Below are positions 1-60,294 of a DNA stretch of 60,294 nt, in pieces. Made by a program: the position numbers and the translations under genes. The stretch is from Plantactinospora mayteni (GTDB lineage: Bacteria > Actinomycetota > Actinomycetes > Mycobacteriales > Micromonosporaceae), in assembly GCF_016862935.1 (NCBI RefSeq), contig NZ_BONX01000041.1, positions 1 through 60,294 of the forward strand, in the 5' to 3' direction. Numbering within the stretch: position 1 is the stretch's first letter; each line of letters begins with the position of its first letter. The notes under the pieces are model-generated. The model was not told the DNA's origin. It saw nothing but the letters and a program-made list of their open reading frames with translations, and ran no database searches.

Positions 1-1016
1 CCGCAGGTGTCGCACCGGAAGACTCTGATATCCAGCCCGAGGCGGTGCTTGGCTCTCGTTCCGCACTGCGAGCAGGTCATCGTGGTGTAGGCGGGCGGTA
101 CCAGCACCACCTTCCGGCCCGCCCGCCGGCCGCGCTCGACCAGTTCCCGCTTCGCCGCACCGATCGCCGCGTCAGCAGCCTTGCGCGCCATCCGAGATTT
201 GGCCAGGAACTTCGGCTTGAAGTCCTCCACGGCGATCGTGGCGTGGTTGTCGACGACCTTCTTCGCCCAGACGCGGGCGTCGTGGGTGTTCTGCCGGGCC
301 GCCTTCTTCGCCTTCTTCGCCGCCTGGCGCTTCGCTCGCAGGTAGCCGTTCGACGGCGGGGCGCCCTTCACCCTGCGGCGGCGGGCCATCCGGCGCTGGA
401 GTTTGGCCAGTTCGGCGGCACACCGTGTGCGGTGGCCGAGGTGCGGCAGGTCGTAGGCGGCGTCCGTCGTGGTCGCGGTCGTCGTGACACCCCAGTCGAC
501 GCCGATCGCCCCCTCGACGTCAGGCGCGGACGCGGTCTCCCGGCGGACGACGAAGGAGGCATACCAGTGGCCGAGGCAGTCCTGGTAGACGCGGACGCTG
601 GTCGGGTCGGACGGCAGCTCGCGGGACCAGACGACCGGAACGCTGACGCCGCCGGGCAGCCGCAGCCGACGGTTGCGGATCGAGAACCCACGCGTGGTGT
701 ATTCGAGGCTGGGCAGCGTGTCCTTCAGTCGTTTGACCCTCGGCCGGCCCCGTCCCTTCTCCCTGAAGGAGTGCTGGAGGGCCAAAGCGTAGCTACGCAG
801 CGTTTGCTGCTGGGCGACCTGGGATCCGTCACGGAGCCACGACGAGCGGGCCCGTGCCTCGGTCAGCAACTTCGACAGCTTGCAGAAGGTGGGCTTACGC
901 CCGGTCTTGTACTGGTGGACGGCCTCGTTCCACAGCCAACGGCACCGCCCCCACTCGACCAGCAGCGCGGCCCGCGCGGTCGCGCCGGGGCGCAACCGGT
1001 AGGTGTACCGCACCAT
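1..1016 (-). CDS. tnpB: IS200/IS605-family TnpB (OrfB) RNA-guided nuclease, partial
   Basis: This gene reads leftwards and runs off the left edge, so about 338 codons are present and the C-terminal end is missing. The translation starts MVRYTYRLRPG and has the TnpB landmarks in order: RuvC-like catalytic Asp in GVDWGV (about 487-510), catalytic Glu in VEDFK (about 214-240), and the zinc ribbon CSQCG followed by FRCDTC at the extreme edge. The third acidic residue expected just after the ribbon lies outside the window. ATG at 1016 is the chosen start; an in-frame ATG at 1037 is also possible. There is no tnpA on its 5' side, so this looks like a tnpB-only element or one whose tnpA lies elsewhere. 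TnpB proteins are transposon-encoded, omega-RNA-guided DNA endonucleases. The omega-RNA and right end would lie left of the window. The gene is divergent from pknG, 143 bp apart. Confidence 0.9.
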   Translation of the reverse strand, partial: MVRYTYRLRPGATARAALLVEWGRCRWLWNEAVHQYKTGRKPTFCKLSKLLTEARARSSWLRDGSQVAQQQTLRSYALALQHSFREKGRGRPRVKRLKDTLPSLEYTTRGFSIRNRRLRLPGGVSVPVVWSRELPSDPTSVRVYQDCLGHWYASFVVRRETASAPDVEGAIGVDWGVTTTATTTDAAYDLPHLGHRTRCAAELAKLQRRMARRRRVKGAPPSNGYLRAKRQAAKKAKKAARQNTHDARVWAKKVVDNHATIAVEDFKPKFLAKSRMARKAADAAIGAAKRELVERGRRAGRKVVLVPPAYTTMTCSQCGTRAKHRLGLDIRVFRCDTC

Positions 1017-1127
1017 CTCGTCCACACCAGCAAGCATCCCAGCCGCATCCGACAGTTCCGCCCACCCGGAGGAGTCGACGCCATGCCGACAACCAACACC
1101 ACGCCTGACCGTTCTTTCCTCCCCATG

Positions 1128-1165
1128 GCTCAAGCCAGCGGTTTCTCGGGCGGTTCTTGATGAGC
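1128..1165. repeat. Possible transposon-end hairpin at pknG start
   Basis: GCTCAAG (1128-1134) faces CTTGATGAGC (1156-1165), an imperfect inverted repeat with a 2-nt bulge around a 21-nt loop. It lies between tnpB and pknG and includes the pknG start codon. IS200/IS605 elements end in subterminal imperfect hairpins, so this could be the left end. The boundary cannot be proven without an empty-site comparison. Confidence 0.25.
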
Positions 1166-3778
1166 ATCCGCTGCCTGCGGCCCGGTTGCCCAGGCTCCTA
1201 CCTGCCCGACGGCTACTGCGACGAGTGCGGCCGGCGGGCACCGGCCGGGTCGACGGCGGGGCCCGAGAGCGCCGGCCCGACGGCTACCGGCCAGGCCGGG
1301 ACGACTACCGGCCAGGTGGGGGCGTCTGCCGGTACCGGCCGGGCCGTGGCGCCGAGCGGGGCGGGGCGGGCGTCGGTGCCGACCGGTACCGGCCGGGCCT
1401 CGGTGCCGGCCGCCGCCGCTGGCGCCTCCACGGGTACCGGGGTCGGCCGACCGCCGTCCGGGCACGGTGCGGTGCCGGTGCAGGCCGGGGCGCCGACCGG
1501 CCAGGCTGCGGTCTCCACCGGTCACCCGGCGGGGCCGGCGTCGACGGGGCAGGGACCGGTGTCGACGGGCCGGGGCCCGGGGTCGACCGGTACCGGCCGG
1601 GGCTCGGCGCCGACCGGGCTCGGCACCATGCCGAGCCGGGCCACCTCGAACTCCGGCTCCCGGGCCTCCAGCCGGTCCCGCAGCGCGTCCCGAGGTGGTC
1701 TCGGTGCCGGCCTGGTCGAGATCGCCCGGGTGCCGCTGCGCGACCCGGCGACGGCGGTGATGGCCGAGCCGAAGGTCGCCGAGTCGCGGCGGTTCTGCGT
1801 GAGCTGCGAGAAGCCGGTGGGTCGGGGCCGGGACGACCGGCCGGGTCGGGCCGAGGGCTTCTGCCCGCACTGCGGCAGCCAGTTCTCCTTCCTGCCCCGG
1901 CTCGGCCCGGGCGACGTGATCAACCGACGGTACGAGATCCTCGGCGCGCTCGCCTACGGCGGACTCGGTTGGATCTATCTCGCCCGGGACCGCAACGTCA
2001 GTGACACGGTCAGCGACCGCTGGGTGGTGCTGAAGGGACTGATCAACACCTCGGACGAGGACGCGATGGCCTCGGCCGTCGCGGAGCGCCGCTTCCTGGT
2101 CGAGCTGGACCACCCCAACATCGTCAAGATCCACGACTTCGTGGAGCACCCCGACCCGCGCACCGGCACCCCGGTCGGCTACATCGTGATGGAGTACGTC
2201 GGCGGCCAGTCGCTCCGGGACATGCTGCTGGCCCGGCGCCGGGACACCGGCCAGCGCGCCCTGCCGCTGCCCGAGGTGATCGCCTACGGGGTCGAGATCC
2301 TGCCGGCCCTGGACTACCTGCACGACCGCAACCTGCTCTTCTGCGACTTCAAGCCGGACAACGTCATCCACGCCGAGGAGCAGCTCAAACTCATCGACCT
2401 CGGCGCCGTACGGCACATCGACGACACTGCCAGCGCGATCTTCGGTACCCCCGGTTACCAGGCACCCGAGGTCGGCACGCTCGGCCCCTCGGTCGCCTCC
2501 GACATCTACACCGTCGGCCGGGCGCTGGCGGTACTCAGCCTCGACTTCCGGGGCTTCTCGACCACGTACGCCAACCGGCTGCCGGAGCCGGCCGCCGCGC
2601 CGCTGTTCGGCGCCGAGATGTCGTACCACCGGCTGCTGCGCCGGGCCACCCACCCCGATCCGGACCGGCGCTTCCAGAGCGCCGGGGAGATGAGCGAGCA
2701 ACTGCTCGGGGTGCTCCGCGAGGTGCTCTCCGCCGCCGACGGGGTGCCCCGGCCGGCGGTGTCCCGGCAGTTCACGCCGGAGCGGCGGGCCTTCGGCACC
2801 GAGGCCGGCGAGGTCGGCCGGGCGGTGGCGGGGCGGGCCTGGGGCGCCGGCGGTGGCGTCCCGCCCGGTGCGATCGCCCCGCCGCCGCCGGTGGTCGCCG
2901 CCGCGCTGCCGCTGCCACAGGTCGACGTACTCGACCCGGGCGCCGGATTCCTCGCCTCGCTCGGCGCGACCGACCCGGCGGAGCTGGTCCGCCAGCTCAC
3001 CGCGGCACCGGTCCGCAGTGTGGAGGTGGCGCTGCGGCTGGCCGGGGCCCGGATCGAGGGCGGAGACCTGGCCGGAGCGGCTGCGGACCTCGATCGGCTG
3101 GCCGCGGCCGACCCGTTCGACTGGCGGGTGGACTGGTACCGGGGTCTGGCGGCGTTGACCGCGAACCGTCCCGGCGAGGCCCGGGTCGCCTTCGACGCGG
3201 TGTACGACGTCCTGCCGGGTGAGCCGGCGGCCCGGTTGGCGCTGGCGGTGAGCGCGGAGTGCACCGGCGACCGGGAGCTGGCGACCCGGCTGTACGACCG
3301 GGTGTGGCGGGTCGACCACGGCTACCTGAGCGCCGCGTTCGGGCTGGCCCGGATCCGGTTCCTGGTCGGCGACCGGGCGGGTGCGCTCGCCGTGCTGGAC
3401 CAGGTACCGGACAGTTCGAGTCAGCACGTGGCCGCACAGGTGGCGGCCGTCCGGGCCAGTCTGCCCGGGCTGGCGGCGGGTACCACCGGACCGGACGACC
3501 TGCTGCGGGCCTCCGCCCGGCTGGAGCGGCTCGGCCTGGACGTCGAGCGGCAGACCCGGCTCACCATCGAGGTGCTGGAGGTGGCCCTGGCCTGGGTACG
3601 CAGCCGGTCGGCGGCCGGCTCCGGAGCCCGGGTACTGGGGCACGAGCTGTCCGAGCGCGGGCTGCGGCTCGGGCTGGAACGGGCGTACCGGACGCTGGCC
3701 CAGCTCTCCCGCGACCCGGAGCTGCGGATCGCGCTGGTCGACCATGCGAACGCGGTCCGACCGAGGACGCTGGTGTGA
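1160..3778 (+). CDS. pknG: PknG-like Ser/Thr protein kinase with zinc ribbons and TPR-type C-terminus
   Basis: About 872 aa. The N-terminus has a zinc ribbon (CLRPGC..DGYCDECG), then about 180 residues of Gly/Thr/Pro/Ala-rich low complexity, then a second CxxC pair (CVSCEK..GFCPHCG) of the rubredoxin-like kind found in PknG. The kinase domain spans roughly residues 252-530: glycine loop ALAYGGLGWIYLARD, ATP-binding Lys in WVVLKGL, catalytic loop LLFCDFKPDNV, and DLG in place of DFG, which is typical of PknG. The rest is a helical TPR-like region. In mycobacteria PknG phosphorylates the FHA protein GarA to control glutamate metabolism. Here a dedicated FHA protein sits in the same operon and is the likeliest substrate (inference). 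ATG at 1160 is preferred to TTG at 1157; no strong ribosome site is visible and the tnpB element lies just upstream. It overlaps the next gene by 4 nt. Confidence 0.93.
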   Translation: MSIRCLRPGCPGSYLPDGYCDECGRRAPAGSTAGPESAGPTATGQAGTTTGQVGASAGTGRAVAPSGAGRASVPTGTGRASVPAAAAGASTGTGVGRPPSGHGAVPVQAGAPTGQAAVSTGHPAGPASTGQGPVSTGRGPGSTGTGRGSAPTGLGTMPSRATSNSGSRASSRSRSASRGGLGAGLVEIARVPLRDPATAVMAEPKVAESRRFCVSCEKPVGRGRDDRPGRAEGFCPHCGSQFSFLPRLGPGDVINRRYEILGALAYGGLGWIYLARDRNVSDTVSDRWVVLKGLINTSDEDAMASAVAERRFLVELDHPNIVKIHDFVEHPDPRTGTPVGYIVMEYVGGQSLRDMLLARRRDTGQRALPLPEVIAYGVEILPALDYLHDRNLLFCDFKPDNVIHAEEQLKLIDLGAVRHIDDTASAIFGTPGYQAPEVGTLGPSVASDIYTVGRALAVLSLDFRGFSTTYANRLPEPAAAPLFGAEMSYHRLLRRATHPDPDRRFQSAGEMSEQLLGVLREVLSAADGVPRPAVSRQFTPERRAFGTEAGEVGRAVAGRAWGAGGGVPPGAIAPPPPVVAAALPLPQVDVLDPGAGFLASLGATDPAELVRQLTAAPVRSVEVALRLAGARIEGGDLAGAAADLDRLAAADPFDWRVDWYRGLAALTANRPGEARVAFDAVYDVLPGEPAARLALAVSAECTGDRELATRLYDRVWRVDHGYLSAAFGLARIRFLVGDRAGALAVLDQVPDSSSQHVAAQVAAVRASLPGLAAGTTGPDDLLRASARLERLGLDVERQTRLTIEVLEVALAWVRSRSAAGSGARVLGHELSERGLRLGLERAYRTLAQLSRDPELRIALVDHANAVRPRTLV
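1380..1625 (+). repeat. Degenerate repeats in the PknG low-complexity linker
   Basis: The stretch repeatedly uses GACCGGTACCGGCCGGG-like and TCGACGGGCC-like words (for example near 1380, 1435, 1590), giving Thr-Gly and Gly-Arg rich peptide repeats between the two zinc ribbons. It is in frame throughout. Such repeats are likely to vary in copy number between strains (inference). Confidence 0.5.
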
Positions 3779-5622
3779 CCGCCGTCGGAGCCGGCGCTGC
3801 CGGCAGCATGCCGAAACCCTGTCCCGAGCATGGCGCACCCGACGACCCCGCACACCGGTACTGCGAGGTCTGCGGCCGGGAGTTGGCCCGGGTACCGCTG
3901 GGCGAGGCGACCGGGTCGTCCGGCTGGACAGGCCCGGCCGCGCCGGCTGGCCCACCCCGGTCGGCCACCGCACCTCCGACCGGCCGGGCCGAGGTACCCC
4001 GCTCGGCCGAGTTGCCGGAGTCGACCGAGCTGCTGCGGCTGGCCGAACTCTCCGGGCCGACCGCGCTGTCCCGGCTGGAGGCGCTGGCCGGTCCGAGCGG
4101 ATCGTCGCGGCCCACCGGGTCGAGTTCCACCGGATCGTCGAGTCCGACCGGCTCCTCCGCGCCGCCGGGACCGTCCGGTGTGGCCGGCTGGGGTGGGGCG
4201 GCGCCGTCGGGCCAGCCGGGGGAGTGGGGCGGGTCCGTACCGCCGGTCGCGCCACCCGGTGCGGCCGGTTGGGCTCCGCCCGCGCAGCCTGGCGCACCGG
4301 CCGGGCCCGGAAACTGGGCCGGCTATCCGCCGCCGGCCGCGCCCGCCGGCTGGACGAGTCCGCCCGCACCACCCGCCCCGCCGGGCTGGACCGGCCCGCC
4401 CACGTCGCCCGGCCCGGCCGCAGGCTGGCAATCCGCGTCGGCCACCGGCGCCGTCGCGCCGCCCATGCCACCCGCTCCGGCGGCTCCTCCGGGGACCATG
4501 CCGCCCGGTCCGGCCGCTCCTCCGGGCACCGGGCCACCCGTCCCGGGCGGCCCGGGCACCCCGCCCATCCAGAACGGTCCGGCCGGCCCCACCACCTCGC
4601 CAATCCCGAGCGGTCCGGCCGGCCAAGCAGCGGTCCCGACCGGCCTCACCAGCGCGCCGCCCGGTCCGGTCGCCGCCGGCACGTCGGCGGTTCCGGCCGG
4701 GCCGGTCGTCCCGGCCGCGCCCTGGCTCTCGTCGCGGGCGGTCGGTCAACCCTGCCCGGGCTGTGGTAGCCCGCCGTCCGGCAACTCCGGTCACTGTGAC
4801 CACTGTGGACGGCGTTCGTCGGTGGGCCGGGACCGTGCCGACCTGGATCTCGGAGCCGTCGCCGCCGTCACCGACCGGGCCCGGCGGCGGCGCAACGAGG
4901 ACGCGGTCACGGTCGGCCGGCTGGGCCAGACCATCGCGGCGGTGGTCTGTGACGGGGTGTCGACCTCGCTCCGCGCCGACCTCGCGGCGCACGCGGCGGC
5001 GGAGGCGGCCCTGGCCGCGATCCTCGCCGCCCTCGGCAACGGCGCCGCCGCACCCGACGCCGTGCTGGCCTCCGGTCCGGCCGCGGCCTTGGCGGCCCGG
5101 GCAACCGCCGTCGAGGACGACGGGCAGGTCCCGCCGAGCTGCACCTTCGTCGCCGCTGTCGTCACCGCCGGCTCGGTCACGGTCGGTTGGATCGGTGACA
5201 GCCGTGCCTACTGGCTCGGCCCGGACGGCGCGGTGCACGAGGCGGTCTGCCTGACCGTGGACGACTCGGTGGTCGGCCAGATCCGGGCCGGCCGGCCGGT
5301 GCCGCCCGGCGCCGAGCAGGACCCGACCTCCAAGGCGCTGATCCGGTGGCTCGGCGCGGACTCCAGCGACGCCGAGCCGCAGGTGGTGACGTTCCAGCCC
5401 GGTCGGCCGGGCCGGCTGGTGATCTGCTCGGACGGGCTCTCGCACTACCTGCCGAACGCGGGGGCGTTGGCGGCGCGGGTACCGGGACCGTCCGGTGCCA
5501 CGCCGATCGCGATCGCCCAGGACCTGACCAGGTTCGCGGTGGAGGCCGGTGGACATGACAACATCGCCGTCGCGGTGCTGCCGTTTCCGCCCACCGGAGG
5601 ATCGGCGGGAGCGGGCGCGTGA
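3775..5622 (+). CDS. PP2C-family Ser/Thr phosphatase with two zinc ribbons
   Basis: About 615 aa. It opens with a zinc ribbon (CPEHG..RYCEVCGREL), continues with a long Pro/Gly/Ala-rich linker, has a second zinc ribbon near residues 327-345 (CPGCGSPP..CDHCG), and ends in a PP2C catalytic domain (about 360-612). PP2C metal-binding motifs are present: RRRRNEDAV, VVCDGVSTS, GWIGDSRAY, LVICSDGLSHYL and GGHDNIAVAV. It should dephosphorylate Ser/Thr sites, opposing the neighbouring PknG-like kinase. The GTG at 3775 overlaps the pknG stop by 4 nt and has GAGG about 9 nt upstream; ATG at 3808 is an alternative. No transmembrane segment is apparent, so it is probably cytosolic. Confidence 0.9.
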   Translation: MTAVGAGAAGSMPKPCPEHGAPDDPAHRYCEVCGRELARVPLGEATGSSGWTGPAAPAGPPRSATAPPTGRAEVPRSAELPESTELLRLAELSGPTALSRLEALAGPSGSSRPTGSSSTGSSSPTGSSAPPGPSGVAGWGGAAPSGQPGEWGGSVPPVAPPGAAGWAPPAQPGAPAGPGNWAGYPPPAAPAGWTSPPAPPAPPGWTGPPTSPGPAAGWQSASATGAVAPPMPPAPAAPPGTMPPGPAAPPGTGPPVPGGPGTPPIQNGPAGPTTSPIPSGPAGQAAVPTGLTSAPPGPVAAGTSAVPAGPVVPAAPWLSSRAVGQPCPGCGSPPSGNSGHCDHCGRRSSVGRDRADLDLGAVAAVTDRARRRRNEDAVTVGRLGQTIAAVVCDGVSTSLRADLAAHAAAEAALAAILAALGNGAAAPDAVLASGPAAALAARATAVEDDGQVPPSCTFVAAVVTAGSVTVGWIGDSRAYWLGPDGAVHEAVCLTVDDSVVGQIRAGRPVPPGAEQDPTSKALIRWLGADSSDAEPQVVTFQPGRPGRLVICSDGLSHYLPNAGALAARVPGPSGATPIAIAQDLTRFAVEAGGHDNIAVAVLPFPPTGGSAGAGA

Positions 5623-6911
5623 CCGGAGTACCGCAGTTCGTCGCCGAGGTGGACCACAACGAGTACCTGCCGGCCGGTGGCCAGGTGGTGGACGCGATCC
5701 TGACGGTGACCGCGTCCGGGCCGGACCTGCGTGACCCGTGGACCGTTCCGACGGCGGCGCAGGTGATCATGATCGACACCTCGGGTTCGATGGCGATGCC
5801 GGCGACGAAGCTCGCCGAGGCGAAACGGGCCACGGCGGTCGCGATCGACACCCTGCGCGACGGTGTGGCCTTCGCGGTGGTCTCCGGTACCGCCGTCGCC
5901 CGGATGGTCTACCCGCCACAACCGGGCATGGTGCCGGCGAACCCGCATACCAGGGCGGCGGCGAAGACGGCGGTGGCCGGGCTGCGGGCAGACGGCGGAA
6001 CCGCCATCGGCCGCTGGCTGGACCTGGCCAACTGGCTCTTCGCGAGCTGTCCCACCGAGGTACGACACGCGATCCTGCTCACCGACGGGCGCAACGAGCA
6101 CGAGAAACCCGAAGACCTGCGCCGGATGCTGGCCGTCTGCGAGGGACGGTTCGTCTGCGACAGCCGGGGCATCGGCACCGGCTGGGTGGCCAGCGAGTTG
6201 CGTACCATCGCATCGGCCCTGCTCGGTACGGCCGACGGGCTGGAGCACCCGGCGCAGTTGCCGGCCGCGTTCCAGGCGATGACGGCGGCGGCGATGGGCA
6301 AGCGGGTGGCGGACGTCGCGCTGCGGATCTGGAGTCCGGCCGGCTCGACGGTACGCATGGTCAAGCAGGTCTTTCCGCACGTGGCGGACCTCACCGCACG
6401 CCGCTCGGCGGTCAGCGCCCGGATCGGCGACTATCCGGCCGGCGCGTGGGGAGCGGAGACGCGCGAATACCACGTGTCGGTGACCCTCGAACCCGACGCG
6501 GTCGGCGAGGAGGTGTTGGCCGCCCGGGTCAGCCTGGTCAGCGCCGGTCAGGTGCTGACCGAGCGGCTGATCCTGGCCCGGTGGACCGACGACACCGCGC
6601 TCTCCACCCGGATCAGCCCGCAGGTGGCGCACTACACCGGGCAGGCCGAACTCGCCGCCGCGATCCAGGAGGGGCTGCGGGCCCGGGGGGCCGGCGACGT
6701 GGACACCGCGACCGCGCGGCTGGGCCGGGCCGTGCAGTTGGCCGCCGAGTCCGGACACGACGAGACCGCGATACTGCTCGGTCGGGTCGTCGACGTCATC
6801 GACGCGCCGACCGGCACGGTGCGGCTCAAACGGCAGGTGGCCGCGCTGGACGCCGAGCTGACCGACGTGCGATCGGTGAAGACGGTGCGGGTGAAGAAGG
6901 AGCAGGGGTGA
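5619..6911 (+). CDS. VWA-domain protein of the kinase/phosphatase operon
   Basis: About 430 aa, starting with a GTG that overlaps the phosphatase stop by 4 nt. After an N-terminal beta-rich segment it has a von Willebrand factor A domain with an intact MIDAS motif (MIDTSGSMAMP, about residues 49-59) and a downstream ILLTDGRNEH segment typical of VWA folds. The C-terminal part (about 230-430) is a beta-sandwich-like region followed by helices. VWA domains mediate metal-dependent protein contacts. In this operon the protein is probably a scaffold or effector controlled by phosphorylation (inference). No signal peptide or membrane segment is visible. Confidence 0.88.
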   Translation: MTGVPQFVAEVDHNEYLPAGGQVVDAILTVTASGPDLRDPWTVPTAAQVIMIDTSGSMAMPATKLAEAKRATAVAIDTLRDGVAFAVVSGTAVARMVYPPQPGMVPANPHTRAAAKTAVAGLRADGGTAIGRWLDLANWLFASCPTEVRHAILLTDGRNEHEKPEDLRRMLAVCEGRFVCDSRGIGTGWVASELRTIASALLGTADGLEHPAQLPAAFQAMTAAAMGKRVADVALRIWSPAGSTVRMVKQVFPHVADLTARRSAVSARIGDYPAGAWGAETREYHVSVTLEPDAVGEEVLAARVSLVSAGQVLTERLILARWTDDTALSTRISPQVAHYTGQAELAAAIQEGLRARGAGDVDTATARLGRAVQLAAESGHDETAILLGRVVDVIDAPTGTVRLKRQVAALDAELTDVRSVKTVRVKKEQG

Positions 6912-6915
6912 GGCC

Positions 6916-7782
6916 GTGACGGCAGCCACCTGCTCCCGGGGACACGAGTCGTCCACGGTGGACTACTGCGACGTGTGCGGCGTACCGATGTCGCGTGCCG
7001 GCGCCGGTCCGGCTCCCGACGGCGCCGGGGGACCGTACCCGGCACCGGAGGTCGGCGTACCGGCCGGGTCGGCGGGCGGTGCAGCGGGACCCGCGCCGGA
7101 GTCCGCTCCCGTCGCGTCGTGCCCGGTCTGCGGTACCCCGAAGGTGGGGCGGTTCTGCGAGGAGGACGGCTACGACTTCCTGCTGGCTCCGCCGGTCAAC
7201 CCGGCCTCGGGCGGTACCGCCCCGGCGGCCGGCGTCGGCTCGGCAGGTACCGATCCGGACCCGTCCCGCCCGGACCCGTCCGCGGCCGTACCAGCCGAAC
7301 CAAACGAACCAGCCGAACCAGGCGAGAGCGGGCCGGCCGGGGCCGACCACGGAGCATTCGCCTCCGGGCAGGGCATCACCTGGCAACTCGTGGTGGCCGC
7401 CGACCCTGCATACTTCGAGGTCGTCCGATCCTTCGGCGGTACGGACTCCGGCAGCCTGACCTTCCCGCGCTTCGTCGTGCCCCGCCGGTTCACCCTGGAA
7501 CCCCGGCAGTTGCTGATCGGACGCCGCAGCCGTTCCCGGGGCGTACACCCGGACATCGACCTGGCCGGCCCGCCCGACGATCCCGGGGTCTCCCACCTGC
7601 ACGCGCTGCTGCTCCCGCAGCCGGACGGCTGGGCCGTGGTGGACCTGGAGTCCGCCAACGGCACCTACCTCAACGATCCGTCGACGCCGCCGATCGTCGC
7701 CAACACGCCGATGCCGCTCGGCGACGGCGATCGGGTCTACCTCGGCGCCTGGACCCGGTTGACGATCCGGACCGACCGCTGA
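6916..7782 (+). CDS. FHA-domain protein with N-terminal zinc ribbons
   Basis: About 288 aa. It begins with a Cys cluster (CSRGHESSTVDYCDVCG), has a second one (CPVCGTPKVGRFCEEDGYDF), then a Pro/Glu-rich linker containing a repeated EPNEPAEPGE-type run, then a C-terminal FHA domain (about residues 190-288). FHA landmarks are LIGRRSRSRGVHPDIDL, SHLHALLL and ESANGTYLND. FHA domains bind phosphothreonine, so this is the probable reader or substrate of the PknG-like kinase three genes upstream. The GTG at 6916 lies 4 nt after the VWA stop, so the operon is almost certainly one transcript. The gene after it is convergent. Confidence 0.9.
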   Translation: MTAATCSRGHESSTVDYCDVCGVPMSRAGAGPAPDGAGGPYPAPEVGVPAGSAGGAAGPAPESAPVASCPVCGTPKVGRFCEEDGYDFLLAPPVNPASGGTAPAAGVGSAGTDPDPSRPDPSAAVPAEPNEPAEPGESGPAGADHGAFASGQGITWQLVVAADPAYFEVVRSFGGTDSGSLTFPRFVVPRRFTLEPRQLLIGRRSRSRGVHPDIDLAGPPDDPGVSHLHALLLPQPDGWAVVDLESANGTYLNDPSTPPIVANTPMPLGDGDRVYLGAWTRLTIRTDR

Positions 7783-7873
7783 CCGGCGGTACCGTCCCCC
7801 CGGCCGGCCAGCGTCCGGAGCCAGCACGCCGACCGCCGACCCGCTACCGCCCGCCGCCACGGCCGTACGCCGA

Positions 7874-9193
7874 TCAGGCCGTTGCCTCCTCCTGGTGGCG
7901 ACGCCAGGTGCGGATCCAGCTCTGTGCGGTGTGTCGCGGAACCCCGTAGTGGTCGGCCACGGCGATGACGGTGCCGGCCTGCCCGAACACCTGCGCGAGG
8001 TCGTCCGGGGACCGCCGGTAGGAACGGCTCGCCGTCGGATTCGGGGCGGTGGCCGGGCTCGCGCCGCGCCGCCCGCCGGCCGTCCGGGTGGTGGTGTCCG
8101 GGGTGCCGCGCTTCGCCGCCCGGCCGTTCGCACGCTTGGCGGCGGTCGTACCGGTAGCCGCCGAAGCCTCTCCTGCGATGGTCGCCTTCCGGGCGGTGGT
8201 CGCCTTTCGGGTGGTGGTCGCGGCGGGCCCGGTGACGGCCCGCCTCGCGCTGCCGCCCCGCGCCGTACCCACGGCCCTGCCCTCGGTGGTGCCGGTGCGC
8301 TTCGTAGTGCCGGCGGACCTTGCCGTGCCGGCGCGCTTCGCGGCGTCGGTGCTCCTGGCCGTGCCCGGGCGCTTCGCGGTGTTGGCGCTCTTGGTCGGAC
8401 CGGTGCGCTTCGTGCTGCTGCCGGTCTCGGCGCTGCCGGTGCGCTTCGCGGCGCCAGTGCTCCCGGTACCGCCGGTGCGCTTCCCGGCGCTGGTGGTCTG
8501 GGCGGTGCCGGGGCTCTTCTTGGCCGTGCTGGGGCTCTTCTTGGCGGTGCCGGTGCGCTTCGCGGTTGCCGTGGTCCTGCTCGCGCGGCTCCTGGCGGGC
8601 GCCTCCTTCGCCGTGGCACCCCGGCTCGACGGGGCCTTGCTGGCGCTGCTCCGGGTTGGTGCGGCCTTCCGAGCGGCGCTCTTCGTGCCCGCCGTGCGGC
8701 GAACGGCAGCCGGCTCGGCGTCCGTGTCGGGTGCTGGCGCTGGCGCGGGTGCGCTGACCGGGGTCTCCGGTGCCGCTGCCGGCGTATCCGCCAGCGCCGG
8801 CTCGACCACGACCGCTGTGGCCACGGGCTCCACAGTAGACAACTCTGGCTCCGGCTCGGACACCTCGGCCGACGAAGACGCGTCAGGCGACGAAGACGCG
8901 TCGGGCGGGGAGGCGGTCGGCGCCGCGTCGATCGGGGTGACCGCCGCACCGGCGCCGGAGTCGGAGGGTGCCAGCGGGGTCGGGGCGACCGGTGCCGTGC
9001 CGGCCGGCAGTACGGCGCGGAGCAACTGTTCGACGTCGACCGTGGGCAGTTCGGCGGGAGTGAGTCCGCCACCTTCGCCCGCCCGAACCACCAACTCGGT
9101 GATCCTGGTGGCGTTCCCGGTGACCTCGACCCGCAGCGTCGTGGTCGCCCGTGTCCGGTCGTCCGGGGAAATCGTAATTGTGTAGGCACTCAC
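7874..9193 (-). CDS. Histone-H1-like repeat protein with C-terminal HTH
   Basis: About 439 aa. A short folded N-terminus (MSAYTITISPDD..) is followed by an acidic/Pro region, then about 230 residues of Lys/Arg/Thr/Ala/Ser-rich sequence built from short degenerate repeats of the KRTGTA / AKKSPGTA type, as in bacterial histone-H1-like proteins. The last ~50 residues (RRSPDDLAQVFGQAG.. HYGVPRHTAQSWIRTWRR) look like a helix-turn-helix that would give sequence recognition. A role in chromosome compaction or DNA bridging is likely (inference). The start is GTG at 9193, with GGAGG about 11 nt upstream on the minus strand. It is convergent with the FHA gene. Confidence 0.75.
   Translation of the reverse strand: MSAYTITISPDDRTRATTTLRVEVTGNATRITELVVRAGEGGGLTPAELPTVDVEQLLRAVLPAGTAPVAPTPLAPSDSGAGAAVTPIDAAPTASPPDASSSPDASSSAEVSEPEPELSTVEPVATAVVVEPALADTPAAAPETPVSAPAPAPAPDTDAEPAAVRRTAGTKSAARKAAPTRSSASKAPSSRGATAKEAPARSRASRTTATAKRTGTAKKSPSTAKKSPGTAQTTSAGKRTGGTGSTGAAKRTGSAETGSSTKRTGPTKSANTAKRPGTARSTDAAKRAGTARSAGTTKRTGTTEGRAVGTARGGSARRAVTGPAATTTRKATTARKATIAGEASAATGTTAAKRANGRAAKRGTPDTTTRTAGGRRGASPATAPNPTASRSYRRSPDDLAQVFGQAGTVIAVADHYGVPRHTAQSWIRTWRRHQEEATA
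8150..8720 (-). repeat. Lys/Thr-rich coding repeat array
   Basis: Within the H1-like gene the DNA is a run of degenerate units containing GGTGCGCTTC or GCTCTTCTTGGC on the plus strand, which encode KRTG or AKKS on the minus strand. The reading frame stays open throughout. Confidence 0.6.
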
Positions 9194-9612
9194 CGGGACC
9201 CAGCCTCCAATAACTACGGACTCGCCACCGTCGCGCTCCCGGCCCCGTCAACGGTCACGTCGGTACGACTCATACGATGTCGGCGGTCAAGCTACCTCCC
9301 GGTTGGCCGGTTGGCCAAGTCCGGCCGGGGCGGAGTGCTGCCACGATCCGTCCCGGGAAGGTCTCGGCAATCGACGTATCCGGTTGGCCTATCTAGGATA
9401 AGCCGTCAACGTTCCCACCATCGGCACTATCTTTCCGTCGTAGTCAGCCGTTCTCGGCGCGGCCCGCCCCGACCATTCCGACAACCCTGGAATGCACCGC
9501 ATCGTCCGATGCGGACAGTGCTCCGCTCCGACGACCGCGACAACCCGTCCGGTGACCGGCAGCGCGGCGCCGGGCGCCAGCCCCACGAGGACTGGTCGAG
9601 AGGAGCAGCTCC
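9194..9612. other. Intergenic control region between divergent genes
   Basis: About 420 bp with no supportable gene. It must hold the promoters of the H1-like gene (leftward) and the CocE/NonD hydrolase (rightward). A short tandem GGTTGGCC pair lies near 9298-9315. No confident -35/-10 pair was picked. Confidence 0.4.
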
Positions 9613-11484
9613 ATGCCATCAGCAGGTCCCGTGAGAATTCTCGGGGCGTACGCGGTCGGCCTGGCCCTGGTCGCGGCACCGTTACCGGCCCGCGCCGCCC
9701 CGGCCGCGCCGCCACCCGGCATCGTCGTACAGGACGGCATGACCCAGCCGGTCTTCTCGCTGGAGGAGGCGATCGAGGAGCGGGTGTGGGTGGAGACCCC
9801 GCTCGACACCGATCACGACGGCCGGCGTGACCGGGTGGTGGCGGACATCTCCCGGCCCCGCGAGACCAGCACCGAGGGCCTGCGGGTGCCGGTGATCCTG
9901 GAGCACTCGCCATACCGGAAGGGCACCTGGGGGGACGTACCCTATCCGAGCGTCCTCGTCGACGACCTGCCGCAGAACTCGTCGGCCGGGTCGTCCGCGC
10001 GGCGGGCGGAGCAACCGGCCATCCTGCGGGCGAAGGCGAACCTGCCCGGCCAGCTCGACGACTACTACGTACCGCGCGGCTACGCGGTGGTGCTGGGGCA
10101 GAGCGTCGGCACCGGTGACTCCGACGGCTGCCCGACCAGCGGTGACTCGGCCGAGACGCTGGGCACCAAGGCGATCATCGACTGGCTCAACGGGCGGGCC
10201 CGGGCGTACGACGCCAGCGGCGCACCGGTGCGGGCCGGCTGGACCACCGGGGCGGTCGGGATGACCGGTGCCTCCTACAACGGGACCCTGCCGAACATGG
10301 TGGCGACCACCGGCGTCGAGGGGCTCAAGACGATCGTCCCGGTCGCCGCGATCAGCAACTGGTACGACTACTACCGGGCGAACGGCCTGGTGGTGGCGCC
10401 CGGCGGATACCAGGGCGAGGACGCGGACATCCTCACCATGTACACCGCCGGGCAGGCCCGTTCCGAGGGGACTTGTGCCGACGAGATCGCCGAGATCACC
10501 GAGGAACAGGACCGGGTCACCGGCGACTACACCCGGTTCTGGAAGGAGCGCGACTACCTGCCCGGGGCGCGCAAGGTCCGGGCCAGCGTGTTCGTCGTAC
10601 ACGGGCTCAACGACTGGAACGTGAAGACCGGGCAGTTCGCCGACTGGTGGGAGCAGCTCGACCGGTACGGTGTGCCGCGCAAGCTGTGGCTGCACCAGGG
10701 TGGCCACGGTGGACCGGGCAACGCCGCCACGGTCACGCTGCCGGACGGGCGGTCGTGGACCTACAAGCAGACCGAGAACCGCTGGTTCGACTACTGGCTG
10801 TGGGGCGTCAAGAACGACATCATGGCCGAGCCGAGGGCGGTGTTGCAGCGGGAGGACCGGGTCTACACCACCTACCGGGACTGGCCGGACCCGGCCACCC
10901 GGGAGGTGTCGGTGGGGCTCTCGGCGACCGACCCGACCGCGCCAGGCCGGCTGGTCGGGCATGGTGGGCAGGGCCGGGCGGCACAGAGCCTGGTCGACTC
11001 GGGACGGACCATCACCCCGGCCGAACTGGTGGCCGGACCGGACACCGCCAACCCGAACCGGCTCGTCTACACCTCCCCGGCGCTGGGCCGGGACGTGCGG
11101 ATCTCGGGGCGGCCGGAGTTGCGGGTACGGCTCTCCGTCGACAACCGGACGGCCGCGAACCTGACCGGCTACCTCGTCGACTACGGTCCGGTCGGCGCGA
11201 CCGACGCGCCGGTGGTGGTGACCCGGGGCTGGCTGGACCCGCAGAACCGGACCAGCGAGGCGCACGGCCAGCCGGTACGGCCGGGGCGGCTGGCCGACTA
11301 CCGCTGGACGATGGAGCCGAAGGACTACGTGTTCCGGGCGGGGCACCGGTTCGGTCTGGTGATCTTCTCCAGTGACCAGGACTACACCCTGCTGCCGCTG
11401 CCCGGCACCCGGCTGACGGTGCTGCCGAAGTCGAGCACCCTGACCCTGCCGGTGGTGGGCGGCCGGACCGCGCTCGGCTTCTGA
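9613..11484 (+). CDS. Secreted CocE/NonD-family hydrolase (X-Pro dipeptidyl-peptidase S15 type)
   Basis: About 623 aa. The N-terminus is a signal peptide ending near the ARAAPAAPPP segment. The alpha/beta-hydrolase domain carries the nucleophile in GMTGASYNGTL, a catalytic Asp in VHGLNDWNVK and the His in LHQGGHGGP, the order expected for the CocE/S15 family. The C-terminal ~200 residues form the jelly-roll domain typical of these enzymes, which cleave Xaa-Pro dipeptides or acyl esters. The precise substrate cannot be told from sequence. GAGGAG lies 8 nt before ATG 9613. It stands alone and ends in a strong hairpin. It probably acts outside the cell in peptide or ester turnover. Confidence 0.9.
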   Translation: MPSAGPVRILGAYAVGLALVAAPLPARAAPAAPPPGIVVQDGMTQPVFSLEEAIEERVWVETPLDTDHDGRRDRVVADISRPRETSTEGLRVPVILEHSPYRKGTWGDVPYPSVLVDDLPQNSSAGSSARRAEQPAILRAKANLPGQLDDYYVPRGYAVVLGQSVGTGDSDGCPTSGDSAETLGTKAIIDWLNGRARAYDASGAPVRAGWTTGAVGMTGASYNGTLPNMVATTGVEGLKTIVPVAAISNWYDYYRANGLVVAPGGYQGEDADILTMYTAGQARSEGTCADEIAEITEEQDRVTGDYTRFWKERDYLPGARKVRASVFVVHGLNDWNVKTGQFADWWEQLDRYGVPRKLWLHQGGHGGPGNAATVTLPDGRSWTYKQTENRWFDYWLWGVKNDIMAEPRAVLQREDRVYTTYRDWPDPATREVSVGLSATDPTAPGRLVGHGGQGRAAQSLVDSGRTITPAELVAGPDTANPNRLVYTSPALGRDVRISGRPELRVRLSVDNRTAANLTGYLVDYGPVGATDAPVVVTRGWLDPQNRTSEAHGQPVRPGRLADYRWTMEPKDYVFRAGHRFGLVIFSSDQDYTLLPLPGTRLTVLPKSSTLTLPVVGGRTALGF

Positions 11485-11505
11485 GCGGGTACCGCCCGAT
11501 CGGGC

Positions 11506-11540
11506 CACGGGCCCGGACGCCGACGGCGTCCGGGCCCGTG
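11506..11540. terminator. Strong bidirectional hairpin terminator
   Basis: A perfect 16-bp stem (11506-11521 with 11525-11540) with a 3-nt loop lies between the convergent CocE/NonD and FKBP genes. There is no T-run, as usual for GC-rich actinobacteria. Confidence 0.85.
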
Positions 11541-11579
11541 GGTGCCGGGGCGGACGTGTCCCGGCGGGGTCGGAACGGG

Positions 11580-11951
11580 TCAGAACTTCACGTCGACCAA
11601 ATCGACCACGAAGACGAGCGTGGCGCCCGGCTTGATCCGGTTGCCGACACCCTGGTTGCCGTAGCCGAGCTGCGGCGGAATCACCAGCTTGCGCCGACCG
11701 CCGACACGCATCCCGAGTACGCCCCGGTCCCAACCCTCGATGACCTTGCCGCCACCCACGGGGAAGCTGAACGGCGAGCCGCGGTTCCACGATGAGTCGA
11801 ACTCGTCGCCGGTGTCGAACGAGACCCCGACGTAGTGCACCACGGCCCATTGGCCCGGCTGGACCTCCTGGCCCGTGCCGATCGTTATGTCCTCGATGAC
11901 AAGGTCGGCCGGCGGCGGACCGTCGACCAGACCCACGGTGGGCTTTTCCAT
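11580..11951 (-). CDS. FKBP-type peptidyl-prolyl cis-trans isomerase
   Basis: A single-domain FKBP of 123 aa, about the usual length for actinobacterial cytosolic FKBPs. Characteristic segments are VVHYVGV, FDSSWNRG, FSFPVGGGKVIEGWD, GGRRKLVIPPQLGYG and LVFVVDLVDV, which contain the conserved aromatic and Asp residues of the FK506-binding and isomerase pocket. It should assist folding of proline-containing proteins in the cytoplasm. There is no signal peptide. It is a single gene, convergent with the hydrolase across a hairpin terminator and divergent from the methyltransferase at 12211. Confidence 0.93.
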   Translation of the reverse strand: MEKPTVGLVDGPPPADLVIEDITIGTGQEVQPGQWAVVHYVGVSFDTGDEFDSSWNRGSPFSFPVGGGKVIEGWDRGVLGMRVGGRRKLVIPPQLGYGNQGVGNRIKPGATLVFVVDLVDVKF

Positions 11952-12210
11952 CCAGGTACCTTAACGCCGGGCCGGGACCGTGATCACTTCCGCCCGGCGG
12001 AGTGTCGCGGCAGGTGAGCGCCGCGGCGCCCACATGGCACGGATCCCTCCATCCTGTCCGGACGGGAACGGTGGCGTGCCTCGATGTCCGTGGGCACGCC
12101 AACCTGCCTCGGGTCGGTACGCTGTCGGCTCGGAAACCGGTGCGGACACCAGGCTGGCCAGTACGAGTCGCCGGGGCCGGGCCGGGACGGCGAACACGAA
12201 CTGGCGGAGT

Positions 12211-13023
12211 GTGACGGTGACACAACCGGACTGGGCGCCCGACGACATCGACATCGATCGACCCAGTGCCTCGCGGATCTACGACGTGTGGCTCGGCGGA
12301 TCGCACAACTTCGAGGTCGATCGGGAGATCGCCCGGAAGACCGAACTGGCCTGGCCGGACGCGGTCCGGTACGCCCGGGCCAACCGGGCCTTCCTGGGCC
12401 GGGCGGTGCGGTTCCTCGCGGCCCAGGGCATCCGGCAGTTCCTGGACATCGGCTCCGGCATCCCGACCGCCAACAACGTGCACGAGGTCGCCAGGCGGGT
12501 CGACCCGCAGGCCCGGGTGGTCTATGTGGACATCGATCCGGTCGCGGTGGCGCACAGCCGGGCCATCCTGGCCGGTGACGACCGTACCGCCGTGATCCAG
12601 GCGGACCTGCGGCAGCCGCGGGACATCCTCGAACAGGTCCGCGACGGCGGACTGCTCGACCTGACCCAACCGACCGCGTTGCTGCTGGTCGCGTTGCTGC
12701 ACTTCGTACCCGACTCCGACGACCCGCACGGGGCGATCGCCCGGTTGACCGGGGGGATGCCGTCGGGCAGTTGCCTGGTGGTGACCCAGGGCGCGCACGG
12801 GGCCAGCGACGAGTCGGACGAGGAGATCAGGGAACTCTACCGGCGTACCCCGACGCCGTTGACCGCCCGGGACCGGGCCGAGACCGAGCGGTTCTTCACC
12901 GGCTTCGAGCTGGTGGATCCGGGGTTGGTGAACCTGCCGGACTGGCGCCCGGATCCGATCGAGACGGTCGACGACCGCTACCGGGGCGCCCTCGTCTACG
13001 CCGGAGTGGGACGCAAGCGGTGA
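12211..13023 (+). CDS. DUF574-type SAM-dependent methyltransferase
   Basis: About 270 aa. The start is GTG 12211 with GGAG 3-6 nt upstream. The protein has the pattern of the actinobacterial S-adenosylmethionine methyltransferase family long called DUF574: SASRIYDVWLGGSHNFEVDRE at the N-terminus, SAM-binding FLDIGSGIPTANNVHEVA, acidic strand VVYVDIDPVAVAHS, and LLVALLHFVPD. Natural substrates of this family are not known. A paralogue lies at 36305-37102. It overlaps the following cyclic-di-GMP gene by 4 nt (GTGA), so the two are translated together. Confidence 0.87.
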   Translation: MTVTQPDWAPDDIDIDRPSASRIYDVWLGGSHNFEVDREIARKTELAWPDAVRYARANRAFLGRAVRFLAAQGIRQFLDIGSGIPTANNVHEVARRVDPQARVVYVDIDPVAVAHSRAILAGDDRTAVIQADLRQPRDILEQVRDGGLLDLTQPTALLLVALLHFVPDSDDPHGAIARLTGGMPSGSCLVVTQGAHGASDESDEEIRELYRRTPTPLTARDRAETERFFTGFELVDPGLVNLPDWRPDPIETVDDRYRGALVYAGVGRKR

Positions 13024-15296
13024 CCCAGCCGGGCCAGGGGCCTGGGCCGACGTCCGCCGCCCTCGACGAGTTCGCCCAGCACTGGGCCCGGGTGATGGCC
13101 CAGATCAGCTACGTACCGGTGCGCCTGGACGAGCTGCGACAGGTACTGCTCGGCTACGCCGAACGGATGGCCGGCTCGCCCGACGGGCTGGCCGCGGCCC
13201 GGGAGGTCGGCGCCGCGCTGGTCGCCGACGGCTACACCAACGTGTCGGCGTTGCACGCCACCGTCGCCGCCCTGGCCGCACACTTTCCACCCCGCGACCC
13301 CGCGACCGACCCACGCCCGAACGCGCGTCACGACGCCGCGACCGACCCACGCCCGGACGCAGGCTACGACGCCGCGACCGGCGCGCGTGACGACGGCGTG
13401 ACCGACCCGCGTCATGACGTTGCGACGGATCGGCCCGGCGAGGCACCGGATCGGGGCGGCCGGACCGAGTTGCTGGGCGCGGTCGCCGCCGGGTACGCCC
13501 GGGCGCTGCGCGAGCGGACCCAGCGCGAGCTCGAGTCGATCATCAGGGCGGTGCTGACCGCCCGACGTACCGCCGAGCGGGCCTGGGCGGCCAGCGAGGC
13601 GCGCTTCGAGGCCCTCTTCGTCTCCTCGGCGAGCGGGATCTGCGTCGTCGACCCGGAGAACCGGATAGCGCAGGCGAATCCGGCGCTGGCCCGGATGCTC
13701 GACCGTCCGGTCGCCGAACTGGTCCGGCGGCGACTGACCGGGCTCGCCCAGTCCGGGCACCGGGCGGCGGTCGGCCGGGCACTCGACGAGCTGCACGCCG
13801 GCCGCCGGGCCCACGCCGAACTCGACGCCGCCTTCGGCCGCCCGGACGGCGGCACCGTCTGGCTACGGCTCTCGCTGGCCCCGGTGCCGCACGGCGAGGT
13901 GACCCACCTGGTCGTCACCGCGCAGGACGACACCGAGCGCTACCACCTGCAATCCGCACTCTCCCACCAGGCGCTGCACGATCCGCTGACCAACCTGCCC
14001 AACCGGGCGCTGGTACTGCGCCGGCTCGACGAGCTGATCGACGGGCTCGGCCCGGACGAGCACGTCGGGATCTGCTATCTCGACCTCGACGGGTTCAAGA
14101 CGATCAACGACTCGTTCGGGCACGCCGCCGGCGACGACGTACTCCGTACCGTCGCCGTCCGGCTCGCCGGGTGCGTGACCGAGCCCGGCTGGCTGGCCGG
14201 CCGGCTCGGTGGCGACGAGTTCGTCATCGTCGCCGCCGACTCGGACCCGACCCGGCTGGTCCGGGTCGCCGAGCGGGTGGTGTCGGCGGTCCGGCAGCCG
14301 ATCCCGGCGGCCGGACACCAACTCTCGGTCTCGGTGAGCATCGGGGTGACCGACGACCGGATCCCGCACGGCCAGCCGAGCGATCTCATGCGGGCCGCCG
14401 ACATCGCGCTGTACTGGGCGAAGGCGGCCGGCGGCGACCGCTACGAGGTCTACGACGCGAACCGGCACGACGCGCAGGCGCTCCGGTCGACGCTCGCCAA
14501 GGGGCTCCGCTCGGCCCTGCACCGGGACGACTTCACGCTGCGGTACCAGCCCATCGTGCGGCTTGCCGACGGCGTGCCGATCGGCGCCGAGGTGCTGCTG
14601 CGGTGGACCCATCCCGAGCACGGTCCGGTCGCGCCGGAGATCTCCATCGACCTCGCCGAGGAGATCGGCCTGATCGGGCAGTTGGGGCGCTGGGTGCTGA
14701 CCCGCGGCTGCCAGCAGGCCGCCCGCTGGTATCGGGACCTCGGCGATCGGGCGCCGTTCGTCAGCGTCAACCTCTCCGCCCGGCAACTGCACGACGTCGG
14801 CCTCGCCGACGACCTGCTGCGTACCCTCGACGAGGTCGGGCTGCCGGCCTCCCAGTTGCAGCTCGAACTGACCGAGAGCGCCCTGCTCGGGCCGGCGCAG
14901 GGGCCGGCCGACGCACTGGAGGCGCTGGCCGCGCACGGCGTACGGGTCGCGGTCGACGACTTCGGCACCGGCTACTCCAACCTCGCCTACCTGCGTCGAC
15001 TACCGGTACGGGAGCTGAAGATCGCGGGCGCGTTCATCGATGGCCTCACCCCCGGGCATTCCGGTACGCCCGCCGACCGGCAGATCGTGGCCAGCGTGAT
15101 CGCGCTCGCCCACGGGCTCAACCTCACCGTCACCGCCGAGGGGGTGGAGACCCGGGAGCAGGCCCGGTTGCTCCGCTCGATGGGCTGCGACCACGCCCAG
15201 GGCTGGTGGTTCGCCCGGCCCGGCGAACCGGACGTACTGCCCCGGATGCTTGTCGGCGAGGGCGGAAAACCGGTTGATCCGGTCCCCATGTACTGA
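13020..15296 (+). CDS. PAS-GGDEF-EAL cyclic-di-GMP enzyme
   Basis: About 758 aa from GTG 13020, which overlaps the methyltransferase stop. Order: a helical N-terminal domain, an Asp/Pro/Arg/His repeat linker (about 95-140), a PAS domain (about 195-310), GGDEF (about 315-480) with the intact signature RLGGDEFVIVA near residue 395, and EAL (about 495-755). EAL residues are largely kept: Glu in GAEVLLRW, NLSARQL, ELTES, DDFGTGYS, Lys in RELKIAG, AEGVET and AQGWWF. EAL itself reads EVL, and the residue after LKI is Ala rather than Asp. Both cyclase and phosphodiesterase activity look possible. No membrane segment is present, so the PAS domain senses a cytosolic signal (inference). Confidence 0.92.
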   Translation: MTQPGQGPGPTSAALDEFAQHWARVMAQISYVPVRLDELRQVLLGYAERMAGSPDGLAAAREVGAALVADGYTNVSALHATVAALAAHFPPRDPATDPRPNARHDAATDPRPDAGYDAATGARDDGVTDPRHDVATDRPGEAPDRGGRTELLGAVAAGYARALRERTQRELESIIRAVLTARRTAERAWAASEARFEALFVSSASGICVVDPENRIAQANPALARMLDRPVAELVRRRLTGLAQSGHRAAVGRALDELHAGRRAHAELDAAFGRPDGGTVWLRLSLAPVPHGEVTHLVVTAQDDTERYHLQSALSHQALHDPLTNLPNRALVLRRLDELIDGLGPDEHVGICYLDLDGFKTINDSFGHAAGDDVLRTVAVRLAGCVTEPGWLAGRLGGDEFVIVAADSDPTRLVRVAERVVSAVRQPIPAAGHQLSVSVSIGVTDDRIPHGQPSDLMRAADIALYWAKAAGGDRYEVYDANRHDAQALRSTLAKGLRSALHRDDFTLRYQPIVRLADGVPIGAEVLLRWTHPEHGPVAPEISIDLAEEIGLIGQLGRWVLTRGCQQAARWYRDLGDRAPFVSVNLSARQLHDVGLADDLLRTLDEVGLPASQLQLELTESALLGPAQGPADALEALAAHGVRVAVDDFGTGYSNLAYLRRLPVRELKIAGAFIDGLTPGHSGTPADRQIVASVIALAHGLNLTVTAEGVETREQARLLRSMGCDHAQGWWFARPGEPDVLPRMLVGEGGKPVDPVPMY
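13300..13440 (+). repeat. In-frame degenerate tandem repeats in the cyclic-di-GMP gene
   Basis: Units resembling GCGACCGACCCACGCCCGNACGC.. repeat four to five times and encode ATDPRPNARHDA / ATDPRPDAGYDA / VTDPRHDVA. They form a flexible charged linker between the N-terminal helical domain and PAS. Confidence 0.7.
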
Positions 15297-15310
15297 GCTA
15301 GGGTGGTCGG

Positions 15311-15427
15311 GTGTCTGGCACCTTCCACGCCCTGATCCGCGGCTCCCTGACCGGGATGTGCACCGCTGGCCGGGCGATCCAGCTCCTGAACCGCCACCGG
15401 CTCCGCCGCTCCGCCCTGGCCGGCTGA
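15311..15427 (+). CDS. Possible 38-aa small ORF upstream of erm
   Basis: GTG at 15311 opens a 38-codon frame (MSGTFHALIRGSLTGMCTAG.., then a basic tail RHRLRRSALAG) 14 nt after the cyclic-di-GMP gene, with GGGTGG just upstream. It could be a small protein, a leader peptide or chance. No homology is recognised. Confidence 0.25.
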   Translation: MSGTFHALIRGSLTGMCTAGRAIQLLNRHRLRRSALAG

Positions 15428-15848
15428 GCAAGGGAGCACCCAGGTTCGATCACCGGCACCGCTGACGCGGCGCCGGTGGACGCCAGCCCGTCTTCCCGGC
15501 GGCGCACCGCGCCGTGGCCTCCAGCCTGTCCGCCCGACGCACCGCGTCGACGGGCCGGTGGACGTCACCCGCGTCGAGAGCCCTGACGCGATCCGCGTCG
15601 AGGACCATGATGCGATCCGCGTCGAGGACATAGGACCTGTGGCGCCCATTCGCGTCGAGGACCTGTGACGCGATTCGCGCCAAGGACCCTGTGACGCCGT
15701 TCGCGTCGACGACGCGTGAGCGCGAGCCGCCGCCATCTCCGCACGCCCAGGTCATCCGAGTCCTGATCCCATCCGGGACAGGTCGTGGCCGCCGCGTGCC
15801 CGCCTGTCCCACCGACCGGCCCGGAGTACCGGGCGGGAGGACACGGCT
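15428..15848. promoter_or_regulatory. Long erm upstream region
   Basis: About 420 bp without a convincing gene, holding the tandem repeats at 15541-15716 and the erm ribosome site GGGAGGA (15834-15841 area). erm genes are often controlled by leader-peptide attenuation. A 36-codon frame made of RVED repeats runs 15558-15668 within the repeat block. Confidence 0.4.
15541..15716. repeat. ~25-bp degenerate tandem repeats upstream of erm
   Basis: Six to seven units share CGCGTCGAGGAC or CGCGTCGACG followed by a T/GACGCGAT-like spacer at a period near 25 bp. Read on the plus strand they give repeated DAIRVED. Unit-to-unit differences and the absence of uniform spacers rule out a CRISPR array. Confidence 0.75.
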
Positions 15849-16730
15849 GTGCCGCATCATCATCCGAATCGAGAGAACCGTCCGCATGCCCGCCGGGCTG
15901 ACCCGCCGGTCCGCCGGCAACCCGACCGACCGGCCAGGCCGGCGGTGCGTACCGGGCAGGACCGGTCGCGCCGGGTGCTCGGGCAGAACTTCCTGCGCGA
16001 CGAGCGGACCATCGCGCAGATCGTCACGTCGGCCCGCCCGGACCCGGGCGGGCTGGTCCTGGAGGTCGGCGCGGGGCAGGGGGCGCTGACCAGGGAGCTG
16101 GTCCGGCGGTGCCGGCGGGTCGTCGCGTACGAGATCGACCCCGCCCTGGTCGCCCGGCTCGGCGAGGAGTTCCGGTCCGAGCCCGGGATCCGGGTCGTAC
16201 ACGCCGACTTCGTCGCGGCCCAGCCGCCCGGCGAGCCGTTCGCGGTGGTCGGCAACATCCCGTACGCCTCGACCAGCCGGATCGTCGACTGGTGTCTCGA
16301 CGCCCCACGGCTGACCACCGCCACCCTGGTCACCCAGTTGGAGTACGCCCGGAAGCGCTGCGGCGACTACGGCCGGTGGACGCTGCGGACCGTGCAGACC
16401 TGGCCGTGGATGAACTGGCGGCTGGCCGGCCGGATTCCCCGGGAGCGGTTCCGGCCGATGCCCCGGGTCGACTCCGGCATCCTGCGCCTGGAGCGCCGGG
16501 CGGTGCACCTGCTGCCGGCGCACCAACTCGCCGACTACGAGCGGTTCGTCGCGCTCGGCTTCGGCGGGGTGGGCGGCTCGCTGCGGGCCTCGTTGCACCG
16601 TGGCTATCCGGCACGCCGGGTCGACGCCGCGCTGCGGGCCAACCGGGTGCCCGCCGACATCCTGGTCGGGTACGTCTGGCCGGAGCAGTGGATCTCGTTG
16701 TTCCAGGCGGTCCACTCGGCCCGGCGCTGA
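15849..16730 (+). CDS. erm: Erm-family 23S rRNA adenine N6-methyltransferase
   Basis: About 293 aa. Erm landmarks: QNFLRDERTIAQIV, SAM motif LVLEVGAGQGALT, acidic YEIDPAL, catalytic motif VVGNIPYAST, and the Erm-specific TLVTQLEYARKRCGDYG. These enzymes methylate A2058 of 23S rRNA and give MLS-type (macrolide, lincosamide, streptogramin B) resistance. The sequence is of the actinomycete producer type, with a His/Arg/Pro-rich N-terminal extension before residue 40. GTG 15849 is preceded by a good GGGAGGA site. No macrolide biosynthesis gene is in the window, so it is probably a housekeeping or intrinsic resistance gene (inference). Expression may be controlled through the repeat-bearing 550-bp upstream region. 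Confidence 0.93.
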   Translation: MPHHHPNRENRPHARRADPPVRRQPDRPARPAVRTGQDRSRRVLGQNFLRDERTIAQIVTSARPDPGGLVLEVGAGQGALTRELVRRCRRVVAYEIDPALVARLGEEFRSEPGIRVVHADFVAAQPPGEPFAVVGNIPYASTSRIVDWCLDAPRLTTATLVTQLEYARKRCGDYGRWTLRTVQTWPWMNWRLAGRIPRERFRPMPRVDSGILRLERRAVHLLPAHQLADYERFVALGFGGVGGSLRASLHRGYPARRVDAALRANRVPADILVGYVWPEQWISLFQAVHSARR

Positions 16731-16733
16731 GCC

Positions 16734-16805
16734 GACCCCGGCCGGGGGACCGCCCCGGGCCGGTGCTGTCGGTGGGACTGCCCACCGGCGGCACCGGCCG
16801 GGGTC
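16734..16805 (+). terminator. Long nested hairpin after erm
   Basis: Outer arms GACCCCGGCCGG (16734-16745) and CCGGCCGGGGTC (16794-16805) pair perfectly over 12 bp and enclose a second hairpin, CGGTGGG..CCCACCG. It begins 4 nt after the erm stop. Confidence 0.75.
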
Positions 16806-16863
16806 CGGTCGCCCGATGGCGGGGCCGGGTGCCGGCCGGCTGGCTTGCGGCCCGGCTCTCCGG

Positions 16864-17390
16864 TCAGTAGGTGATGAAGCCGTACAGGGCCAGGTGGTTC
16901 GACCTGGTGCCAGCCACGGTGTGGTCGACGGCGGACGGTTGCACGCTGCCCTGGACAAAGAGGTAGTCGATCTTGCTGGAGCCGCTGGTCGCCCGCGAAC
17001 CGTAGCCGGTCATGCCGTAGCCGCTCAGCGTCGACGCCGGGATGCCGGTGCGGTTCGCGTCGATGCCGACCACCCGGATCGTCGAGGCGTTCATCAGGCT
17101 GGTGGCGTCGGCGCCGAGGTGGATACCGGTGCCGCCGATCCCGGTGTAGCCGTCCCCGGCACAGGCGTTCTGCCGGTTCTCCTGTGGCAGGTGCATGGTG
17201 GCGGCGAAGACCGTGGTGCCGGTCGCCTTGACGGTGAACCGCGCCGCGATGGCGCTGGTCCGCTTCCACTTGTGATAGTCGATGCTGTCCGGGTCGCTGT
17301 TCGGTGGCTTGTAGAGCGTGCACCCGGCACCGTTGGCGTACGCCGTCCCGGGCTTCAGCCAGCCGGCGCTCCAATCCGAGCCGTCCGATC
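16864..17390 (-). pseudogene. C-terminal remnant of an endonuclease/exonuclease/phosphatase-family protein
   Basis: The minus strand encodes about 175 residues ending TRSNHLALYGFITY. They contain VFAATMHLPQEN, VVGIDANRTG and KIDYLFVQG, which match the C-terminal half of secreted EEP-fold phosphodiesterases (GDANR and D-H-type ligands). The frame is closed upstream by a TGA just beyond DGSDWSAGWL (about 17391), with no start codon or N-terminal half, and the promoter of the Trypco2 gene follows. The gene is therefore broken. It may mark the left edge of the inserted Trypco2/STAND locus (inference). Confidence 0.7.
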
Positions 17391-17490
17391 AGGATGGACG
17401 ATGGCGAACTGCGGTGGACCGTGCGGGACCGGATGCGCGAGAATGGCATGAGTTGCCACAGTGCAACCAGCCATGGAGGTGACGAGTTCG

Positions 17491-17811
17491 TTGGCAGCAG
17501 ATGACCAGGAGATCGGCCTCGCGGCCGCGCTCGGTGCGATCCGCCGGGAGCTGGCCGAGGCGATGGAGTCGGCCGAGGCCGAGGGCGGGCCGGTACGGCT
17601 CGGTGTCTCGTCGCTCGAGCTGGAGTTGCAGACCACGCTCACCCGCGCCGGAGACGTCGAGGGTGGCATCAAGGTCTACGTGATCTCCGCCGGGGCGAGG
17701 GCGTCGGAGAGCCGCAGCGACGTGCAGACCCTCCGGATCCAGCTCGACGCCCGGACAGCCAGCGGAGAACCGGTGCAGACCAGCGACAGGCTGCGGCGAC
17801 CGCCGCGATAG
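17491..17811 (+). CDS. Trypco2-type small protein (trypsin-co-occurring)
   Basis: About 106 aa. It matches the Trypco2 (trypsin-co-occurring domain 2) pattern: EIGLAAALGAIRRELAEAM, then GVSSLELELQTTLTR, GIKVYVISAGA and TLRIQLDA, a small alpha+beta domain. Such proteins are encoded next to trypsin/STAND-type conflict genes and are thought to be regulators or substrates of the protease. The TTG at 17491 has an ideal GGAGGTGA site 8 nt upstream, and the next gene uses the same site. ATG 17473 and GTG 17461 are in-frame alternatives. Its stop is 15 nt before the protease-NTPase gene, so they form one operon. Confidence 0.78.
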   Translation: MAADDQEIGLAAALGAIRRELAEAMESAEAEGGPVRLGVSSLELELQTTLTRAGDVEGGIKVYVISAGARASESRSDVQTLRIQLDARTASGEPVQTSDRLRRPPR

Positions 17812-17826
17812 GTCGGAGGTGACGCG

Positions 17827-20800
17827 GTGGCCCAGGATACCGAGCCTCGCCCGGCCCGGGTGGCGAAGATCCTCGTGTACTGCCCACCGGGGACCAACGA
17901 GCCCGGCTTTGGCACCGGATACCAGATCTCCGACCGACTCGTGCTCACTGCCCGACACGTTGTCGACAAGGTGCCGAAGGGTTGCGACCCCGAAGACGCG
18001 GCGCTCTTCGTCGAGCTGGGCGAGGACGGCAAGGAACGGCGGGTGACCTGCGTGTGGTGCTCCCGGGAGGGTACCGACCTCGCCCTGTTGCGGCTCGACG
18101 AACCGCCGAGGGAGCGGGTCTCGCCGGTCCGGCTGGGCCGGGTGGACGTCACGAGACCGACGACGGTCAGTGCGCTCGCGATCGGATACCCGAAACACGC
18201 GGAGGTCAGCATCAGGGCGACCGGCGAGTACTGGCGTGGCCGGACGCAGGTTCCGGGCCACATCCGCACCGCCACCACCGGCCGGCCCGGGACGCTGCAC
18301 TTCCAGTTCGACGACGCACCGGCGGCGGGGCCGTTCCGCGACAGCCCGTGGAACGGGATGTCCGGCTCGGCGGTCTTCACCGCCGGGTCCCACCTTCTGG
18401 TCGGGGTGGTCCAGGAGCACAATGCGAACTCGGGGGTCAGCCAGCAGACGATCGGGGCGCTCGACGCGGCCACCGACCAACAGTGGCGCGACCTGCTCAC
18501 CGAGGACGACATCTCCCCGGACCCACGTCCGGTCTTTCCCGACGGCTGGAACCAGGACTGTACCGACCTGCTCCCGCACGGCGACTACCTTGACAACCTG
18601 GCCGACCAGGAACCGTTCCTCGGTGCCGACAGGCTGCCCTTCGTGGATCCGGGCGACCATCCGAGCGCGCCCCGCCAGGTCCTCGCCGCGCTGACCCGCA
18701 CGACGGAGAGCGCAGATCCGCGGCTCGGGGTGATGCTGGTCGGCATACCGGGGATCGGCAAGACCCGGCTCTGCCTGGAAACCGCCGCGCTCGCCGAGCG
18801 GGCGGGGTGGCTTGTCGTCCACCTTCGGCGACGGGACAACCACACGTCACTGGAGGAAGCCTGGCAGAGCCTCAAGAAGTTCTCCGCGCCGGTGTTGCTC
18901 GTCGTCGAGGATCTCGAATGGCTTGCCGGCACCGCACTCCAGACTGTCCGGTCGATCCGGGCCCCCGCCCAGGGCGGCACGCGGCTGGCCGTCCTCGGTC
19001 CCGCCCGGACCACCACGTTGCACAGGGCCGACTGGAGGCTGCCGCCGAAGAAGACCTTCGACGTCGTCGAGGTCCGCGCCGACCCGAGCTACCAGGCCGG
19101 GATTCTGCGCCAAGCGGTGCGGAATGTGGCCAAGGACGCCGTGCACCATGTGGACGAGGCGCACCTGCTGAGGATCTGCCGGGGCATCCCGGCCATCGCG
19201 GTGCTGCTCGCCGACTACTACAACCGCGAGGCCGGCAGGAACGACATCAGCGCGGCGGTACCGCTCGACGACCTGGGCATTGCCGGCTGGCTACGCGACA
19301 TGCTGAACCGGGAGGAACTGCGGGCGCGGCGGCCGGAATCCGCGTCGGAGCCGAGCCCTACGCCCGACGGACGGCTCACCGCCGCCGTGTGGATCGCCGC
19401 AGCGACTCCGCGAGCCGCCGGTGCGCTGACAGCGGCGCTGGAGAGGCGTGGCGAGATCCTCAGCCCGCTCGGTAACCGCTGGTCGCCTCTGGCCCTGCTC
19501 GAATCGCTGTGCCGCGCTGGCATCCTGACCAGGCGCGGCGACACCATCCACACGGTGCACGACCTGTACGCCGACCGCCTGCTCGAAGAGGTGCTGGTCG
19601 AACGCGATTCCGGCACGGTCTGGGGCGAACGGCTCGGCTCGACCCTCGATCCCGGGCTCGACGACCAGCAGGTGCTGCGAAACGTGGCCGTGGCTTTGCA
19701 GCGGCTGCGCGACTCGCTCGACGACCCCACAGGGCGGGCCCTCGACAGCGCCGTCGCGCGGTGGTGCGTCGACCGGGGCAAGGAGCTGACCGCGCTGCTC
19801 GACGGGGACCCCGAAGGGCAGACGCTGCACACCCTGCTGCGCCTGCCGACCTGGCGACCGGGCATCCGCCGGCTGGTCGAGCCGATCGCCGAGCTCTGGC
19901 TGAAGCGACACTACCGCGACCCGAAGTTCCGGGACGGGATACTCGCCGTCGCCTCGTGCCTGGATCCGCAGGTCGGATATCCGTACGTGATGGGCTGGCT
20001 CAGCCACAACCTCGCCAACCCCCGGGCCGCGTTCGCGTTCCACCGGCTCTCTCCGCCGGAGGGCGTCGACGCCGCCTACGACGAGTGGACGGTGGAGCGG
20101 GCCTTCCAGTGGCTGACGCAGAACAAGCCGCACCCGAACGCCTCGTTCGTGCTCCAGAACCTGCTGGACCACGGCAGGAAGCTCGGCCTGCCGCCCGGCC
20201 ATCCGTACGCCGCCCGCGTCGTCGCCTGGGCCCTCGGCTGGCTGGTGCGCAACGGCCCACACCGCAACGCGTCGTACGTCGCCCCGCCGCTCGTGCAGCG
20301 CCCGGAGCTGACCGGCGCGGAACTGGAGACGACCGCGTTCTTCCTGCTCGACAAGGTCGCGCCCCGGGAGCCATACAATGCCAGCTTCGCCCTGGAGGCC
20401 GTGCTGGCCCGGCACCGCACCCGTCGGGACCTGCCCGACGCGGTCGTCAAGCGGGCGGTGAAGGACTCGCTGGACTGGCTGGAGGACTCCCGGGGCTACG
20501 GTCTGCGACCCCAGGCCGCGTACGTGCTGGAGAACCTGATCCCGTCCGACCAGTGCACCGGGGACGCCCTCGTCCGGGTCGTGGACATCGCCATGAAGTG
20601 GCTCGCCAGGAACAAGGACGTGCCGGAGACCGGACGGGTCATCGATCCCATGCTGCACCTGGCCCGTCGGGAGACCTATCAGTGGGCCAAACTCCGTGGG
20701 GACGAGTCGGCGCGACTTGCCGAGCATGCGGTGAACTGGCTTTCGGGCCCCCGGACGAACCGGAGTACCCGGATCAGCCTGCTCGGCTCGCTGCTGGCGA

Positions 20801-21915
20801 CTCAGCTCATCGACGACGACGCCGACGAGTTGCGCCGGTGTACCGAGCAGGCGTTGGCGCTCTACCAGGAGACGCCGTTCCCGACGGTGGCGCGGGACCT
20901 GCTTCCGCCGTTGCTGAGAAAGACGGCACGGTTGGCGAAGCGTCAACCCGACCTGGCGAACTTCCGGGCCGACCTGCTGGACCTCACGTTCGATCATGTC
21001 GACCGGTACCCCCGCGACCCGCACACCAGCTACCCGCTGACCTCGCTGGTCTCCGGGTCCGACCTCGGCGCCGAGCGGTACGCGACCGCGCTGGCGGCGA
21101 CGCTGAACTGGCTCGGCGCGCACCCGACCGACGAGAGCGGGGTCAAGTTGCTGGCCGCCGCGCTGCGCAACCCGCTGGCGAGCCGGGCCGACCAGGGAAC
21201 GCTGGTGGACCGCGCCGTCGGGATGCTCTCTCCCTCGCTGCTGGGCAGCGCTCGAGGTCGCCATCTGGTCAAAGCCGTGCGGGCACAGCGCGCCGAGACG
21301 ACGCCCGAGTGGAACAGGTTCGTCGGGCGGGCCTGCGCCCAGGTGACCGACGGCGCCATGCCGGGCCGGGTCGATCTGGTGCTCCAGGATCTGCTGCATG
21401 CTACCGACGTGCTGGACGAGCCGGTGCGGCACCAACTGCACGCGACCTGCGTCAGTTGGTGCGCGGCCAGGCCCCAGTCGACCCGGGTGTTCGATCTGCT
21501 GCCGTGGGTGCTGCGCGACCGTACCCTGCCACCGGCGCTGCGGCATTCCGCGCTGGCCGTTGCCTGCGCCGGGCTCACGGCGGACGCCGCGCGGGTCGGC
21601 ACTGCCGGTCGGCTGCTCGCGGCGGTGCTGCAAGACGGGGACCTCGGCGACCCCGCCGAGGCCGACCGGGTGCTCGCCGTCGCGCTCGACTGGCTCGAGA
21701 ACCAGGTGCACGACGGCACCGCCGTCGAGCTGCTACCGCAGGTGGCACACAGGTTGCGGCGGGACGCCGGTGCGGGTCGGGCGACCCGGGACGCCGTGCG
21801 CCGGGCGGTCGGCTGCCTCGACGTGTGGCTGCTGCGGCACCCGGCGGCGCCGGCCGAGAAGCGGGCGGGCATCGAGGCGCACCGGGACGCCCTCGCCCTG
21901 CTCGACCCCGGCTGA
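17827..21915 (+). CDS. Trypsin-like protease fused to STAND NTPase and helical repeats
   Basis: A 1362-aa protein. Residues ~10-190 are a trypsin-like domain with the full triad: His44 in LTARHVV, Asp84 in GTDLALLRL, Ser179 in NGMSGSAVF. Residues ~290-620 are a P-loop NTPase of STAND/NACHT type: Walker A GIPGIGKT (306-313), Walker B VLLVVEDLEW (356-365), followed by winged-helix-like and helical segments. Residues ~640-1360 are a helical repeat array of ~40-45 aa units. No signal peptide or membrane segment is seen. By analogy with NLR-like systems, the repeats would sense a trigger, the NTPase would oligomerise, and the protease would then act on self or invader proteins (inference). GTG 17827 follows GGAGGTGA. 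It is co-transcribed with the Trypco2 gene. Strength of domain calls: protease and P-loop high, function moderate. Confidence 0.88.
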   Translation: MAQDTEPRPARVAKILVYCPPGTNEPGFGTGYQISDRLVLTARHVVDKVPKGCDPEDAALFVELGEDGKERRVTCVWCSREGTDLALLRLDEPPRERVSPVRLGRVDVTRPTTVSALAIGYPKHAEVSIRATGEYWRGRTQVPGHIRTATTGRPGTLHFQFDDAPAAGPFRDSPWNGMSGSAVFTAGSHLLVGVVQEHNANSGVSQQTIGALDAATDQQWRDLLTEDDISPDPRPVFPDGWNQDCTDLLPHGDYLDNLADQEPFLGADRLPFVDPGDHPSAPRQVLAALTRTTESADPRLGVMLVGIPGIGKTRLCLETAALAERAGWLVVHLRRRDNHTSLEEAWQSLKKFSAPVLLVVEDLEWLAGTALQTVRSIRAPAQGGTRLAVLGPARTTTLHRADWRLPPKKTFDVVEVRADPSYQAGILRQAVRNVAKDAVHHVDEAHLLRICRGIPAIAVLLADYYNREAGRNDISAAVPLDDLGIAGWLRDMLNREELRARRPESASEPSPTPDGRLTAAVWIAAATPRAAGALTAALERRGEILSPLGNRWSPLALLESLCRAGILTRRGDTIHTVHDLYADRLLEEVLVERDSGTVWGERLGSTLDPGLDDQQVLRNVAVALQRLRDSLDDPTGRALDSAVARWCVDRGKELTALLDGDPEGQTLHTLLRLPTWRPGIRRLVEPIAELWLKRHYRDPKFRDGILAVASCLDPQVGYPYVMGWLSHNLANPRAAFAFHRLSPPEGVDAAYDEWTVERAFQWLTQNKPHPNASFVLQNLLDHGRKLGLPPGHPYAARVVAWALGWLVRNGPHRNASYVAPPLVQRPELTGAELETTAFFLLDKVAPREPYNASFALEAVLARHRTRRDLPDAVVKRAVKDSLDWLEDSRGYGLRPQAAYVLENLIPSDQCTGDALVRVVDIAMKWLARNKDVPETGRVIDPMLHLARRETYQWAKLRGDESARLAEHAVNWLSGPRTNRSTRISLLGSLLATQLIDDDADELRRCTEQALALYQETPFPTVARDLLPPLLRKTARLAKRQPDLANFRADLLDLTFDHVDRYPRDPHTSYPLTSLVSGSDLGAERYATALAATLNWLGAHPTDESGVKLLAAALRNPLASRADQGTLVDRAVGMLSPSLLGSARGRHLVKAVRAQRAETTPEWNRFVGRACAQVTDGAMPGRVDLVLQDLLHATDVLDEPVRHQLHATCVSWCAARPQSTRVFDLLPWVLRDRTLPPALRHSALAVACAGLTADAARVGTAGRLLAAVLQDGDLGDPAEADRVLAVALDWLENQVHDGTAVELLPQVAHRLRRDAGAGRATRDAVRRAVGCLDVWLLRHPAAPAEKRAGIEAHRDALALLDPG

Positions 21916-21999
21916 ACCCGCGCCGCCGCCGGTGCGGACGCCCGTCGGCCCGCGCGTGGCGACCGGGTTTACCTGCCGGCCTCGGGTGTGGTGACCGGG

Positions 22000-23010
22000 T
22001 CACCCGCCGGCCCCGGGGGTGGTGACCGGGTCCAGGCCGAGGCCGTCGAGGGCGTGGGCGAGGCGGTCGTTCTCGGCTCGGAGGAAGTCGCCGAACGCCG
22101 TCCCGTCGAGATACGCGTCGGTCCAGCCGTACTTGGCCAGCACCGCCTGCCACTGGGCCGAGCCGTGCAACCGGGTGACCATCTCGCGCATCGCCGCTAT
22201 GTCGGTGTCATGCAGTCCGGGCGGCGCGACGATGCCCCGCCAGTTGGTGAAGACGACGTCGACACCCCGCTCCCGCAGGGTCGGCGCGACGGTGCCGGCC
22301 AGGCGGAACTGGCTGGTCACGGCGAGTACCCGGAGCTGGCCGGAGGCGATCTGGTCGGCGTACTCGCTGCGGCCGGAGACGCCGAAGGCGACCTGGTGGT
22401 CGAGGATCGCGGCGAGCAGGTCGCCGCCGCCGTCGAACTGCCGGTAGCTCACCTGCCGGGGCGGGATGCCGACCGCGTCCGCGATCAGCATCGGGGGGAG
22501 ATGGTCCGGGCCGCCGACGGACGAGCCGCCACCCACCGGTACGCCCGCCGGGTCGGCCCGCCAGGCCGCGAGCAGTCCGTCGATGTCCCGGTACGGCGAG
22601 TCCCGGGTCACCACCACGATGGCCGGCTCCTCGATCAGCCGGGCGATCGGGGTGGTGTCCTGGAGGGTGAACCGGGCGCCGGAGGCGTACTGGCTGCCCA
22701 CCACGCCGAGCCCCATCAGCATCATCAGGTCCGGGTTGCCCCGTTCGTAGCCGAGCCGGCGCAGCCCGACCACACCCCCGCCACCGGGCAGGTTGAAGAC
22801 CTCCACGCCACGGGCGATCCCGGCGTCGGCCAGCGCCTTGGCGGCGGTCCGCGCGGTCACGTCGTAGCCGCTGCCCGGCGCGTTCGGGACGAGCAGCCGT
22901 AATCCGGTCGCCCCGTCCGCGAGGCGGTCGGCGCAGCCCGACACGGCGACCAGTACGAGAGCGAGTGCGCCGGCCAGCCACCTCGGCGTCGGGTACCTCG
23001 TGCGGGTCAT
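22000..23010 (-). CDS. tctC: TctC-type tripartite tricarboxylate transporter substrate-binding lipoprotein (orphan copy)
   Basis: About 336 aa. The N-terminus is a lipoprotein signal with lipobox VSGCAD. TctC/BugT-family features follow: LLVPNAPGSGYDVTAR, NLPGGGGVVG, GGGSSVGGPDHL and FGVSGRSEYADQI, the pattern of extracytoplasmic solute receptors that bind small (di)carboxylates. It stands alone, without TctA/B next to it, on the opposite strand from the two-component genes whose kinase starts 186 bp away. It might be a sensory receptor for that kinase or a second receptor for the TctA/B system at 25.5-27.7 kb (inference). ATG at 23010. Confidence 0.9.
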   Translation of the reverse strand: MTRTRYPTPRWLAGALALVLVAVSGCADRLADGATGLRLLVPNAPGSGYDVTARTAAKALADAGIARGVEVFNLPGGGGVVGLRRLGYERGNPDLMMLMGLGVVGSQYASGARFTLQDTTPIARLIEEPAIVVVTRDSPYRDIDGLLAAWRADPAGVPVGGGSSVGGPDHLPPMLIADAVGIPPRQVSYRQFDGGGDLLAAILDHQVAFGVSGRSEYADQIASGQLRVLAVTSQFRLAGTVAPTLRERGVDVVFTNWRGIVAPPGLHDTDIAAMREMVTRLHGSAQWQAVLAKYGWTDAYLDGTAFGDFLRAENDRLAHALDGLGLDPVTTPGAGG

Positions 23011-23040
23011 CCGCCGATCCTGGCTGGCCGGCGCCCGGTT

Positions 23041-23055
23041 GTCACCACCTGTGAC
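23041..23055. promoter_or_regulatory. Palindrome GTCAC-N5-GTGAC between orphan tctC and kinase genes
   Basis: GTCAC at 23041-23045 and GTGAC at 23051-23055 lie in the divergent promoter region. A related GTCACC word appears in the tctCBA upstream palindrome, so this is a candidate regulator site. Confidence 0.35.
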
Positions 23056-23196
23056 CGGACCAATCTGCCGGTTGACGTCGGGGCTGGTCAGGTGAGAGCT
23101 TCCCGGTTGTCCGGGCGGCGCGTGCCGCGACCTGCCGGGCCGCGCCGGGAACCGGAACCGGAGCGCGACGGGGAACGAACCGGACGAGGAGGAGCG

Positions 23197-24822
23197 ATGC
23201 GGCAGCGGATGTCCCTGGCCGGTCAGTTCCTGCTGCTGCAACTCGGCATCGTCCTGCTGGTCGTCTGCACCGTGGCGGCCGTCTCGATCGCCGAGTCCGA
23301 TGCGGCGTTCCGCCGGGACGAGGGCTCCCGGCTGCGCTCGGTCGGGGAGAACGCGGCGATCAACCGGACCGTACGGATGGGCATCGGCGACCCGCACGGC
23401 CAGGAGGCACTGGCGGCGGTGGCGGAGAGCGCGCGGGCGGTCTCCGGCGCGACGTACGTGCTGATCGCCGACGCCACCGGCAAGCTGGTCACCGGTCCCG
23501 ACGCCGGATCGCCGATGGTGCTCGGCAGCAGCGACGGCCTCGCCGGCCGGTCCTGGGTCGGTGTGGTCGACGACGGCTCCAAGGTGCTGGTCGCGCACGT
23601 GCCGGTACTCGACGAGCGGGACGGCCGGTTCCTCGGCCTGATCGTGGTCGGCCAGACCTATCCGACGCTGCCCGAGCAGCTCGCCGCCGGCCTCACCAAC
23701 CTGCTCACCTACCTGCTGCTCGGCGGGGTACTCGGGGTCGCCGGCTCACTGCTGCTGGCCCGGCGGGTGAAGCGGCAGACGCTGGGGCTGGAGCCACGCG
23801 AGATCACCGGCCTGGTCGAGCACCGCGAGGCGATGCTGCACGGCATCAAGGAGGGCGTACTCGGCACCGACACCGCCGACCGGGTGACCCTGGTCAACGA
23901 CGAGGCGGTCCGGCTGCTCGGGCTGGCGGCCCTGCCGGTGGGCCGGTCCCTGCACGCCGAGCCGATGGAACCCCGACTGCGGGACGTACTCACCGGCAAG
24001 GTCACCGGGGTCGACCAGATCGTCCTGAGCGACGACCGGGTCCTGGTGCTCAACCGCCGGCCGGTGCTGGTCCGGGGTCGCCGGGTCGGCTCGGTGACCA
24101 CCCTGCGGGACCGGACCGAGTTGACCGCGCTCCGCCGCGAGCTGGACGCCAGCCGGAACACCACCGAGGCGCTGCGGGCGCAGGCGCACGAGTTCTCCAA
24201 CCGGCTGCACACCATCGCCGGGCTGATCGAACTCGGCGAGCACGACGAGGTGATCCGGTACGTCACCCGCGCCAGCCAGGTGCACGAGAAGCTGAACCGG
24301 GACGTCACCGAGCTGGTCCGCGATCCGGCGCTGGCCGCGCTGCTGATCGCCAAGGCCAGTCTCGCCGCCGAGCAGGGTGTCCGGCTCGCGGTCTCCCCGG
24401 AGTCGGACCTGCCCCCGGTCGACGACCAGCTCGCCGCCGACCTGGTGACGGTGGTCGGCAACCTGGTCGACAACGGGCTGGACGCGGCCGGCTCCGGTGG
24501 CCGGGTGGAGGTCGCGCTCGCCCGGGTCGACGCGGAGGTCGTGGTCCGGGTCGGCGACTCCGGCCCGGGGGTCCCGCCGGAGTTGGTCGAGGAGGTGTTC
24601 CGGCAGGGGTACAGCAGCAAGGATCCGGCCCGGGGCCACCACGGGCTCGGTCTGGCGCTGGTCCGGCTGATCTGCCAGCGCCGGGGCGGCAGCGTCGAGG
24701 TCGACGGGGCGTCGTTCCGGGCCCGGCTGCCGCTGTCCGGCCCGGAGCGGGCCGGGGACGCCGCGCTGTCCGCCGGTACCCCGGGCCGGGGGGCTCCGCT
24801 GCCCGGGACGGCGCCGGCATGA
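23197..24822 (+). CDS. CitA/DcuS-type sensor histidine kinase
   Basis: About 541 aa from ATG 23197, preceded by GAGGAGGAG. One membrane segment near residues 8-30, an extracytoplasmic PAS-like sensor, a second membrane segment (about 167-190), a cytosolic PAS-like domain, then the kinase core. The phosphoacceptor His331 sits in RAQAHEFSNRLHTI, the SpoOB/CitA-type H-box. N-box LVGNLVDNGLDAA and G-boxes DSGPGVPPELV and GHHGLGLALV are intact. CitA/DcuS kinases sense citrate or C4-dicarboxylates, which fits the tricarboxylate transporters either side. It is coupled to its response regulator by a 4-nt overlap. Confidence 0.9.
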   Translation: MRQRMSLAGQFLLLQLGIVLLVVCTVAAVSIAESDAAFRRDEGSRLRSVGENAAINRTVRMGIGDPHGQEALAAVAESARAVSGATYVLIADATGKLVTGPDAGSPMVLGSSDGLAGRSWVGVVDDGSKVLVAHVPVLDERDGRFLGLIVVGQTYPTLPEQLAAGLTNLLTYLLLGGVLGVAGSLLLARRVKRQTLGLEPREITGLVEHREAMLHGIKEGVLGTDTADRVTLVNDEAVRLLGLAALPVGRSLHAEPMEPRLRDVLTGKVTGVDQIVLSDDRVLVLNRRPVLVRGRRVGSVTTLRDRTELTALRRELDASRNTTEALRAQAHEFSNRLHTIAGLIELGEHDEVIRYVTRASQVHEKLNRDVTELVRDPALAALLIAKASLAAEQGVRLAVSPESDLPPVDDQLAADLVTVVGNLVDNGLDAAGSGGRVEVALARVDAEVVVRVGDSGPGVPPELVEEVFRQGYSSKDPARGHHGLGLALVRLICQRRGGSVEVDGASFRARLPLSGPERAGDAALSAGTPGRGAPLPGTAPA

Positions 24823-25493
24823 TCCGGGTACTGGTCGTCGACGACGACTTCATGGTGGCCCGGGTGCAGCGCGGCTTCGTCGAGCGGACGCCCGGCTTCA
24901 CCGTCGTCGGGGTGGCGCACACCGGCGCGGAGGCGCTCGACGCGGTGCACCGGCTCCGCCCCGATCTGGTACTGCTCGACATCTACCTGCCGGACCTCTC
25001 CGGGCTGGAGGTGCTGCGCCGGCTGCGCGAGAGTGAGGTGGTGGTGGACGTCCTCGCGGTGACGGCGGCCCGGGACGTCGACACGATCCGGACCGCCCTG
25101 CGCGGCGGGGTGGTGCACTACCTGATCAAGCCGTTCAGCTCGGACGCGCTGCGCGACCGGCTTGAGCGGTACGCCGCCGCGCAGCAGCGGCTGGCCGGGT
25201 CGGGGGAGGTGGCCCAGGAGGATGTCGACCGGCTCTTCGTCGCGCTCCGGTCAACCCCGGTCGAGCTGCCGAAGGGCCTCACCCAGCCGACCGCCGAGCT
25301 GGTCGCCACGGCACTGCGGTCGGCCGACGGGGACCTCTCGGCGACCGAGTGTGCCGACCGGGTCGGGCTGTCCCGGGTCAGCACCCGGCGCTATCTGGAG
25401 CACTTCGTCGGGGCCGGCAAGGCCGGGGTGAGCCTCCGGTACGGCTCCGCCGGTCGACCGGAGCGACGCTACCGGTGGACCGGCGGAGCGTGA
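24819..25493 (+). CDS. CitB/DcuR-type response regulator
   Basis: About 224 aa. The receiver domain has acidic pocket LVVDDD (residues 6-10), phosphoacceptor Asp54 in LVLLDIYLPD, and Lys in YLIKPF. The C-terminal part ends in a winged helix-turn-helix (DLSATECADRVGLSRVSTRRYLEHFV) of the CitB type. It overlaps the kinase stop by 4 nt (ATGA). It probably activates the convergent tctCBA operon and/or the orphan tctC in response to carboxylates (inference). Confidence 0.9.
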   Translation: MIRVLVVDDDFMVARVQRGFVERTPGFTVVGVAHTGAEALDAVHRLRPDLVLLDIYLPDLSGLEVLRRLRESEVVVDVLAVTAARDVDTIRTALRGGVVHYLIKPFSSDALRDRLERYAAAQQRLAGSGEVAQEDVDRLFVALRSTPVELPKGLTQPTAELVATALRSADGDLSATECADRVGLSRVSTRRYLEHFVGAGKAGVSLRYGSAGRPERRYRWTGGA

Positions 25494-25529
25494 CCTGGCG
25501 TGCCTGACAGACCGCCCGGTGCCCGGCCG

Positions 25530-27077
25530 TCAGTCGTCCTCGCCGAAGGCGAGCCGCTGGGCGGTGGCGGGCCGGCCCCGCAACCGGGCGACGATCCGGG
25601 GCAGGAACGGCACCAGCAGCGCCACCACGACCAGCCCGAGCAGTACGGCGGTGAGCGGTCGGGTGACGAAGACGCTCAGGTCCCCGTTGGAGAGCACCAG
25701 TGTGCGGCGGAACTGGAGTTCCATCATCGGGCCGAGGATGGCGCCGAGGATCACCGGCGCGATCGGGAACTCGAAGTGCCGCATGAAGAACCCGAGCACC
25801 CCGATCCCGTACGCGATCAGCACCTGGATCACGCTGTTGGTGGCCGCGTAGACGCCGAGGGTGGCGAAGACCAGGATGCCGGCGAAGAGGATCGGCCGGG
25901 GGATCTGGAGCACCTTCACCCAGAGCCGGATCAGCGGCAGGTTCAGCAGGAGCAGCAGTACGTTGCCGACGTAGAGCGAGGCGATCAGCGCCCAGACCAG
26001 TTCCGGGGACTTGTCGAAGAGCTGCGGTCCCGGCTGCACGTTGAAGATCTGGAACGCCGCCAGCATCACCGCCGCGGTCGCCGAGGTCGGGATGCCGAGG
26101 GTGAGCAGCGGCACGAGTACCCCGGAGAAGGCCGCGTTGTTCGCCGCCTCCGGCCCGGCGACCCCCTCGATCGCCCCCTTGCCGAACTCGGCCTTGTTCT
26201 TCGCCCGGTGCCGTTCGTAGGTGTAGGAGAGGAAGGTCGGGATGTCGGCGCCGCCGGAGGGCAGCGCGCCGAACGGGAAGCCGACGGCGGTGCCGCGCAG
26301 CCACGGCCGCCAGGACCGCGCCCAGTCCTGCCGGCTCAGCCAGCCGAAGCCACCCTTGACCGGTTCGAGCGGGGTGACCCGGTCGGGTAGCTGTCCCAGC
26401 CGGCTCGCCACGTAGAGCGTCTCGCCGATGGCGAAGAGCCCGACGATGATCACCACCACGTCGATGCCGTCGAGCAGTTCCAGGGTGCCGAAGCTGAACC
26501 GGGCCTGCCCGGTCAGCTCGTCGAGCCCGACCAGGCCGAGGAAGAGGCCGAGGACGAGCGAGATCAGGCCCCGGACCAGGGAGCGGCCGACTAGGGCGGT
26601 GACCGCGACCATCGCCAGCAGGGCCAGTGCGAAGTAGTCCGCCGCGCGGAACTCGACCGCGAGCGCCGCCACCGGCTTGGCGAAGAGGGTCAGCAGCAGC
26701 GTCGAGATGGTCCCGGCGACGAACGAGCCGATCGCCGCCGTCGCCAGCGCGGCTCTGGCCCGACCGCGCCGGGCCATCTGGTACCCCTCGATCGCGGTCG
26801 CCACCGAGGCGGACTCGCCCGGGGTGTTCAGCAGGATCGAGGTGGTGGAGCCGCCGTACATGGCGCCGTAGTAGATGCCGGCGAACATGATGAACGTGCC
26901 GATCGGGTCGTCCAGGCTGAAGGTGACCGGCAGCAGCAGCGCGATGGTCAGCGCCGGCCCGATCCCGGGCAGCACCCCGACGAAGGTGCCCAAGGTGACA
27001 CCGATCGCCGCGTAGAGCAGGTACTGCGGTTCGAGGACGGTACCGAAGCCGCCGAGCAGGTCGCCGAAGATGTTCAC
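25530..27077 (-). CDS. tctA: TctA large membrane subunit, tripartite tricarboxylate transporter
   Basis: About 515 aa, with around 11-12 hydrophobic segments along its whole length. Family signatures: [37 protein letters not shown], and the second-half repeat [22 protein letters not shown] and [13 protein letters not shown]. TctA is the permease of the TTT system and uses the ion gradient to move a carboxylate delivered by TctC. GTG 27077 overlaps the tctB stop by 4 nt. It is last in the tctC-tctB-tctA operon and converges with the response regulator gene. Confidence 0.93.
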
Positions 27078-27715
27078 AGCGGCAACACCCCGGCCGGCAG
27101 CGTGATGTCGAGTCCCTGGGTGAAGCCGTAGTAGATGGCGAACGCGAGCGGCACCGCGACCGCGACGTCCCGGATCCACTGCCGGCTGCCGAGGATCCGG
27201 GCGCAGGCCACGAAGAAGACCGCCGAGGCGAGCACGAAGCCGGCCGGGTCGAGCAGCAGCACGTAGCCGAGCAGCGCCGCGCTGAGCAGGGCCGGCGGCA
27301 GCCAGCGTACGGCCGCCACGGGCTCGTCGTCCGGCTCGGTCGTGGCGTTCGGCTCAGCCGCTGCGTCCGGCTCGGTCGTGGCGTCCGGCTCGGTCAGGGC
27401 GGCAGACTCGGTTGTGGCAGCCGGCTCGGTTGTGGCAGCAGACTCGGTTGCGACGGCAGGCTCGGGCCGGGGCGGCGTACGGAACTGGGTGACCAGGTAC
27501 CAGGCGGCCAGCACCACCCAGCCGGTCGTCACCACCAGCGGGGCCAGCCACGGCCCGGAGATCGAGTAGTCGCCGTCGGCGGCCCGGTACGCCGTCCAGA
27601 GCAGGAACAGCCCGCCCGCCAGCAGTACGGTCCCGAGGATCCGGGCTCCCCGGGGCGCCGGAACGGGGGCGGCCGGCTCGACCGCCCCCGTCCGGGTCTG
27701 TGACTCAGTCGGCAT
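27074..27715 (-). CDS. tctB: TctB small membrane subunit with expanded acidic linker
   Basis: About 213 aa. Two N-terminal hydrophobic segments ([31 protein letters not shown]) and further segments in the C-terminal half match TctB. Between them is an unusual ~50-residue linker of repeated [14 protein letters not shown] units. Start ATG 27715 overlaps the tctC stop, and its own stop overlaps tctA. It forms the integral membrane part of the transporter with TctA. The low-complexity linker is longer than in most TctB proteins. Confidence 0.85.
27350..27470 (-). repeat. Acidic coding repeats in tctB
   Basis: Tandem degenerate units close to GTGGCGTCCGGCTCGGTC (plus strand) encode TTEPDA-type repeats in the TctB inter-helix linker. 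The frame stays open. Confidence 0.6.
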
Positions 27716-28800
27716 CAGCCGGCCAGTCCGATCTCGGTCAGGACCTGGGTGATCCGGGTGCTCTCCTGCTCGAAGAACGTCTTCGCCTCGTCACCGCTGC
27801 GGTAGAAGTCGTCCCACTTCTGCGTGGCCAGCGTCTGCTTCCACTGCTCCGAGGAGTGCACCTTGTCGATCATCTCGATGATGGCGGCCCGCTCGCCGTC
27901 GGAGATGTCCGGTGCGGCGACGAGTCCGCGCCAGTTCATCAGCTCGACGTCGTACCCGGATTCCTTGATGGTGGGGGCGGGCTTGCCGGCGCCGACGTCG
28001 ATGCCGGTGGCGCCGGAGACCGCGAGGGCACGCACCTGGCCACCGGCGACCAGGTCGGCGTACTCGCTGGCGCCGGAGACCGCCGCGGTCAGGTCGCCGG
28101 AGAGCAGCGCGGCCTTCGACTCGCCGCCGCCGGAGTAGGCGACGTACTTCATCGCCTTCGGGTCCGCACCGGCCGCCTTGGCGAGCAGTCCGACGAGGAT
28201 CTGGTCGGTGCCACCGGCGGAGCCGCCACCCCAGTTGATCGACGCCGGGTTGGCCTTGGCGTCGGCCATCAACTCCTGCAACGTCTGGTACTTGGAGTTC
28301 GCCGGTACGACGATGACCTCCTGCTCGGCGGTGAGCGTGGCGATCGGCGTGGTCTGCCCGAGGTTGACCGGGGACTTGTTGGTCACCACCCCGCCGATCA
28401 TGACCAGGCCGGTCACCATCAGGTGGTGCGCGTCGCCCTTGTTCTTCGTCACCAGTTGGGACAGGCCGAGCGTGCCGCCCGCACCGGTCACGTTGGTCAC
28501 CTCGATCGACTCGGTGACCAGCTTGCCGTCGGTCAGCGTCTTCTGTAGCGCCCGGGCGGTGCTGTCCCAGCCTCCGCCGGGTGCGGCGGGCGCCATCAAC
28601 TGGATCGTCCGGGTCGGGTACTTCACGGCCTCGGCGTCGCCGCCCCCGTCCCCGTTCTGGCCACAGCCGGCCGCGGCGAGCGCGATCAGGGGTACGCAGG
28701 CGAGCGCCGCGACCCGCCGGCCACCCGTGACCCGGCCAGGGGTGCCGGGCGGGCGGGAGCCGCCCCGGAGCCGGCCCGGCGCGTTCCGAAGGTCTCTCAT
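27715..28800 (-). CDS. tctC: TctC substrate-binding lipoprotein of the tctCBA operon
   Basis: About 361 aa. ATG 28800 is chosen because GAGGAGA lies 6-8 nt upstream; longer in-frame starts lack one. A basic N-terminus leads into a hydrophobic signal with lipobox AAAGCGQ. TctC features follow: IQLMAPAAPGGGWDSTARAL, TNVTGAGGTLGLSQL, NWGGGSAGGTDQI and AAVSGASEYADLVAG. It captures the (tri)carboxylate outside and hands it to TctA/B. It is first gene of the operon, so upstream palindromes at 28871-28896 probably control it. Confidence 0.93.
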   Translation of the reverse strand: MRDLRNAPGRLRGGSRPPGTPGRVTGGRRVAALACVPLIALAAAGCGQNGDGGGDAEAVKYPTRTIQLMAPAAPGGGWDSTARALQKTLTDGKLVTESIEVTNVTGAGGTLGLSQLVTKNKGDAHHLMVTGLVMIGGVVTNKSPVNLGQTTPIATLTAEQEVIVVPANSKYQTLQELMADAKANPASINWGGGSAGGTDQILVGLLAKAAGADPKAMKYVAYSGGGESKAALLSGDLTAAVSGASEYADLVAGGQVRALAVSGATGIDVGAGKPAPTIKESGYDVELMNWRGLVAAPDISDGERAAIIEMIDKVHSSEQWKQTLATQKWDDFYRSGDEAKTFFEQESTRITQVLTEIGLAG

Positions 28801-28870
28801 CGGTCTCTCCTCGACATGTGCGGCTGTTGCCACAGCGTTACCGCTGGGTTGCGTAGATGCTTCCGGCAGA

Positions 28871-28896
28871 GGTGACGGCCGTCACCGTTACGGTCA
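28871..28896. promoter_or_regulatory. Paired palindromes upstream of tctCBA
   Basis: GGTGACGGCCGTCACC (28871-28886) is a perfect 16-bp palindrome and overlaps ACCGT-T-ACGGT (28884-28894). They lie 70-95 bp before tctC on its 5' side. They are good candidates for a CitB-type response regulator site. Confidence 0.5.
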
Positions 28897-29049
28897 TGGA
28901 GTTCGTTGTGGTCTTTGTGGTCACGGGCCTGCCAAGGCTGTCGGAGCGGCCGGAGCCGCGGGCGCTGCCGCCTAGCGGTCGGCGTCGATATCTGGTAGGA
29001 ATTTTCCAAACATTGCGGCTGCGGGTAAGGATTTCTCCAGGAGGCTCGG

Positions 29050-30366
29050 ATGAAGAGAACCATGGCGGGCCTGACCGGCCTCGCCGCCGTGGTCGCCGGC
29101 TCGACGATGGCGGTCCTGCCGGCCCGGGGCGGTCTCGCCGCCGAACCGGTCCCGCCGGAGGGCAGCCGGACGGTGAGCTACCAGGGCTACCGGGTCGCCG
29201 CCCCGGCCGCCCCGCTGGCGGCGGCCGGTCCGCAACCCGGCACCTTCGTCGGCAGGGGCTTCGACACCTGCGCCGCCCCGTCCCAGTCCACCATGAACAC
29301 CTGGCGAGCCAGTTCGCCGTACCGGGCCGTCGGGATCTACATCAGCGGGGCCAGCCGCTCGTGCTCCCAACCCAACCTGACCGCGAGCTGGGTGACCAAC
29401 CAGACCAACAACGGTTGGCGCCTGATCCCCATCGAACTCGACCGCCAGGCCCCCTGCGGCACCCGGACGCCGAAGATGTCCGGCGACCCGGCCACGGCGC
29501 GATCCCAGGGCGCCAGCCGGGCGACCAGCGCGGTGAGCGCCGCACAGGCCCTCGGCATCATGGCCGGCAGCACGATCTACAACGACATCGAGCACTACCC
29601 GTCGAACGCGTCATGCAGGGCCGCCGTGCTGTCGTACCTGTCCGGCTGGACGGAACGGCTGCACGCGCTCGGCTACCTCTCGGGGATGTACTCCAGCGGC
29701 TCGTCCGGGGTCGCGGACCTGTGCGGCGCGTACAACGACCCGGCCTACACCCGAGTGGACCAGCTCTGGTTCGCCTGGTGGAACGACGCGGCGAACCTCG
29801 ACGCCGGCCCGTACTGCCCGGCGGAGTACTACGCCAACCACCAACGGCTGCACCAGTACGCCGGTGATGTCTACGAGACCTGGGGCGGGGTGCAGATGCG
29901 GATCGACCGCAACTATCTCGACGTCTCGGCCAACGGGGGCGGTGAGCCGCCACCGGTCTGGAGCAGCATCGTCGACAACAGCACCGCCGGCCGGTTCACC
30001 GCGAGCGCGAACTGGGGCACGTCCAGCTACTCCAGCCAGCGGTACGGCGCCGACTACCGGTTCGCCGACCCGGTCTCGTCCAGCGACGTCGCCTGGTACA
30101 GGGTGAACATCCCGGCGACCGCCAGCTACGAGGTCTCGGTCTGGTACGCCTCCGACGCCGGATACAACGACTCCACCCCGTTCGTCGTCGCCACCACCAG
30201 CGGCAACCAGACAGTACGGGTGAACCAGCGCCTCACCGGTGGTCAGTGGGTGTCGCTCGGCGTCTTCGCGCTGGCCGCAGGCGACGCCGACCGGGTGGGG
30301 GTGAGCCGCTGGACCAGCGGCACCGGCTATGTCATCGCCGACGCGGTCCGGGTCACCCGGGTCTGA
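29050..30366 (+). CDS. Secreted DUF1906 (glycoside-hydrolase-like) protein with golvesin-type C-terminus
   Basis: About 438 aa. A signal peptide (about 1-31) precedes a DUF1906/Rv2525c-like TIM-barrel domain (about 70-290): GFDTCAAPSQSTMNTW, VGIYISGASRSC, LIPIELDRQ, IYNDIEHYP, and QYAGDVYETWGGVQMRIDRNY. The last ~130 residues (SSIVDNSTAGRFTASANW.., VSVWYASDAGYNDSTPFVV, YVIADAVRVTRV) match golvesin C-terminal-like domains, which are often sugar binding. DUF1906 proteins resemble cell-wall glycosidases, but their activity is unproven. AGGAGG precedes ATG 29050. It is a single gene, exported and probably cell-wall associated. Confidence 0.85.
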   Translation: MKRTMAGLTGLAAVVAGSTMAVLPARGGLAAEPVPPEGSRTVSYQGYRVAAPAAPLAAAGPQPGTFVGRGFDTCAAPSQSTMNTWRASSPYRAVGIYISGASRSCSQPNLTASWVTNQTNNGWRLIPIELDRQAPCGTRTPKMSGDPATARSQGASRATSAVSAAQALGIMAGSTIYNDIEHYPSNASCRAAVLSYLSGWTERLHALGYLSGMYSSGSSGVADLCGAYNDPAYTRVDQLWFAWWNDAANLDAGPYCPAEYYANHQRLHQYAGDVYETWGGVQMRIDRNYLDVSANGGGEPPPVWSSIVDNSTAGRFTASANWGTSSYSSQRYGADYRFADPVSSSDVAWYRVNIPATASYEVSVWYASDAGYNDSTPFVVATTSGNQTVRVNQRLTGGQWVSLGVFALAAGDADRVGVSRWTSGTGYVIADAVRVTRV

Positions 30367-30374
30367 GTCGCGGT

Positions 30375-31490
30375 TCAGGCCACGAGGAGACGGAGGCCGA
30401 GCTCTGCCGCGTCGAGAGCGTCCAGCTCGCGGTTGCGCTCGGCCCACCGGCCTGAGGAAAGGTCGTCGCGGAGTGTGCGTACCGCCCGCTGCTCGGCCTC
30501 CGGCCCGACTCTGGTCCACACCGATATCGCCCGGCGTACCTGTTCCTCCAGGTACGCCTCGGGTCGGCGCCAGTACGCCTCGAAGAAGCCGTCAGCGCAG
30601 TCCCACGGGATGAGCACCGGCTCCAGGCGGGCCCCGATCGCGCGGGCCAGTTGGTCCACCGAGGGCCGGCCGGCGACCAGGCCGGCGACCTCGGGCAGGT
30701 AGTCGCGGGTGAGCCAGAACCGGTGACGCCAGCCGGTGTCACTGGCGTCGTGTGTGAACACCACCACGCGGCGGGCCACGCGCCGCAGCTCGCGCAGCCC
30801 GGCGATCGGGTCGTGCCAGTGATGAACGGTGCTGAAGGCCAGCGCGGCGTCGAACGACTGGTCCTCGAACGGCAGGCTCTCCGCAGCGGCGGCCACGCAC
30901 GGCGCCGCGCCCGCGGGGCGCAGTGCGCGCATGACCGCCGACGGTTCCACCGCCGTGACATCGCGGTCGGGAGGCTCGTAGGAGCCGGTACCGGCCCCGA
31001 CGTTCAGTACCGTCCGTGCGTCGCCCAGCGCATCCCAGATCCGCGCGGCGATCCGCGGCTCGGTGCGCCGCGTCGCTGGGTACGCGGACCCGATGGCTTC
31101 GTACAACTGCGCGCCGAACACCTTCAGTTGTTCCTCCGGCGTCGTCCTGATCCCCATTGCCCGTGCCTCCAGTTCCCTGTCTATGGCCGTCACCATGGCG
31201 GCAGCGCGGTCGCGCTGTTCCAGCAGCAGGCCGCGCAGCCGGTGCAGATGTGCGACCGCGTCGGTGGTCGGGTCGTCCACCAGATCCACGATCTCGCGCA
31301 ATCCGAAACCCAGCCGCCGGTAGGCGAGCACCTCCCGCAGTCGCTCCACGTCACCTGCGGAGTAGGCCCGGTACCCGGCCGCGGTCCGCGCGGACGGCTG
31401 CACGAGGCCGATCTCGTCATAGTGATGCAGCGTGCGGACGCTCACGCCGGCCAACCCGGCCACGCGTCCCACAGTCAGGTGCACTTCCAC
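30375..31490 (-). CDS. MerR regulator fused to a SAM-dependent methyltransferase
   Basis: About 371 aa. Residues 1-70 are a MerR winged helix (LTVGRVAGLAGVSVRTLHHYDEIGLVQPS), followed by the dimerisation coiled coil to about residue 130, ending RTTPEEQLKVFG as in TipA-like MerR proteins. The effector part is not a drug-binding TipAS domain but a class I methyltransferase (about 150-300): VLNVGAGTGSYEPPDRDVTAVEPS, SLPFEDQSFDAALAFSTVHHW, LRELRRVARRVVVFTHD. It may be a transcription factor that binds SAM or couples methylation to expression (inference). GTG 31490 is the chosen start, with GTG 31484 as alternative. It converges with the DUF1906 gene 8 nt away. Confidence 0.85.
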   Translation of the reverse strand: MEVHLTVGRVAGLAGVSVRTLHHYDEIGLVQPSARTAAGYRAYSAGDVERLREVLAYRRLGFGLREIVDLVDDPTTDAVAHLHRLRGLLLEQRDRAAAMVTAIDRELEARAMGIRTTPEEQLKVFGAQLYEAIGSAYPATRRTEPRIAARIWDALGDARTVLNVGAGTGSYEPPDRDVTAVEPSAVMRALRPAGAAPCVAAAAESLPFEDQSFDAALAFSTVHHWHDPIAGLRELRRVARRVVVFTHDASDTGWRHRFWLTRDYLPEVAGLVAGRPSVDQLARAIGARLEPVLIPWDCADGFFEAYWRRPEAYLEEQVRRAISVWTRVGPEAEQRAVRTLRDDLSSGRWAERNRELDALDAAELGLRLLVA

Positions 31491-31524
31491 GCCACCGACA
31501 ATGCGGTATGACGCCACGTGAGGG

Positions 31525-31745
31525 TCAAGCGCGTCGTTCCTGGCAGAGAGTGCCGATGGTTTGGGTGTGCCAATTCCAGAACCGGTAGTAGCCGTCGTAC
31601 TGATCGGTGTTGTCTGCCCACATCTGCAGCGCGACGTCGGGGTCCAGCCGTCTTCTCGTAGCGGCGGGCCGGCGGTTCTTCTCGAAGACGCGCAGCCGGG
31701 CAGCCAGCGGCCGGCGGAATCGGGCGAGCGGGATATTTCGTTGCG
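31525..31745 (-). pseudogene. Short coding remnant, C-terminal end of an unrecognised protein
   Basis: A minus-strand frame ending in TGA at 31525-31527 reads with a protein-like composition unlike its shadow frames: ARLRVFEKNRRPAATRRR, LDPDVALQMWADNTDQYDGY and YRFWNWHTQTIGTLCQERRA. It has no start codon or upstream domain within the intergenic space, so it looks like the truncated end of a gene displaced during assembly of the region. The family is not recognised. Confidence 0.45.
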
Positions 31746-31776
31746 CGGGCGCGGTGCCGAGGCTTGGCTGTACGCC

Positions 31777-32736
31777 ATGTCTGCCCCCTCACCGATCTTC
31801 GTAGCGGGTACGGGTCGTTCGGGAACGTCGCAGCTCGCGAACATTCTCGGCGAACACCCGCAGATCCACAGGATTCCGATCGAGACCCGGTTCATCGTCG
31901 ATCCGGGTGGCCTGCGAGACCTGGCGGATGCGCTCACGATCCGATACGACCCGTACGTCGGGGACGACGCCCTCCGCAGGCTGAGCGACATCCTGACGGT
32001 GCGACTGGTCGGCGGGCGCGACAGGGATCGTGGTCATACCGTTCCCACGGCCATCGGCGAGCGGCACTACTGGGACGCGGTGGGACGGCTGTGGTCGGAG
32101 CTCGTCGCGTGTACGTTCGACGAGCCTGTGCCCGCCGGAGGCTTCGGGCATGCCGACTGGCCCGCCGGTCCGTTCGAGCCTCAGAAGTACCGGCGGGCGG
32201 TCCCGAGATACTTCGGCGATCGGCGCGAACTGCTCGGGATCCTTCGTCGCGCAGTCGACACGATGTTCGGCGGAGCGGCCGCCGACGCGGGAAAGCCGAC
32301 CTGGTGCGAGAAGACACCGTTCAACCTTCTGTGCATGGACTTCCTCTGGGAGCTGGTCCCCGAGGCGACCATCGTCCACATCAAGCGCCACCCGGTCGCG
32401 GTGGTCGCGTCACACGTCGACCAGCCATGGGCACCGCCCACGGTCGACGGCGCGCTCGCCTGGCTCAAGCCGCTCTATGACCGATGGCTCGGCTGGAAGA
32501 CCACGGTCGATCTGACGGACCGGCGATATGTGGAGGTGAGGGCCGAGGATCTCGCCGCCGACTGGCCCGAGCAGCGCCGCGCTCTGTTCGAACGGCTCGG
32601 CGTCGACGACTTCGCGACCAGGTCGACGTTCCAGCCACACAGGCTGGAGAATCGCAACGACCAATTCGACCCTGGAACCCGCGAACTCGTCGAACGAGCA
32701 CTCGACGGTGTCGTCCCAGCCATGGGATACGCGTAG
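31777..32736 (+). CDS. Sulfotransferase family protein
   Basis: About 319 aa from ATG 31777. The N-terminus carries the 5'-phosphosulfate-binding loop IFVAGTGRSGTSQLANIL. A central region includes TWCEKTPFN and VHIKRHPVAVVASH, corresponding to the 3'-phosphate-binding Arg/Ser segment of PAPS-dependent sulfotransferases. It should transfer sulfate from PAPS to a hydroxyl or amine of a sugar, lipid or small molecule; the acceptor is unknown. Local GC is lower and codon use softer than in neighbours, which suggests acquisition. No sulfate-activation genes are nearby. The upstream ribosome site is weak. Confidence 0.82.
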   Translation: MSAPSPIFVAGTGRSGTSQLANILGEHPQIHRIPIETRFIVDPGGLRDLADALTIRYDPYVGDDALRRLSDILTVRLVGGRDRDRGHTVPTAIGERHYWDAVGRLWSELVACTFDEPVPAGGFGHADWPAGPFEPQKYRRAVPRYFGDRRELLGILRRAVDTMFGGAAADAGKPTWCEKTPFNLLCMDFLWELVPEATIVHIKRHPVAVVASHVDQPWAPPTVDGALAWLKPLYDRWLGWKTTVDLTDRRYVEVRAEDLAADWPEQRRALFERLGVDDFATRSTFQPHRLENRNDQFDPGTRELVERALDGVVPAMGYA

Positions 32737-32748
32737 CGGCGGCGAGAT

Positions 32749-32789
32749 CCTGACCAGATTCGCGGGGTCCGGCGGGGTGTCTGGTCAGG
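32749..32789. terminator. Hairpin between convergent sulfotransferase and epimerase genes
   Basis: CCTGACCAGA (32749-32758) pairs perfectly with TCTGGTCAGG (32780-32789). The stop codon of the epimerase gene lies in the right arm. Confidence 0.7.
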
Positions 32790-33864
32790 GGCGCTGGCCG
32801 ATGCCGGTTCCGGCTTCGGCGAGCCGGCCGCCGCTCAGCCGGGGCGTCAACGGCGCGGTCGGCATCCCGCTGGTGCTGCGCAGTCCGTGCAGGAACTCCT
32901 CGATCGCCTCCCGGGCGCTGTGCCGGGGTGTCCAGCCGAGTTCGGTCCTGGCCCGGGTGGTGTCCATGACCGGCAGCCGGAGTACCGCGTCGAGCAGGTG
33001 CGGGGAGGCCGGCACCAGGTGCAGGTGCCAGGCCAGCGCGAGTGCGGCGCGGACCGGGCCGGCCGGCAGCCGTACCGGCCGGGTTCGCAGGATGTCGGCG
33101 AGCAGGCGTCCGTCGACGACCGGCTCGGCGGCCACGTTGAACGCGCCGCGCACGTCGCGCAGCACCGCCAGCCGGTACGCCTCGGCGGCGTCGGCCGTGT
33201 GCAGGGCCTGGAACCGCAGTCCGGGCAGGTCGGGGAGCACCGGTACGATCCCCGGCCGCACCAGCCGACCCGGCAACAGTGGGCCCGTGAAGAGTCGACG
33301 TTGCTGGCTGGCGGCCTCCCGCTTGAAGGTGAACCCGGGCCGTAGCCGTACCACCCGCATCTCCGGATGCTGTTGCTCGAAGGCGTCGAGGGCGCGCTCC
33401 AGGTACGCCTTCTCCCTGGTGTACCCGGCGGTGGGCCAGCCGTCGGTCGGCCAACTCTCGTCCACGGGCCGGTCCTTCGGCCCGGGCGAGTACGCGCCGA
33501 TCGAGGAGGCGTGCACCAGCGCCGGTACGCCGGCCCGGGCCGCCGCGGCGAAGACCCGCCGCCCGCCGACGGCGTTGACCCGCCAGGTGGTCAGCGGCCG
33601 GTGCGTGGGCTGGAAGAGCCAGGCGAGGTGCACCACGACGTCGGCCCCGTCGAAGATCTCGACGAGGTCGGCGGCGACGATGTCCGCCTCGGCCCACTCG
33701 GTCTTCGGGGCCGGCCACCGGGGCGGCCGGCGGGCCACCCCGACGATCGTGCCGATCGCCGGGTCCCGGCCGAGCGTCTCGACCAGACTCGTTCCGACGT
33801 TGCCGGTCGCGCCGACCACCACCACCCGCAGCCCCGAGCCGGTGCCGCCCCGGGCCGGCGTCAC
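32785..33864 (-). CDS. NAD-dependent epimerase/dehydratase-family protein
   Basis: About 359 aa from GTG 33864. It is an extended short-chain dehydrogenase: nucleotide-binding VVVVGATGNVGTSLV, acidic turn, VVHLAWLFQPTHRP, HASSIGAYSPG, and the YTREK active-site segment (Y-x3-K). The C-terminal part is the sugar- or substrate-binding domain. Members act on nucleotide sugars or quinones; the substrate is not evident. The frame remains open upstream to 33957, where it enters tandem repeats, but 33864 gives a normal length. It is convergent with the sulfotransferase gene. Confidence 0.87.
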   Translation of the reverse strand: MTPARGGTGSGLRVVVVGATGNVGTSLVETLGRDPAIGTIVGVARRPPRWPAPKTEWAEADIVAADLVEIFDGADVVVHLAWLFQPTHRPLTTWRVNAVGGRRVFAAAARAGVPALVHASSIGAYSPGPKDRPVDESWPTDGWPTAGYTREKAYLERALDAFEQQHPEMRVVRLRPGFTFKREAASQQRRLFTGPLLPGRLVRPGIVPVLPDLPGLRFQALHTADAAEAYRLAVLRDVRGAFNVAAEPVVDGRLLADILRTRPVRLPAGPVRAALALAWHLHLVPASPHLLDAVLRLPVMDTTRARTELGWTPRHSAREAIEEFLHGLRSTSGMPTAPLTPRLSGGRLAEAGTGIGQRP

Positions 33865-33898
33865 CGGTCGGCCTCGCCGTCCCGGTCGGTTCGGCCGT

Positions 33899-33965
33899 CG
33901 GCCCCTCGAACACCCATTGCGGCCCCCGGAACACTCATGGCGCGGCCCCCCGAACACTCATGGCG
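33899..33965. repeat. Three ~22-bp tandem repeats, family A
   Basis: Units CGGCCCCTCGAACACCCATTG (33899), CGGCCCCCGGAACACTCATG.. (33920) and CGGCCCCCCGAACACTCATG.. (33943) follow each other with 1-4 mismatches, just upstream of the epimerase gene. Confidence 0.8.
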
Positions 33966-33979
33966 TAGCCGTTCCCGCC

Positions 33980-34054
33980 GATCGGGCCGGTAAACGCGAT
34001 CGGGCCGGTAAACGCGCTCAGGCCGGTAGACGCCGCTCAGGCCGGGTAGGCGCC
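33980..34054. repeat. Four ~19-bp tandem repeats, family B
   Basis: GATCGGGCCGGTAAACGC occurs twice identically (33980-33997, 33998-34015) and is followed by GCTCAGGCCGGTAGACGCC (34016-34034) and GCTCAGGCCGGGTAGGCGCC (34035-34054). It abuts family A. Confidence 0.85.
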
Positions 34055-34112
34055 GCCCAGGTCATTCATCCATCCATGTCGATCTAATTCTGGCCGGACC
34101 AGCCGATACGCG

Positions 34113-34140
34113 TTGACAGCCCCGACCTGGCCAGTAACAT
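34113..34140 (+). promoter_or_regulatory. Sigma-70-like promoter of the CBM2 gene
   Basis: TTGACA (34113-34118), a 16-bp spacer and TAACAT (34135-34140). The region is noticeably more AT-rich than its surroundings and lies about 180 bp before the CBM2 gene start. Confidence 0.6.
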
Positions 34141-34320
34141 AGATGGAAATCAATCGATGGTGATACGCCGGCACCCCGCCGGGGTCCCGCCCGGCCGCTC
34201 CGGTGATCCGATGCGGCTCGCGCCCGCCACCGGGCGGACAGCCCCGGTCCCCGCCGTCCAGCACACCTGTCGGGAGCCACGTTCCCGTCGATTCACCCAC
34301 CATCGTTCGGAGGACCAGCA

Positions 34321-36057
34321 ATGCGCCTACATCGTCCCCGGTCCCGGTTGTGGTCAGCCGTGACCGTGGCAGCCGTGGTCGCCGCCGGCGGAGCGGCGAT
34401 CACCCTCGCCGGGCCCGCGGCGGCAGCCGCCGGCTGCGGCGTCACCTACACGGTCGGCTCGCAATGGCAGGGCGGCTTCACCGCGACGGTCACCGTCACC
34501 AACGTCGGCGACCCGATCAGCTCCTGGACGCTGACCTGGAGCTACGACGCCGGCCAGCGGGTCACCCAGGCATGGAACTCCACCGTGTCGCAGAGCGGTA
34601 GCCAGGTCACCGCCCGCAACGCCAGCTACAACGGCAGCATTGCCACCGGAGCCAGCGTCTCGTTCGGCTTCAACGGCTCCTGGAACGGCAGCAACCCCGC
34701 GCCGACCAGCTTCGCCGTGAACGGCACCGCCTGCACCGGAGCCCCCGGCCCCAACCCCACCACCGGACCGACGCAGCCGACGTCGCCACCCACCCCGCCG
34801 CCGACCTCGGCGCCGCCCGGCAACCCGACCTGGGGTACCGCGCTGCCGCCGACCGGTGCGCAGACCAGCCGGGCGTACGACCTGATCGCCACCGCCAACG
34901 AGAAGGGGTACCTGCCGAGGGCCGGCGAGTGCTCGGTCGAGATCCACGCCCGCTACTGGACGTACGGGCCGGACGGCAAGGTCTACCCGACCTGGCACCC
35001 GAACCGGGATCCCAGTGGCTGCAACTTCGGCCACGAACACGGTGACGACCCGAGGCAGTCGGACCTGTACGGCACCGCCGGCTGGCCCGCCTTCGGCTAC
35101 ACCAGCGAAGTGATGATGGACAGCATGCCCGAGCACAGCCACCGGCACGAGGACCACGTCGGGCACAAGGTGCTGTCGGTCAACAACGTCAACGTGATCC
35201 AGGGCGACAACGGCAGCAGCTTCTTCCCGCCGCAGGGCACCACGATCGCGACCTGCGACGTACTGCTCAAGTTCCACCAGGGCACCCACTCGCCCGACGC
35301 GTTCACCAACAACATCCACGAGCTGCTGTTCAACCAGCGCTGCGCCGCGAGCAACGGCGGCCAGGTCACCGAGGCCCGGTTCAGCGCGCTGATCCCGCTC
35401 GGGCGGGCCGGGGGATTCAGCCCCAGCGAGTGCCCGGGCTTCGGCGGCGCGTTCATCAACGTCGGGCCCCCGGTGCCGGCGGACTCGCCGTCGGAGACCC
35501 GGTCGCTGGGTCGGCTGATCACCGAGCCGGGCTGCGTGCAGGCGATCCGGGAGGGGCGTACCCACTACGACCCGCTCTACCCCAACCCGGTGCCGTTCAC
35601 CGTGTCCGACATGGACGACTTCTGGTTCTCCGACTTCCAGATAACGGGTTCCGGGCTGAACTTCCGCGTCGCGCCGCTGTTCTACGTGGTCAACCCGTCG
35701 CGCTACTACGACCCGGGCAAGCCGAACAACCTGGGCCGGATCGTGGACCTGTGCTACACGAACCTTGCCGGTGGTGACTACTGCAACCAGGCCCGCCAGG
35801 CCGGGCAGAACCTCGCCTGGGACGACCCGCGCTCGCCGTTCAAGGGCACCCTGCGGGAGTTCCGGCCGGGCACCTTCGCGGTGCGGAACACCGGCCCGAC
35901 CACGGTCTACACCGACGTGTACGGCCGCAACGCCTCGACCACGCCGTTCGCCGGCTCCGTCCGGCAGTACCTCTCCGGCAGCCAGTCGTCGGCCGAGCTG
36001 TACGTCCGTGGTGCTACCAGGGACTATGCCGCCAACGGGGTGCACGCCCCGAACTGA
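34321..36057 (+). CDS. Secreted CBM2 cellulose-binding protein with uncharacterised His-rich domain
   Basis: About 578 aa. A signal peptide (about 1-37) is followed by a family 2 carbohydrate-binding module (about 38-143; [41 protein letters not shown], Cys at both ends) and a Pro/Thr linker. The remaining ~390 residues form a Cys- and His-rich domain I do not recognise. It contains [27 protein letters not shown] and [12 protein letters not shown], and several YTDVYG-like strands near the end. Clustered His/Asp/Glu suggests metal binding. The partnership with CBM2 suggests an enzyme acting at plant polysaccharide (inference). GGAGG precedes ATG 34321. Confidence 0.85.
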
Positions 36058-36077
36058 CGGCAGCAGCACCACCCGGC

Positions 36078-36113
36078 CCGGGCCCGCGGCGGATCCGTCC
36101 GTCACGGGCCCGG
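36078..36113 (+). terminator. Hairpin after the CBM2 gene
   Basis: CCGGGCCCG (36078-36086) pairs with CGGGCCCGG (36105-36113), 9 bp with an 18-nt loop, 20 nt after the stop. Confidence 0.65.
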
Positions 36114-36304
36114 ACCCGCACCGGCCGACAACTCGCTCCGGAACTCACGGTGCCGCGACGATCGGAGAGGGTCGCGGGGTGAGAAAGACTCACGACCGCC
36201 CTCGCGGGTACGATTCGATCTCGTTGTCGGCCCGGCGGATCCGCTCAGCCAGGCCCGCGCGATCGATCTTCGCACCCGACGGTCCCCTCACATTGGAGCT
36301 GGCC

Positions 36305-37102
36305 ATGGCCGACCTGGATCCCGAGCTCGCTGCCAGGTTGCAGTTCGAGGTGCCGCACGCGGCGCGGATCTGGAACTACTGGATGGGCGGCAAGGACAAC
36401 TTCCAGGCCGACCGGGCCGCCGGTGCCGCCGTCGCGGAGGTCTACCCGGAGATCGTCGTCATGGCCCGGCAGTCCCGGCGGTTCCTCATCCGAGCCGTGC
36501 GCCACCTGGCCGCCGAGGCGGGCATCCGGCAGTTCCTCGACGTCGGTACCGGCCTGCCCACCATGCAGAACACCCACGAGGTCGCCCAGCGGGTCGCGCC
36601 CGAGTCCCGGATCGTCTACGTCGACAACGATCCGATGGTGCTGGTACACGCCCGCGCCCTGCTGGCCAGCACCACACTGGAGGGGCTGACCAACTACGTG
36701 CACGCCGACTACCACGACCCGGAGAAGATCCTCGCCAAGGCGGCGGAGGCGCTCGACTTCCGGGAGCCGGTCGCGGTGATGTTCATGGGGGTGCTGGGCT
36801 ACGAGCCCGACCTGGACGTCGTACGCTCCATCGTGGGCCGGATGCTGGAGCCCCTCGCCTCCGGCAGCCACCTGGTGCTCTGGGACGGCAGCGACACCAG
36901 CCCGGCAGTGGTCGACGGCGCCGACAAGCTGGTGGAGAGCGGCGGAGCCCCCTATATCCTGCGCAGCCCAGAGCAGCTCGCGAGCTGCTTCGAGGGGCTG
37001 ACCATGGTGGAACCCGGGCTGGTGCCGATCACCCGGTGGCGCCCGGACGACTCCGACGCCGAGCACATCGATGCCTACGGCGCCGTGGCCCGCAAACCCT
37101 GA
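36305..37102 (+). CDS. DUF574-type SAM-dependent methyltransferase (paralogue)
   Basis: About 265 aa from ATG 36305, with TTGGAG 6 nt upstream. Same family as the protein at 12211: PHAARIWNYWMGGKDNFQAD, SAM-binding FLDVGTGLPTMQNTHEVAQ, VYVDNDPMVLVHA, and a closing GLVPITRWRPDD. The substrate is unknown. It differs from the first copy by having no downstream partner and by the family-specific motif MGGKDNF in place of LGGSHNF. A preceding in-frame stretch (from about 35765) is a shadow of the CBM2 gene, not part of this protein. Confidence 0.88.
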   Translation: MADLDPELAARLQFEVPHAARIWNYWMGGKDNFQADRAAGAAVAEVYPEIVVMARQSRRFLIRAVRHLAAEAGIRQFLDVGTGLPTMQNTHEVAQRVAPESRIVYVDNDPMVLVHARALLASTTLEGLTNYVHADYHDPEKILAKAAEALDFREPVAVMFMGVLGYEPDLDVVRSIVGRMLEPLASGSHLVLWDGSDTSPAVVDGADKLVESGGAPYILRSPEQLASCFEGLTMVEPGLVPITRWRPDDSDAEHIDAYGAVARKP

Positions 37103-37296
37103 TGCGTCTCCCGAGGCTCCGGACGGGCGAACAACCAGCCCAATCCTCCGGTCAACGCCGACAGATCCGCACCCCAGACATCGATGTCCTCGACCGTGAC
37201 CACCACATCCACGCATGCTGGACCGAACGAACGATCATGCCTCGACGGCACCGTGTGGAGCATCCGTTTTTTCCCGTCGGGTAGCCGCACGTTCAC
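37075..37296 (-). CDS. Possible small protein, 73 aa
   Basis: GTG 37296 opens a minus-strand frame VNVRLPDGKKRMLHTVP.. CVDVVVTVEDIDVWGADL.. LGWLFARPE. The alternation of hydrophobic residues in the middle looks protein-like. It overlaps the methyltransferase 3' end by 28 bp, tail to tail. Family unknown. It could be a fragment or chance. Confidence 0.3.
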   Translation of the reverse strand: MNVRLPDGKKRMLHTVPSRHDRSFGPACVDVVVTVEDIDVWGADLSALTGGLGWLFARPEPRETHQGLRATAP

Positions 37297-37360
37297 GGGA
37301 CTGTAGTCGTCCTCTCTACACTTTGCGGCAGGGCGCTCGGCAGCGGCGGGGAGGCGACCT

Positions 37361-37822
37361 GTGTTCGCATCACCAGGCGACATCGTCTACGCGTGCATCG
37401 GCAACAAGCCCGAGCGCCGGTTCCTCGGCTTCCGGTTCCGCGTCACCGCAGAGCACCTCGTCCTGGTGCTGCCCTGGGCCATCAACGACGATCAGGGTAA
37501 TGAGCGGTACGGCGTACTGCCGCTGCACCAGGACATCACCGGGACCCGGATAGACCCGAACAACCTGCGGTGGGTGCCCCGCGCAGACGTCGGACAACGG
37601 CGGGACGCGATGGACCGCCAGATGTTCCAGGTGGTGTGCGGGGTACTCGAGGGGGACGACCCCAGGCACCCGGAGATCCGCCTACCCGACGCTGTGGCCA
37701 GTTTCCTCCAAGGGGAAAGCGTGACGTTCCCGTGGCTGGTGCCCGGGCCGGACCAGGATGACGAGCAGCGGTACCCGACCATCGCCCAGGCCATGGTCGA
37801 CCCGCCGGAGCTGGACTACTGA
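37361..37822 (+). CDS. Hypothetical protein, 153 aa
   Basis: GTG 37361 is preceded by GGGGAGG 7-13 nt upstream. The protein is a single compact domain rich in beta strands (GDIVYACIGNKPERRFLGF, HLVLVLPWAINDDQGN, GVLPLHQDITGTRID) and ends in an acidic tail QDDEQRYPTIAQAMVDPPEL. It has no signal peptide or membrane segment. I do not recognise the family. It sits between a methyltransferase and remnants of a serine hydrolase, in a locally disordered accessory stretch, and is convergent with the M28 peptidase gene. Confidence 0.7.
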   Translation: MFASPGDIVYACIGNKPERRFLGFRFRVTAEHLVLVLPWAINDDQGNERYGVLPLHQDITGTRIDPNNLRWVPRADVGQRRDAMDRQMFQVVCGVLEGDDPRHPEIRLPDAVASFLQGESVTFPWLVPGPDQDDEQRYPTIAQAMVDPPELDY

Positions 37823-37830
37823 CCTGCGGC

Positions 37831-37914
37831 TCACCCCACCAGTTCCCTCCAACGTTCGAACCGCCGGGTTCGGCCTTCGCGTACTCGAACACCAACCACG
37901 CCCTGCTCGCAGGC
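37831..37914 (+). pseudogene. Fragment of a serine hydrolase (beta-lactamase-type)
   Basis: A plus-strand frame reads PTFEPPGSAFAYSNTNHALL, matching the PG..F.YSNTNY.LLG segment around the SxN motif of class C beta-lactamase/DD-peptidase proteins. The frame is lost on both sides, so only ~28 codons of a decayed gene survive here. Confidence 0.55.
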
Positions 37915-37940
37915 TGCCGGGTCACCGCATCCCTTCGGCG

Positions 37941-37972
37941 CGCCGGGACGATGCTGTGGCCCCGTCCCGGCG
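37941..37972. terminator. Hairpin between convergent genes
   Basis: CGCCGGGACG (37941-37950) pairs with CGTCCCGGCG (37963-37972), a perfect 10-bp stem with a 12-nt loop, 13 nt after the end of the M28 peptidase gene. Confidence 0.7.
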
Positions 37973-37985
37973 GGCCGGTCCGGGT

Positions 37986-39915
<1,930 letters not shown>

Positions 39916-41001
39916 ATGCGACTACGACCATCTCCCCGGACCACCATCGCGACGATCGTCATCCTGGCCGCCACCGCACTGTCGTCGACGCTGACGACGG
40001 CGGGCGCCGCGGCCGCGCCAGTGAACCCGGCCGGGGTCATCTCGACCTCGGTCCGGCTCAGCCCGGAGGCCGCCGCGCTGGGCAGCACTCCGGAGACCGC
40101 CCTGGCCCGGTTCTGGACGAAGGAGCGCATCGCCGCGGCCAGGCCGGCCGACAACGGCGTCTCGCTCGCCGAACTCCGCAAGACCGCGCAGAGTTCCGTA
40201 CTCGGGGAGACCGCCGTGGCCGGTCTGCCGCCGCGGGCCGCCGCGTCCAACCTCGACGGACAGTCCGCTGCCGGGCCGGCCAAGGCCGCCCGGGGCGACG
40301 CGTCCGTGATGGCGGGCGCGACCGGTACCTCCTGGCCGTGGCGGCACGACTTCGTGTCGCTGACCAACGGCAAGGTGCTCTACCAGCACAACGGAGGGCT
40401 CTGGCACTGCTCGGGCGTGGTCGTCACCACCGAGGCCCGGAACACCGTCTTCACCGCGGGGCACTGCGTGCACGGCGGACCGGGCGGCGGCTGGCAGAAC
40501 ACCAACTGGACCTTCATCCCGGACTACTACTACGGTGACCGGCCGCTCGGCACCTGGACCGCCCGGGAACTCTGGTCGCTGAACGGCTGGATCAACAACG
40601 GTGACCGGGCGTACGACGTCGGGGTCGCGGTGATGCACCTGAACGCCGGACGCCGGCTCGCCGACGTCACGGGCAGCCAGGGCATCCGGATCAACGGACC
40701 GGCCACCCCGTCGGTGTGGCACTTCGGATTCCCGCTGAACTCCCCGTTCGACGGCGAGGACCTGATCACCTGCGACGGCGCGACGTCGCGCCGGTTCATC
40801 ATCACCGGCGACCTGAAGCTGGCCTGCACCATCCAGGGCGGTGGCAGTGGTGGCGCCTGGTTGTCCGACTTCAACGGCAACTCGGGCTACACGATCAGCG
40901 TCAACAGCTATCACGTCGGCAACGACCTGACGCAGATCTACGGGCCGTACTTCGGTGACGGGGTGTCGAATCTCTACGCTGCGGTGCGTAACCTGAGCTG
41001 A
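39916..41001 (+). CDS. Secreted trypsin-like serine protease
   Basis: About 361 aa. A signal peptide (about 1-34) and a ~90-residue pro-region precede a chymotrypsin-fold domain (about 135-361). The triad is visible: His in VFTAGHCVHGG, Asp in RAYDVGVAVM, Ser in GGGSGGAWLSD. It is exported and probably processed at the pro-region. The family includes peptidoglycan- and nutrient-protein-degrading proteases; specificity is unknown. ATG 39916 has GATGGGA about 7 nt upstream. The stop overlaps the ATG of the lipoprotein gene by 1 nt. Confidence 0.9.
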   Translation: MRLRPSPRTTIATIVILAATALSSTLTTAGAAAAPVNPAGVISTSVRLSPEAAALGSTPETALARFWTKERIAAARPADNGVSLAELRKTAQSSVLGETAVAGLPPRAAASNLDGQSAAGPAKAARGDASVMAGATGTSWPWRHDFVSLTNGKVLYQHNGGLWHCSGVVVTTEARNTVFTAGHCVHGGPGGGWQNTNWTFIPDYYYGDRPLGTWTARELWSLNGWINNGDRAYDVGVAVMHLNAGRRLADVTGSQGIRINGPATPSVWHFGFPLNSPFDGEDLITCDGATSRRFIITGDLKLACTIQGGGSGGAWLSDFNGNSGYTISVNSYHVGNDLTQIYGPYFGDGVSNLYAAVRNLS

Positions 41002-41417
41002 TGCGTTCAGTACGCCGCCGGGTTGCCGCCATGGTCGTGTTCTCGACCGTGGCGGCAACGCCGGCGGCGTGTGCGGGTGCGGACCCGGACCCGGGCGCGG
41101 CCTCGTCCCGGGTGGTTCCGGCGCTGAGCCTCACCCTCGAACGCGGTCCGGAGCCCGCCGATCGCGAACTGCGGATCCGGGTGGGGATGTCGGCGCTGGC
41201 CGACGGCATCGACCGGGTCGACCAGAGCCGCGACGGTGACCAGTTGGGCCTGCTGGTCTGGGTCCGGGAACGGGCCCCGGGTCCGGCCGAGGAGGTGCCG
41301 AACTCGGCGCGGGTCGAGAGCACCGTCGTACCGCTCGGCACGCCATTCGGCACCGCCCGGGTGGTCGACCTCTCCACCCGGCCACCGCGACCGGTCCCGG
41401 TGGTCCCCGCCTCCTGA
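41001..41417 (+). CDS. Small lipoprotein-like protein, 138 aa
   Basis: It starts at 41001 on the last base of the protease stop codon, so the two are translationally coupled. The N-terminus MRSVRRRVAAMVVFSTVAAT ends in TPAACAG, a plausible lipobox. The mature part is Pro/Asp/Arg-rich with two possible strands (LRIRVGM, LGLLVWVRE) and no known motif. It may be a partner or inhibitor of the protease (inference). Confidence 0.55.
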   Translation: MRSVRRRVAAMVVFSTVAATPAACAGADPDPGAASSRVVPALSLTLERGPEPADRELRIRVGMSALADGIDRVDQSRDGDQLGLLVWVRERAPGPAEEVPNSARVESTVVPLGTPFGTARVVDLSTRPPRPVPVVPAS

Positions 41418-41557
41418 CCCTCGCCCGGGTACGCCGGAGCCCGGGCACCTCGCCGCGCCGCGACTGACATTCGTCACGGGTACGACCGGGTGCCCCGCAC
41501 GGAAAGTGGTGATCGGTGGCACTGCCGCCGGTGGTCGGTGGCCCGAAGAATCGATCC

Positions 41558-42553
41558 ATGAACCAGACGATGACGGCCACCGACCCGGGGCTCGCACCAC
41601 CCGACCCCACCGTCGTCCAGGTCACCGACCTGCGACGGCGGTACGGCGGAAGCGGCGGCTTCGAGGCGGTGCGCGGGGTCTCCTTCTCGGTCGGCCGGGG
41701 CGAACTCTTCGCGCTGCTCGGCACGAACGGCGCGGGCAAGACCTCCACGCTGGAACTGGTCGAGGGGCTGGACCGGCCCAGCGGCGGCACGGTCCGGGTC
41801 TTCGGGCGGGACCCGTACCGGGACCGGGCGGCGGTGCGGTCCCGGACCGGGGTGATGCTCCAGGAGGGCGGCTTCCCCGCCGACCTGACCGTGGCGGAGA
41901 CCGCCCGGATGTGGGCCGGTACGCTGCCCGACCCGCAACCGGTCGACCGGGTACTCGAACTGGTGGACCTGCGCCACCGGACGCGTACCCAGGTCAAGCA
42001 GCTCTCCGGCGGCGAGCGGCGCCGGCTCGACCTGGCGATGGCCATCCTCGGCCGCCCGGACGTGCTCTTCCTCGACGAGCCGACCACCGGGCTGGACCCG
42101 GAGAGCCGGCACAACACCTGGCAGTTGGTCCGGGCGCTGCTCGTCGACGGCATCACGGTGCTGCTGACCACGCACTATCTCGCGGAGGCGGCGGAGCTCG
42201 CCGACCGGCTGGCGATCATGCACCGGGGTCGGATCGTCACCGCCGGTACCGTCGACGAGGTGGTGGCGACGCACCCGGCGCGGATCGGCTTCGCACTGCC
42301 GGACGGGCTCGACCCGGCGGAGTTGCCGGCGCTGCCCGGAGCCCAGCCGCCGCCGGTCGGTGCGCCGGCGGCGACCGGTGGCCGGCTGACGCTCTACACC
42401 GACGCGCTGCAACCCGCGCTGACCGCGCTGCTCGGCTGGGCCAACGGGCGCGGCCTCGAACTGGCCGGGCTGGACGCCCGGGCCGCGTCCCTGGAGGAGG
42501 CGTTCCTCGCGGTGGCGCAGTCCGGCGGATCCGTCGAGGAGGAGGTCCGATGA
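41558..42553 (+). CDS. ABC transporter ATP-binding protein (ABC-2 export type)
   Basis: About 331 aa from ATG 41558. Walker A LLGTNGAGKTSTL, Q-loop GVMLQEGGF, signature QLSGGERRRLDLAM, Walker B DVLFLDEPTTGLDP and switch His in LLTTHYLAEAA are all intact. A C-terminal ~90-residue extension is typical of ABC-2 drug or lipid exporters (DrrA-type). It overlaps the permease gene by 4 nt and is followed by a two-component pair that probably controls it. Confidence 0.93.
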   Translation: MNQTMTATDPGLAPPDPTVVQVTDLRRRYGGSGGFEAVRGVSFSVGRGELFALLGTNGAGKTSTLELVEGLDRPSGGTVRVFGRDPYRDRAAVRSRTGVMLQEGGFPADLTVAETARMWAGTLPDPQPVDRVLELVDLRHRTRTQVKQLSGGERRRLDLAMAILGRPDVLFLDEPTTGLDPESRHNTWQLVRALLVDGITVLLTTHYLAEAAELADRLAIMHRGRIVTAGTVDEVVATHPARIGFALPDGLDPAELPALPGAQPPPVGAPAATGGRLTLYTDALQPALTALLGWANGRGLELAGLDARAASLEEAFLAVAQSGGSVEEEVR

Positions 42554-43389
42554 CGGCACCGGCGACGACGACCAGCGGCGGCGGCCTGGTCCGGCGGCTC
42601 GGGCTCGGCCCGGTGAGCCTGCGCCGGATCGGCGCGCTCGGCCGGGCCGAGATGGCCCTGCTGCTGCGTAACCGGACCGCCGCGGCCACAGCGCTGCTGC
42701 TGCCGCTGGCCACGGTGGCGCTCTTCGCGACCTTCGTCACCGCCGACGGGCACGTCTCCACCGGCGCGCTGCTGGCCACCACCATGTTCGGCTTTCTCCT
42801 GCTCTACGTCGTCTACTACAACCTGGTGACCACCTACGTGGCGCGGCGCGAGGAGCGGGTGCTCAAGCGGCTGCGTACCGGGGTGGTCACCGACGTCGAG
42901 ATCCTGGTCGGCACGGCGGTGCCGGCCCTGGCGCTGGCCCTGGCGCAGGTGCTGCTCACCGTCGTCGCGGCAACGGTCTTCTTCGGCCTACCGGTGCCGG
43001 TCAACCTCCCGCTGCTGCTCGTCGCGATGCTGGCCGGCTGCGCCGTCTTCGTCCTGCTCGCGGTCGCGTCGTCGGGCGTCACCAGGACGGTGGAGACCGC
43101 ACAGATCACCACGATGCCGGTGCTGATCCTGTCGATGATCGGTTCTGGTGTCACCGGATCGGTGGACTCGCTGCCGGACGGCCTCGCCAGGGTGTTCCAG
43201 ATGCTGCCGCTGACTCCGGTGCTCGAACTGGTCCGGCTCGGCTGGGTCGGCACCACCGGCGCCGACGCGCCGCGCGACTTCGTCGGCGTACTGGCCGAGG
43301 CCGGGCGACCGGCGCTGATCGTACTGTTGTGGCTGGCCGTCGGCGTCTCGGCGACCCGCCGCTGGTTCCGCTGGGACACGCGACGCTAG
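42550..43389 (+). CDS. ABC-2 type transporter permease
   Basis: About 279 aa with six hydrophobic segments. ATG 42550 overlaps the ATPase stop by 4 nt. The ABC-2 signature region is near residues 195-275 (LILSMIGSGVTGSVDSLPDG, LPLTPVLELVRLGW). It forms the membrane part of the exporter, probably as a homodimer. Substrate unknown; drug or lipid export is likely by family. Confidence 0.9.
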   Translation: MTAPATTTSGGGLVRRLGLGPVSLRRIGALGRAEMALLLRNRTAAATALLLPLATVALFATFVTADGHVSTGALLATTMFGFLLLYVVYYNLVTTYVARREERVLKRLRTGVVTDVEILVGTAVPALALALAQVLLTVVAATVFFGLPVPVNLPLLLVAMLAGCAVFVLLAVASSGVTRTVETAQITTMPVLILSMIGSGVTGSVDSLPDGLARVFQMLPLTPVLELVRLGWVGTTGADAPRDFVGVLAEAGRPALIVLLWLAVGVSATRRWFRWDTRR

Positions 43390-43414
43390 TCCAGACGGAC
43401 GGAGGGGGCCCGGG

Positions 43415-44821
43415 ATGCGTGAGCTGATCGGCTGGTGGGGCGGACGCGGTCAGCCCGAGCGGTTCGACCTGCTCACCCGGGCCACCCTCTATCTGGTGCT
43501 GGTGACCGAGCCGATCGCGCTGTTCAACGCGACCGCCGCCGGCTGGCCGACGGCCGGCCGGATCGCGGTACTCGGGTTCGGCAGCGTGCACATGGTGCTC
43601 TGCCTGCTCGCCGTACGGGCCGGGGTCGGGCACTTCCTCGGTCGCCGGGACCGCCCGACCCGGCTGGTCGTGAGCGCGGGGTCGCTGACCCTGGTCACCA
43701 TCGTCGCCGCCGAGGTCACCGACGCGCTGACGCCTCCGCTGGCCGGCTCCGCCGGGTGGACGTTGCCGGTGACGGTGCTGGTCTCGTGTTACTTCCTCGG
43801 CGCGCTCTGCACCGTGACCCCACCCCGGTACGCCTTCGCCGGGGCCGTCGGGCTGGCCGGCGTCGTACTGCTGGTCGGGCTGCTCGACGGGGCGCCGGCC
43901 GGGCTGCTGCTGTCGTCGGTCTGGATGCTGTTCTTCGGCTTCCTCGTACTGCTCGTCGCCTTCCGGTGCTCGCTGTGGATGCTCGGGGTGCTCTGGGAAC
44001 TGGAACGGTCCCGGGGCAACCAGGTCCGGCTGGCGGTGGCCGAGGAGCGGCTGCGGTTCGCCCGGGACCTGCACGACGTACTCGGCCGGAACCTGGCGGT
44101 GGTGGCCCTGAAGAGCGAACTGGCCGCGCAGTTGGCGAAGCGGGACCGGCCCCGGGCCGTGCAGGAGATGCTGGAGGTACGCCGGATCGCGCAGGACTCG
44201 CTGACCGAGGTACGCGAGGTGGTCCGGGGCTACCGCTCCGCCGACCTGGACGCGGAGCTGGCCGGCGCCCGTGCCGTGCTCACCTCGGCGGGGGTGCGGT
44301 GCCGGGTACTGGGGGAGGGGCACGACCTGAGCCCGCAGGCGCAGAGCGCGCTCGGCTGGGTGGTCCGGGAGGGCACCACCAACGTGTTGCGGCACAGCGA
44401 GGCGCTGACCTGCACCGTCTCGTTGCGCCGGGGTCGACCGACAGCAGACCCGGACGGCGCCGGCCCACCCGACGACGACCCCTCCTGGAATGCCCCCGAC
44501 CCGCCCGACGGGGACCTGGTGACCCTGGTCATGGAGAACGACGGAGTACGCCCAGGCGGCCCGCCCGCGTTCGGCAACGGCCTGCTCGGGCTCAGTGAGC
44601 GGCTGGCGCCGCTCGGCGGCCGGGTGACGGCCACCCGACCGGGCCGGGACCGGTTCCGGCTGACCGCACGGTTGCCGCTCACCGAGGCGCCACCGTCGAC
44701 CGTCTCTCCCTCGGCCGCCTCCCTGCCGGCTGCCTCCCCGTCGATCGTCTCTCCGTCGGCCGCCGCGGCGCCGTCCGGTGCGACGCCCGATCCCGCCCCG
44801 GCGCAGCGGGGCCGATCGTGA
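43415..44821 (+). CDS. DesK/NarX-type sensor histidine kinase
   Basis: About 468 aa from ATG 43415. Five to six membrane segments fill the first ~170 residues without a large outer sensor domain. The HisKA_3 phosphoacceptor is in ERLRFARDLHDVLGRNLAVV. The catalytic domain is degenerate in length but has WVVREGTTNVLRHS and FGNGLLGLSERL. The last ~45 residues are Pro/Ser/Ala-rich repeats (SPSAASLPAASPSIVSP). It is coupled to the response regulator by a 4-nt overlap. It probably senses membrane state or the exporter itself, as LiaS/DesK-type kinases do (inference). Confidence 0.9.
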   Translation: MRELIGWWGGRGQPERFDLLTRATLYLVLVTEPIALFNATAAGWPTAGRIAVLGFGSVHMVLCLLAVRAGVGHFLGRRDRPTRLVVSAGSLTLVTIVAAEVTDALTPPLAGSAGWTLPVTVLVSCYFLGALCTVTPPRYAFAGAVGLAGVVLLVGLLDGAPAGLLLSSVWMLFFGFLVLLVAFRCSLWMLGVLWELERSRGNQVRLAVAEERLRFARDLHDVLGRNLAVVALKSELAAQLAKRDRPRAVQEMLEVRRIAQDSLTEVREVVRGYRSADLDAELAGARAVLTSAGVRCRVLGEGHDLSPQAQSALGWVVREGTTNVLRHSEALTCTVSLRRGRPTADPDGAGPPDDDPSWNAPDPPDGDLVTLVMENDGVRPGGPPAFGNGLLGLSERLAPLGGRVTATRPGRDRFRLTARLPLTEAPPSTVSPSAASLPAASPSIVSPSAAAAPSGATPDPAPAQRGRS

Positions 44822-45501
44822 CCGGCCGGCCGGGACAGCCGGAGCCGGAGTCCGCCGTGCTGCCCGGCGAACGGGCCGGGACCGGCGCGCCGGAGCCGAT
44901 CCGGATCCTGCTCGCCGAGGACGAGCACCTGATCCGTGGCGCGCTGACCGCGCTGCTCGGGCTGCACGACGACCTGGTGGTGATCGGCGAGGCCGCGACC
45001 GGCACCCAGGCGCTGTCGCTGGCCCGGGCGTTGCGGCCCGACGTGGCCATGCTCGACCTCCAGATGCCGGAGTTGGACGGCATCGCGGTCGCCGAGGCGA
45101 TCCGGGCGGAGGTGCCGGGCTGTCGGACGATGATCGTCACCAGCCACGGCCGGCCCGGGCACCTCAAGCGGGCGCTCTCGGTCGGGGTACGGGGCTTCCT
45201 GCCGAAGACGGTCTCCGCCGAGGTACTCGCCGACGTGGTCCGCAGCGTCCACCGCGGCGGCCGGTACGTCGATCCCCAGTTGGCGGCCGAGGCGATCAGC
45301 GCCGGGGACAGCCCGTTCACGCCCCGCGAGGCCGATGTGCTGGAGTTGGCGGCCGACGGCGCGCCGATCGAGGAGATCGCCCAGCGGATCTCGCTCTCTC
45401 CGGGGACCGTGCGCAACTACCTCTCGTCGGCGGCCGGCAAGGTCGGTGCCGCCAACCGGCACGAGGCGGTGGCCATCGCCCGCCGGTACGGCTGGCTCTG
45501 A
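44818..45501 (+). CDS. NarL/DesR-family response regulator
   Basis: About 227 aa. A ~25-residue N-terminal tail precedes a receiver domain with LLAEDE, phosphoacceptor Asp80 in VAMLDLQMPELDG, and Lys in GFLPKTVS. A LuxR-type HTH closes the protein: FTPREADVLELAADGAPIEE, then SLSPGTVRNYLSS. It overlaps the kinase stop (GTGA). Likely targets are the upstream ABC genes (inference). Confidence 0.92.
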   Translation: MTGRPGQPEPESAVLPGERAGTGAPEPIRILLAEDEHLIRGALTALLGLHDDLVVIGEAATGTQALSLARALRPDVAMLDLQMPELDGIAVAEAIRAEVPGCRTMIVTSHGRPGHLKRALSVGVRGFLPKTVSAEVLADVVRSVHRGGRYVDPQLAAEAISAGDSPFTPREADVLELAADGAPIEEIAQRISLSPGTVRNYLSSAAGKVGAANRHEAVAIARRYGWL

Positions 45502-45649
45502 CCGCCGCCCTCAGCCAAGCCGAACGCCGACGACCCGCCGACGACCTCTGACGACTCGCCGCCGAACGCCGACGACCCCGCCGCCGGCAGTAGCCACGCC
45601 CCGACACGCCGCTGATGTTCGTCCGGCGGCGGTGCGGCCCGGCCGTCGC

Positions 45650-46024
45650 TCAGCGGGCCCAGGGCAGTTCCCGGGGCTCGGGGCTGTCCGGGACGGTGGC
45701 GGTGCCGCCGACCGGCATGCAGACCAGTGCCTCGGCGGGCTCGGCACCGGACCGGATCTGCCGGACCACCCCGGCGGGCAGGATCGCCGCCTGGCCCGCG
45801 CCGACCACCCGGGTCCGGCCGTCCACGGTGACGGCGAACGATCCGGCCAGCGGCATCCAGACCTGTTCCCGGTCGATCGCATGCACCGGTCCGGCGGCGT
45901 CGGGGGCCATCCGGACCCGCCAGGTGGCCAGCTCGGCGCTGCCCTGACTGGGTGCGGCGAGCCCGGACACCGCCCCGCTCGGGGTACGGGTCGTCCGGCT
46001 CTCGCTCTCGGTCACCACGATCAT
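45650..46024 (-). CDS. Cupin-fold protein
   Basis: About 124 aa from ATG 46024, with GAGGAG 6-11 nt upstream. Cupin landmarks: GPVHAIDREQVWMPLAG (motif 1; His/Glu/Gln), FAVTVDGRTRVVGAGQAAIL (middle strands) and motif 2 region VVRQIRSG. It may bind a metal and a small molecule. Divergent from the MarR gene, with a shared inverted repeat covering the promoters, so MarR probably represses it. Confidence 0.85.
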   Translation of the reverse strand: MIVVTESESRTTRTPSGAVSGLAAPSQGSAELATWRVRMAPDAAGPVHAIDREQVWMPLAGSFAVTVDGRTRVVGAGQAAILPAGVVRQIRSGAEPAEALVCMPVGGTATVPDSPEPRELPWAR

Positions 46025-46038
46025 GTCGTTCTCCTCCT

Positions 46039-46083
46039 GAGTCAAGTGACTTTACTTGTGCGGCGAGTAAAGCAACTTGACTC
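46039..46083. promoter_or_regulatory. MarR operator between cupin and marR genes
   Basis: An 18-bp imperfect inverted repeat: GAGTCAAGTGACTTTACT (46039-46056) and AGTAAAGCAACTTGACTC (46066-46083), 16 of 18 bp matching, 9-nt spacer. It overlaps both promoters, is AT-rich relative to the window, and is the probable binding site of the adjacent MarR protein. Confidence 0.8.
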
Positions 46084-46102
46084 AGGCGTGTCAAGATGGG
46101 CT

Positions 46103-46576
46103 GTGACCACAGACGACCCGCTGGCGCGTACCGAGCTGACCTTCCTGCTCGGGATGGGTTTCCAACTGGTACTCGCCGAGTTCGTCCGGCGGGTGGCCGA
46201 GGCCGGCTACCCGGACCTGCGGCCGGTGCACGGGCTGGCGTTCCAGGTGCTGCGCGGCGGCGGCACCACCGGTACCGAGTTGGCGGAGCGGCTCGGCGTG
46301 ACCAAGCAGGCCGCCGGGCAACTCGTCGACGACCTGGAGCGGCGCGGCTACGTACGCCGGGCGCCGCATCCGAGTGGCGGGCGGCGCCGGCTGGTCGTGC
46401 TGACCGAGCGGGCCATCGAACACCTCGCGGTCGCCGGCCGGGTGCTGCACGCCCTGGAGGCCGAACTGGCCGCCGGGATCGGCGCCGACGACCTGGCCGC
46501 GCTGCGTACCGAGCTGAGTCGGCTGGTCCGGCACCTGGCCGGCGACTCACCGCCGCCGCTGCGTCCCCTCTGGTAG
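46103..46576 (+). CDS. MarR-family transcriptional regulator
   Basis: About 157 aa from GTG 46103. The winged helix is clear: GTTGTELAERLGVTKQAAGQ (HTH), LVDDLERRGYVRRAPHPSGG (wing), then LVVLTERAIEHLA and a long C-terminal dimerisation helix. MarR proteins lose DNA binding on ligand contact. The divergent cupin gene and the palindromic site between them make an autoregulated pair. Confidence 0.9.
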   Translation: MTTDDPLARTELTFLLGMGFQLVLAEFVRRVAEAGYPDLRPVHGLAFQVLRGGGTTGTELAERLGVTKQAAGQLVDDLERRGYVRRAPHPSGGRRRLVVLTERAIEHLAVAGRVLHALEAELAAGIGADDLAALRTELSRLVRHLAGDSPPPLRPLW

Positions 46577-46621
46577 GCGAGCGTGGGCCCTGTTACGGGG
46601 CAACTTATTGCACTAACACCA

Positions 46622-46629
46622 TAGATAAT
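46622..46629 (+). promoter_or_regulatory. Possible -10 element of the gntR gene
   Basis: TAGATAAT lies 5 nt before ATG 46634 in an AT-rich stretch. A start this close implies a leaderless or near-leaderless message beginning at ATG 46634 or GTG 46643. Confidence 0.35.
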
Positions 46630-46633
46630 TAAG

Positions 46634-47044
46634 ATGTACGGCGTGCTGGAGTTCTATCTGGACCGTCACGCCGGAATTCCGACATACCTGCAACTGGTGC
46701 GACAGGTCGCCCACGCCCTCCGGGTCGGTACCCTGCATCCCGGTGACCGGCTGCCCACCGTGAAGGAGGCGTCGGCCCACCTCGCCATCAACCCGAACAC
46801 GGTGCTCAAGGCGTACCGGGAGTTGGAGCGCGGTGGGTTGGTCGAGGCGTACCCCGGACGAGGCACCTTCGTCCGCACCGGGGTCGCCGTGGCCGCGCTG
46901 CCCGACCACCCGGTGCTGCGCGACCAGCTCACCGCCTGGGTCGACCGGGCCCGCGCGGCCGGGCTGACCGCCGACGACGTGCTGGCCCTGGTCAACACGG
47001 AGGTACGCCGCGGCTATCCGGAACGGGCCGAGGGAGCGGCCTGA
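46634..47044 (+). CDS. GntR-family regulator, YtrA subfamily
   Basis: About 136 aa. GntR winged helix: GIPTYLQLVRQVAHALRVGT, LPTVKEASAHLAINPNTVLK, AYRELERGGLVEAYPGRGTFV. Only ~50 residues follow, as in the YtrA subfamily, where no effector-binding domain is present. ATG 46634 is used, but YtrA proteins normally start with (M)LEF.L, pointing to GTG 46643. YtrA genes often precede ABC transporter genes; here none follows, and the next genes are convergent. It lies ~3 kb after the ABC exporter. Confidence 0.88.
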   Translation: MYGVLEFYLDRHAGIPTYLQLVRQVAHALRVGTLHPGDRLPTVKEASAHLAINPNTVLKAYRELERGGLVEAYPGRGTFVRTGVAVAALPDHPVLRDQLTAWVDRARAAGLTADDVLALVNTEVRRGYPERAEGAA

Positions 47045-47159
47045 TCGTCCGAGCCACCCGCCGTGCCGCTGACCGGCACCGGATACCGACACCGCCGCGC
47101 ATCCGCCCTGCCCGACTGCCCGCTGTCGGTGCCCCCGGTCGTCCGCCGGCCGGGGCGGG

Positions 47160-47762
47160 TCAGTGCACCCGGACCGGGCTGGCGGCGTCGATCCGGGCGG
47201 TCACCTCCAGCCGGCGCGGCACCAGCCCGGAGGTGGTCCGGAACCGCTCGACCGCCGCCGCCACGTGATCCCGGACGGCGGTCAGCCCGGCCCGGGAGTT
47301 GAGCTGCAACTCGATCCAGAGTTCCGGCCGGGGCGCCGTGCCGGCCAGCGTGACCGAGGCCCGGCGGACCTGCGGATCCCGGGCGAGGTCGCGTTCGAGG
47401 CCGCGGACCAGCCGGGCACCCCGGATCCGGGTGGCGCCGGGCAGCGCCGGGCCGGCGGCAGCGGCCAGACCGGTGACGGACCGCAGGTCGAGGTCGCCCA
47501 GCACCGGGTACCGGCGGGCCCGGAGCACCCGGCCGAGCAGGTTCGATCCCAGCCAGGCGAAGAAGAACCCGAGTAGGCCGAGGATCACCAGGCCCCACGG
47601 GTCGAGGTCGCGCCAGGTGCGGAGCAGACCCGACCAGAGCAGTGGTGCCTTGTTGTCCACCCCGGCCAGGTGTCCGAGACTGGCGATCAGCCCGACCACG
47701 CCGATGGCGGTGAGCACGAGGCCGACCACCGTCCAGAGCAGCCGGATGGCCCTGTTCGTCAT
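47160..47762 (-). CDS. AmaP-like membrane anchor of the Asp23 system
   Basis: About 200 aa. Two N-terminal membrane segments (LLWTVVGLVLTAIGVVGLI, GLVILGLLGFFFAWLG) precede a soluble domain with a VRRASVTLAG..ELWIELQL motif typical of AmaP (alkaline-shock membrane anchor). In Firmicutes AmaP recruits Asp23 to the membrane. Last gene of the five-gene minus-strand operon starting at 49709. Confidence 0.82.
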   Translation of the reverse strand: MTNRAIRLLWTVVGLVLTAIGVVGLIASLGHLAGVDNKAPLLWSGLLRTWRDLDPWGLVILGLLGFFFAWLGSNLLGRVLRARRYPVLGDLDLRSVTGLAAAAGPALPGATRIRGARLVRGLERDLARDPQVRRASVTLAGTAPRPELWIELQLNSRAGLTAVRDHVAAAVERFRTTSGLVPRRLEVTARIDAASPVRVH

Positions 47763-47784
47763 GCCGGCTCCCCAGGTTGCCGCA

Positions 47785-48336
47785 TCAGCCCTCCACCCGG
47801 GGTACGTCGGCCCGTGGCCGGCTGCCCGACCGGACCATCTGCACGCCGACGTGGTCGTGTGGCGAGGCGCCGAGGCGTTCCAGTTCGCGCCGGATCGTGG
47901 ACTCCACCGCTTGGCCGACCGTGGCGTCGCCGACCGCCCGGATCCGGGTCCGCCAGCCGAGGCCCTCGCGTCGAACCCGGGCGCTCGCCGAATCGACTCC
48001 GGGTACCGCGTTCGCGGCCGTCGCCAGTTGCCGTTCCACCGACCGGCGTTGCAGGTGCCAGCCGTCGGCCAGCCGGGTGGGTAGCCGGTTGGGCTTCCAA
48101 CGGACCAACTGTCCCCACAGGATCAGCAGCCCGAGTACGCCGACCGCGACGATCCCGGCCCGCACCCAGGGATCCTCCAGCCGGGTACCGGTCAGCGTGC
48201 GGTACCAGGCCGCCCGGTCGACGACCACCGACTCACGGCCCAGCGCCACCGCGAAGACCTCCACGATCAGCAGCAGCCCGCCACCCAGCAGGGCGCAGCC
48301 GAGCAGCAGTGCGGCGAGCCGGTTGACCAGGCGCAT
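47785..48336 (-). CDS. DUF6286 membrane protein of the Asp23 operon
   Basis: About 183 aa. Two membrane segments near the N-terminus (LLLGCALLGGGLLLIVEVFA, VRAGIVAVGVLGLLILWGQ) followed by an extended soluble domain with LQRRSVERQLATAANAVPG and RREGLGWRTRIRAVG, the DUF6286 pattern. The role is unknown but it always accompanies Asp23-family genes in actinobacteria. ATG 48336 sits inside a 40-bp duplication. Confidence 0.78.
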   Translation of the reverse strand: MRLVNRLAALLLGCALLGGGLLLIVEVFAVALGRESVVVDRAAWYRTLTGTRLEDPWVRAGIVAVGVLGLLILWGQLVRWKPNRLPTRLADGWHLQRRSVERQLATAANAVPGVDSASARVRREGLGWRTRIRAVGDATVGQAVESTIRRELERLGASPHDHVGVQMVRSGSRPRADVPRVEG

Positions 48337-48400
48337 CTCAGCTCCCGTCCACCGCGCCGACGGTGATCAGGCGCATCTCAGCTCCTGTCCGCCGGACCGA
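48321..48400. repeat. 40-bp tandem duplication at a stop/start junction
   Basis: 48321-48360 and 48361-48400 are similar along their length, with 10 central bases GCGCATCTCA identical. Each copy contains a minus-strand TGAGATG junction. The outer copy supplies the stop of the 48378 gene, and the inner copy the start of the DUF6286 gene. Between them lies a 12-codon frame (MRLITVGAVDGS). Confidence 0.85.
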
Positions 48401-48956
48401 TCGGGAGCGGCAGGTCGATGTCGTCGACGACCACCTCCACCGAGGGTCGCTGACCGAAGCCGGCCAGTACGCCACGGACGGCCAGCTGGATCTGCTCGGC
48501 CAGCGGGGCGATCGGTACCGGGCCGACCGCGACGTGCACCTCGACCGGCTCCCCGAGCCGGATGCCGACGACCTTGCCGCCGGGAAACAGGGTGGCCACC
48601 TCCACGCCGGTGCCGGCGGTCAGCCCGACCACGCCGGGAACCGCGAGTACGGCGTCCCGGATCTCCCCGGCGACGGTGGCCCGATCGGCGGCCGGGGCCT
48701 GCTCGACGACCGTGTCCGGGGCCTTCTCGGTGACCGTGACCGGAGCGGTCTCCGGAGCCTTCTCGCCAACTGTGTCCGGGGCCGGGTCGGCGGTGGTCGG
48801 GCGGCTCTCCGGAGCGGCTGTCCCGGTGTGTGAACTGCCGTCCGCCGTCGCCGGGTTGGTCCGCGGCGAGGTGCGGCGGTTCCGGGTGTCCCGGCTGTTC
48901 GGCGCGCGGCCGGGCTCCGCGGTGATCCGGCCGCCCTTCGCCGCCCGGCTGCTCAT
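48378..48956 (-). CDS. Asp23-like protein of the envelope-stress operon
   Basis: About 192 aa. An N-terminal ~85 residues of Thr/Pro/Ala/Glu-rich low complexity (PDTVGEKAPETAPVTVTEKA) precede a domain (about 95-190) with VAGEIRDAVLAVPGVVGLTA, VVGIRLGEPVEVHVAVG and LAEQIQLAVRGVLAG, the alternating pattern of the Asp23/Gls24 fold. ATG overlaps the asp23 stop. Exact family name unsure. Confidence 0.7.
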   Translation of the reverse strand: MSSRAAKGGRITAEPGRAPNSRDTRNRRTSPRTNPATADGSSHTGTAAPESRPTTADPAPDTVGEKAPETAPVTVTEKAPDTVVEQAPAADRATVAGEIRDAVLAVPGVVGLTAGTGVEVATLFPGGKVVGIRLGEPVEVHVAVGPVPIAPLAEQIQLAVRGVLAGFGQRPSVEVVVDDIDLPLPIGPADRS

Positions 48957-49447
48957 CGCGCCCGCTGCTGACGGTCGTCGCCGTCCTGGTCGCCCTCGAC
49001 GAACACGTCGTCGACGTTGATGTTCACCTCGACGACCTTGAGGCCGGTCATCGCCTGTACCCGGTCGACGACGTTGCGGCGTACCGCTTCGGAGACGTCG
49101 ACGATGCTCTGGCCGTAGAAGGTGACGATGTCCAGGTCGATCGCTGCCTCGTGCTCGCCGACCTCGACCGAGACGCCCTGCCGGATGGTCTCGGTGCCGC
49201 CGGGGACGAGACCGCGGAGCTGTCCGACCCGCCGGGCCAGACCGGCACCCATCGAGTGCACACCCGGGATCTCCCGGGCCGCGAATCCGGAGATCTTGGC
49301 GACCACGCCCTCCGCGATGCGGGTCTTGCCGGACTTGGTGGTCAACTCGGCCCGGGCCGGTCCGCCGCCGTCCGGCGTGGTCATCGGGCCCGGCGTACCC
49401 GTCTGCTGCCGGGTGTCGTTCCTGGTGGCGGTACCGCTGTCAGCCAT
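48953..49447 (-). CDS. Asp23/Gls24-family envelope stress protein
   Basis: About 164 aa. After a disordered ~35-residue N-terminus come the family signatures: GKTRIAEGVVAKISGFAARE, IPGVHSMG, VSVEVGEHEAAIDLDIVTFY, GQSIVDVSEAVRRNVVDRVQ, and GLKVVEVNINVDDVFVEG. Asp23/Gls24 proteins gather at the membrane on alkaline or cell-envelope stress, anchored by AmaP and DUF2273-type proteins, both encoded in this operon. Stop overlaps the next gene start by 4 nt. Confidence 0.93.
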   Translation of the reverse strand: MADSGTATRNDTRQQTGTPGPMTTPDGGGPARAELTTKSGKTRIAEGVVAKISGFAAREIPGVHSMGAGLARRVGQLRGLVPGGTETIRQGVSVEVGEHEAAIDLDIVTFYGQSIVDVSEAVRRNVVDRVQAMTGLKVVEVNINVDDVFVEGDQDGDDRQQRAR

Positions 49448-49520
49448 CGCCTGTCCTCATCTCCTGCCGATGCTCGGTGGATCCGGTGCCGGTCGCCCGG
49501 TGCCCGGTGACCGGTACCGC

Positions 49521-49709
49521 TCAGCGCCGTCGGGACGCGGTCGCCCGGTCGGCCAGGCCGGCGACGTTGAGATCACCGTCGATCACCCGTACGGCGAGCC
49601 ACCCGACCAGGCCGGCGAGCACGGCACCCGCCGCCGCTCCGAAGCCGGCGACGGCCCAGACCGCCGCGATGAGGAAACCGGCGACAAAACCGAACTGTTG
49701 GCGTGACAC
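49521..49709 (-). CDS. Small DUF2273-like membrane protein
   Basis: 62 aa. Nearly all hydrophobic: FVAGFLIAAVWAVAGFGAAA and GAVLAGLVGWLAVRVIDGD form two membrane segments. GTG 49709 with GGGGAGGAA upstream. DUF2273 proteins are found beside Asp23 and AmaP and likely contribute to the membrane anchor. First gene of the operon. Confidence 0.78.
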   Translation of the reverse strand: MSRQQFGFVAGFLIAAVWAVAGFGAAAGAVLAGLVGWLAVRVIDGDLNVAGLADRATASRRR

Positions 49710-49846
49710 GGGTTCCTCCCCGACTGGGCGCGGCAGATCGGCAGTGGCTTACACCCTGGGGGAGAAGTCGAACCCTCACCGAGCGGGCAAGATGTGTGAT
49801 CTGAGTCACTCTCCGGCTCGTGATCATGGCCGCTCGGCTCGACCGG

Positions 49847-49861
49847 TAACGTGGCCGGGTG
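49847..49861 (+). promoter_or_regulatory. Leaderless promoter of MBL hydrolase
   Basis: A TAACGT -10-like box (49847-49852) ends 6 nt before GTG 49859, and no ribosome site is seen. The message probably begins at the start codon. Confidence 0.4.
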
Positions 49862-50455
49862 CGGCTCACCAAGTACACCCACGCCTGCGTACGGCTCGAA
49901 CACGAGGGCAGCGTCCTGGTCGTCGACCCCGGTGTCTGGAGCGAGCCGGCCGCGCTGCGCGGTGCCGACGCGGTCCTGGTCACGCACGAGCACATCGACC
50001 ACGTCGACGTACTGCGGCTGGCCGGCCTCGGCGTCCCGGTCTACGCCCCGGCCGGGGCGGACATCCCCGACCTCGACGTGCACCCCGTCGCGCCGGGGGA
50101 GGAGTTCACCGCCGCCGGCCTCCGGGTACGCGCCCTCGGCGGCCGGCACGCCACCATCTATGGCGGCCAGCCGGACTGCCCGAACCTCGGGTACCTCGTC
50201 GAGGGGCGGGTCTACCATCCCGGCGACTCGGTGTACCGGCCGGACGTGCCGGTGCAGACGCTGCTGGTGCCGGTACAGGGGTCGTGGCTGAAGACCGCCG
50301 AGGCGATCGACTTCGTCCGGGCCGTCGCACCCGAGCGGGCGTACGGGATCCACGACGCGCAGGTCAACGACCGCGGGCTGCGGAGCGTGCACGGGTGGCT
50401 CGCCGAGGAGAGCGGCGGCTGCTACCGCTGGCTCACCCCGGGCGAGACGGCCTGA
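49859..50455 (+). CDS. Metallo-beta-lactamase-fold hydrolase (UlaG-like)
   Basis: About 198 aa. MBL zinc-site motifs: HACVRLEHEGSVLVVDPG, THEHIDH (the HxHxDH motif), and later HPGDSVYRPDVPVQTLLVPV. It resembles the short UlaG/YcbL-type soluble hydrolases. The substrate is unknown. It probably lacks a leader. It converges with the MFS exporter gene. Confidence 0.88.
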   Translation: MRLTKYTHACVRLEHEGSVLVVDPGVWSEPAALRGADAVLVTHEHIDHVDVLRLAGLGVPVYAPAGADIPDLDVHPVAPGEEFTAAGLRVRALGGRHATIYGGQPDCPNLGYLVEGRVYHPGDSVYRPDVPVQTLLVPVQGSWLKTAEAIDFVRAVAPERAYGIHDAQVNDRGLRSVHGWLAEESGGCYRWLTPGETA

Positions 50456-50482
50456 CCGACCACCACGCCAGAGAGACGCTCG

Positions 50483-52072
50483 TCAACCGGTGCGGCCGGA
50501 GCCGGCCGGAGTACCGGGCCGCTCGGTCCGGCTGTCCACGATCGCCGCGACCAGCGCGACCAGTACGAACCCGATGGTGGCCAGCAGGGCGTCCCGGAAC
50601 GCCCGGGACCAGCCGTCGTGCGTGGCGGCCAGGGTACTGAAGAAGATCGCGCCGACTCCGGCGATGCCGGCGGCGGCGCCGATCCGCTGGCCGGTCTGCA
50701 ACATCCCGGCCGCGCTACCGGCCTGGGCGACCGGCACCTCGGAGAGCGTGAGGTTCTGGTTGGGGGTGATCACCAGCCCGCTGCCGAGCCCGGCGACCAG
50801 CAGCGGCAGGGCGGTGGCGAACGGCGCGCCGTGCCCGGGCACGAAGTGCAGGGCCACGATCACCCCGCCGAGCCCGACCGCGACGGCGGCCAGGCCGATC
50901 GCGACCAGTGGCCGGCCGAACCGGTTGACGATCCGGCCGCCGATCGCCGCGGTGACCGCCGAGCCGAGCGCGAACGGCGTGATCGCCACGCCGGCCTCCA
51001 GGGCGGTGTAGCGCAGGCCGGCCTGGAGATAGAGGGTGAAGAGGAAGAAGACCGCGACGAAGCCGCCGAAGTAGAGCAGCCCGATCAGGGTGCCGAGCGA
51101 GTACGACCGGAGCCGGAACAGGGCCAGGTCGAACAGTGGCTCCCGGCGGCGCCGGTAGCGCAGTTCCCAGCCCACGAAGCCGAGCAGCACCAGCAGCCCG
51201 GCCGGGATCAGCAGCCACTTCAGCGGCCCGTGCCACTGCTGTTGTTGCACCAGCGGCAGCAGCAGCAGAACGACACCGAGCCCCAGCAGCAGTACGCCGA
51301 CCGGGTCGAGACCGTCCCGTCCGGCCCGCCGTCCGGCAGCGGTCGGCAGCAACCGCCAGGCGAAGAGGATCGTCACGATGCCGACCGGTACGTTGACGAA
51401 GAAGACCAACCGCCAGCCGAGGTGCTGTCCGCCGAGTTCGATCAGGGCGCCGCCGAGCAGCGGGCCGACCCCGGTGGAGATGCCGATGGTGGCGCCGAGC
51501 AGCCCGAACGGGCGTCCCCGGGCCGGCCCTCGGTAGAGCTGCTGGATCAGCCCGATCACCTGCGGGTTCACCAGTCCGGCCGCCGCGCCCTGCAACAGTC
51601 GGGCGCCGATCAGCCAGGCCGGCGACTCGGCCAGCCCGGCCGCCGCACTGGTCAGGGTGAACAGGGCGAGACCGAGGATGAAGACGTTACGGCGGCCCCG
51701 CGCGTCGCCGAACCGGCCGGCGGGTACCAGCATCAGGCCGAAGGTCAGCGCGTAGCCGGAGAGGATCCACTGGAGATCGCTCGGGGTGGCGTGGATGGCC
51801 TGGTCGATCGAGGGGATCGCGACGTTCACGATGCTCACGTCCAGCAGCGTCATGAACGCGGCGACCAGCCCGATGGTGAGCGCCTGCCTGCGCCGCCGGG
51901 CGGCGGTCCGCTCGTCCAGCCCGGCCAGTGGATCCGGTTCCGGTTCCGCCGGCCCGCCCCGGTCACCCGGTCTGCCCTGACCACCTGGTCTGCCCTGACC
52001 GCCCGACCCGCCCCGGTCACCCGGTCCGGGCTGGGCGCCGCGATCCGGTGGATTGCGTTCTGCCGCGCTCAA
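50483..52072 (-). CDS. DHA2-family MFS drug:H+ antiporter (EmrB/QacA type)
   Basis: About 529 aa. Fourteen membrane segments are expected from the hydrophobic pattern. The DHA2 motifs are LLDVSIVNVAIPSIDQ (motif D1), GRFGDARGRRNVFILG (motif A) and GPLLGGALIELGGQHLGWRL (motif C). It should export drugs or toxic organic ions. The start is TTG 52072 with GAGG 5 nt upstream; the frame is open to 52156. A Gly/Gln/Arg repeat (GGQGRPGGQGRPGDRGG) fills the N-terminal tail. Confidence 0.9.
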   Translation of the reverse strand: MSAAERNPPDRGAQPGPGDRGGSGGQGRPGGQGRPGDRGGPAEPEPDPLAGLDERTAARRRRQALTIGLVAAFMTLLDVSIVNVAIPSIDQAIHATPSDLQWILSGYALTFGLMLVPAGRFGDARGRRNVFILGLALFTLTSAAAGLAESPAWLIGARLLQGAAAGLVNPQVIGLIQQLYRGPARGRPFGLLGATIGISTGVGPLLGGALIELGGQHLGWRLVFFVNVPVGIVTILFAWRLLPTAAGRRAGRDGLDPVGVLLLGLGVVLLLLPLVQQQQWHGPLKWLLIPAGLLVLLGFVGWELRYRRRREPLFDLALFRLRSYSLGTLIGLLYFGGFVAVFFLFTLYLQAGLRYTALEAGVAITPFALGSAVTAAIGGRIVNRFGRPLVAIGLAAVAVGLGGVIVALHFVPGHGAPFATALPLLVAGLGSGLVITPNQNLTLSEVPVAQAGSAAGMLQTGQRIGAAAGIAGVGAIFFSTLAATHDGWSRAFRDALLATIGFVLVALVAAIVDSRTERPGTPAGSGRTG

Positions 52073-52310
52073 TCGGGCCTCACTGACTGAACCTCTCCAC
52101 CTGGACCGCGACCGCGCGCACGCACCGCGTCCGGCCCTGCGGGCGTTGGACGGCAAGGGGAGGTTGAAAGGTTCACTGTGCCGCGTCCGAGTCGTGGGCC
52201 GCGAACGGTGACCGCCGGGGACAGACTATCGCAAATAGCCCGGAGGCCCGGTCAGCGACGTGCCGGGCGGCTCGTCCCCGGCCGGTCGGCGCGGCCGGTC
52301 GGCGGCGGAA

Positions 52311-52547
52311 TCAGGCGAGCTGCTGGGAGCACCAGCGCGGACCGAAGTCCAGACCCTCCATCGGGGAGTCCTCACGGTGCAGCAGGTTCTTCTCGCCGAG
52401 CACGTGCAGCGGCGTCGTCAACTGGTCCGGCGGCAGGCCGACCTCCTCCGCGATGGCCTCCGGAAACGGCACCTGCCCCCGGGCCTCGAGGGTGGTGACC
52501 GCCTGGTACACCCGCTGTTCGATGTCGGTGAGATGTAGCTGTTGCAT
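52311..52547 (-). CDS. Small winged-helix-like protein
   Basis: 78 aa from ATG 52547, with GAGGAGGTC upstream. The sequence LTDIEQRVYQAVTTLEARGQ, FPEAIAEEVGLPPDQLTTPL and GEKNLLHRED has the helix-turn-helix-wing pattern of small MarR/ArsR-like domains. No ligand-binding part. Function unknown. Confidence 0.75.
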   Translation of the reverse strand: MQQLHLTDIEQRVYQAVTTLEARGQVPFPEAIAEEVGLPPDQLTTPLHVLGEKNLLHREDSPMEGLDFGPRWCSQQLA

Positions 52548-52689
52548 GGTGACCTCCTCGCCCACGCACAGTGCGCGGGCAGTTCGCGAGGCCGCGATTA
52601 CCCACGGAGACGGCGTTGATGCACCGGGTACCGGATCCGGTGCCGATCGTCGGCCGGCGCCCGTTCCCGGAGCCGGCCGGCCGGTAACC

Positions 52690-52705
52690 TAGGCTGCTAC
52701 CCGTG
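52690..52705 (+). promoter_or_regulatory. Leaderless promoter of the flavoprotein gene
   Basis: TAGGCT (52690-52695) ends 7 nt before GTG 52703, with no ribosome site between, as in leaderless actinobacterial genes. Confidence 0.4.
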
Positions 52706-53815
52706 ATCTGGGACGTGGCCGTGATCGGGGCCGGACCGGCCGGGCTCTCCGCCGCGTTCGCCGCCGCCCGGGCCGGAGCGCGGACGGTGGTGCTGGAGAA
52801 GTCCGCGCATCCGCGCTACAAGACCTGCGGCGGTGGGCTGATCGGCACCTCGCTGGCGGTCGCCGCCGCGCGGATCGACGTCCCCGCCGACGACCAGGTG
52901 GACCGGGTGACGTTCACCGCCGATGGCCGGCGGGAGTTCACCCGCCGGCACCGGTCGGGGCACCTGCTCACGATGGTGCGGCGGGAGGAGTTCGACGACC
53001 GGCTCCGGGTCGCCGCGGTCGGCGCGGGCGCCGAACTCCGGCAGCGGGTCGCGGTGCGCGGGGTCGAGCAGGACCCGGACGGGGTACGCGTCCGGCTCGC
53101 CGACGGCACCGAACTGCGCGCCCGGGTGGCGGTCGGTGCCGACGGCTCGGCCGGGGTGACGGCCCGTCAGGTGGGGGTGGAATACGCACAGGTCGACCTC
53201 GGGCTGGAACTGGAGATCCCGATCCCGGCCCCGCTCCAGCAGCGCTGGCGCGGCCGGTTGCTGCTGGACTGGGGTCCGCTGCCCGGGTCGTACGCCTGGG
53301 TCTTCCCAAAGGGTGACCGGCTCACCGTCGGGGTGATCGCCGCGCGGGGCGAGGGGGAGCGGACCCGGCGTTACCTGCGGCGGTTCCTCGAGCGGCTGGG
53401 CCTGTCCGGCCTGGAACCGGCGCACGACTCGGGGCATCTGACCCGGTGCCGCGCCGACGACTCCCCGCTGCGCCGGGGCCGGGTACTCGTCGCCGGGGAC
53501 GCGGCCGGCCTGCTGGAGCCGTGGACCCGGGAGGGGATCAGCTTCGCGCTGCGCTCCGGCACGCTCGCCGGCGCGGCGGCGGCCGACGGCGACCTCGACG
53601 GCTACGTCCGGGCGGTGCACGACCAGCTCGTCCCACCGATGCGCGCCGGGCAGCACATTCTCGCCGCCTTCTCCCGACACCCCGGCATCTTCCACACCGC
53701 CCTGGCCACACCGCCCGGCTGGCGCATGTTCACCGCCTTCTGCCGGGGCGAGACCACCTTCGACCGCACCCTGGAGCGCCGCCGGGTACGCGCGGCGCTG
53801 GCTGTGCTCCGCTGA
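52703..53815 (+). CDS. Geranylgeranyl-reductase-like FAD oxidoreductase
   Basis: About 370 aa. FAD-binding Rossmann motif DVAVIGAGPAGLSAAFAAAR at the N-terminus, KSAHPRYKTCGGGL (the reductase PxxKxCGG motif), later AWVFPKGDRLTVGV and GRVLVAGDAAGLLEPWTREG (second FAD/substrate motif). These enzymes saturate isoprenoid chains of lipids or menaquinone. The GTG start and a -10 box 7 nt away suggest a leaderless message. Convergent with copA. Confidence 0.88.
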   Translation: MIWDVAVIGAGPAGLSAAFAAARAGARTVVLEKSAHPRYKTCGGGLIGTSLAVAAARIDVPADDQVDRVTFTADGRREFTRRHRSGHLLTMVRREEFDDRLRVAAVGAGAELRQRVAVRGVEQDPDGVRVRLADGTELRARVAVGADGSAGVTARQVGVEYAQVDLGLELEIPIPAPLQQRWRGRLLLDWGPLPGSYAWVFPKGDRLTVGVIAARGEGERTRRYLRRFLERLGLSGLEPAHDSGHLTRCRADDSPLRRGRVLVAGDAAGLLEPWTREGISFALRSGTLAGAAAADGDLDGYVRAVHDQLVPPMRAGQHILAAFSRHPGIFHTALATPPGWRMFTAFCRGETTFDRTLERRRVRAALAVLR

Positions 53816-53845
53816 CCGCCCCGGCGGCGCCCCAGGTCCGTGGCG

Positions 53846-56137
53846 CTACCCGCCGGCGGCACCCGCTCGATCGGGCCGGTACGCCGTGAAGCGGCGCAGC
53901 CGCAGCGAGTTGCCGACGACGAAGACCGAGGAGAAGGCCATCGCCGCACCCGCGATCATCGGGTTGAGCATCCCGATCGCGGCCAGCGGCAGCGCGGCGA
54001 CGTTGTAGGCGAACGCCCAGAACAGGTTGCCCCGGATCACCCGTAGCGTCGCCCGGGACAGCCGGATCGCGTCGACGGCGGCGGTCAGGTCGCCGCGTAC
54101 CAATGTCAGGTCGGCGGCCTCGATCGCGACGTCCGTACCCGTGCCCATGGCCAGCCCGAGATCCGCCTGGGCGAGCGCGGCGGCGTCGTTGACCCCGTCG
54201 CCGACCATCGCCACCACCCGGCCCTCGGCCTGAAGCCGCTTGACCACGTCGAGCTTGTCGGCCGGCAGCACCTCGGCGATCACCTCGTCGATGCCGACCT
54301 CGGCCGCGACCGACCGGGCGACCGCGCCGTTGTCGCCGGTGAGCAGGACCGGGGTGAGGCCGAGCCGCCGCAGTCCGGCCACCGCCTCGCGGCTGGTCGG
54401 CTTGATCGCGTCGGCCACCACCAGCGCTCCCCGGACCTGGCCGTCCCAGCCGGCCAGCACCACGGTCCGACCGGCGGCCTCGGCCTCGGCGACCGCCGGG
54501 CCGAGCGCGGCGGGCAGGTCGAGGCCCCGGTCGGCCAGCAGGCGGGCCCGGCCCACTGTGACCGCCCGGCCGTCGACGGTCCCGGTCACGCCCAGCCCCT
54601 CGACGTTGGCGAACCCGTCGACCGCGGGATGTGGCCCGGTGCGCTCGGCGGCGGCGGTGGCGACCGCACGGGCGATCGGATGCTCGGAGGCGTTCTCCAG
54701 GGCACCGGCCAGCCGCAGCAGCTCGTCGGTGTCCTGGCCGTCGGCCGGGAGGATCTCGGTCAGCGTCATCCGCCCGGTGGTGACGGTACCGGTCTTGTCC
54801 AGCACCACGGTCTCCACCCGCCGGGTCGACTCCAGTACCTCCGGACCCTTGATCAGGATGCCGAGCTGGGCACCCCGGCCCGTACCCACCAGCAGCGCCG
54901 TCGGGGTGGCCAGCCCGAGGGCGCAGGGGCAGGCGATGATCAGTACCGCGACGGCGGCGGTGAACGCCGCCGTGACGCCGTCCCCGGAGCCGAGCCAGAA
55001 GCCGAGGGTGGCCACGGCGAGGGCGATCACGATCGGTACGAACACTCCGGAGATCCGGTCCGCCAGGCGCTGTACCTGGGCCTTGCCGGTCTGGGCCCGC
55101 TCGACCAGGGTCGCCATCTGGGCGAGTTGGGTCTCCGCCCCCACCCGGGTGGCCCGGACGACGAGCCGTCCCCCCGCGTTGACCGTCGCCCCGACCACCT
55201 GTTCGCCGGGACCGACCTCCACCGGCACCGACTCCCCGGTGAGCATGCTGGCGTCGACGGCGGAGGAGCCGTCCTCGACCACGCCGTCCGTGGCGATCTT
55301 CTCCCCGGGGCGGACCACGAACCGGTCACCGACGGCGAGCTGGTCGACCGGGATCCGCGCCTCGGCACCGTCGCGGAGGATCGTCACCTCCTTGGCGCCG
55401 AGTTCGAGCAGGGCCCGCAGCGCGGCACCGGCCCGACGCTTCGACCGGACCTCGAAGTAGCGACCGGCGAGGATGAAGAGCGTGACCCCGGCCGCCGTCT
55501 CCAGGTAGATGTTGCCGGCCCCGTCGCTCGGCCCGATGTCGAGGCTGAACGGGTGGGTCATGCCGGGCACACCTGCGGTGCCGAGGAAGAGCGCCCAGAC
55601 CGACCAGCCGAACGCGGCGAGGGTACCGAGCGAGATCAGGGTGTCCATGGTGGCGGCACCGTGCCGCAGGTTGATCCAGGCGGCCCGGTGGAACGGCAGC
55701 CCGCCGTACGCCACGACCGGCGCGGCGAGGGTGAGCGAGAGCCACTGCCAGTAGTCGAACTGCCAGGCCGGTACCATCGCCAGCACGATCACCGGCACGG
55801 TCAGCACCAGCGACACCAGCAGCCGGGTACGCAGCGTCCGCAGCTCGTCGACCGGTGCCCCCGACTCCGACCCGGACTCGCCGGCCGGTCGTGGCGGCGG
55901 TGGCAGCGCTGCCGTGTAGCCGGTCTTCTCCACGGTGGCGATGAGTTCGTCCGGGGTACGGGTGTCGTCGAAGGTGACGGTCGCCTTCTCGGTGGCGTAG
56001 TTGACCGTGGCGGTCACCCCGTCCAGCCGGTTGAGTTTCTTCTCGATCCGGCTGGCGCAGGAGGCGCAGGTCATCCCGCCGATCTTCAGTTCGATCCGGT
56101 TGGGCGCCATGGGTAGTCGTCCGGCGGCCGGTGCCAT
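53846..56137 (-). CDS. copA: Cu(I)-translocating P-type ATPase
   Basis: About 763 aa. ATG 56137 is preceded by AGGAGG. One N-terminal heavy-metal domain with [16 protein letters not shown], then eight membrane segments, ACPCALG in the sixth (CPC copper site), phosphorylated [18 protein letters not shown] and [11 protein letters not shown]. It pumps Cu(I) out of the cytosol at the cost of ATP. It is the third gene of the copZ-56188-copA operon, and CsoR boxes lie ahead of copZ. Confidence 0.95.
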
Positions 56138-56187
56138 TGTTGCCTCCTGGGCTGTTCGTGTCCGTGGCACTAGTTGTGTCCGTGGCG

Positions 56188-57216
56188 CTAGTTGTGCCCG
56201 TGGCCGGGCTCGCCGTGCCCCGGCTCGGCACCACCGGGGGCACCGGTCGTCGGCGCGGGCCGGTCGGGTGTCGCGCCGCCGTCCGGTGTCCCGGTGGGCG
56301 GTGGACTGCCGTCCGGCGTGCCGGCGGGCGGCTGTTGGGCCGGCGAGCCGGCGGTCAGGGTGAACTCGGCGGTCCGGACGGTGCCGCCGTGCTGGAAGTC
56401 GAGATACAGCCGATAGGCGCCGGCCGAGGGGACGTCGGCGAAGAAGGTGATCTCGGGACCGGCGGGTGTCCGTCCGTCGCCGGGCTCGCCGTCCGGGTGC
56501 ACGTGCAGGTACGCCAGGTCGCCCTCGCGAAGCGCGACCAGGTGGCCGTACGCGCCGAGGTAGGGCTGCAAATCGGTGACCGGTCGTCCGTCACGGCTGA
56601 CGGTCAGGGTCAGTTCACTGGTCTGGCCCGGCGCCAGGGCGCCGTCGAGGCGTACCTGGTATCCGTCGACCTCGGCGGTCGGGGCCGGTGCCGGCAGCGG
56701 CCGGGGTTGGAAGTCGCCGGCCACCGCGACGTCGAGCCCGAGGGTCAGTGCCTCCGCGCCGCTGGGCTTGAAGTCGGCGAACGCCCGCCAGCTCCCGGGA
56801 CCGGCCACCGGCGAGGCGACCCGCCAGGTGCCGTCGGCGGCCATCTCGGGGTGTACGTGCCGGAAGCCGGACAGGTCCCGACGGGCGACGATCAGGTGCA
56901 TCCGCTTGTCGTGTTCCACGTCGTAACCGGTCACCGGCCGCCCGTCCGGCCCGATGATCCGGAACGCGAACTCCCCGTCCGGGGCCGGTACGCCGGTCAG
57001 TGTGTAGCCCCGGTCGGAGACGAGCAGCCCACCCGGTAGCCGTGGTGCGCTGGGAGCCTCGGTGCCGGTGCCGTGTCCGGCGGAGTGGGCGGAGTCGGTC
57101 GAGTCGGTGGAGTCGGCGGTACGTACGGGGCCGGTCAGCTCACCGGCCCCGTACGCCGCGCCGAACACTGTCGCGAGCCCGAGCGCGAAGGCGCTCAACT
57201 TCGTCGCGGTGTTCAT
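56188..57216 (-). CDS. Secreted His-tailed copper-associated protein
   Basis: About 342 aa. One N-terminal hydrophobic signal/anchor ([18 protein letters not shown]), then beta-rich repeats with [40 protein letters not shown] and VHPDGEP. The His-x-His-Pro sites recur in both halves. A Pro/Gly linker ends in [10 protein letters not shown], a likely metal-binding tail. It sits between copZ and copA, so it should act in periplasmic or surface copper handling. It is related to uncharacterised actinobacterial copper-operon proteins. Confidence 0.75.
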
Positions 57217-57249
57217 CGCGTTACCTGGTTTCTGCTGGGTCGAGCGTGG

Positions 57250-57459
57250 TCAGGAAGCGACGAGTTCGTAGCCGGCCTCGTCGACGGCGGCCCGGAGCTG
57301 CTCCGGGTCCACCGGGTCGTTGCTGGTGACCGTGACCGCGCCGGAGGCCAGGTCGACGGTCACCTCGGTCACGCCCGGGAGCGCGCCGACCTCTGTGCTG
57401 ACGGCGTTGACGCAGTGCCCGCAGGTCATTCCCTTGACCTGGTAGCTCTGGGTGATCAT
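57250..57459 (-). CDS. copZ: Copper chaperone, HMA domain (CopZ-like)
   Basis: 69 aa from ATG 57459, with GGGAAGGGAG upstream. A single heavy-metal-associated domain: VKGMTCGHCVNAVSTEVGAL with Cys13 and Cys16, then VTVDLASGAVTVTS and AAVDEAGYELV. It delivers Cu(I) to CopA. First gene of the operon, directly after the CsoR sites. Confidence 0.93.
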   Translation of the reverse strand: MITQSYQVKGMTCGHCVNAVSTEVGALPGVTEVTVDLASGAVTVTSNDPVDPEQLRAAVDEAGYELVAS

Positions 57460-57489
57460 TGCAGTTCTCCCTTCCCTGCCCCCCACCCT

Positions 57490-57506
57490 ATACCCTAGGG
57501 GGGTAT
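57490..57506. promoter_or_regulatory. CsoR box 1
   Basis: ATACCCTAGGGGGGTAT, a G-tract palindrome of the CsoR type, 31 nt upstream of copZ. Confidence 0.85.
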
Positions 57507-57520
57507 GCGACGGACGAGTT

Positions 57521-57535
57521 TACCCCTCGGGGGTA
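57521..57535. promoter_or_regulatory. CsoR box 2
   Basis: TACCCCTCGGGGGTA, a second CsoR-type site between the divergent copZ and csoR genes. Confidence 0.85.
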
Positions 57536-57556
57536 TCCGTACAACAGGACAGTAGC

Positions 57557-57573
57557 ATACCCCTGGGGGGTTA
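57557..57573. promoter_or_regulatory. CsoR box 3
   Basis: ATACCCCTGGGGGGTTA, a third CsoR-type site, 15 nt before csoR, which suggests autorepression. Confidence 0.8.
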
Positions 57574-57587
57574 GCTATGCTTGGGGC

Positions 57588-57890
57588 ATGACGACACCTG
57601 CGGAAACCCCGACTCGTGGTTACACCGCCAGCAAGGACCAGTTGCTCGCGCGGCTGCGCCGGGTCGAGGGGCAGGTCCGCGGGATCGAGCGGATGGTCGA
57701 GGACGACCGCTACTGCATCGACGTACTGACCCAGATCTCCGCCATCCAGGCCGCGCTGGACAAGGTCGCGCTCGGGCTGCTCGACGGGCACGCCCGGCAC
57801 TGCATGCACGAGGGCGCTGCCGAGGGCCGGGCCGACGAGATGGCCACCGAGATGATGGCCGCCGTCGGGCGGCTGATGAAGCGCGGCTGA
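57588..57890 (+). CDS. csoR: CsoR copper-sensing repressor
   Basis: 100 aa from ATG 57588. CsoR family signature: LLARLRRVEGQVRGIERMVE, with the C-H-C copper site at Cys43 (RYCIDVLTQ), His68 and Cys72 (GHARHCMHEG). Cu(I) binding releases it from G-tract palindromes, turning on copper efflux. Divergent from the copZ operon, with three such sites between. Convergent with the 57895 gene, 4 nt apart. Confidence 0.95.
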   Translation: MTTPAETPTRGYTASKDQLLARLRRVEGQVRGIERMVEDDRYCIDVLTQISAIQAALDKVALGLLDGHARHCMHEGAAEGRADEMATEMMAAVGRLMKRG

Positions 57891-57894
57891 CCCG

Positions 57895-58458
57895 TCAACT
57901 GTGCGCCGGATCGGCCTGGCCCACCGGGCCGGGGGTCGGGAAGAGGTCGACCTGCTCGCCGAGTTCCACGTCCCCGGCCAGGTGGGCCGGCGCCGGCCGG
58001 TCGGTCGACGGCAGTCTTGAATATCGCCGCCCGGCGCCGTCGGGGCTCGGCCGGGAGGTGACCCGGAACGGCACCATCGCGATCGGCGCCGGCGGCGGCT
58101 CGAACCTGCGGTCGCCCCAGCGCAGCCAGACGGCGATCCGGCCAGCCGCCGCCTCCAGCCTGAGCTTGTCCACCGAACGCTGCCGGTCGGAGTGGTCGAC
58201 CTCGATCACCACCGGCGCACCGTCCGGCCGCGCACATCCGACGTCCACTATGGAGTGCCGGTGCTCGTACGGCGGCGGCAGCGGCATCACGCTGGTGGCC
58301 CGCCGGTACACCCGCCAGCCCTGCGCCATCGCCCAGGCCGCCACCGAGTCGATCAGCAGCACGGTGACCTCGTCACTCGTCTGGTCGGTGAACGTCAGCC
58401 GGCCCAGCCAACCGGTCAGCGCGGCGCCGATCCGGGCGCCCTCCTCGGCCTGGTCCAC
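57895..58458 (-). CDS. Hypothetical protein with PD-(D/E)XK-like core
   Basis: About 187 aa from GTG 58458. A central segment, HSIVDVGCARPDGAPVVIEV, DHSDRQRSVDKLRL, GRIAVWLRWGDRR, has the D-x(n)-E-x-D...K arrangement seen in PD-(D/E)XK nuclease folds. The N-terminal helical part (AALTGWLGRLTFTDQTSDEV) lacks a motif I recognise. If correct it is a small nuclease-like protein, but catalytic order is unproven. The alternative is an unknown actinobacterial domain. Confidence 0.55.
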   Translation of the reverse strand: MDQAEEGARIGAALTGWLGRLTFTDQTSDEVTVLLIDSVAAWAMAQGWRVYRRATSVMPLPPPYEHRHSIVDVGCARPDGAPVVIEVDHSDRQRSVDKLRLEAAAGRIAVWLRWGDRRFEPPPAPIAMVPFRVTSRPSPDGAGRRYSRLPSTDRPAPAHLAGDVELGEQVDLFPTPGPVGQADPAHS

Positions 58459-58646
58459 ACTCCGACCGTACCGGTAGAAGTTCGGCCGACGCCGCCCGCG
58501 CGGGCGGCGGACTTCGCGCCGCGTCCCGGCGACTCGATCTACGTGCGCAATCCCGAGAAACTGTCGCGGGTGCAGCGGGAGACCGCGGTGAGCCGCGGGC
58601 GTCGGATCCGCGTCCGCTGCGTGAGCCGCGCGATCTCGGGCCACGG
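58459..58646. other. Intergenic region with possible coding remnant
   Basis: A plus-strand frame reads FAPRPGDSIYVRNPEKLSRV with protein-like composition but has no start or stop signals of its own. No gene is called here. Confidence 0.3.
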
Positions 58647-59675
58647 TCAGGGGGTGAGGACGACCTTTCCGGTGACGGTTCCAGACTCGGCGAGGCGCAC
58701 GGCGTCGGCGGTGCGGGCCAGCGGGAACCGGGCGGCGATCTGCGCGGTGACGTGTCCGGCGGCCATCGCCTTCAGGACCTGGGTGAGGTCGTGTCGCAGA
58801 CGGGCCCGGAACCGCTGTTTCGCCAGGGGGCGGCCGGCCCAGATGTTGTAGAAGTAGGCTCGCCGCGCGTTGGGCAGCGCATTCCAGGTCCAGACCCTGG
58901 CGAGGATCTTGAGTACCGGCAACTGCTTCGAGCCGGCGTCGTCTCGGGTGCTGGCGCTTCCGTAGGCGACCAGGGTGCCGCCGGGGGCGAGCAGTCGCCA
59001 CGAGTCGGAGACGCTGCGCGCCCCGAGGTGGTCGAAGACCGCGTCGACGCCGTCGGGCGCGATCTCCCGCACGGCGGCCGGCACGTCGACGTGGTAGTCG
59101 ATCGGCGTGACACCGAGGTCACGCAGCCTGTCGTGGTGGCGCGGGGAGGCGGTACCGATCACCCGAGCCCCGGCGAGGCGGGCGAGCTGTACCAGTGTGG
59201 TGCCGACGCCGCCGTTGGCGCCGTGCACCAGAATCGTCTGGCCGGCTCGGACCCGCGCCTTCCGGTGCAGCATCTGCCAGGCGGTGATGCCGTTGACCAC
59301 CACGGTCTCCGCCTCCACCGGGTCCAGTCCGGCGGGCACCGCCACCACGTCGGCGGCCTCGACGACGACGTGGCTGGCCCAGCCGCCCACCTTGGTCAGC
59401 GCCGCGACGCGCTCGCCGAGGAGCCGGGGGTCGGCGCCGGCCCCGACCGCCTGGACGATTCCGACGAGGTCGTAGCCGGGGACGAACGGGAACGGTGGCT
59501 GGTCGTAGTAGCGCCCCCGACGCATCTGCTGCTCGGCGAAGGAGACGCCGGTGGCCTCCATCCGGATCACCACCTGGCCGCTGCCGGGGGCCGGGATCGG
59601 TGACGTGCGTACCTGCAGTCCGCCTGGGTCCACCACGCCGGGGAGCACGATCTCGGTCCGTCGCTCGGTCGTCAT
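58647..59675 (-). CDS. Zinc-independent MDR-family quinone/alkene oxidoreductase
   Basis: About 342 aa from ATG 59675. MDR-fold: GVSFAEQQMRRGRYYDQPPF, FVPGYDLVGIVQAVG, then nucleotide-binding ILVHGANGGVGTTLVQLARL and YGSASTRDDAG. There are no structural zinc Cys. It is of the QOR (NADPH:quinone reductase) type. Divergent from the tetR gene, with a palindrome in between, so it is the likely target of TetR. Confidence 0.9.
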   Translation of the reverse strand: MTTERRTEIVLPGVVDPGGLQVRTSPIPAPGSGQVVIRMEATGVSFAEQQMRRGRYYDQPPFPFVPGYDLVGIVQAVGAGADPRLLGERVAALTKVGGWASHVVVEAADVVAVPAGLDPVEAETVVVNGITAWQMLHRKARVRAGQTILVHGANGGVGTTLVQLARLAGARVIGTASPRHHDRLRDLGVTPIDYHVDVPAAVREIAPDGVDAVFDHLGARSVSDSWRLLAPGGTLVAYGSASTRDDAGSKQLPVLKILARVWTWNALPNARRAYFYNIWAGRPLAKQRFRARLRHDLTQVLKAMAAGHVTAQIAARFPLARTADAVRLAESGTVTGKVVLTP

Positions 59676-59715
59676 CCTCGTACCCTTCGATAGCTGGTTA
59701 GCACTTCTCGTGTTA

Positions 59716-59730
59716 GTTAGAAGCTCTAAC
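59716..59730. promoter_or_regulatory. TetR operator between MDR oxidoreductase and tetR
   Basis: GTTAGAAGCTCTAAC, arms GTTAGA/TCTAAC with a 3-nt spacer, in an AT-rich divergent promoter. Confidence 0.65.
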
Positions 59731-59778
59731 ATCAGTATTATGGGCTCACTGAGGTGGTGTCAAGCGAGGGGACCAGGC

Positions 59779-60294
59779 ATGGACGAGGCCGCCAGGAGTC
59801 CACGGACGCGTTACCGCGAGCAGGTCCGTGACGAGATCAAGGCGTACGCCTGGACGCAGGTGGCCGGCACCGGCGCGTCCGCGCTGTCGCTCAACGCCAT
59901 CGCCAAGCAGATGGGGATCAGCGGTCCGGCGCTCTACCGCTACTTTCGCAACCGCGACGAGCTGATCACCGAACTCGTCCTGGACGCCTACCGCGACCTC
60001 TCCGACACCTGCCGGGACGCGGCGAAATCCGCGCACGCACCGGCGGCCCGACTGACGGCGGTCGCACTCGCCCTGCGCCGCTGGGCCCTGGCCGCCCCGC
60101 ACCGCTACCTGCTCATCTACGGCACCCCGGTACCCGGCTACGCCGCCCCACCCGAGGCCACCGCGATCGCCGCCAGCATCATGTCGGTACTGCTCGACGC
60201 TTTCACCGAAGCCGAAGCCGAAGCCGAAGCCGAAGCCGAAGCCGAAGCCGAAGCCGAAGCCGAAGCCGAAGCCGAAGCCGAAGCCGAAGCCGAA
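59779..60294 (+). CDS. TetR-family regulator, partial, with Glu-Ala repeat
   Basis: ATG 59779 opens a frame that runs off the right edge (172 codons seen). TetR HTH: LSLNAIAKQMGISGPALYRY then FRNRDELITELVLDAYRD. The last codons are a pure (Glu-Ala)n run. Divergent from the MDR gene; a palindrome lies between. The repeat suggests the C-terminus varies between strains. Confidence 0.88.
   Translation, partial: MDEAARSPRTRYREQVRDEIKAYAWTQVAGTGASALSLNAIAKQMGISGPALYRYFRNRDELITELVLDAYRDLSDTCRDAAKSAHAPAARLTAVALALRRWALAAPHRYLLIYGTPVPGYAAPPEATAIAASIMSVLLDAFTEAEAEAEAEAEAEAEAEAEAEAEAEAEAE
60211..60294 (+). repeat. (GCCGAA)14 hexanucleotide microsatellite to the window edge
   Basis: Fourteen perfect GCCGAA units run to the last base. 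Each adds Ala-Glu without shifting frame. The array probably continues past the window. Confidence 0.97.

Follow-up and report, generated by a model that had tools for sequence, protein, structure and literature searches.

In the window (the whole 60,294-nt stretch of Plantactinospora mayteni DNA that was analyzed), we identified two adjacent plus-strand genes, spaced by 15 nt, that encode a small Trypco2 protein and a large protein in which a trypsin-like protease is fused to a STAND-type NTPase and an all-alpha solenoid (Table 1). The unit is real, well defined and widespread in the host family, and across genomes the Trypco partner tracks the protease and not the sensor, so that a different kind of protease comes with a different partner on sensor cores that are still related. 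We put at roughly 0.6 the probability that the unit is an Avs-like or NLR-like sensor whose assembly activates the protease, with Trypco2 as its dedicated regulator or adaptor. The gene layout had been read in the same way by a first-pass annotation made from the sequence alone, which had a 1362-aa protein beginning 15 nt after the Trypco2 gene and the same site, GGAGGTGA, in front of both reading frames.

Table 1. Coordinates of the two-gene unit and its parts in the window; G006 and G001 are two congeners of the host.
Feature	Position	Strand	Evidence
Left end of acquired unit, upstream region of Trypco2 gene	17376..17490	+	Collinearity with G006; absence from G001
GGAGGTGA, likely ribosome-binding site of Trypco2 gene	17475..17482	+	Sequence
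Trypco2 protein, 106 aa, TTG start	17491..17811	+	PF19631, 2e-18; dN/dS 0.145 versus G006
GGAGGTGA, likely ribosome-binding site of protease-STAND gene	17815..17822	+	Sequence
Protease-STAND protein, 1362 aa, GTG start	17827..21915	+	Open reading frame
Chymotrypsin-fold protease domain, about residues 10-213, H44 D84 S179	17854..18465	+	PF13365, model, Foldseek
P-loop NTPase, about residues 286-480	18682..19266	+	Motifs; AAA_16 and nSTAND_NTPase5 below cut-off; model
Winged-helix region, about residues 515-590	19369..19596	+	Helix/strand order in model; invariant H578, D583
All-alpha solenoid, about residues 600-1362, predicted sensor	19624..21912	+	Model to residue 1200; diverged W-L repeats

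The small protein matches the Pfam family Trypco2 with 66.9 bits against a gathering cut-off of 24.2, as the first-pass annotation had proposed; an in-frame GTG at 17461 would be an alternative start, giving 116 aa. Its structure model is poor (pLDDT 60.2, pTM 0.42). A likeness to Lsr2, seen for two PDB entries in an alignment-based sequence search (E 0.4 and 0.94), was taken as chance.

The large protein opens with a trypsin-like domain of the chymotrypsin fold, identified by Trypsin_2 (PF13365; 51 bits against a cut-off of 27.6, E 3.4e-13), by the structure model, by Foldseek matches to Esp, Rv3671c, granzyme M and others, and by PDB sequence matches to the protein-family profile, the best 60 of 137 of which all fell on the protease part. 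The catalytic triad predicted earlier was found at exactly the predicted positions, and its columns are invariant in all 13 family members of alignment A2. The triad was also intact in 75 of the 77 proteins of the genome survey described below, the exceptions being L065 and L100, where the protease is spread over two frames. Based on Ser173, which probably forms the bottom of the S1 pocket and is a serine in 58 of the 77 survey proteins, the sequence suggests cleavage after aliphatic or aromatic residues, and Arg/Lys specificity would not be expected; the isoleucine sites of HamM are in line with this prediction.

Walker A (GIPGIGKT) occupies residues 306-313, precisely where it had been placed earlier. 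The earlier claim of an intact Walker B at 356-365 stands in so far as the acidic motif is present, but the motif is VLLVVED at 356-362 with Glu361-Asp362, and is a D-to-E variant: among 10 members compared, the first acidic column holds Asp in seven, Glu in two (the window protein and L041) and Gly in one, L060, a family member from which the Walker B acid is absent. Further motifs are LGPAR, ending at R394 (a possible sensor arginine), and CRGIP, with G-I-P at 453-455; P455 is invariant in 13 of 13 family members, while the preceding Gly of the G-x-P motif varies. In Pfam scans of the window protein, nSTAND_NTPase5 scored 20.5-22.6 bits (cut-off 34) and AAA_16 20.9-29.0 (cut-off 32.6), so that no STAND or AAA model reached its cut-off, which is a threshold of the models and not a definition of the class; NACHT gave no match at E up to 1. 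Since these matches lie below the curated cut-offs, it is the motifs, the model and the relatives that carry the STAND assignment. The STAND class is said to have been defined by Leipe et al. in 2004 by Walker A, an acidic Walker B, a post-strand arginine, a G-x-P motif and a winged helix, and the window protein has each of these elements: residues 306-313, Glu361-Asp362, R394, P455, and helices with a strand pair in 515-590.

AlphaFold2 was used to model residues 1-1200 from 13 sequences, residues 1201-1362 lying outside the model (mean pLDDT 82.9, pTM 0.57). The domains follow in the order beta-rich protease, alpha/beta NTPase, winged-helix region, and then helices only. The long repeat array noted earlier appears in the model, through residue 1200, as an alpha-alpha solenoid with diverged, W-L-anchored repeats, but no Pfam family matched it at E values up to 1. 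In L175, from genome G264 of the same host family, the W-L repeats are regular, spaced by 36-38 residues and 39-78% identical (mean 52%, ungapped). When the model was compared with the PDB by Foldseek, the best 50 of 1510 matches were led by human SAMD9 (E 4.2e-7, 1059 columns) and included the SIR2-STAND protein EfAvs5 at rank 47 (E 8.8e-5), many chymotrypsin-fold proteases and an ORC1. Long matches were also obtained to plain solenoid proteins, namely a spliceosomal protein, RRP12, CAND1 and importins. Because the long matches have low TM-scores (0.11-0.22 by query length), the likeness means that some of the same parts are present, not that the shape is the same. The model thus supports an NLR-like layout of effector, P-loop NTPase, winged helix and solenoid. 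The first-pass interpretation as a whole is partly supported. The model and the matches to SAMD9 and EfAvs5 speak for the NLR-like layout, though plain solenoid proteins match too; its domain assignments and the co-occurrence of the two genes both hold, on the evidence of Pfam, model, Foldseek and the linkage described next, and the sensing, NTPase assembly and proteolysis that it proposes are predicted steps.

A search of 300 genomes of the host family for Trypco2 gave a match in 102, 99 of them above the cut-off. We examined 98 of the 135 Trypco2 places, mostly the better-scoring ones, with a Trypco2 profile built from 16 plus-strand matches, and located protease domains with a profile grown from the window protein. 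In 78 of the 98 loci a protease domain follows Trypco2 directly on its downstream side, encoded by the same strand; in the remaining 20 there was none in the stretch (12), or it was on the other strand (5) or upstream (3). Where the downstream reading frame has at least 350 aa (76 loci), the protease domain begins at most 100 nt from the end of Trypco2 in 72, and a Walker A motif follows the protease in 66, in 62 of these at 62-100 residues past it. This pairing is not chance, and it bears out the co-occurrence expected by the first-pass annotation. Ten of the 76 long frames, four of them only 371-402 aa, have no Walker A, which shows that the partner protease can also occur outside a STAND protein. 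Pfam scans of the region behind the protease (450 residues at most) in 77 members, the window protein included, gave AAA_16 in 41 and nSTAND_NTPase5 in 31 (E 1e-3 or better), in addition to NPHP3_N (19), NACHT (15), CHAT (3), NB-ARC (2) and VMAP domains (1 each). Among these 98 loci, Trypco2 thus goes mostly with protease-STAND proteins and not with VMAP proteins.

To which part of the large protein Trypco2 belongs is seen from relatives of the STAND core. An earlier single-protein scan of genome contigs for close relatives had given no match; an alignment-based scan, one genome per species, yielded 46 named loci, chiefly from Streptomyces, Micromonospora and other actinomycetes, but also from an Acidobacteria MAG and Sorangium. 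Seven are shared with the Trypco2 survey (L206=L073, L210=L041, L214=L173, L222=L172, L234=L174, L244=L171 and L249=L060). An N-terminal protease is present in 32 of the 46, identified by profile in 29, by Pfam in L225 and L240, and by tblastn across a frame break in L235. Among the 14 protease-less relatives, L246 and L250 carry a caspase domain and L251 a weak, below-cut-off Mrr match, and the other 11 gave no N-terminal Pfam match at E 0.01. Upstream of the 32 protease-bearing proteins we found Trypco2 in 23, Trypco1 in three (L225 and L240 by Pfam; L235 by a profile made from L225, L240 and the own-genome copy), a diverged Trypco2-like protein in five, and no such partner in one, L231, whose neighbor is GvpL/F. 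The diverged proteins belong to Micromonospora and Verrucosispora loci, and in all three loci inspected another gene stands between them and the protease gene, with pentapeptide repeats in the one scanned. Two of them were scanned with Pfam and gave no Trypco2 match; in a profile-profile comparison against a Trypco2 alignment that did not contain them, they matched Trypco2 with 94.1% probability (E 1.2e-7, 70 columns), versus 0.2% for the reversed control.

Neither Trypco1 nor Trypco2 occurs beside any of the 14 protease-less relatives. The difference is significant for Trypco2 (23/32 vs 0/14, Fisher p 7e-6) and for Trypco2 or Trypco1 (26/32 vs 0/14, p 2e-7), and with six of the 23 that are similar in size and layout (L216, L217, L218, L228, L230 and L238) counted once p is 9e-6, on a tally of 31 protease-bearing loci and 15 others. 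In all these tests the loci lack phylogenetic independence. It is on this distribution that the partner is said to follow the protease, and distances among 63 sequences agree: Trypco2 distances correlate with those of the protease at r 0.735 and of the NTPase at r 0.623, with partial correlations of 0.546 and 0.258, respectively.

The unit lies on contig C41 of a 9.8 Mb genome as a discrete accessory insertion and was apparently acquired horizontally. In the congener G001, the sequence between window positions 17373 and 22004 is absent while the flanks are 93% (window 16862-17373) and 89% (22004-23001) identical, the interval measuring 717 bases compared to 4,630 in the window. It holds the remainder of a gene for a 357-aa secreted-looking protein and a short intergenic stretch, and searches of G001 gave no match to the large protein or to Trypco2. 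A second congener, G006, has the unit as well as a full-length frame for this neighboring gene, and collinearity of its contig C34 with the window resumes at 17376; in the window, the neighboring gene is cut short at 17373. Neither the gene nor its remnant has a Pfam match. Given the empty site in G001 and the occupied sites in G006 and the window, the acquired piece consists of both genes and little else, and this syntenic empty site is the strongest evidence for a two-part system. The large protein is present in two of seven genomes of the host genus, and whole-length relatives with 39-43% identity occur in Streptomyces and Micromonospora, which would fit spread between genera.

Compared with G006, dS is 0.31 for both genes and 0.20-0.28 for five other window reading frames; as the unit is only little above these, it was probably passed on vertically from the divergence of the G006 lineage onward. 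The large protein evolves fast and Trypco2 is constrained. By a simple counting method, whose values GC-rich codons may bias, dN/dS is 0.66 for the large protein (bootstrap 0.56-0.76; individual parts 0.58-0.76; sliding windows up to 1.4) and 0.04-0.31 around the tabulated value for Trypco2, compared to 0.06-0.20 in the five comparison frames and 0.42 in Erm. The five, three of which carry no annotation, were taken from ten frames, leaving out Erm and TctC (a stop in the frame given); the frames at 13866-14936, 25500 and 28857 had odd dN/dS ratios and were rejected as baseline genes because they were taken to be non-genes.

By analogy with Avs1b and protease-HamA, we infer sensing by the solenoid, assembly through the NTPase and activation of the protease. 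On binding some mark of invasion by the solenoid, the switch formed by NTPase and winged helix would leave its closed state and assemble, and assembly would bring the N-terminal proteases together or free them; proteolysis of cell proteins may then stop growth or kill the cell. Trypco2, whose gene precedes that of the protease in an apparent single operon, would be a dedicated partner of the protease domain that regulates it, either keeping it silent or presenting substrates once it is assembled. An immune function with such a trigger, oligomerization and set of cut targets is the role that this scheme would predict.

The unit could instead be not antiviral at all, but police stress, incompatible mobile elements or kin recognition, or bring about programmed death in mycelial development. 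STAND proteins serve regulation too. The window neighbors scanned (an Erm methyltransferase, TctC, a sensor kinase, a response regulator and one frame without match; seven window proteins by Pfam, the unit included) are ordinary and hold no defense gene, and an argument from a defense island was dropped. In addition, the Caulobacter CARD-NLR-like protease system, as portrayed in parts of PMC13236601, lyses cells and thereby releases gene transfer agents. However, an arms race accounts better than housekeeping for the patchy presence in the genus and for how rapidly the large protein evolves, and we regard a non-antiviral role as rather unlikely.

Another possibility is that Trypco2 is a pro-effector, cut at a fixed site by the activated protease to give a toxic or signaling product, much as Avs1b cuts Avs1a. 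The strong constraint on Trypco2 would suit this, as would gene order and fused-protease logic, which are those of AVAST type 1 and protease-Hachiman in the relevant portions of PMC12799240. Against it, no enzymatic motif or membrane segment was visible by eye in its approximately 105 residues, and its best-kept positions (L10, R18, L21, A24, F/L37, E45, V64 and L85) lie in the helix and strands, whereas variation is greatest in the loops and tail, where one would look for cuts. In 76 loci with a long downstream frame, a median of 21 residues (range 13-38) follows the Trypco2 domain, leaving no room for a fused effector. Since Trypco2 has no fused effector and varies most in loops and tail, its sequence speaks more for a regulator or adaptor than for a pro-effector, which we consider unlikely; of the two roles offered by the first-pass annotation, that of regulator agrees better with the data than that of first substrate. 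That the unit is a decaying or inactive remnant is very improbable, for although its dN/dS over all domains, with windows above 1, also fits relaxed constraint, the bootstrap range stays below 1, the frame is full length in two species, and the residues of both the triad and Walker A are conserved.

If Trypco2 is a regulator or adaptor that binds and controls the protease, the unit would represent a new arming of a bacterial NLR, proteolysis with a built-in partner. Other bacterial NLRs have nuclease, SIR2, TIR or gasdermin outputs. More tentatively, Trypco1 and Trypco2 may be interchangeable, effector-specific partners of two intracellular protease lineages, forming a plug-in cassette on many actinobacterial NLR-like sensors. 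Regulated proteolysis would then itself execute immunity with Trypco2 as the dedicated gate, and the type may be among the commonest NLRs of the host family. This cassette would parallel that of protease and MBL pro-nuclease in Avs1, Hachiman and Lamassu, but be nuclease-free. The effector swaps on one STAND core (protease with Trypco2, protease with Trypco1, caspase, no recognized effector) pose the Trypco question cleanly, and the unit offers unusually clear access to what Trypco proteins do, a function for which no report was found in the literature searched.

Compared with known systems, the unit has no full-length PADLOC match. Weak partial matches, all to the protease part of the window protein, were to LmuA, RT-protease, Avs1b and HamA; that to Avs1b covers about 96-98 residues (27-124; E 0.0059), and the NCBIfam Avs1b model scores 15.9 bits against a cut-off of 1500. 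AVAST type 1 (Avs1) systems, reportedly described by Gao et al., have the MBL pro-nuclease Avs1a as partner, while the partner here is Trypco2 and the Avs1b match is partial, which places the unit outside that type. The protease-STAND protein Avs1b has been studied experimentally with its nuclease partner, and in Avs1b and protease-HamA, oligomerization on sensing is held to trigger cutting of an upstream-encoded partner by the fused protease, according to portions of Tuck et al. (2025; PMC12799240).

The names Trypco1 and Trypco2 come from VMAP systems, in which the two are mutually exclusive neighbors of trypsin-like domains, and the VMAP (MoxR-vWA) ternary systems resemble our unit in that a Trypco2 gene adjoins one for a large core protein with a fused trypsin-like domain, as set out in sections of Kaur et al. 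(2020; PMC7159879). Unlike in those systems, a P-loop STAND module that is apparently active, with a solenoid, forms the core of our unit, and no VMAP, MoxR or vWA match was found in the seven window proteins scanned or in the core segment, which, for the genes scanned, sets the unit apart from VMAP ternary systems. Trypco domains are termed adapter domains in a passage of PMC10907252, and trypsin-like domains joined via EADs to inactive STAND modules are covered in part of PMC8195603, a full-text search of which returned no mention of Trypco. Trypco2 and protease-STAND proteins are thus each already in print. Their combination was not found in the literature searched, supplementary data and most subscription papers lying outside its scope, and no experimental study of the pair turned up in titles and abstracts, in agreement with the first-pass annotation, which knew of no experimental characterization.

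In CARD-NLR systems of Lysobacter and Caulobacter (LypABC), a trypsin-like protease and a STAND-type ATPase likewise lead to lysis or death, but the protease and NLR are separate proteins with a CARD before the protease, as far as the consulted parts of PMC13236601 describe them. Here the two are fused, and Pfam and the model gave no CARD-sized domain before the protease, which begins at about residue 10; the unit is therefore not a CARD-NLR. Bacterial NACHT/NLR-related proteins are understood, partly from a section of PMC10907252, to combine an N-terminal effector, a STAND NTPase and a C-terminal sensor, and together with EfAvs5 they share this tripartite layout with the protease-STAND protein, which differs in having a protease effector, a small partner gene, and an NTPase nearest to nSTAND_NTPase5 and AAA_16. 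Judged by the defining partners tested, the unit belongs to none of the known types compared and appears from its sequence to be a variant of the bacterial NLR kind.

The gene for a 357-aa secreted-looking protein, which has its intact length in the congeners G001 and G006, is truncated in the window at the unit's left boundary. The C-terminus of this protein resembles endonuclease/exonuclease/phosphatase proteins; the remnant gave no Pfam match. The neighboring methyltransferase gene scored 371 bits against its NCBIfam model (cut-off 320), and is perhaps an intrinsic self-resistance gene of an actinomycete. The receptor, sensor kinase, and response regulator genes adjoining the unit perhaps constitute a tricarboxylate-sensing set.

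Window features neighboring the unit
Feature	Position	Strand	Basis or note
23S rRNA methyltransferase, ErmE/H/O/R group	15849-16730	+	NCBIfam NF000337
Truncated remnant of gene for 357-aa secreted-looking protein	16867-17373	-	Comparison with G001 and G006
TctC-like receptor gene, Cache/PAS sensor kinase, response regulator	22000-25493		Adjoins unit

Elsewhere in the same genome, we identified a second Trypco2 and protease-NTPase unit (L122, contig C81, near the Trypco2 at C81:8751-8984), the core of which belongs to another group than that of the window unit, with a weak NPHP3_N match and the Walker A motif GPPWSGKT. A Trypco1 gene is also present, at C36:59270-59533.

Among the loci fetched in the family survey, 12 Trypco2-profile matches with E-values of 6e-15 to 7e-6 (L081, L087, L091-L094, L098, L099, L135, L136, L138, and L140) lacked a protease domain within the sequence retrieved around them, and some of these may belong to a separate family. 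At L175, an ORF (L175:5545-6651) contains nine regular W-L repeats of 36-38 residues with a mean identity of 52%, and no NTPase match was found within it. Diverged Trypco2-like genes accompany protease-STAND genes at L171 (identical to L244), L173 (L214), L174 (L234), L215, and L221. In L171, L173, and L174 an extra gene, encoding pentapeptide repeats in L173, is located between the two, and this layout is a three-gene variant. Finally, L225, L240, and L235 share their core with the window type but combine it with a protease of another lineage and with Trypco1 as the partner replacing Trypco2.
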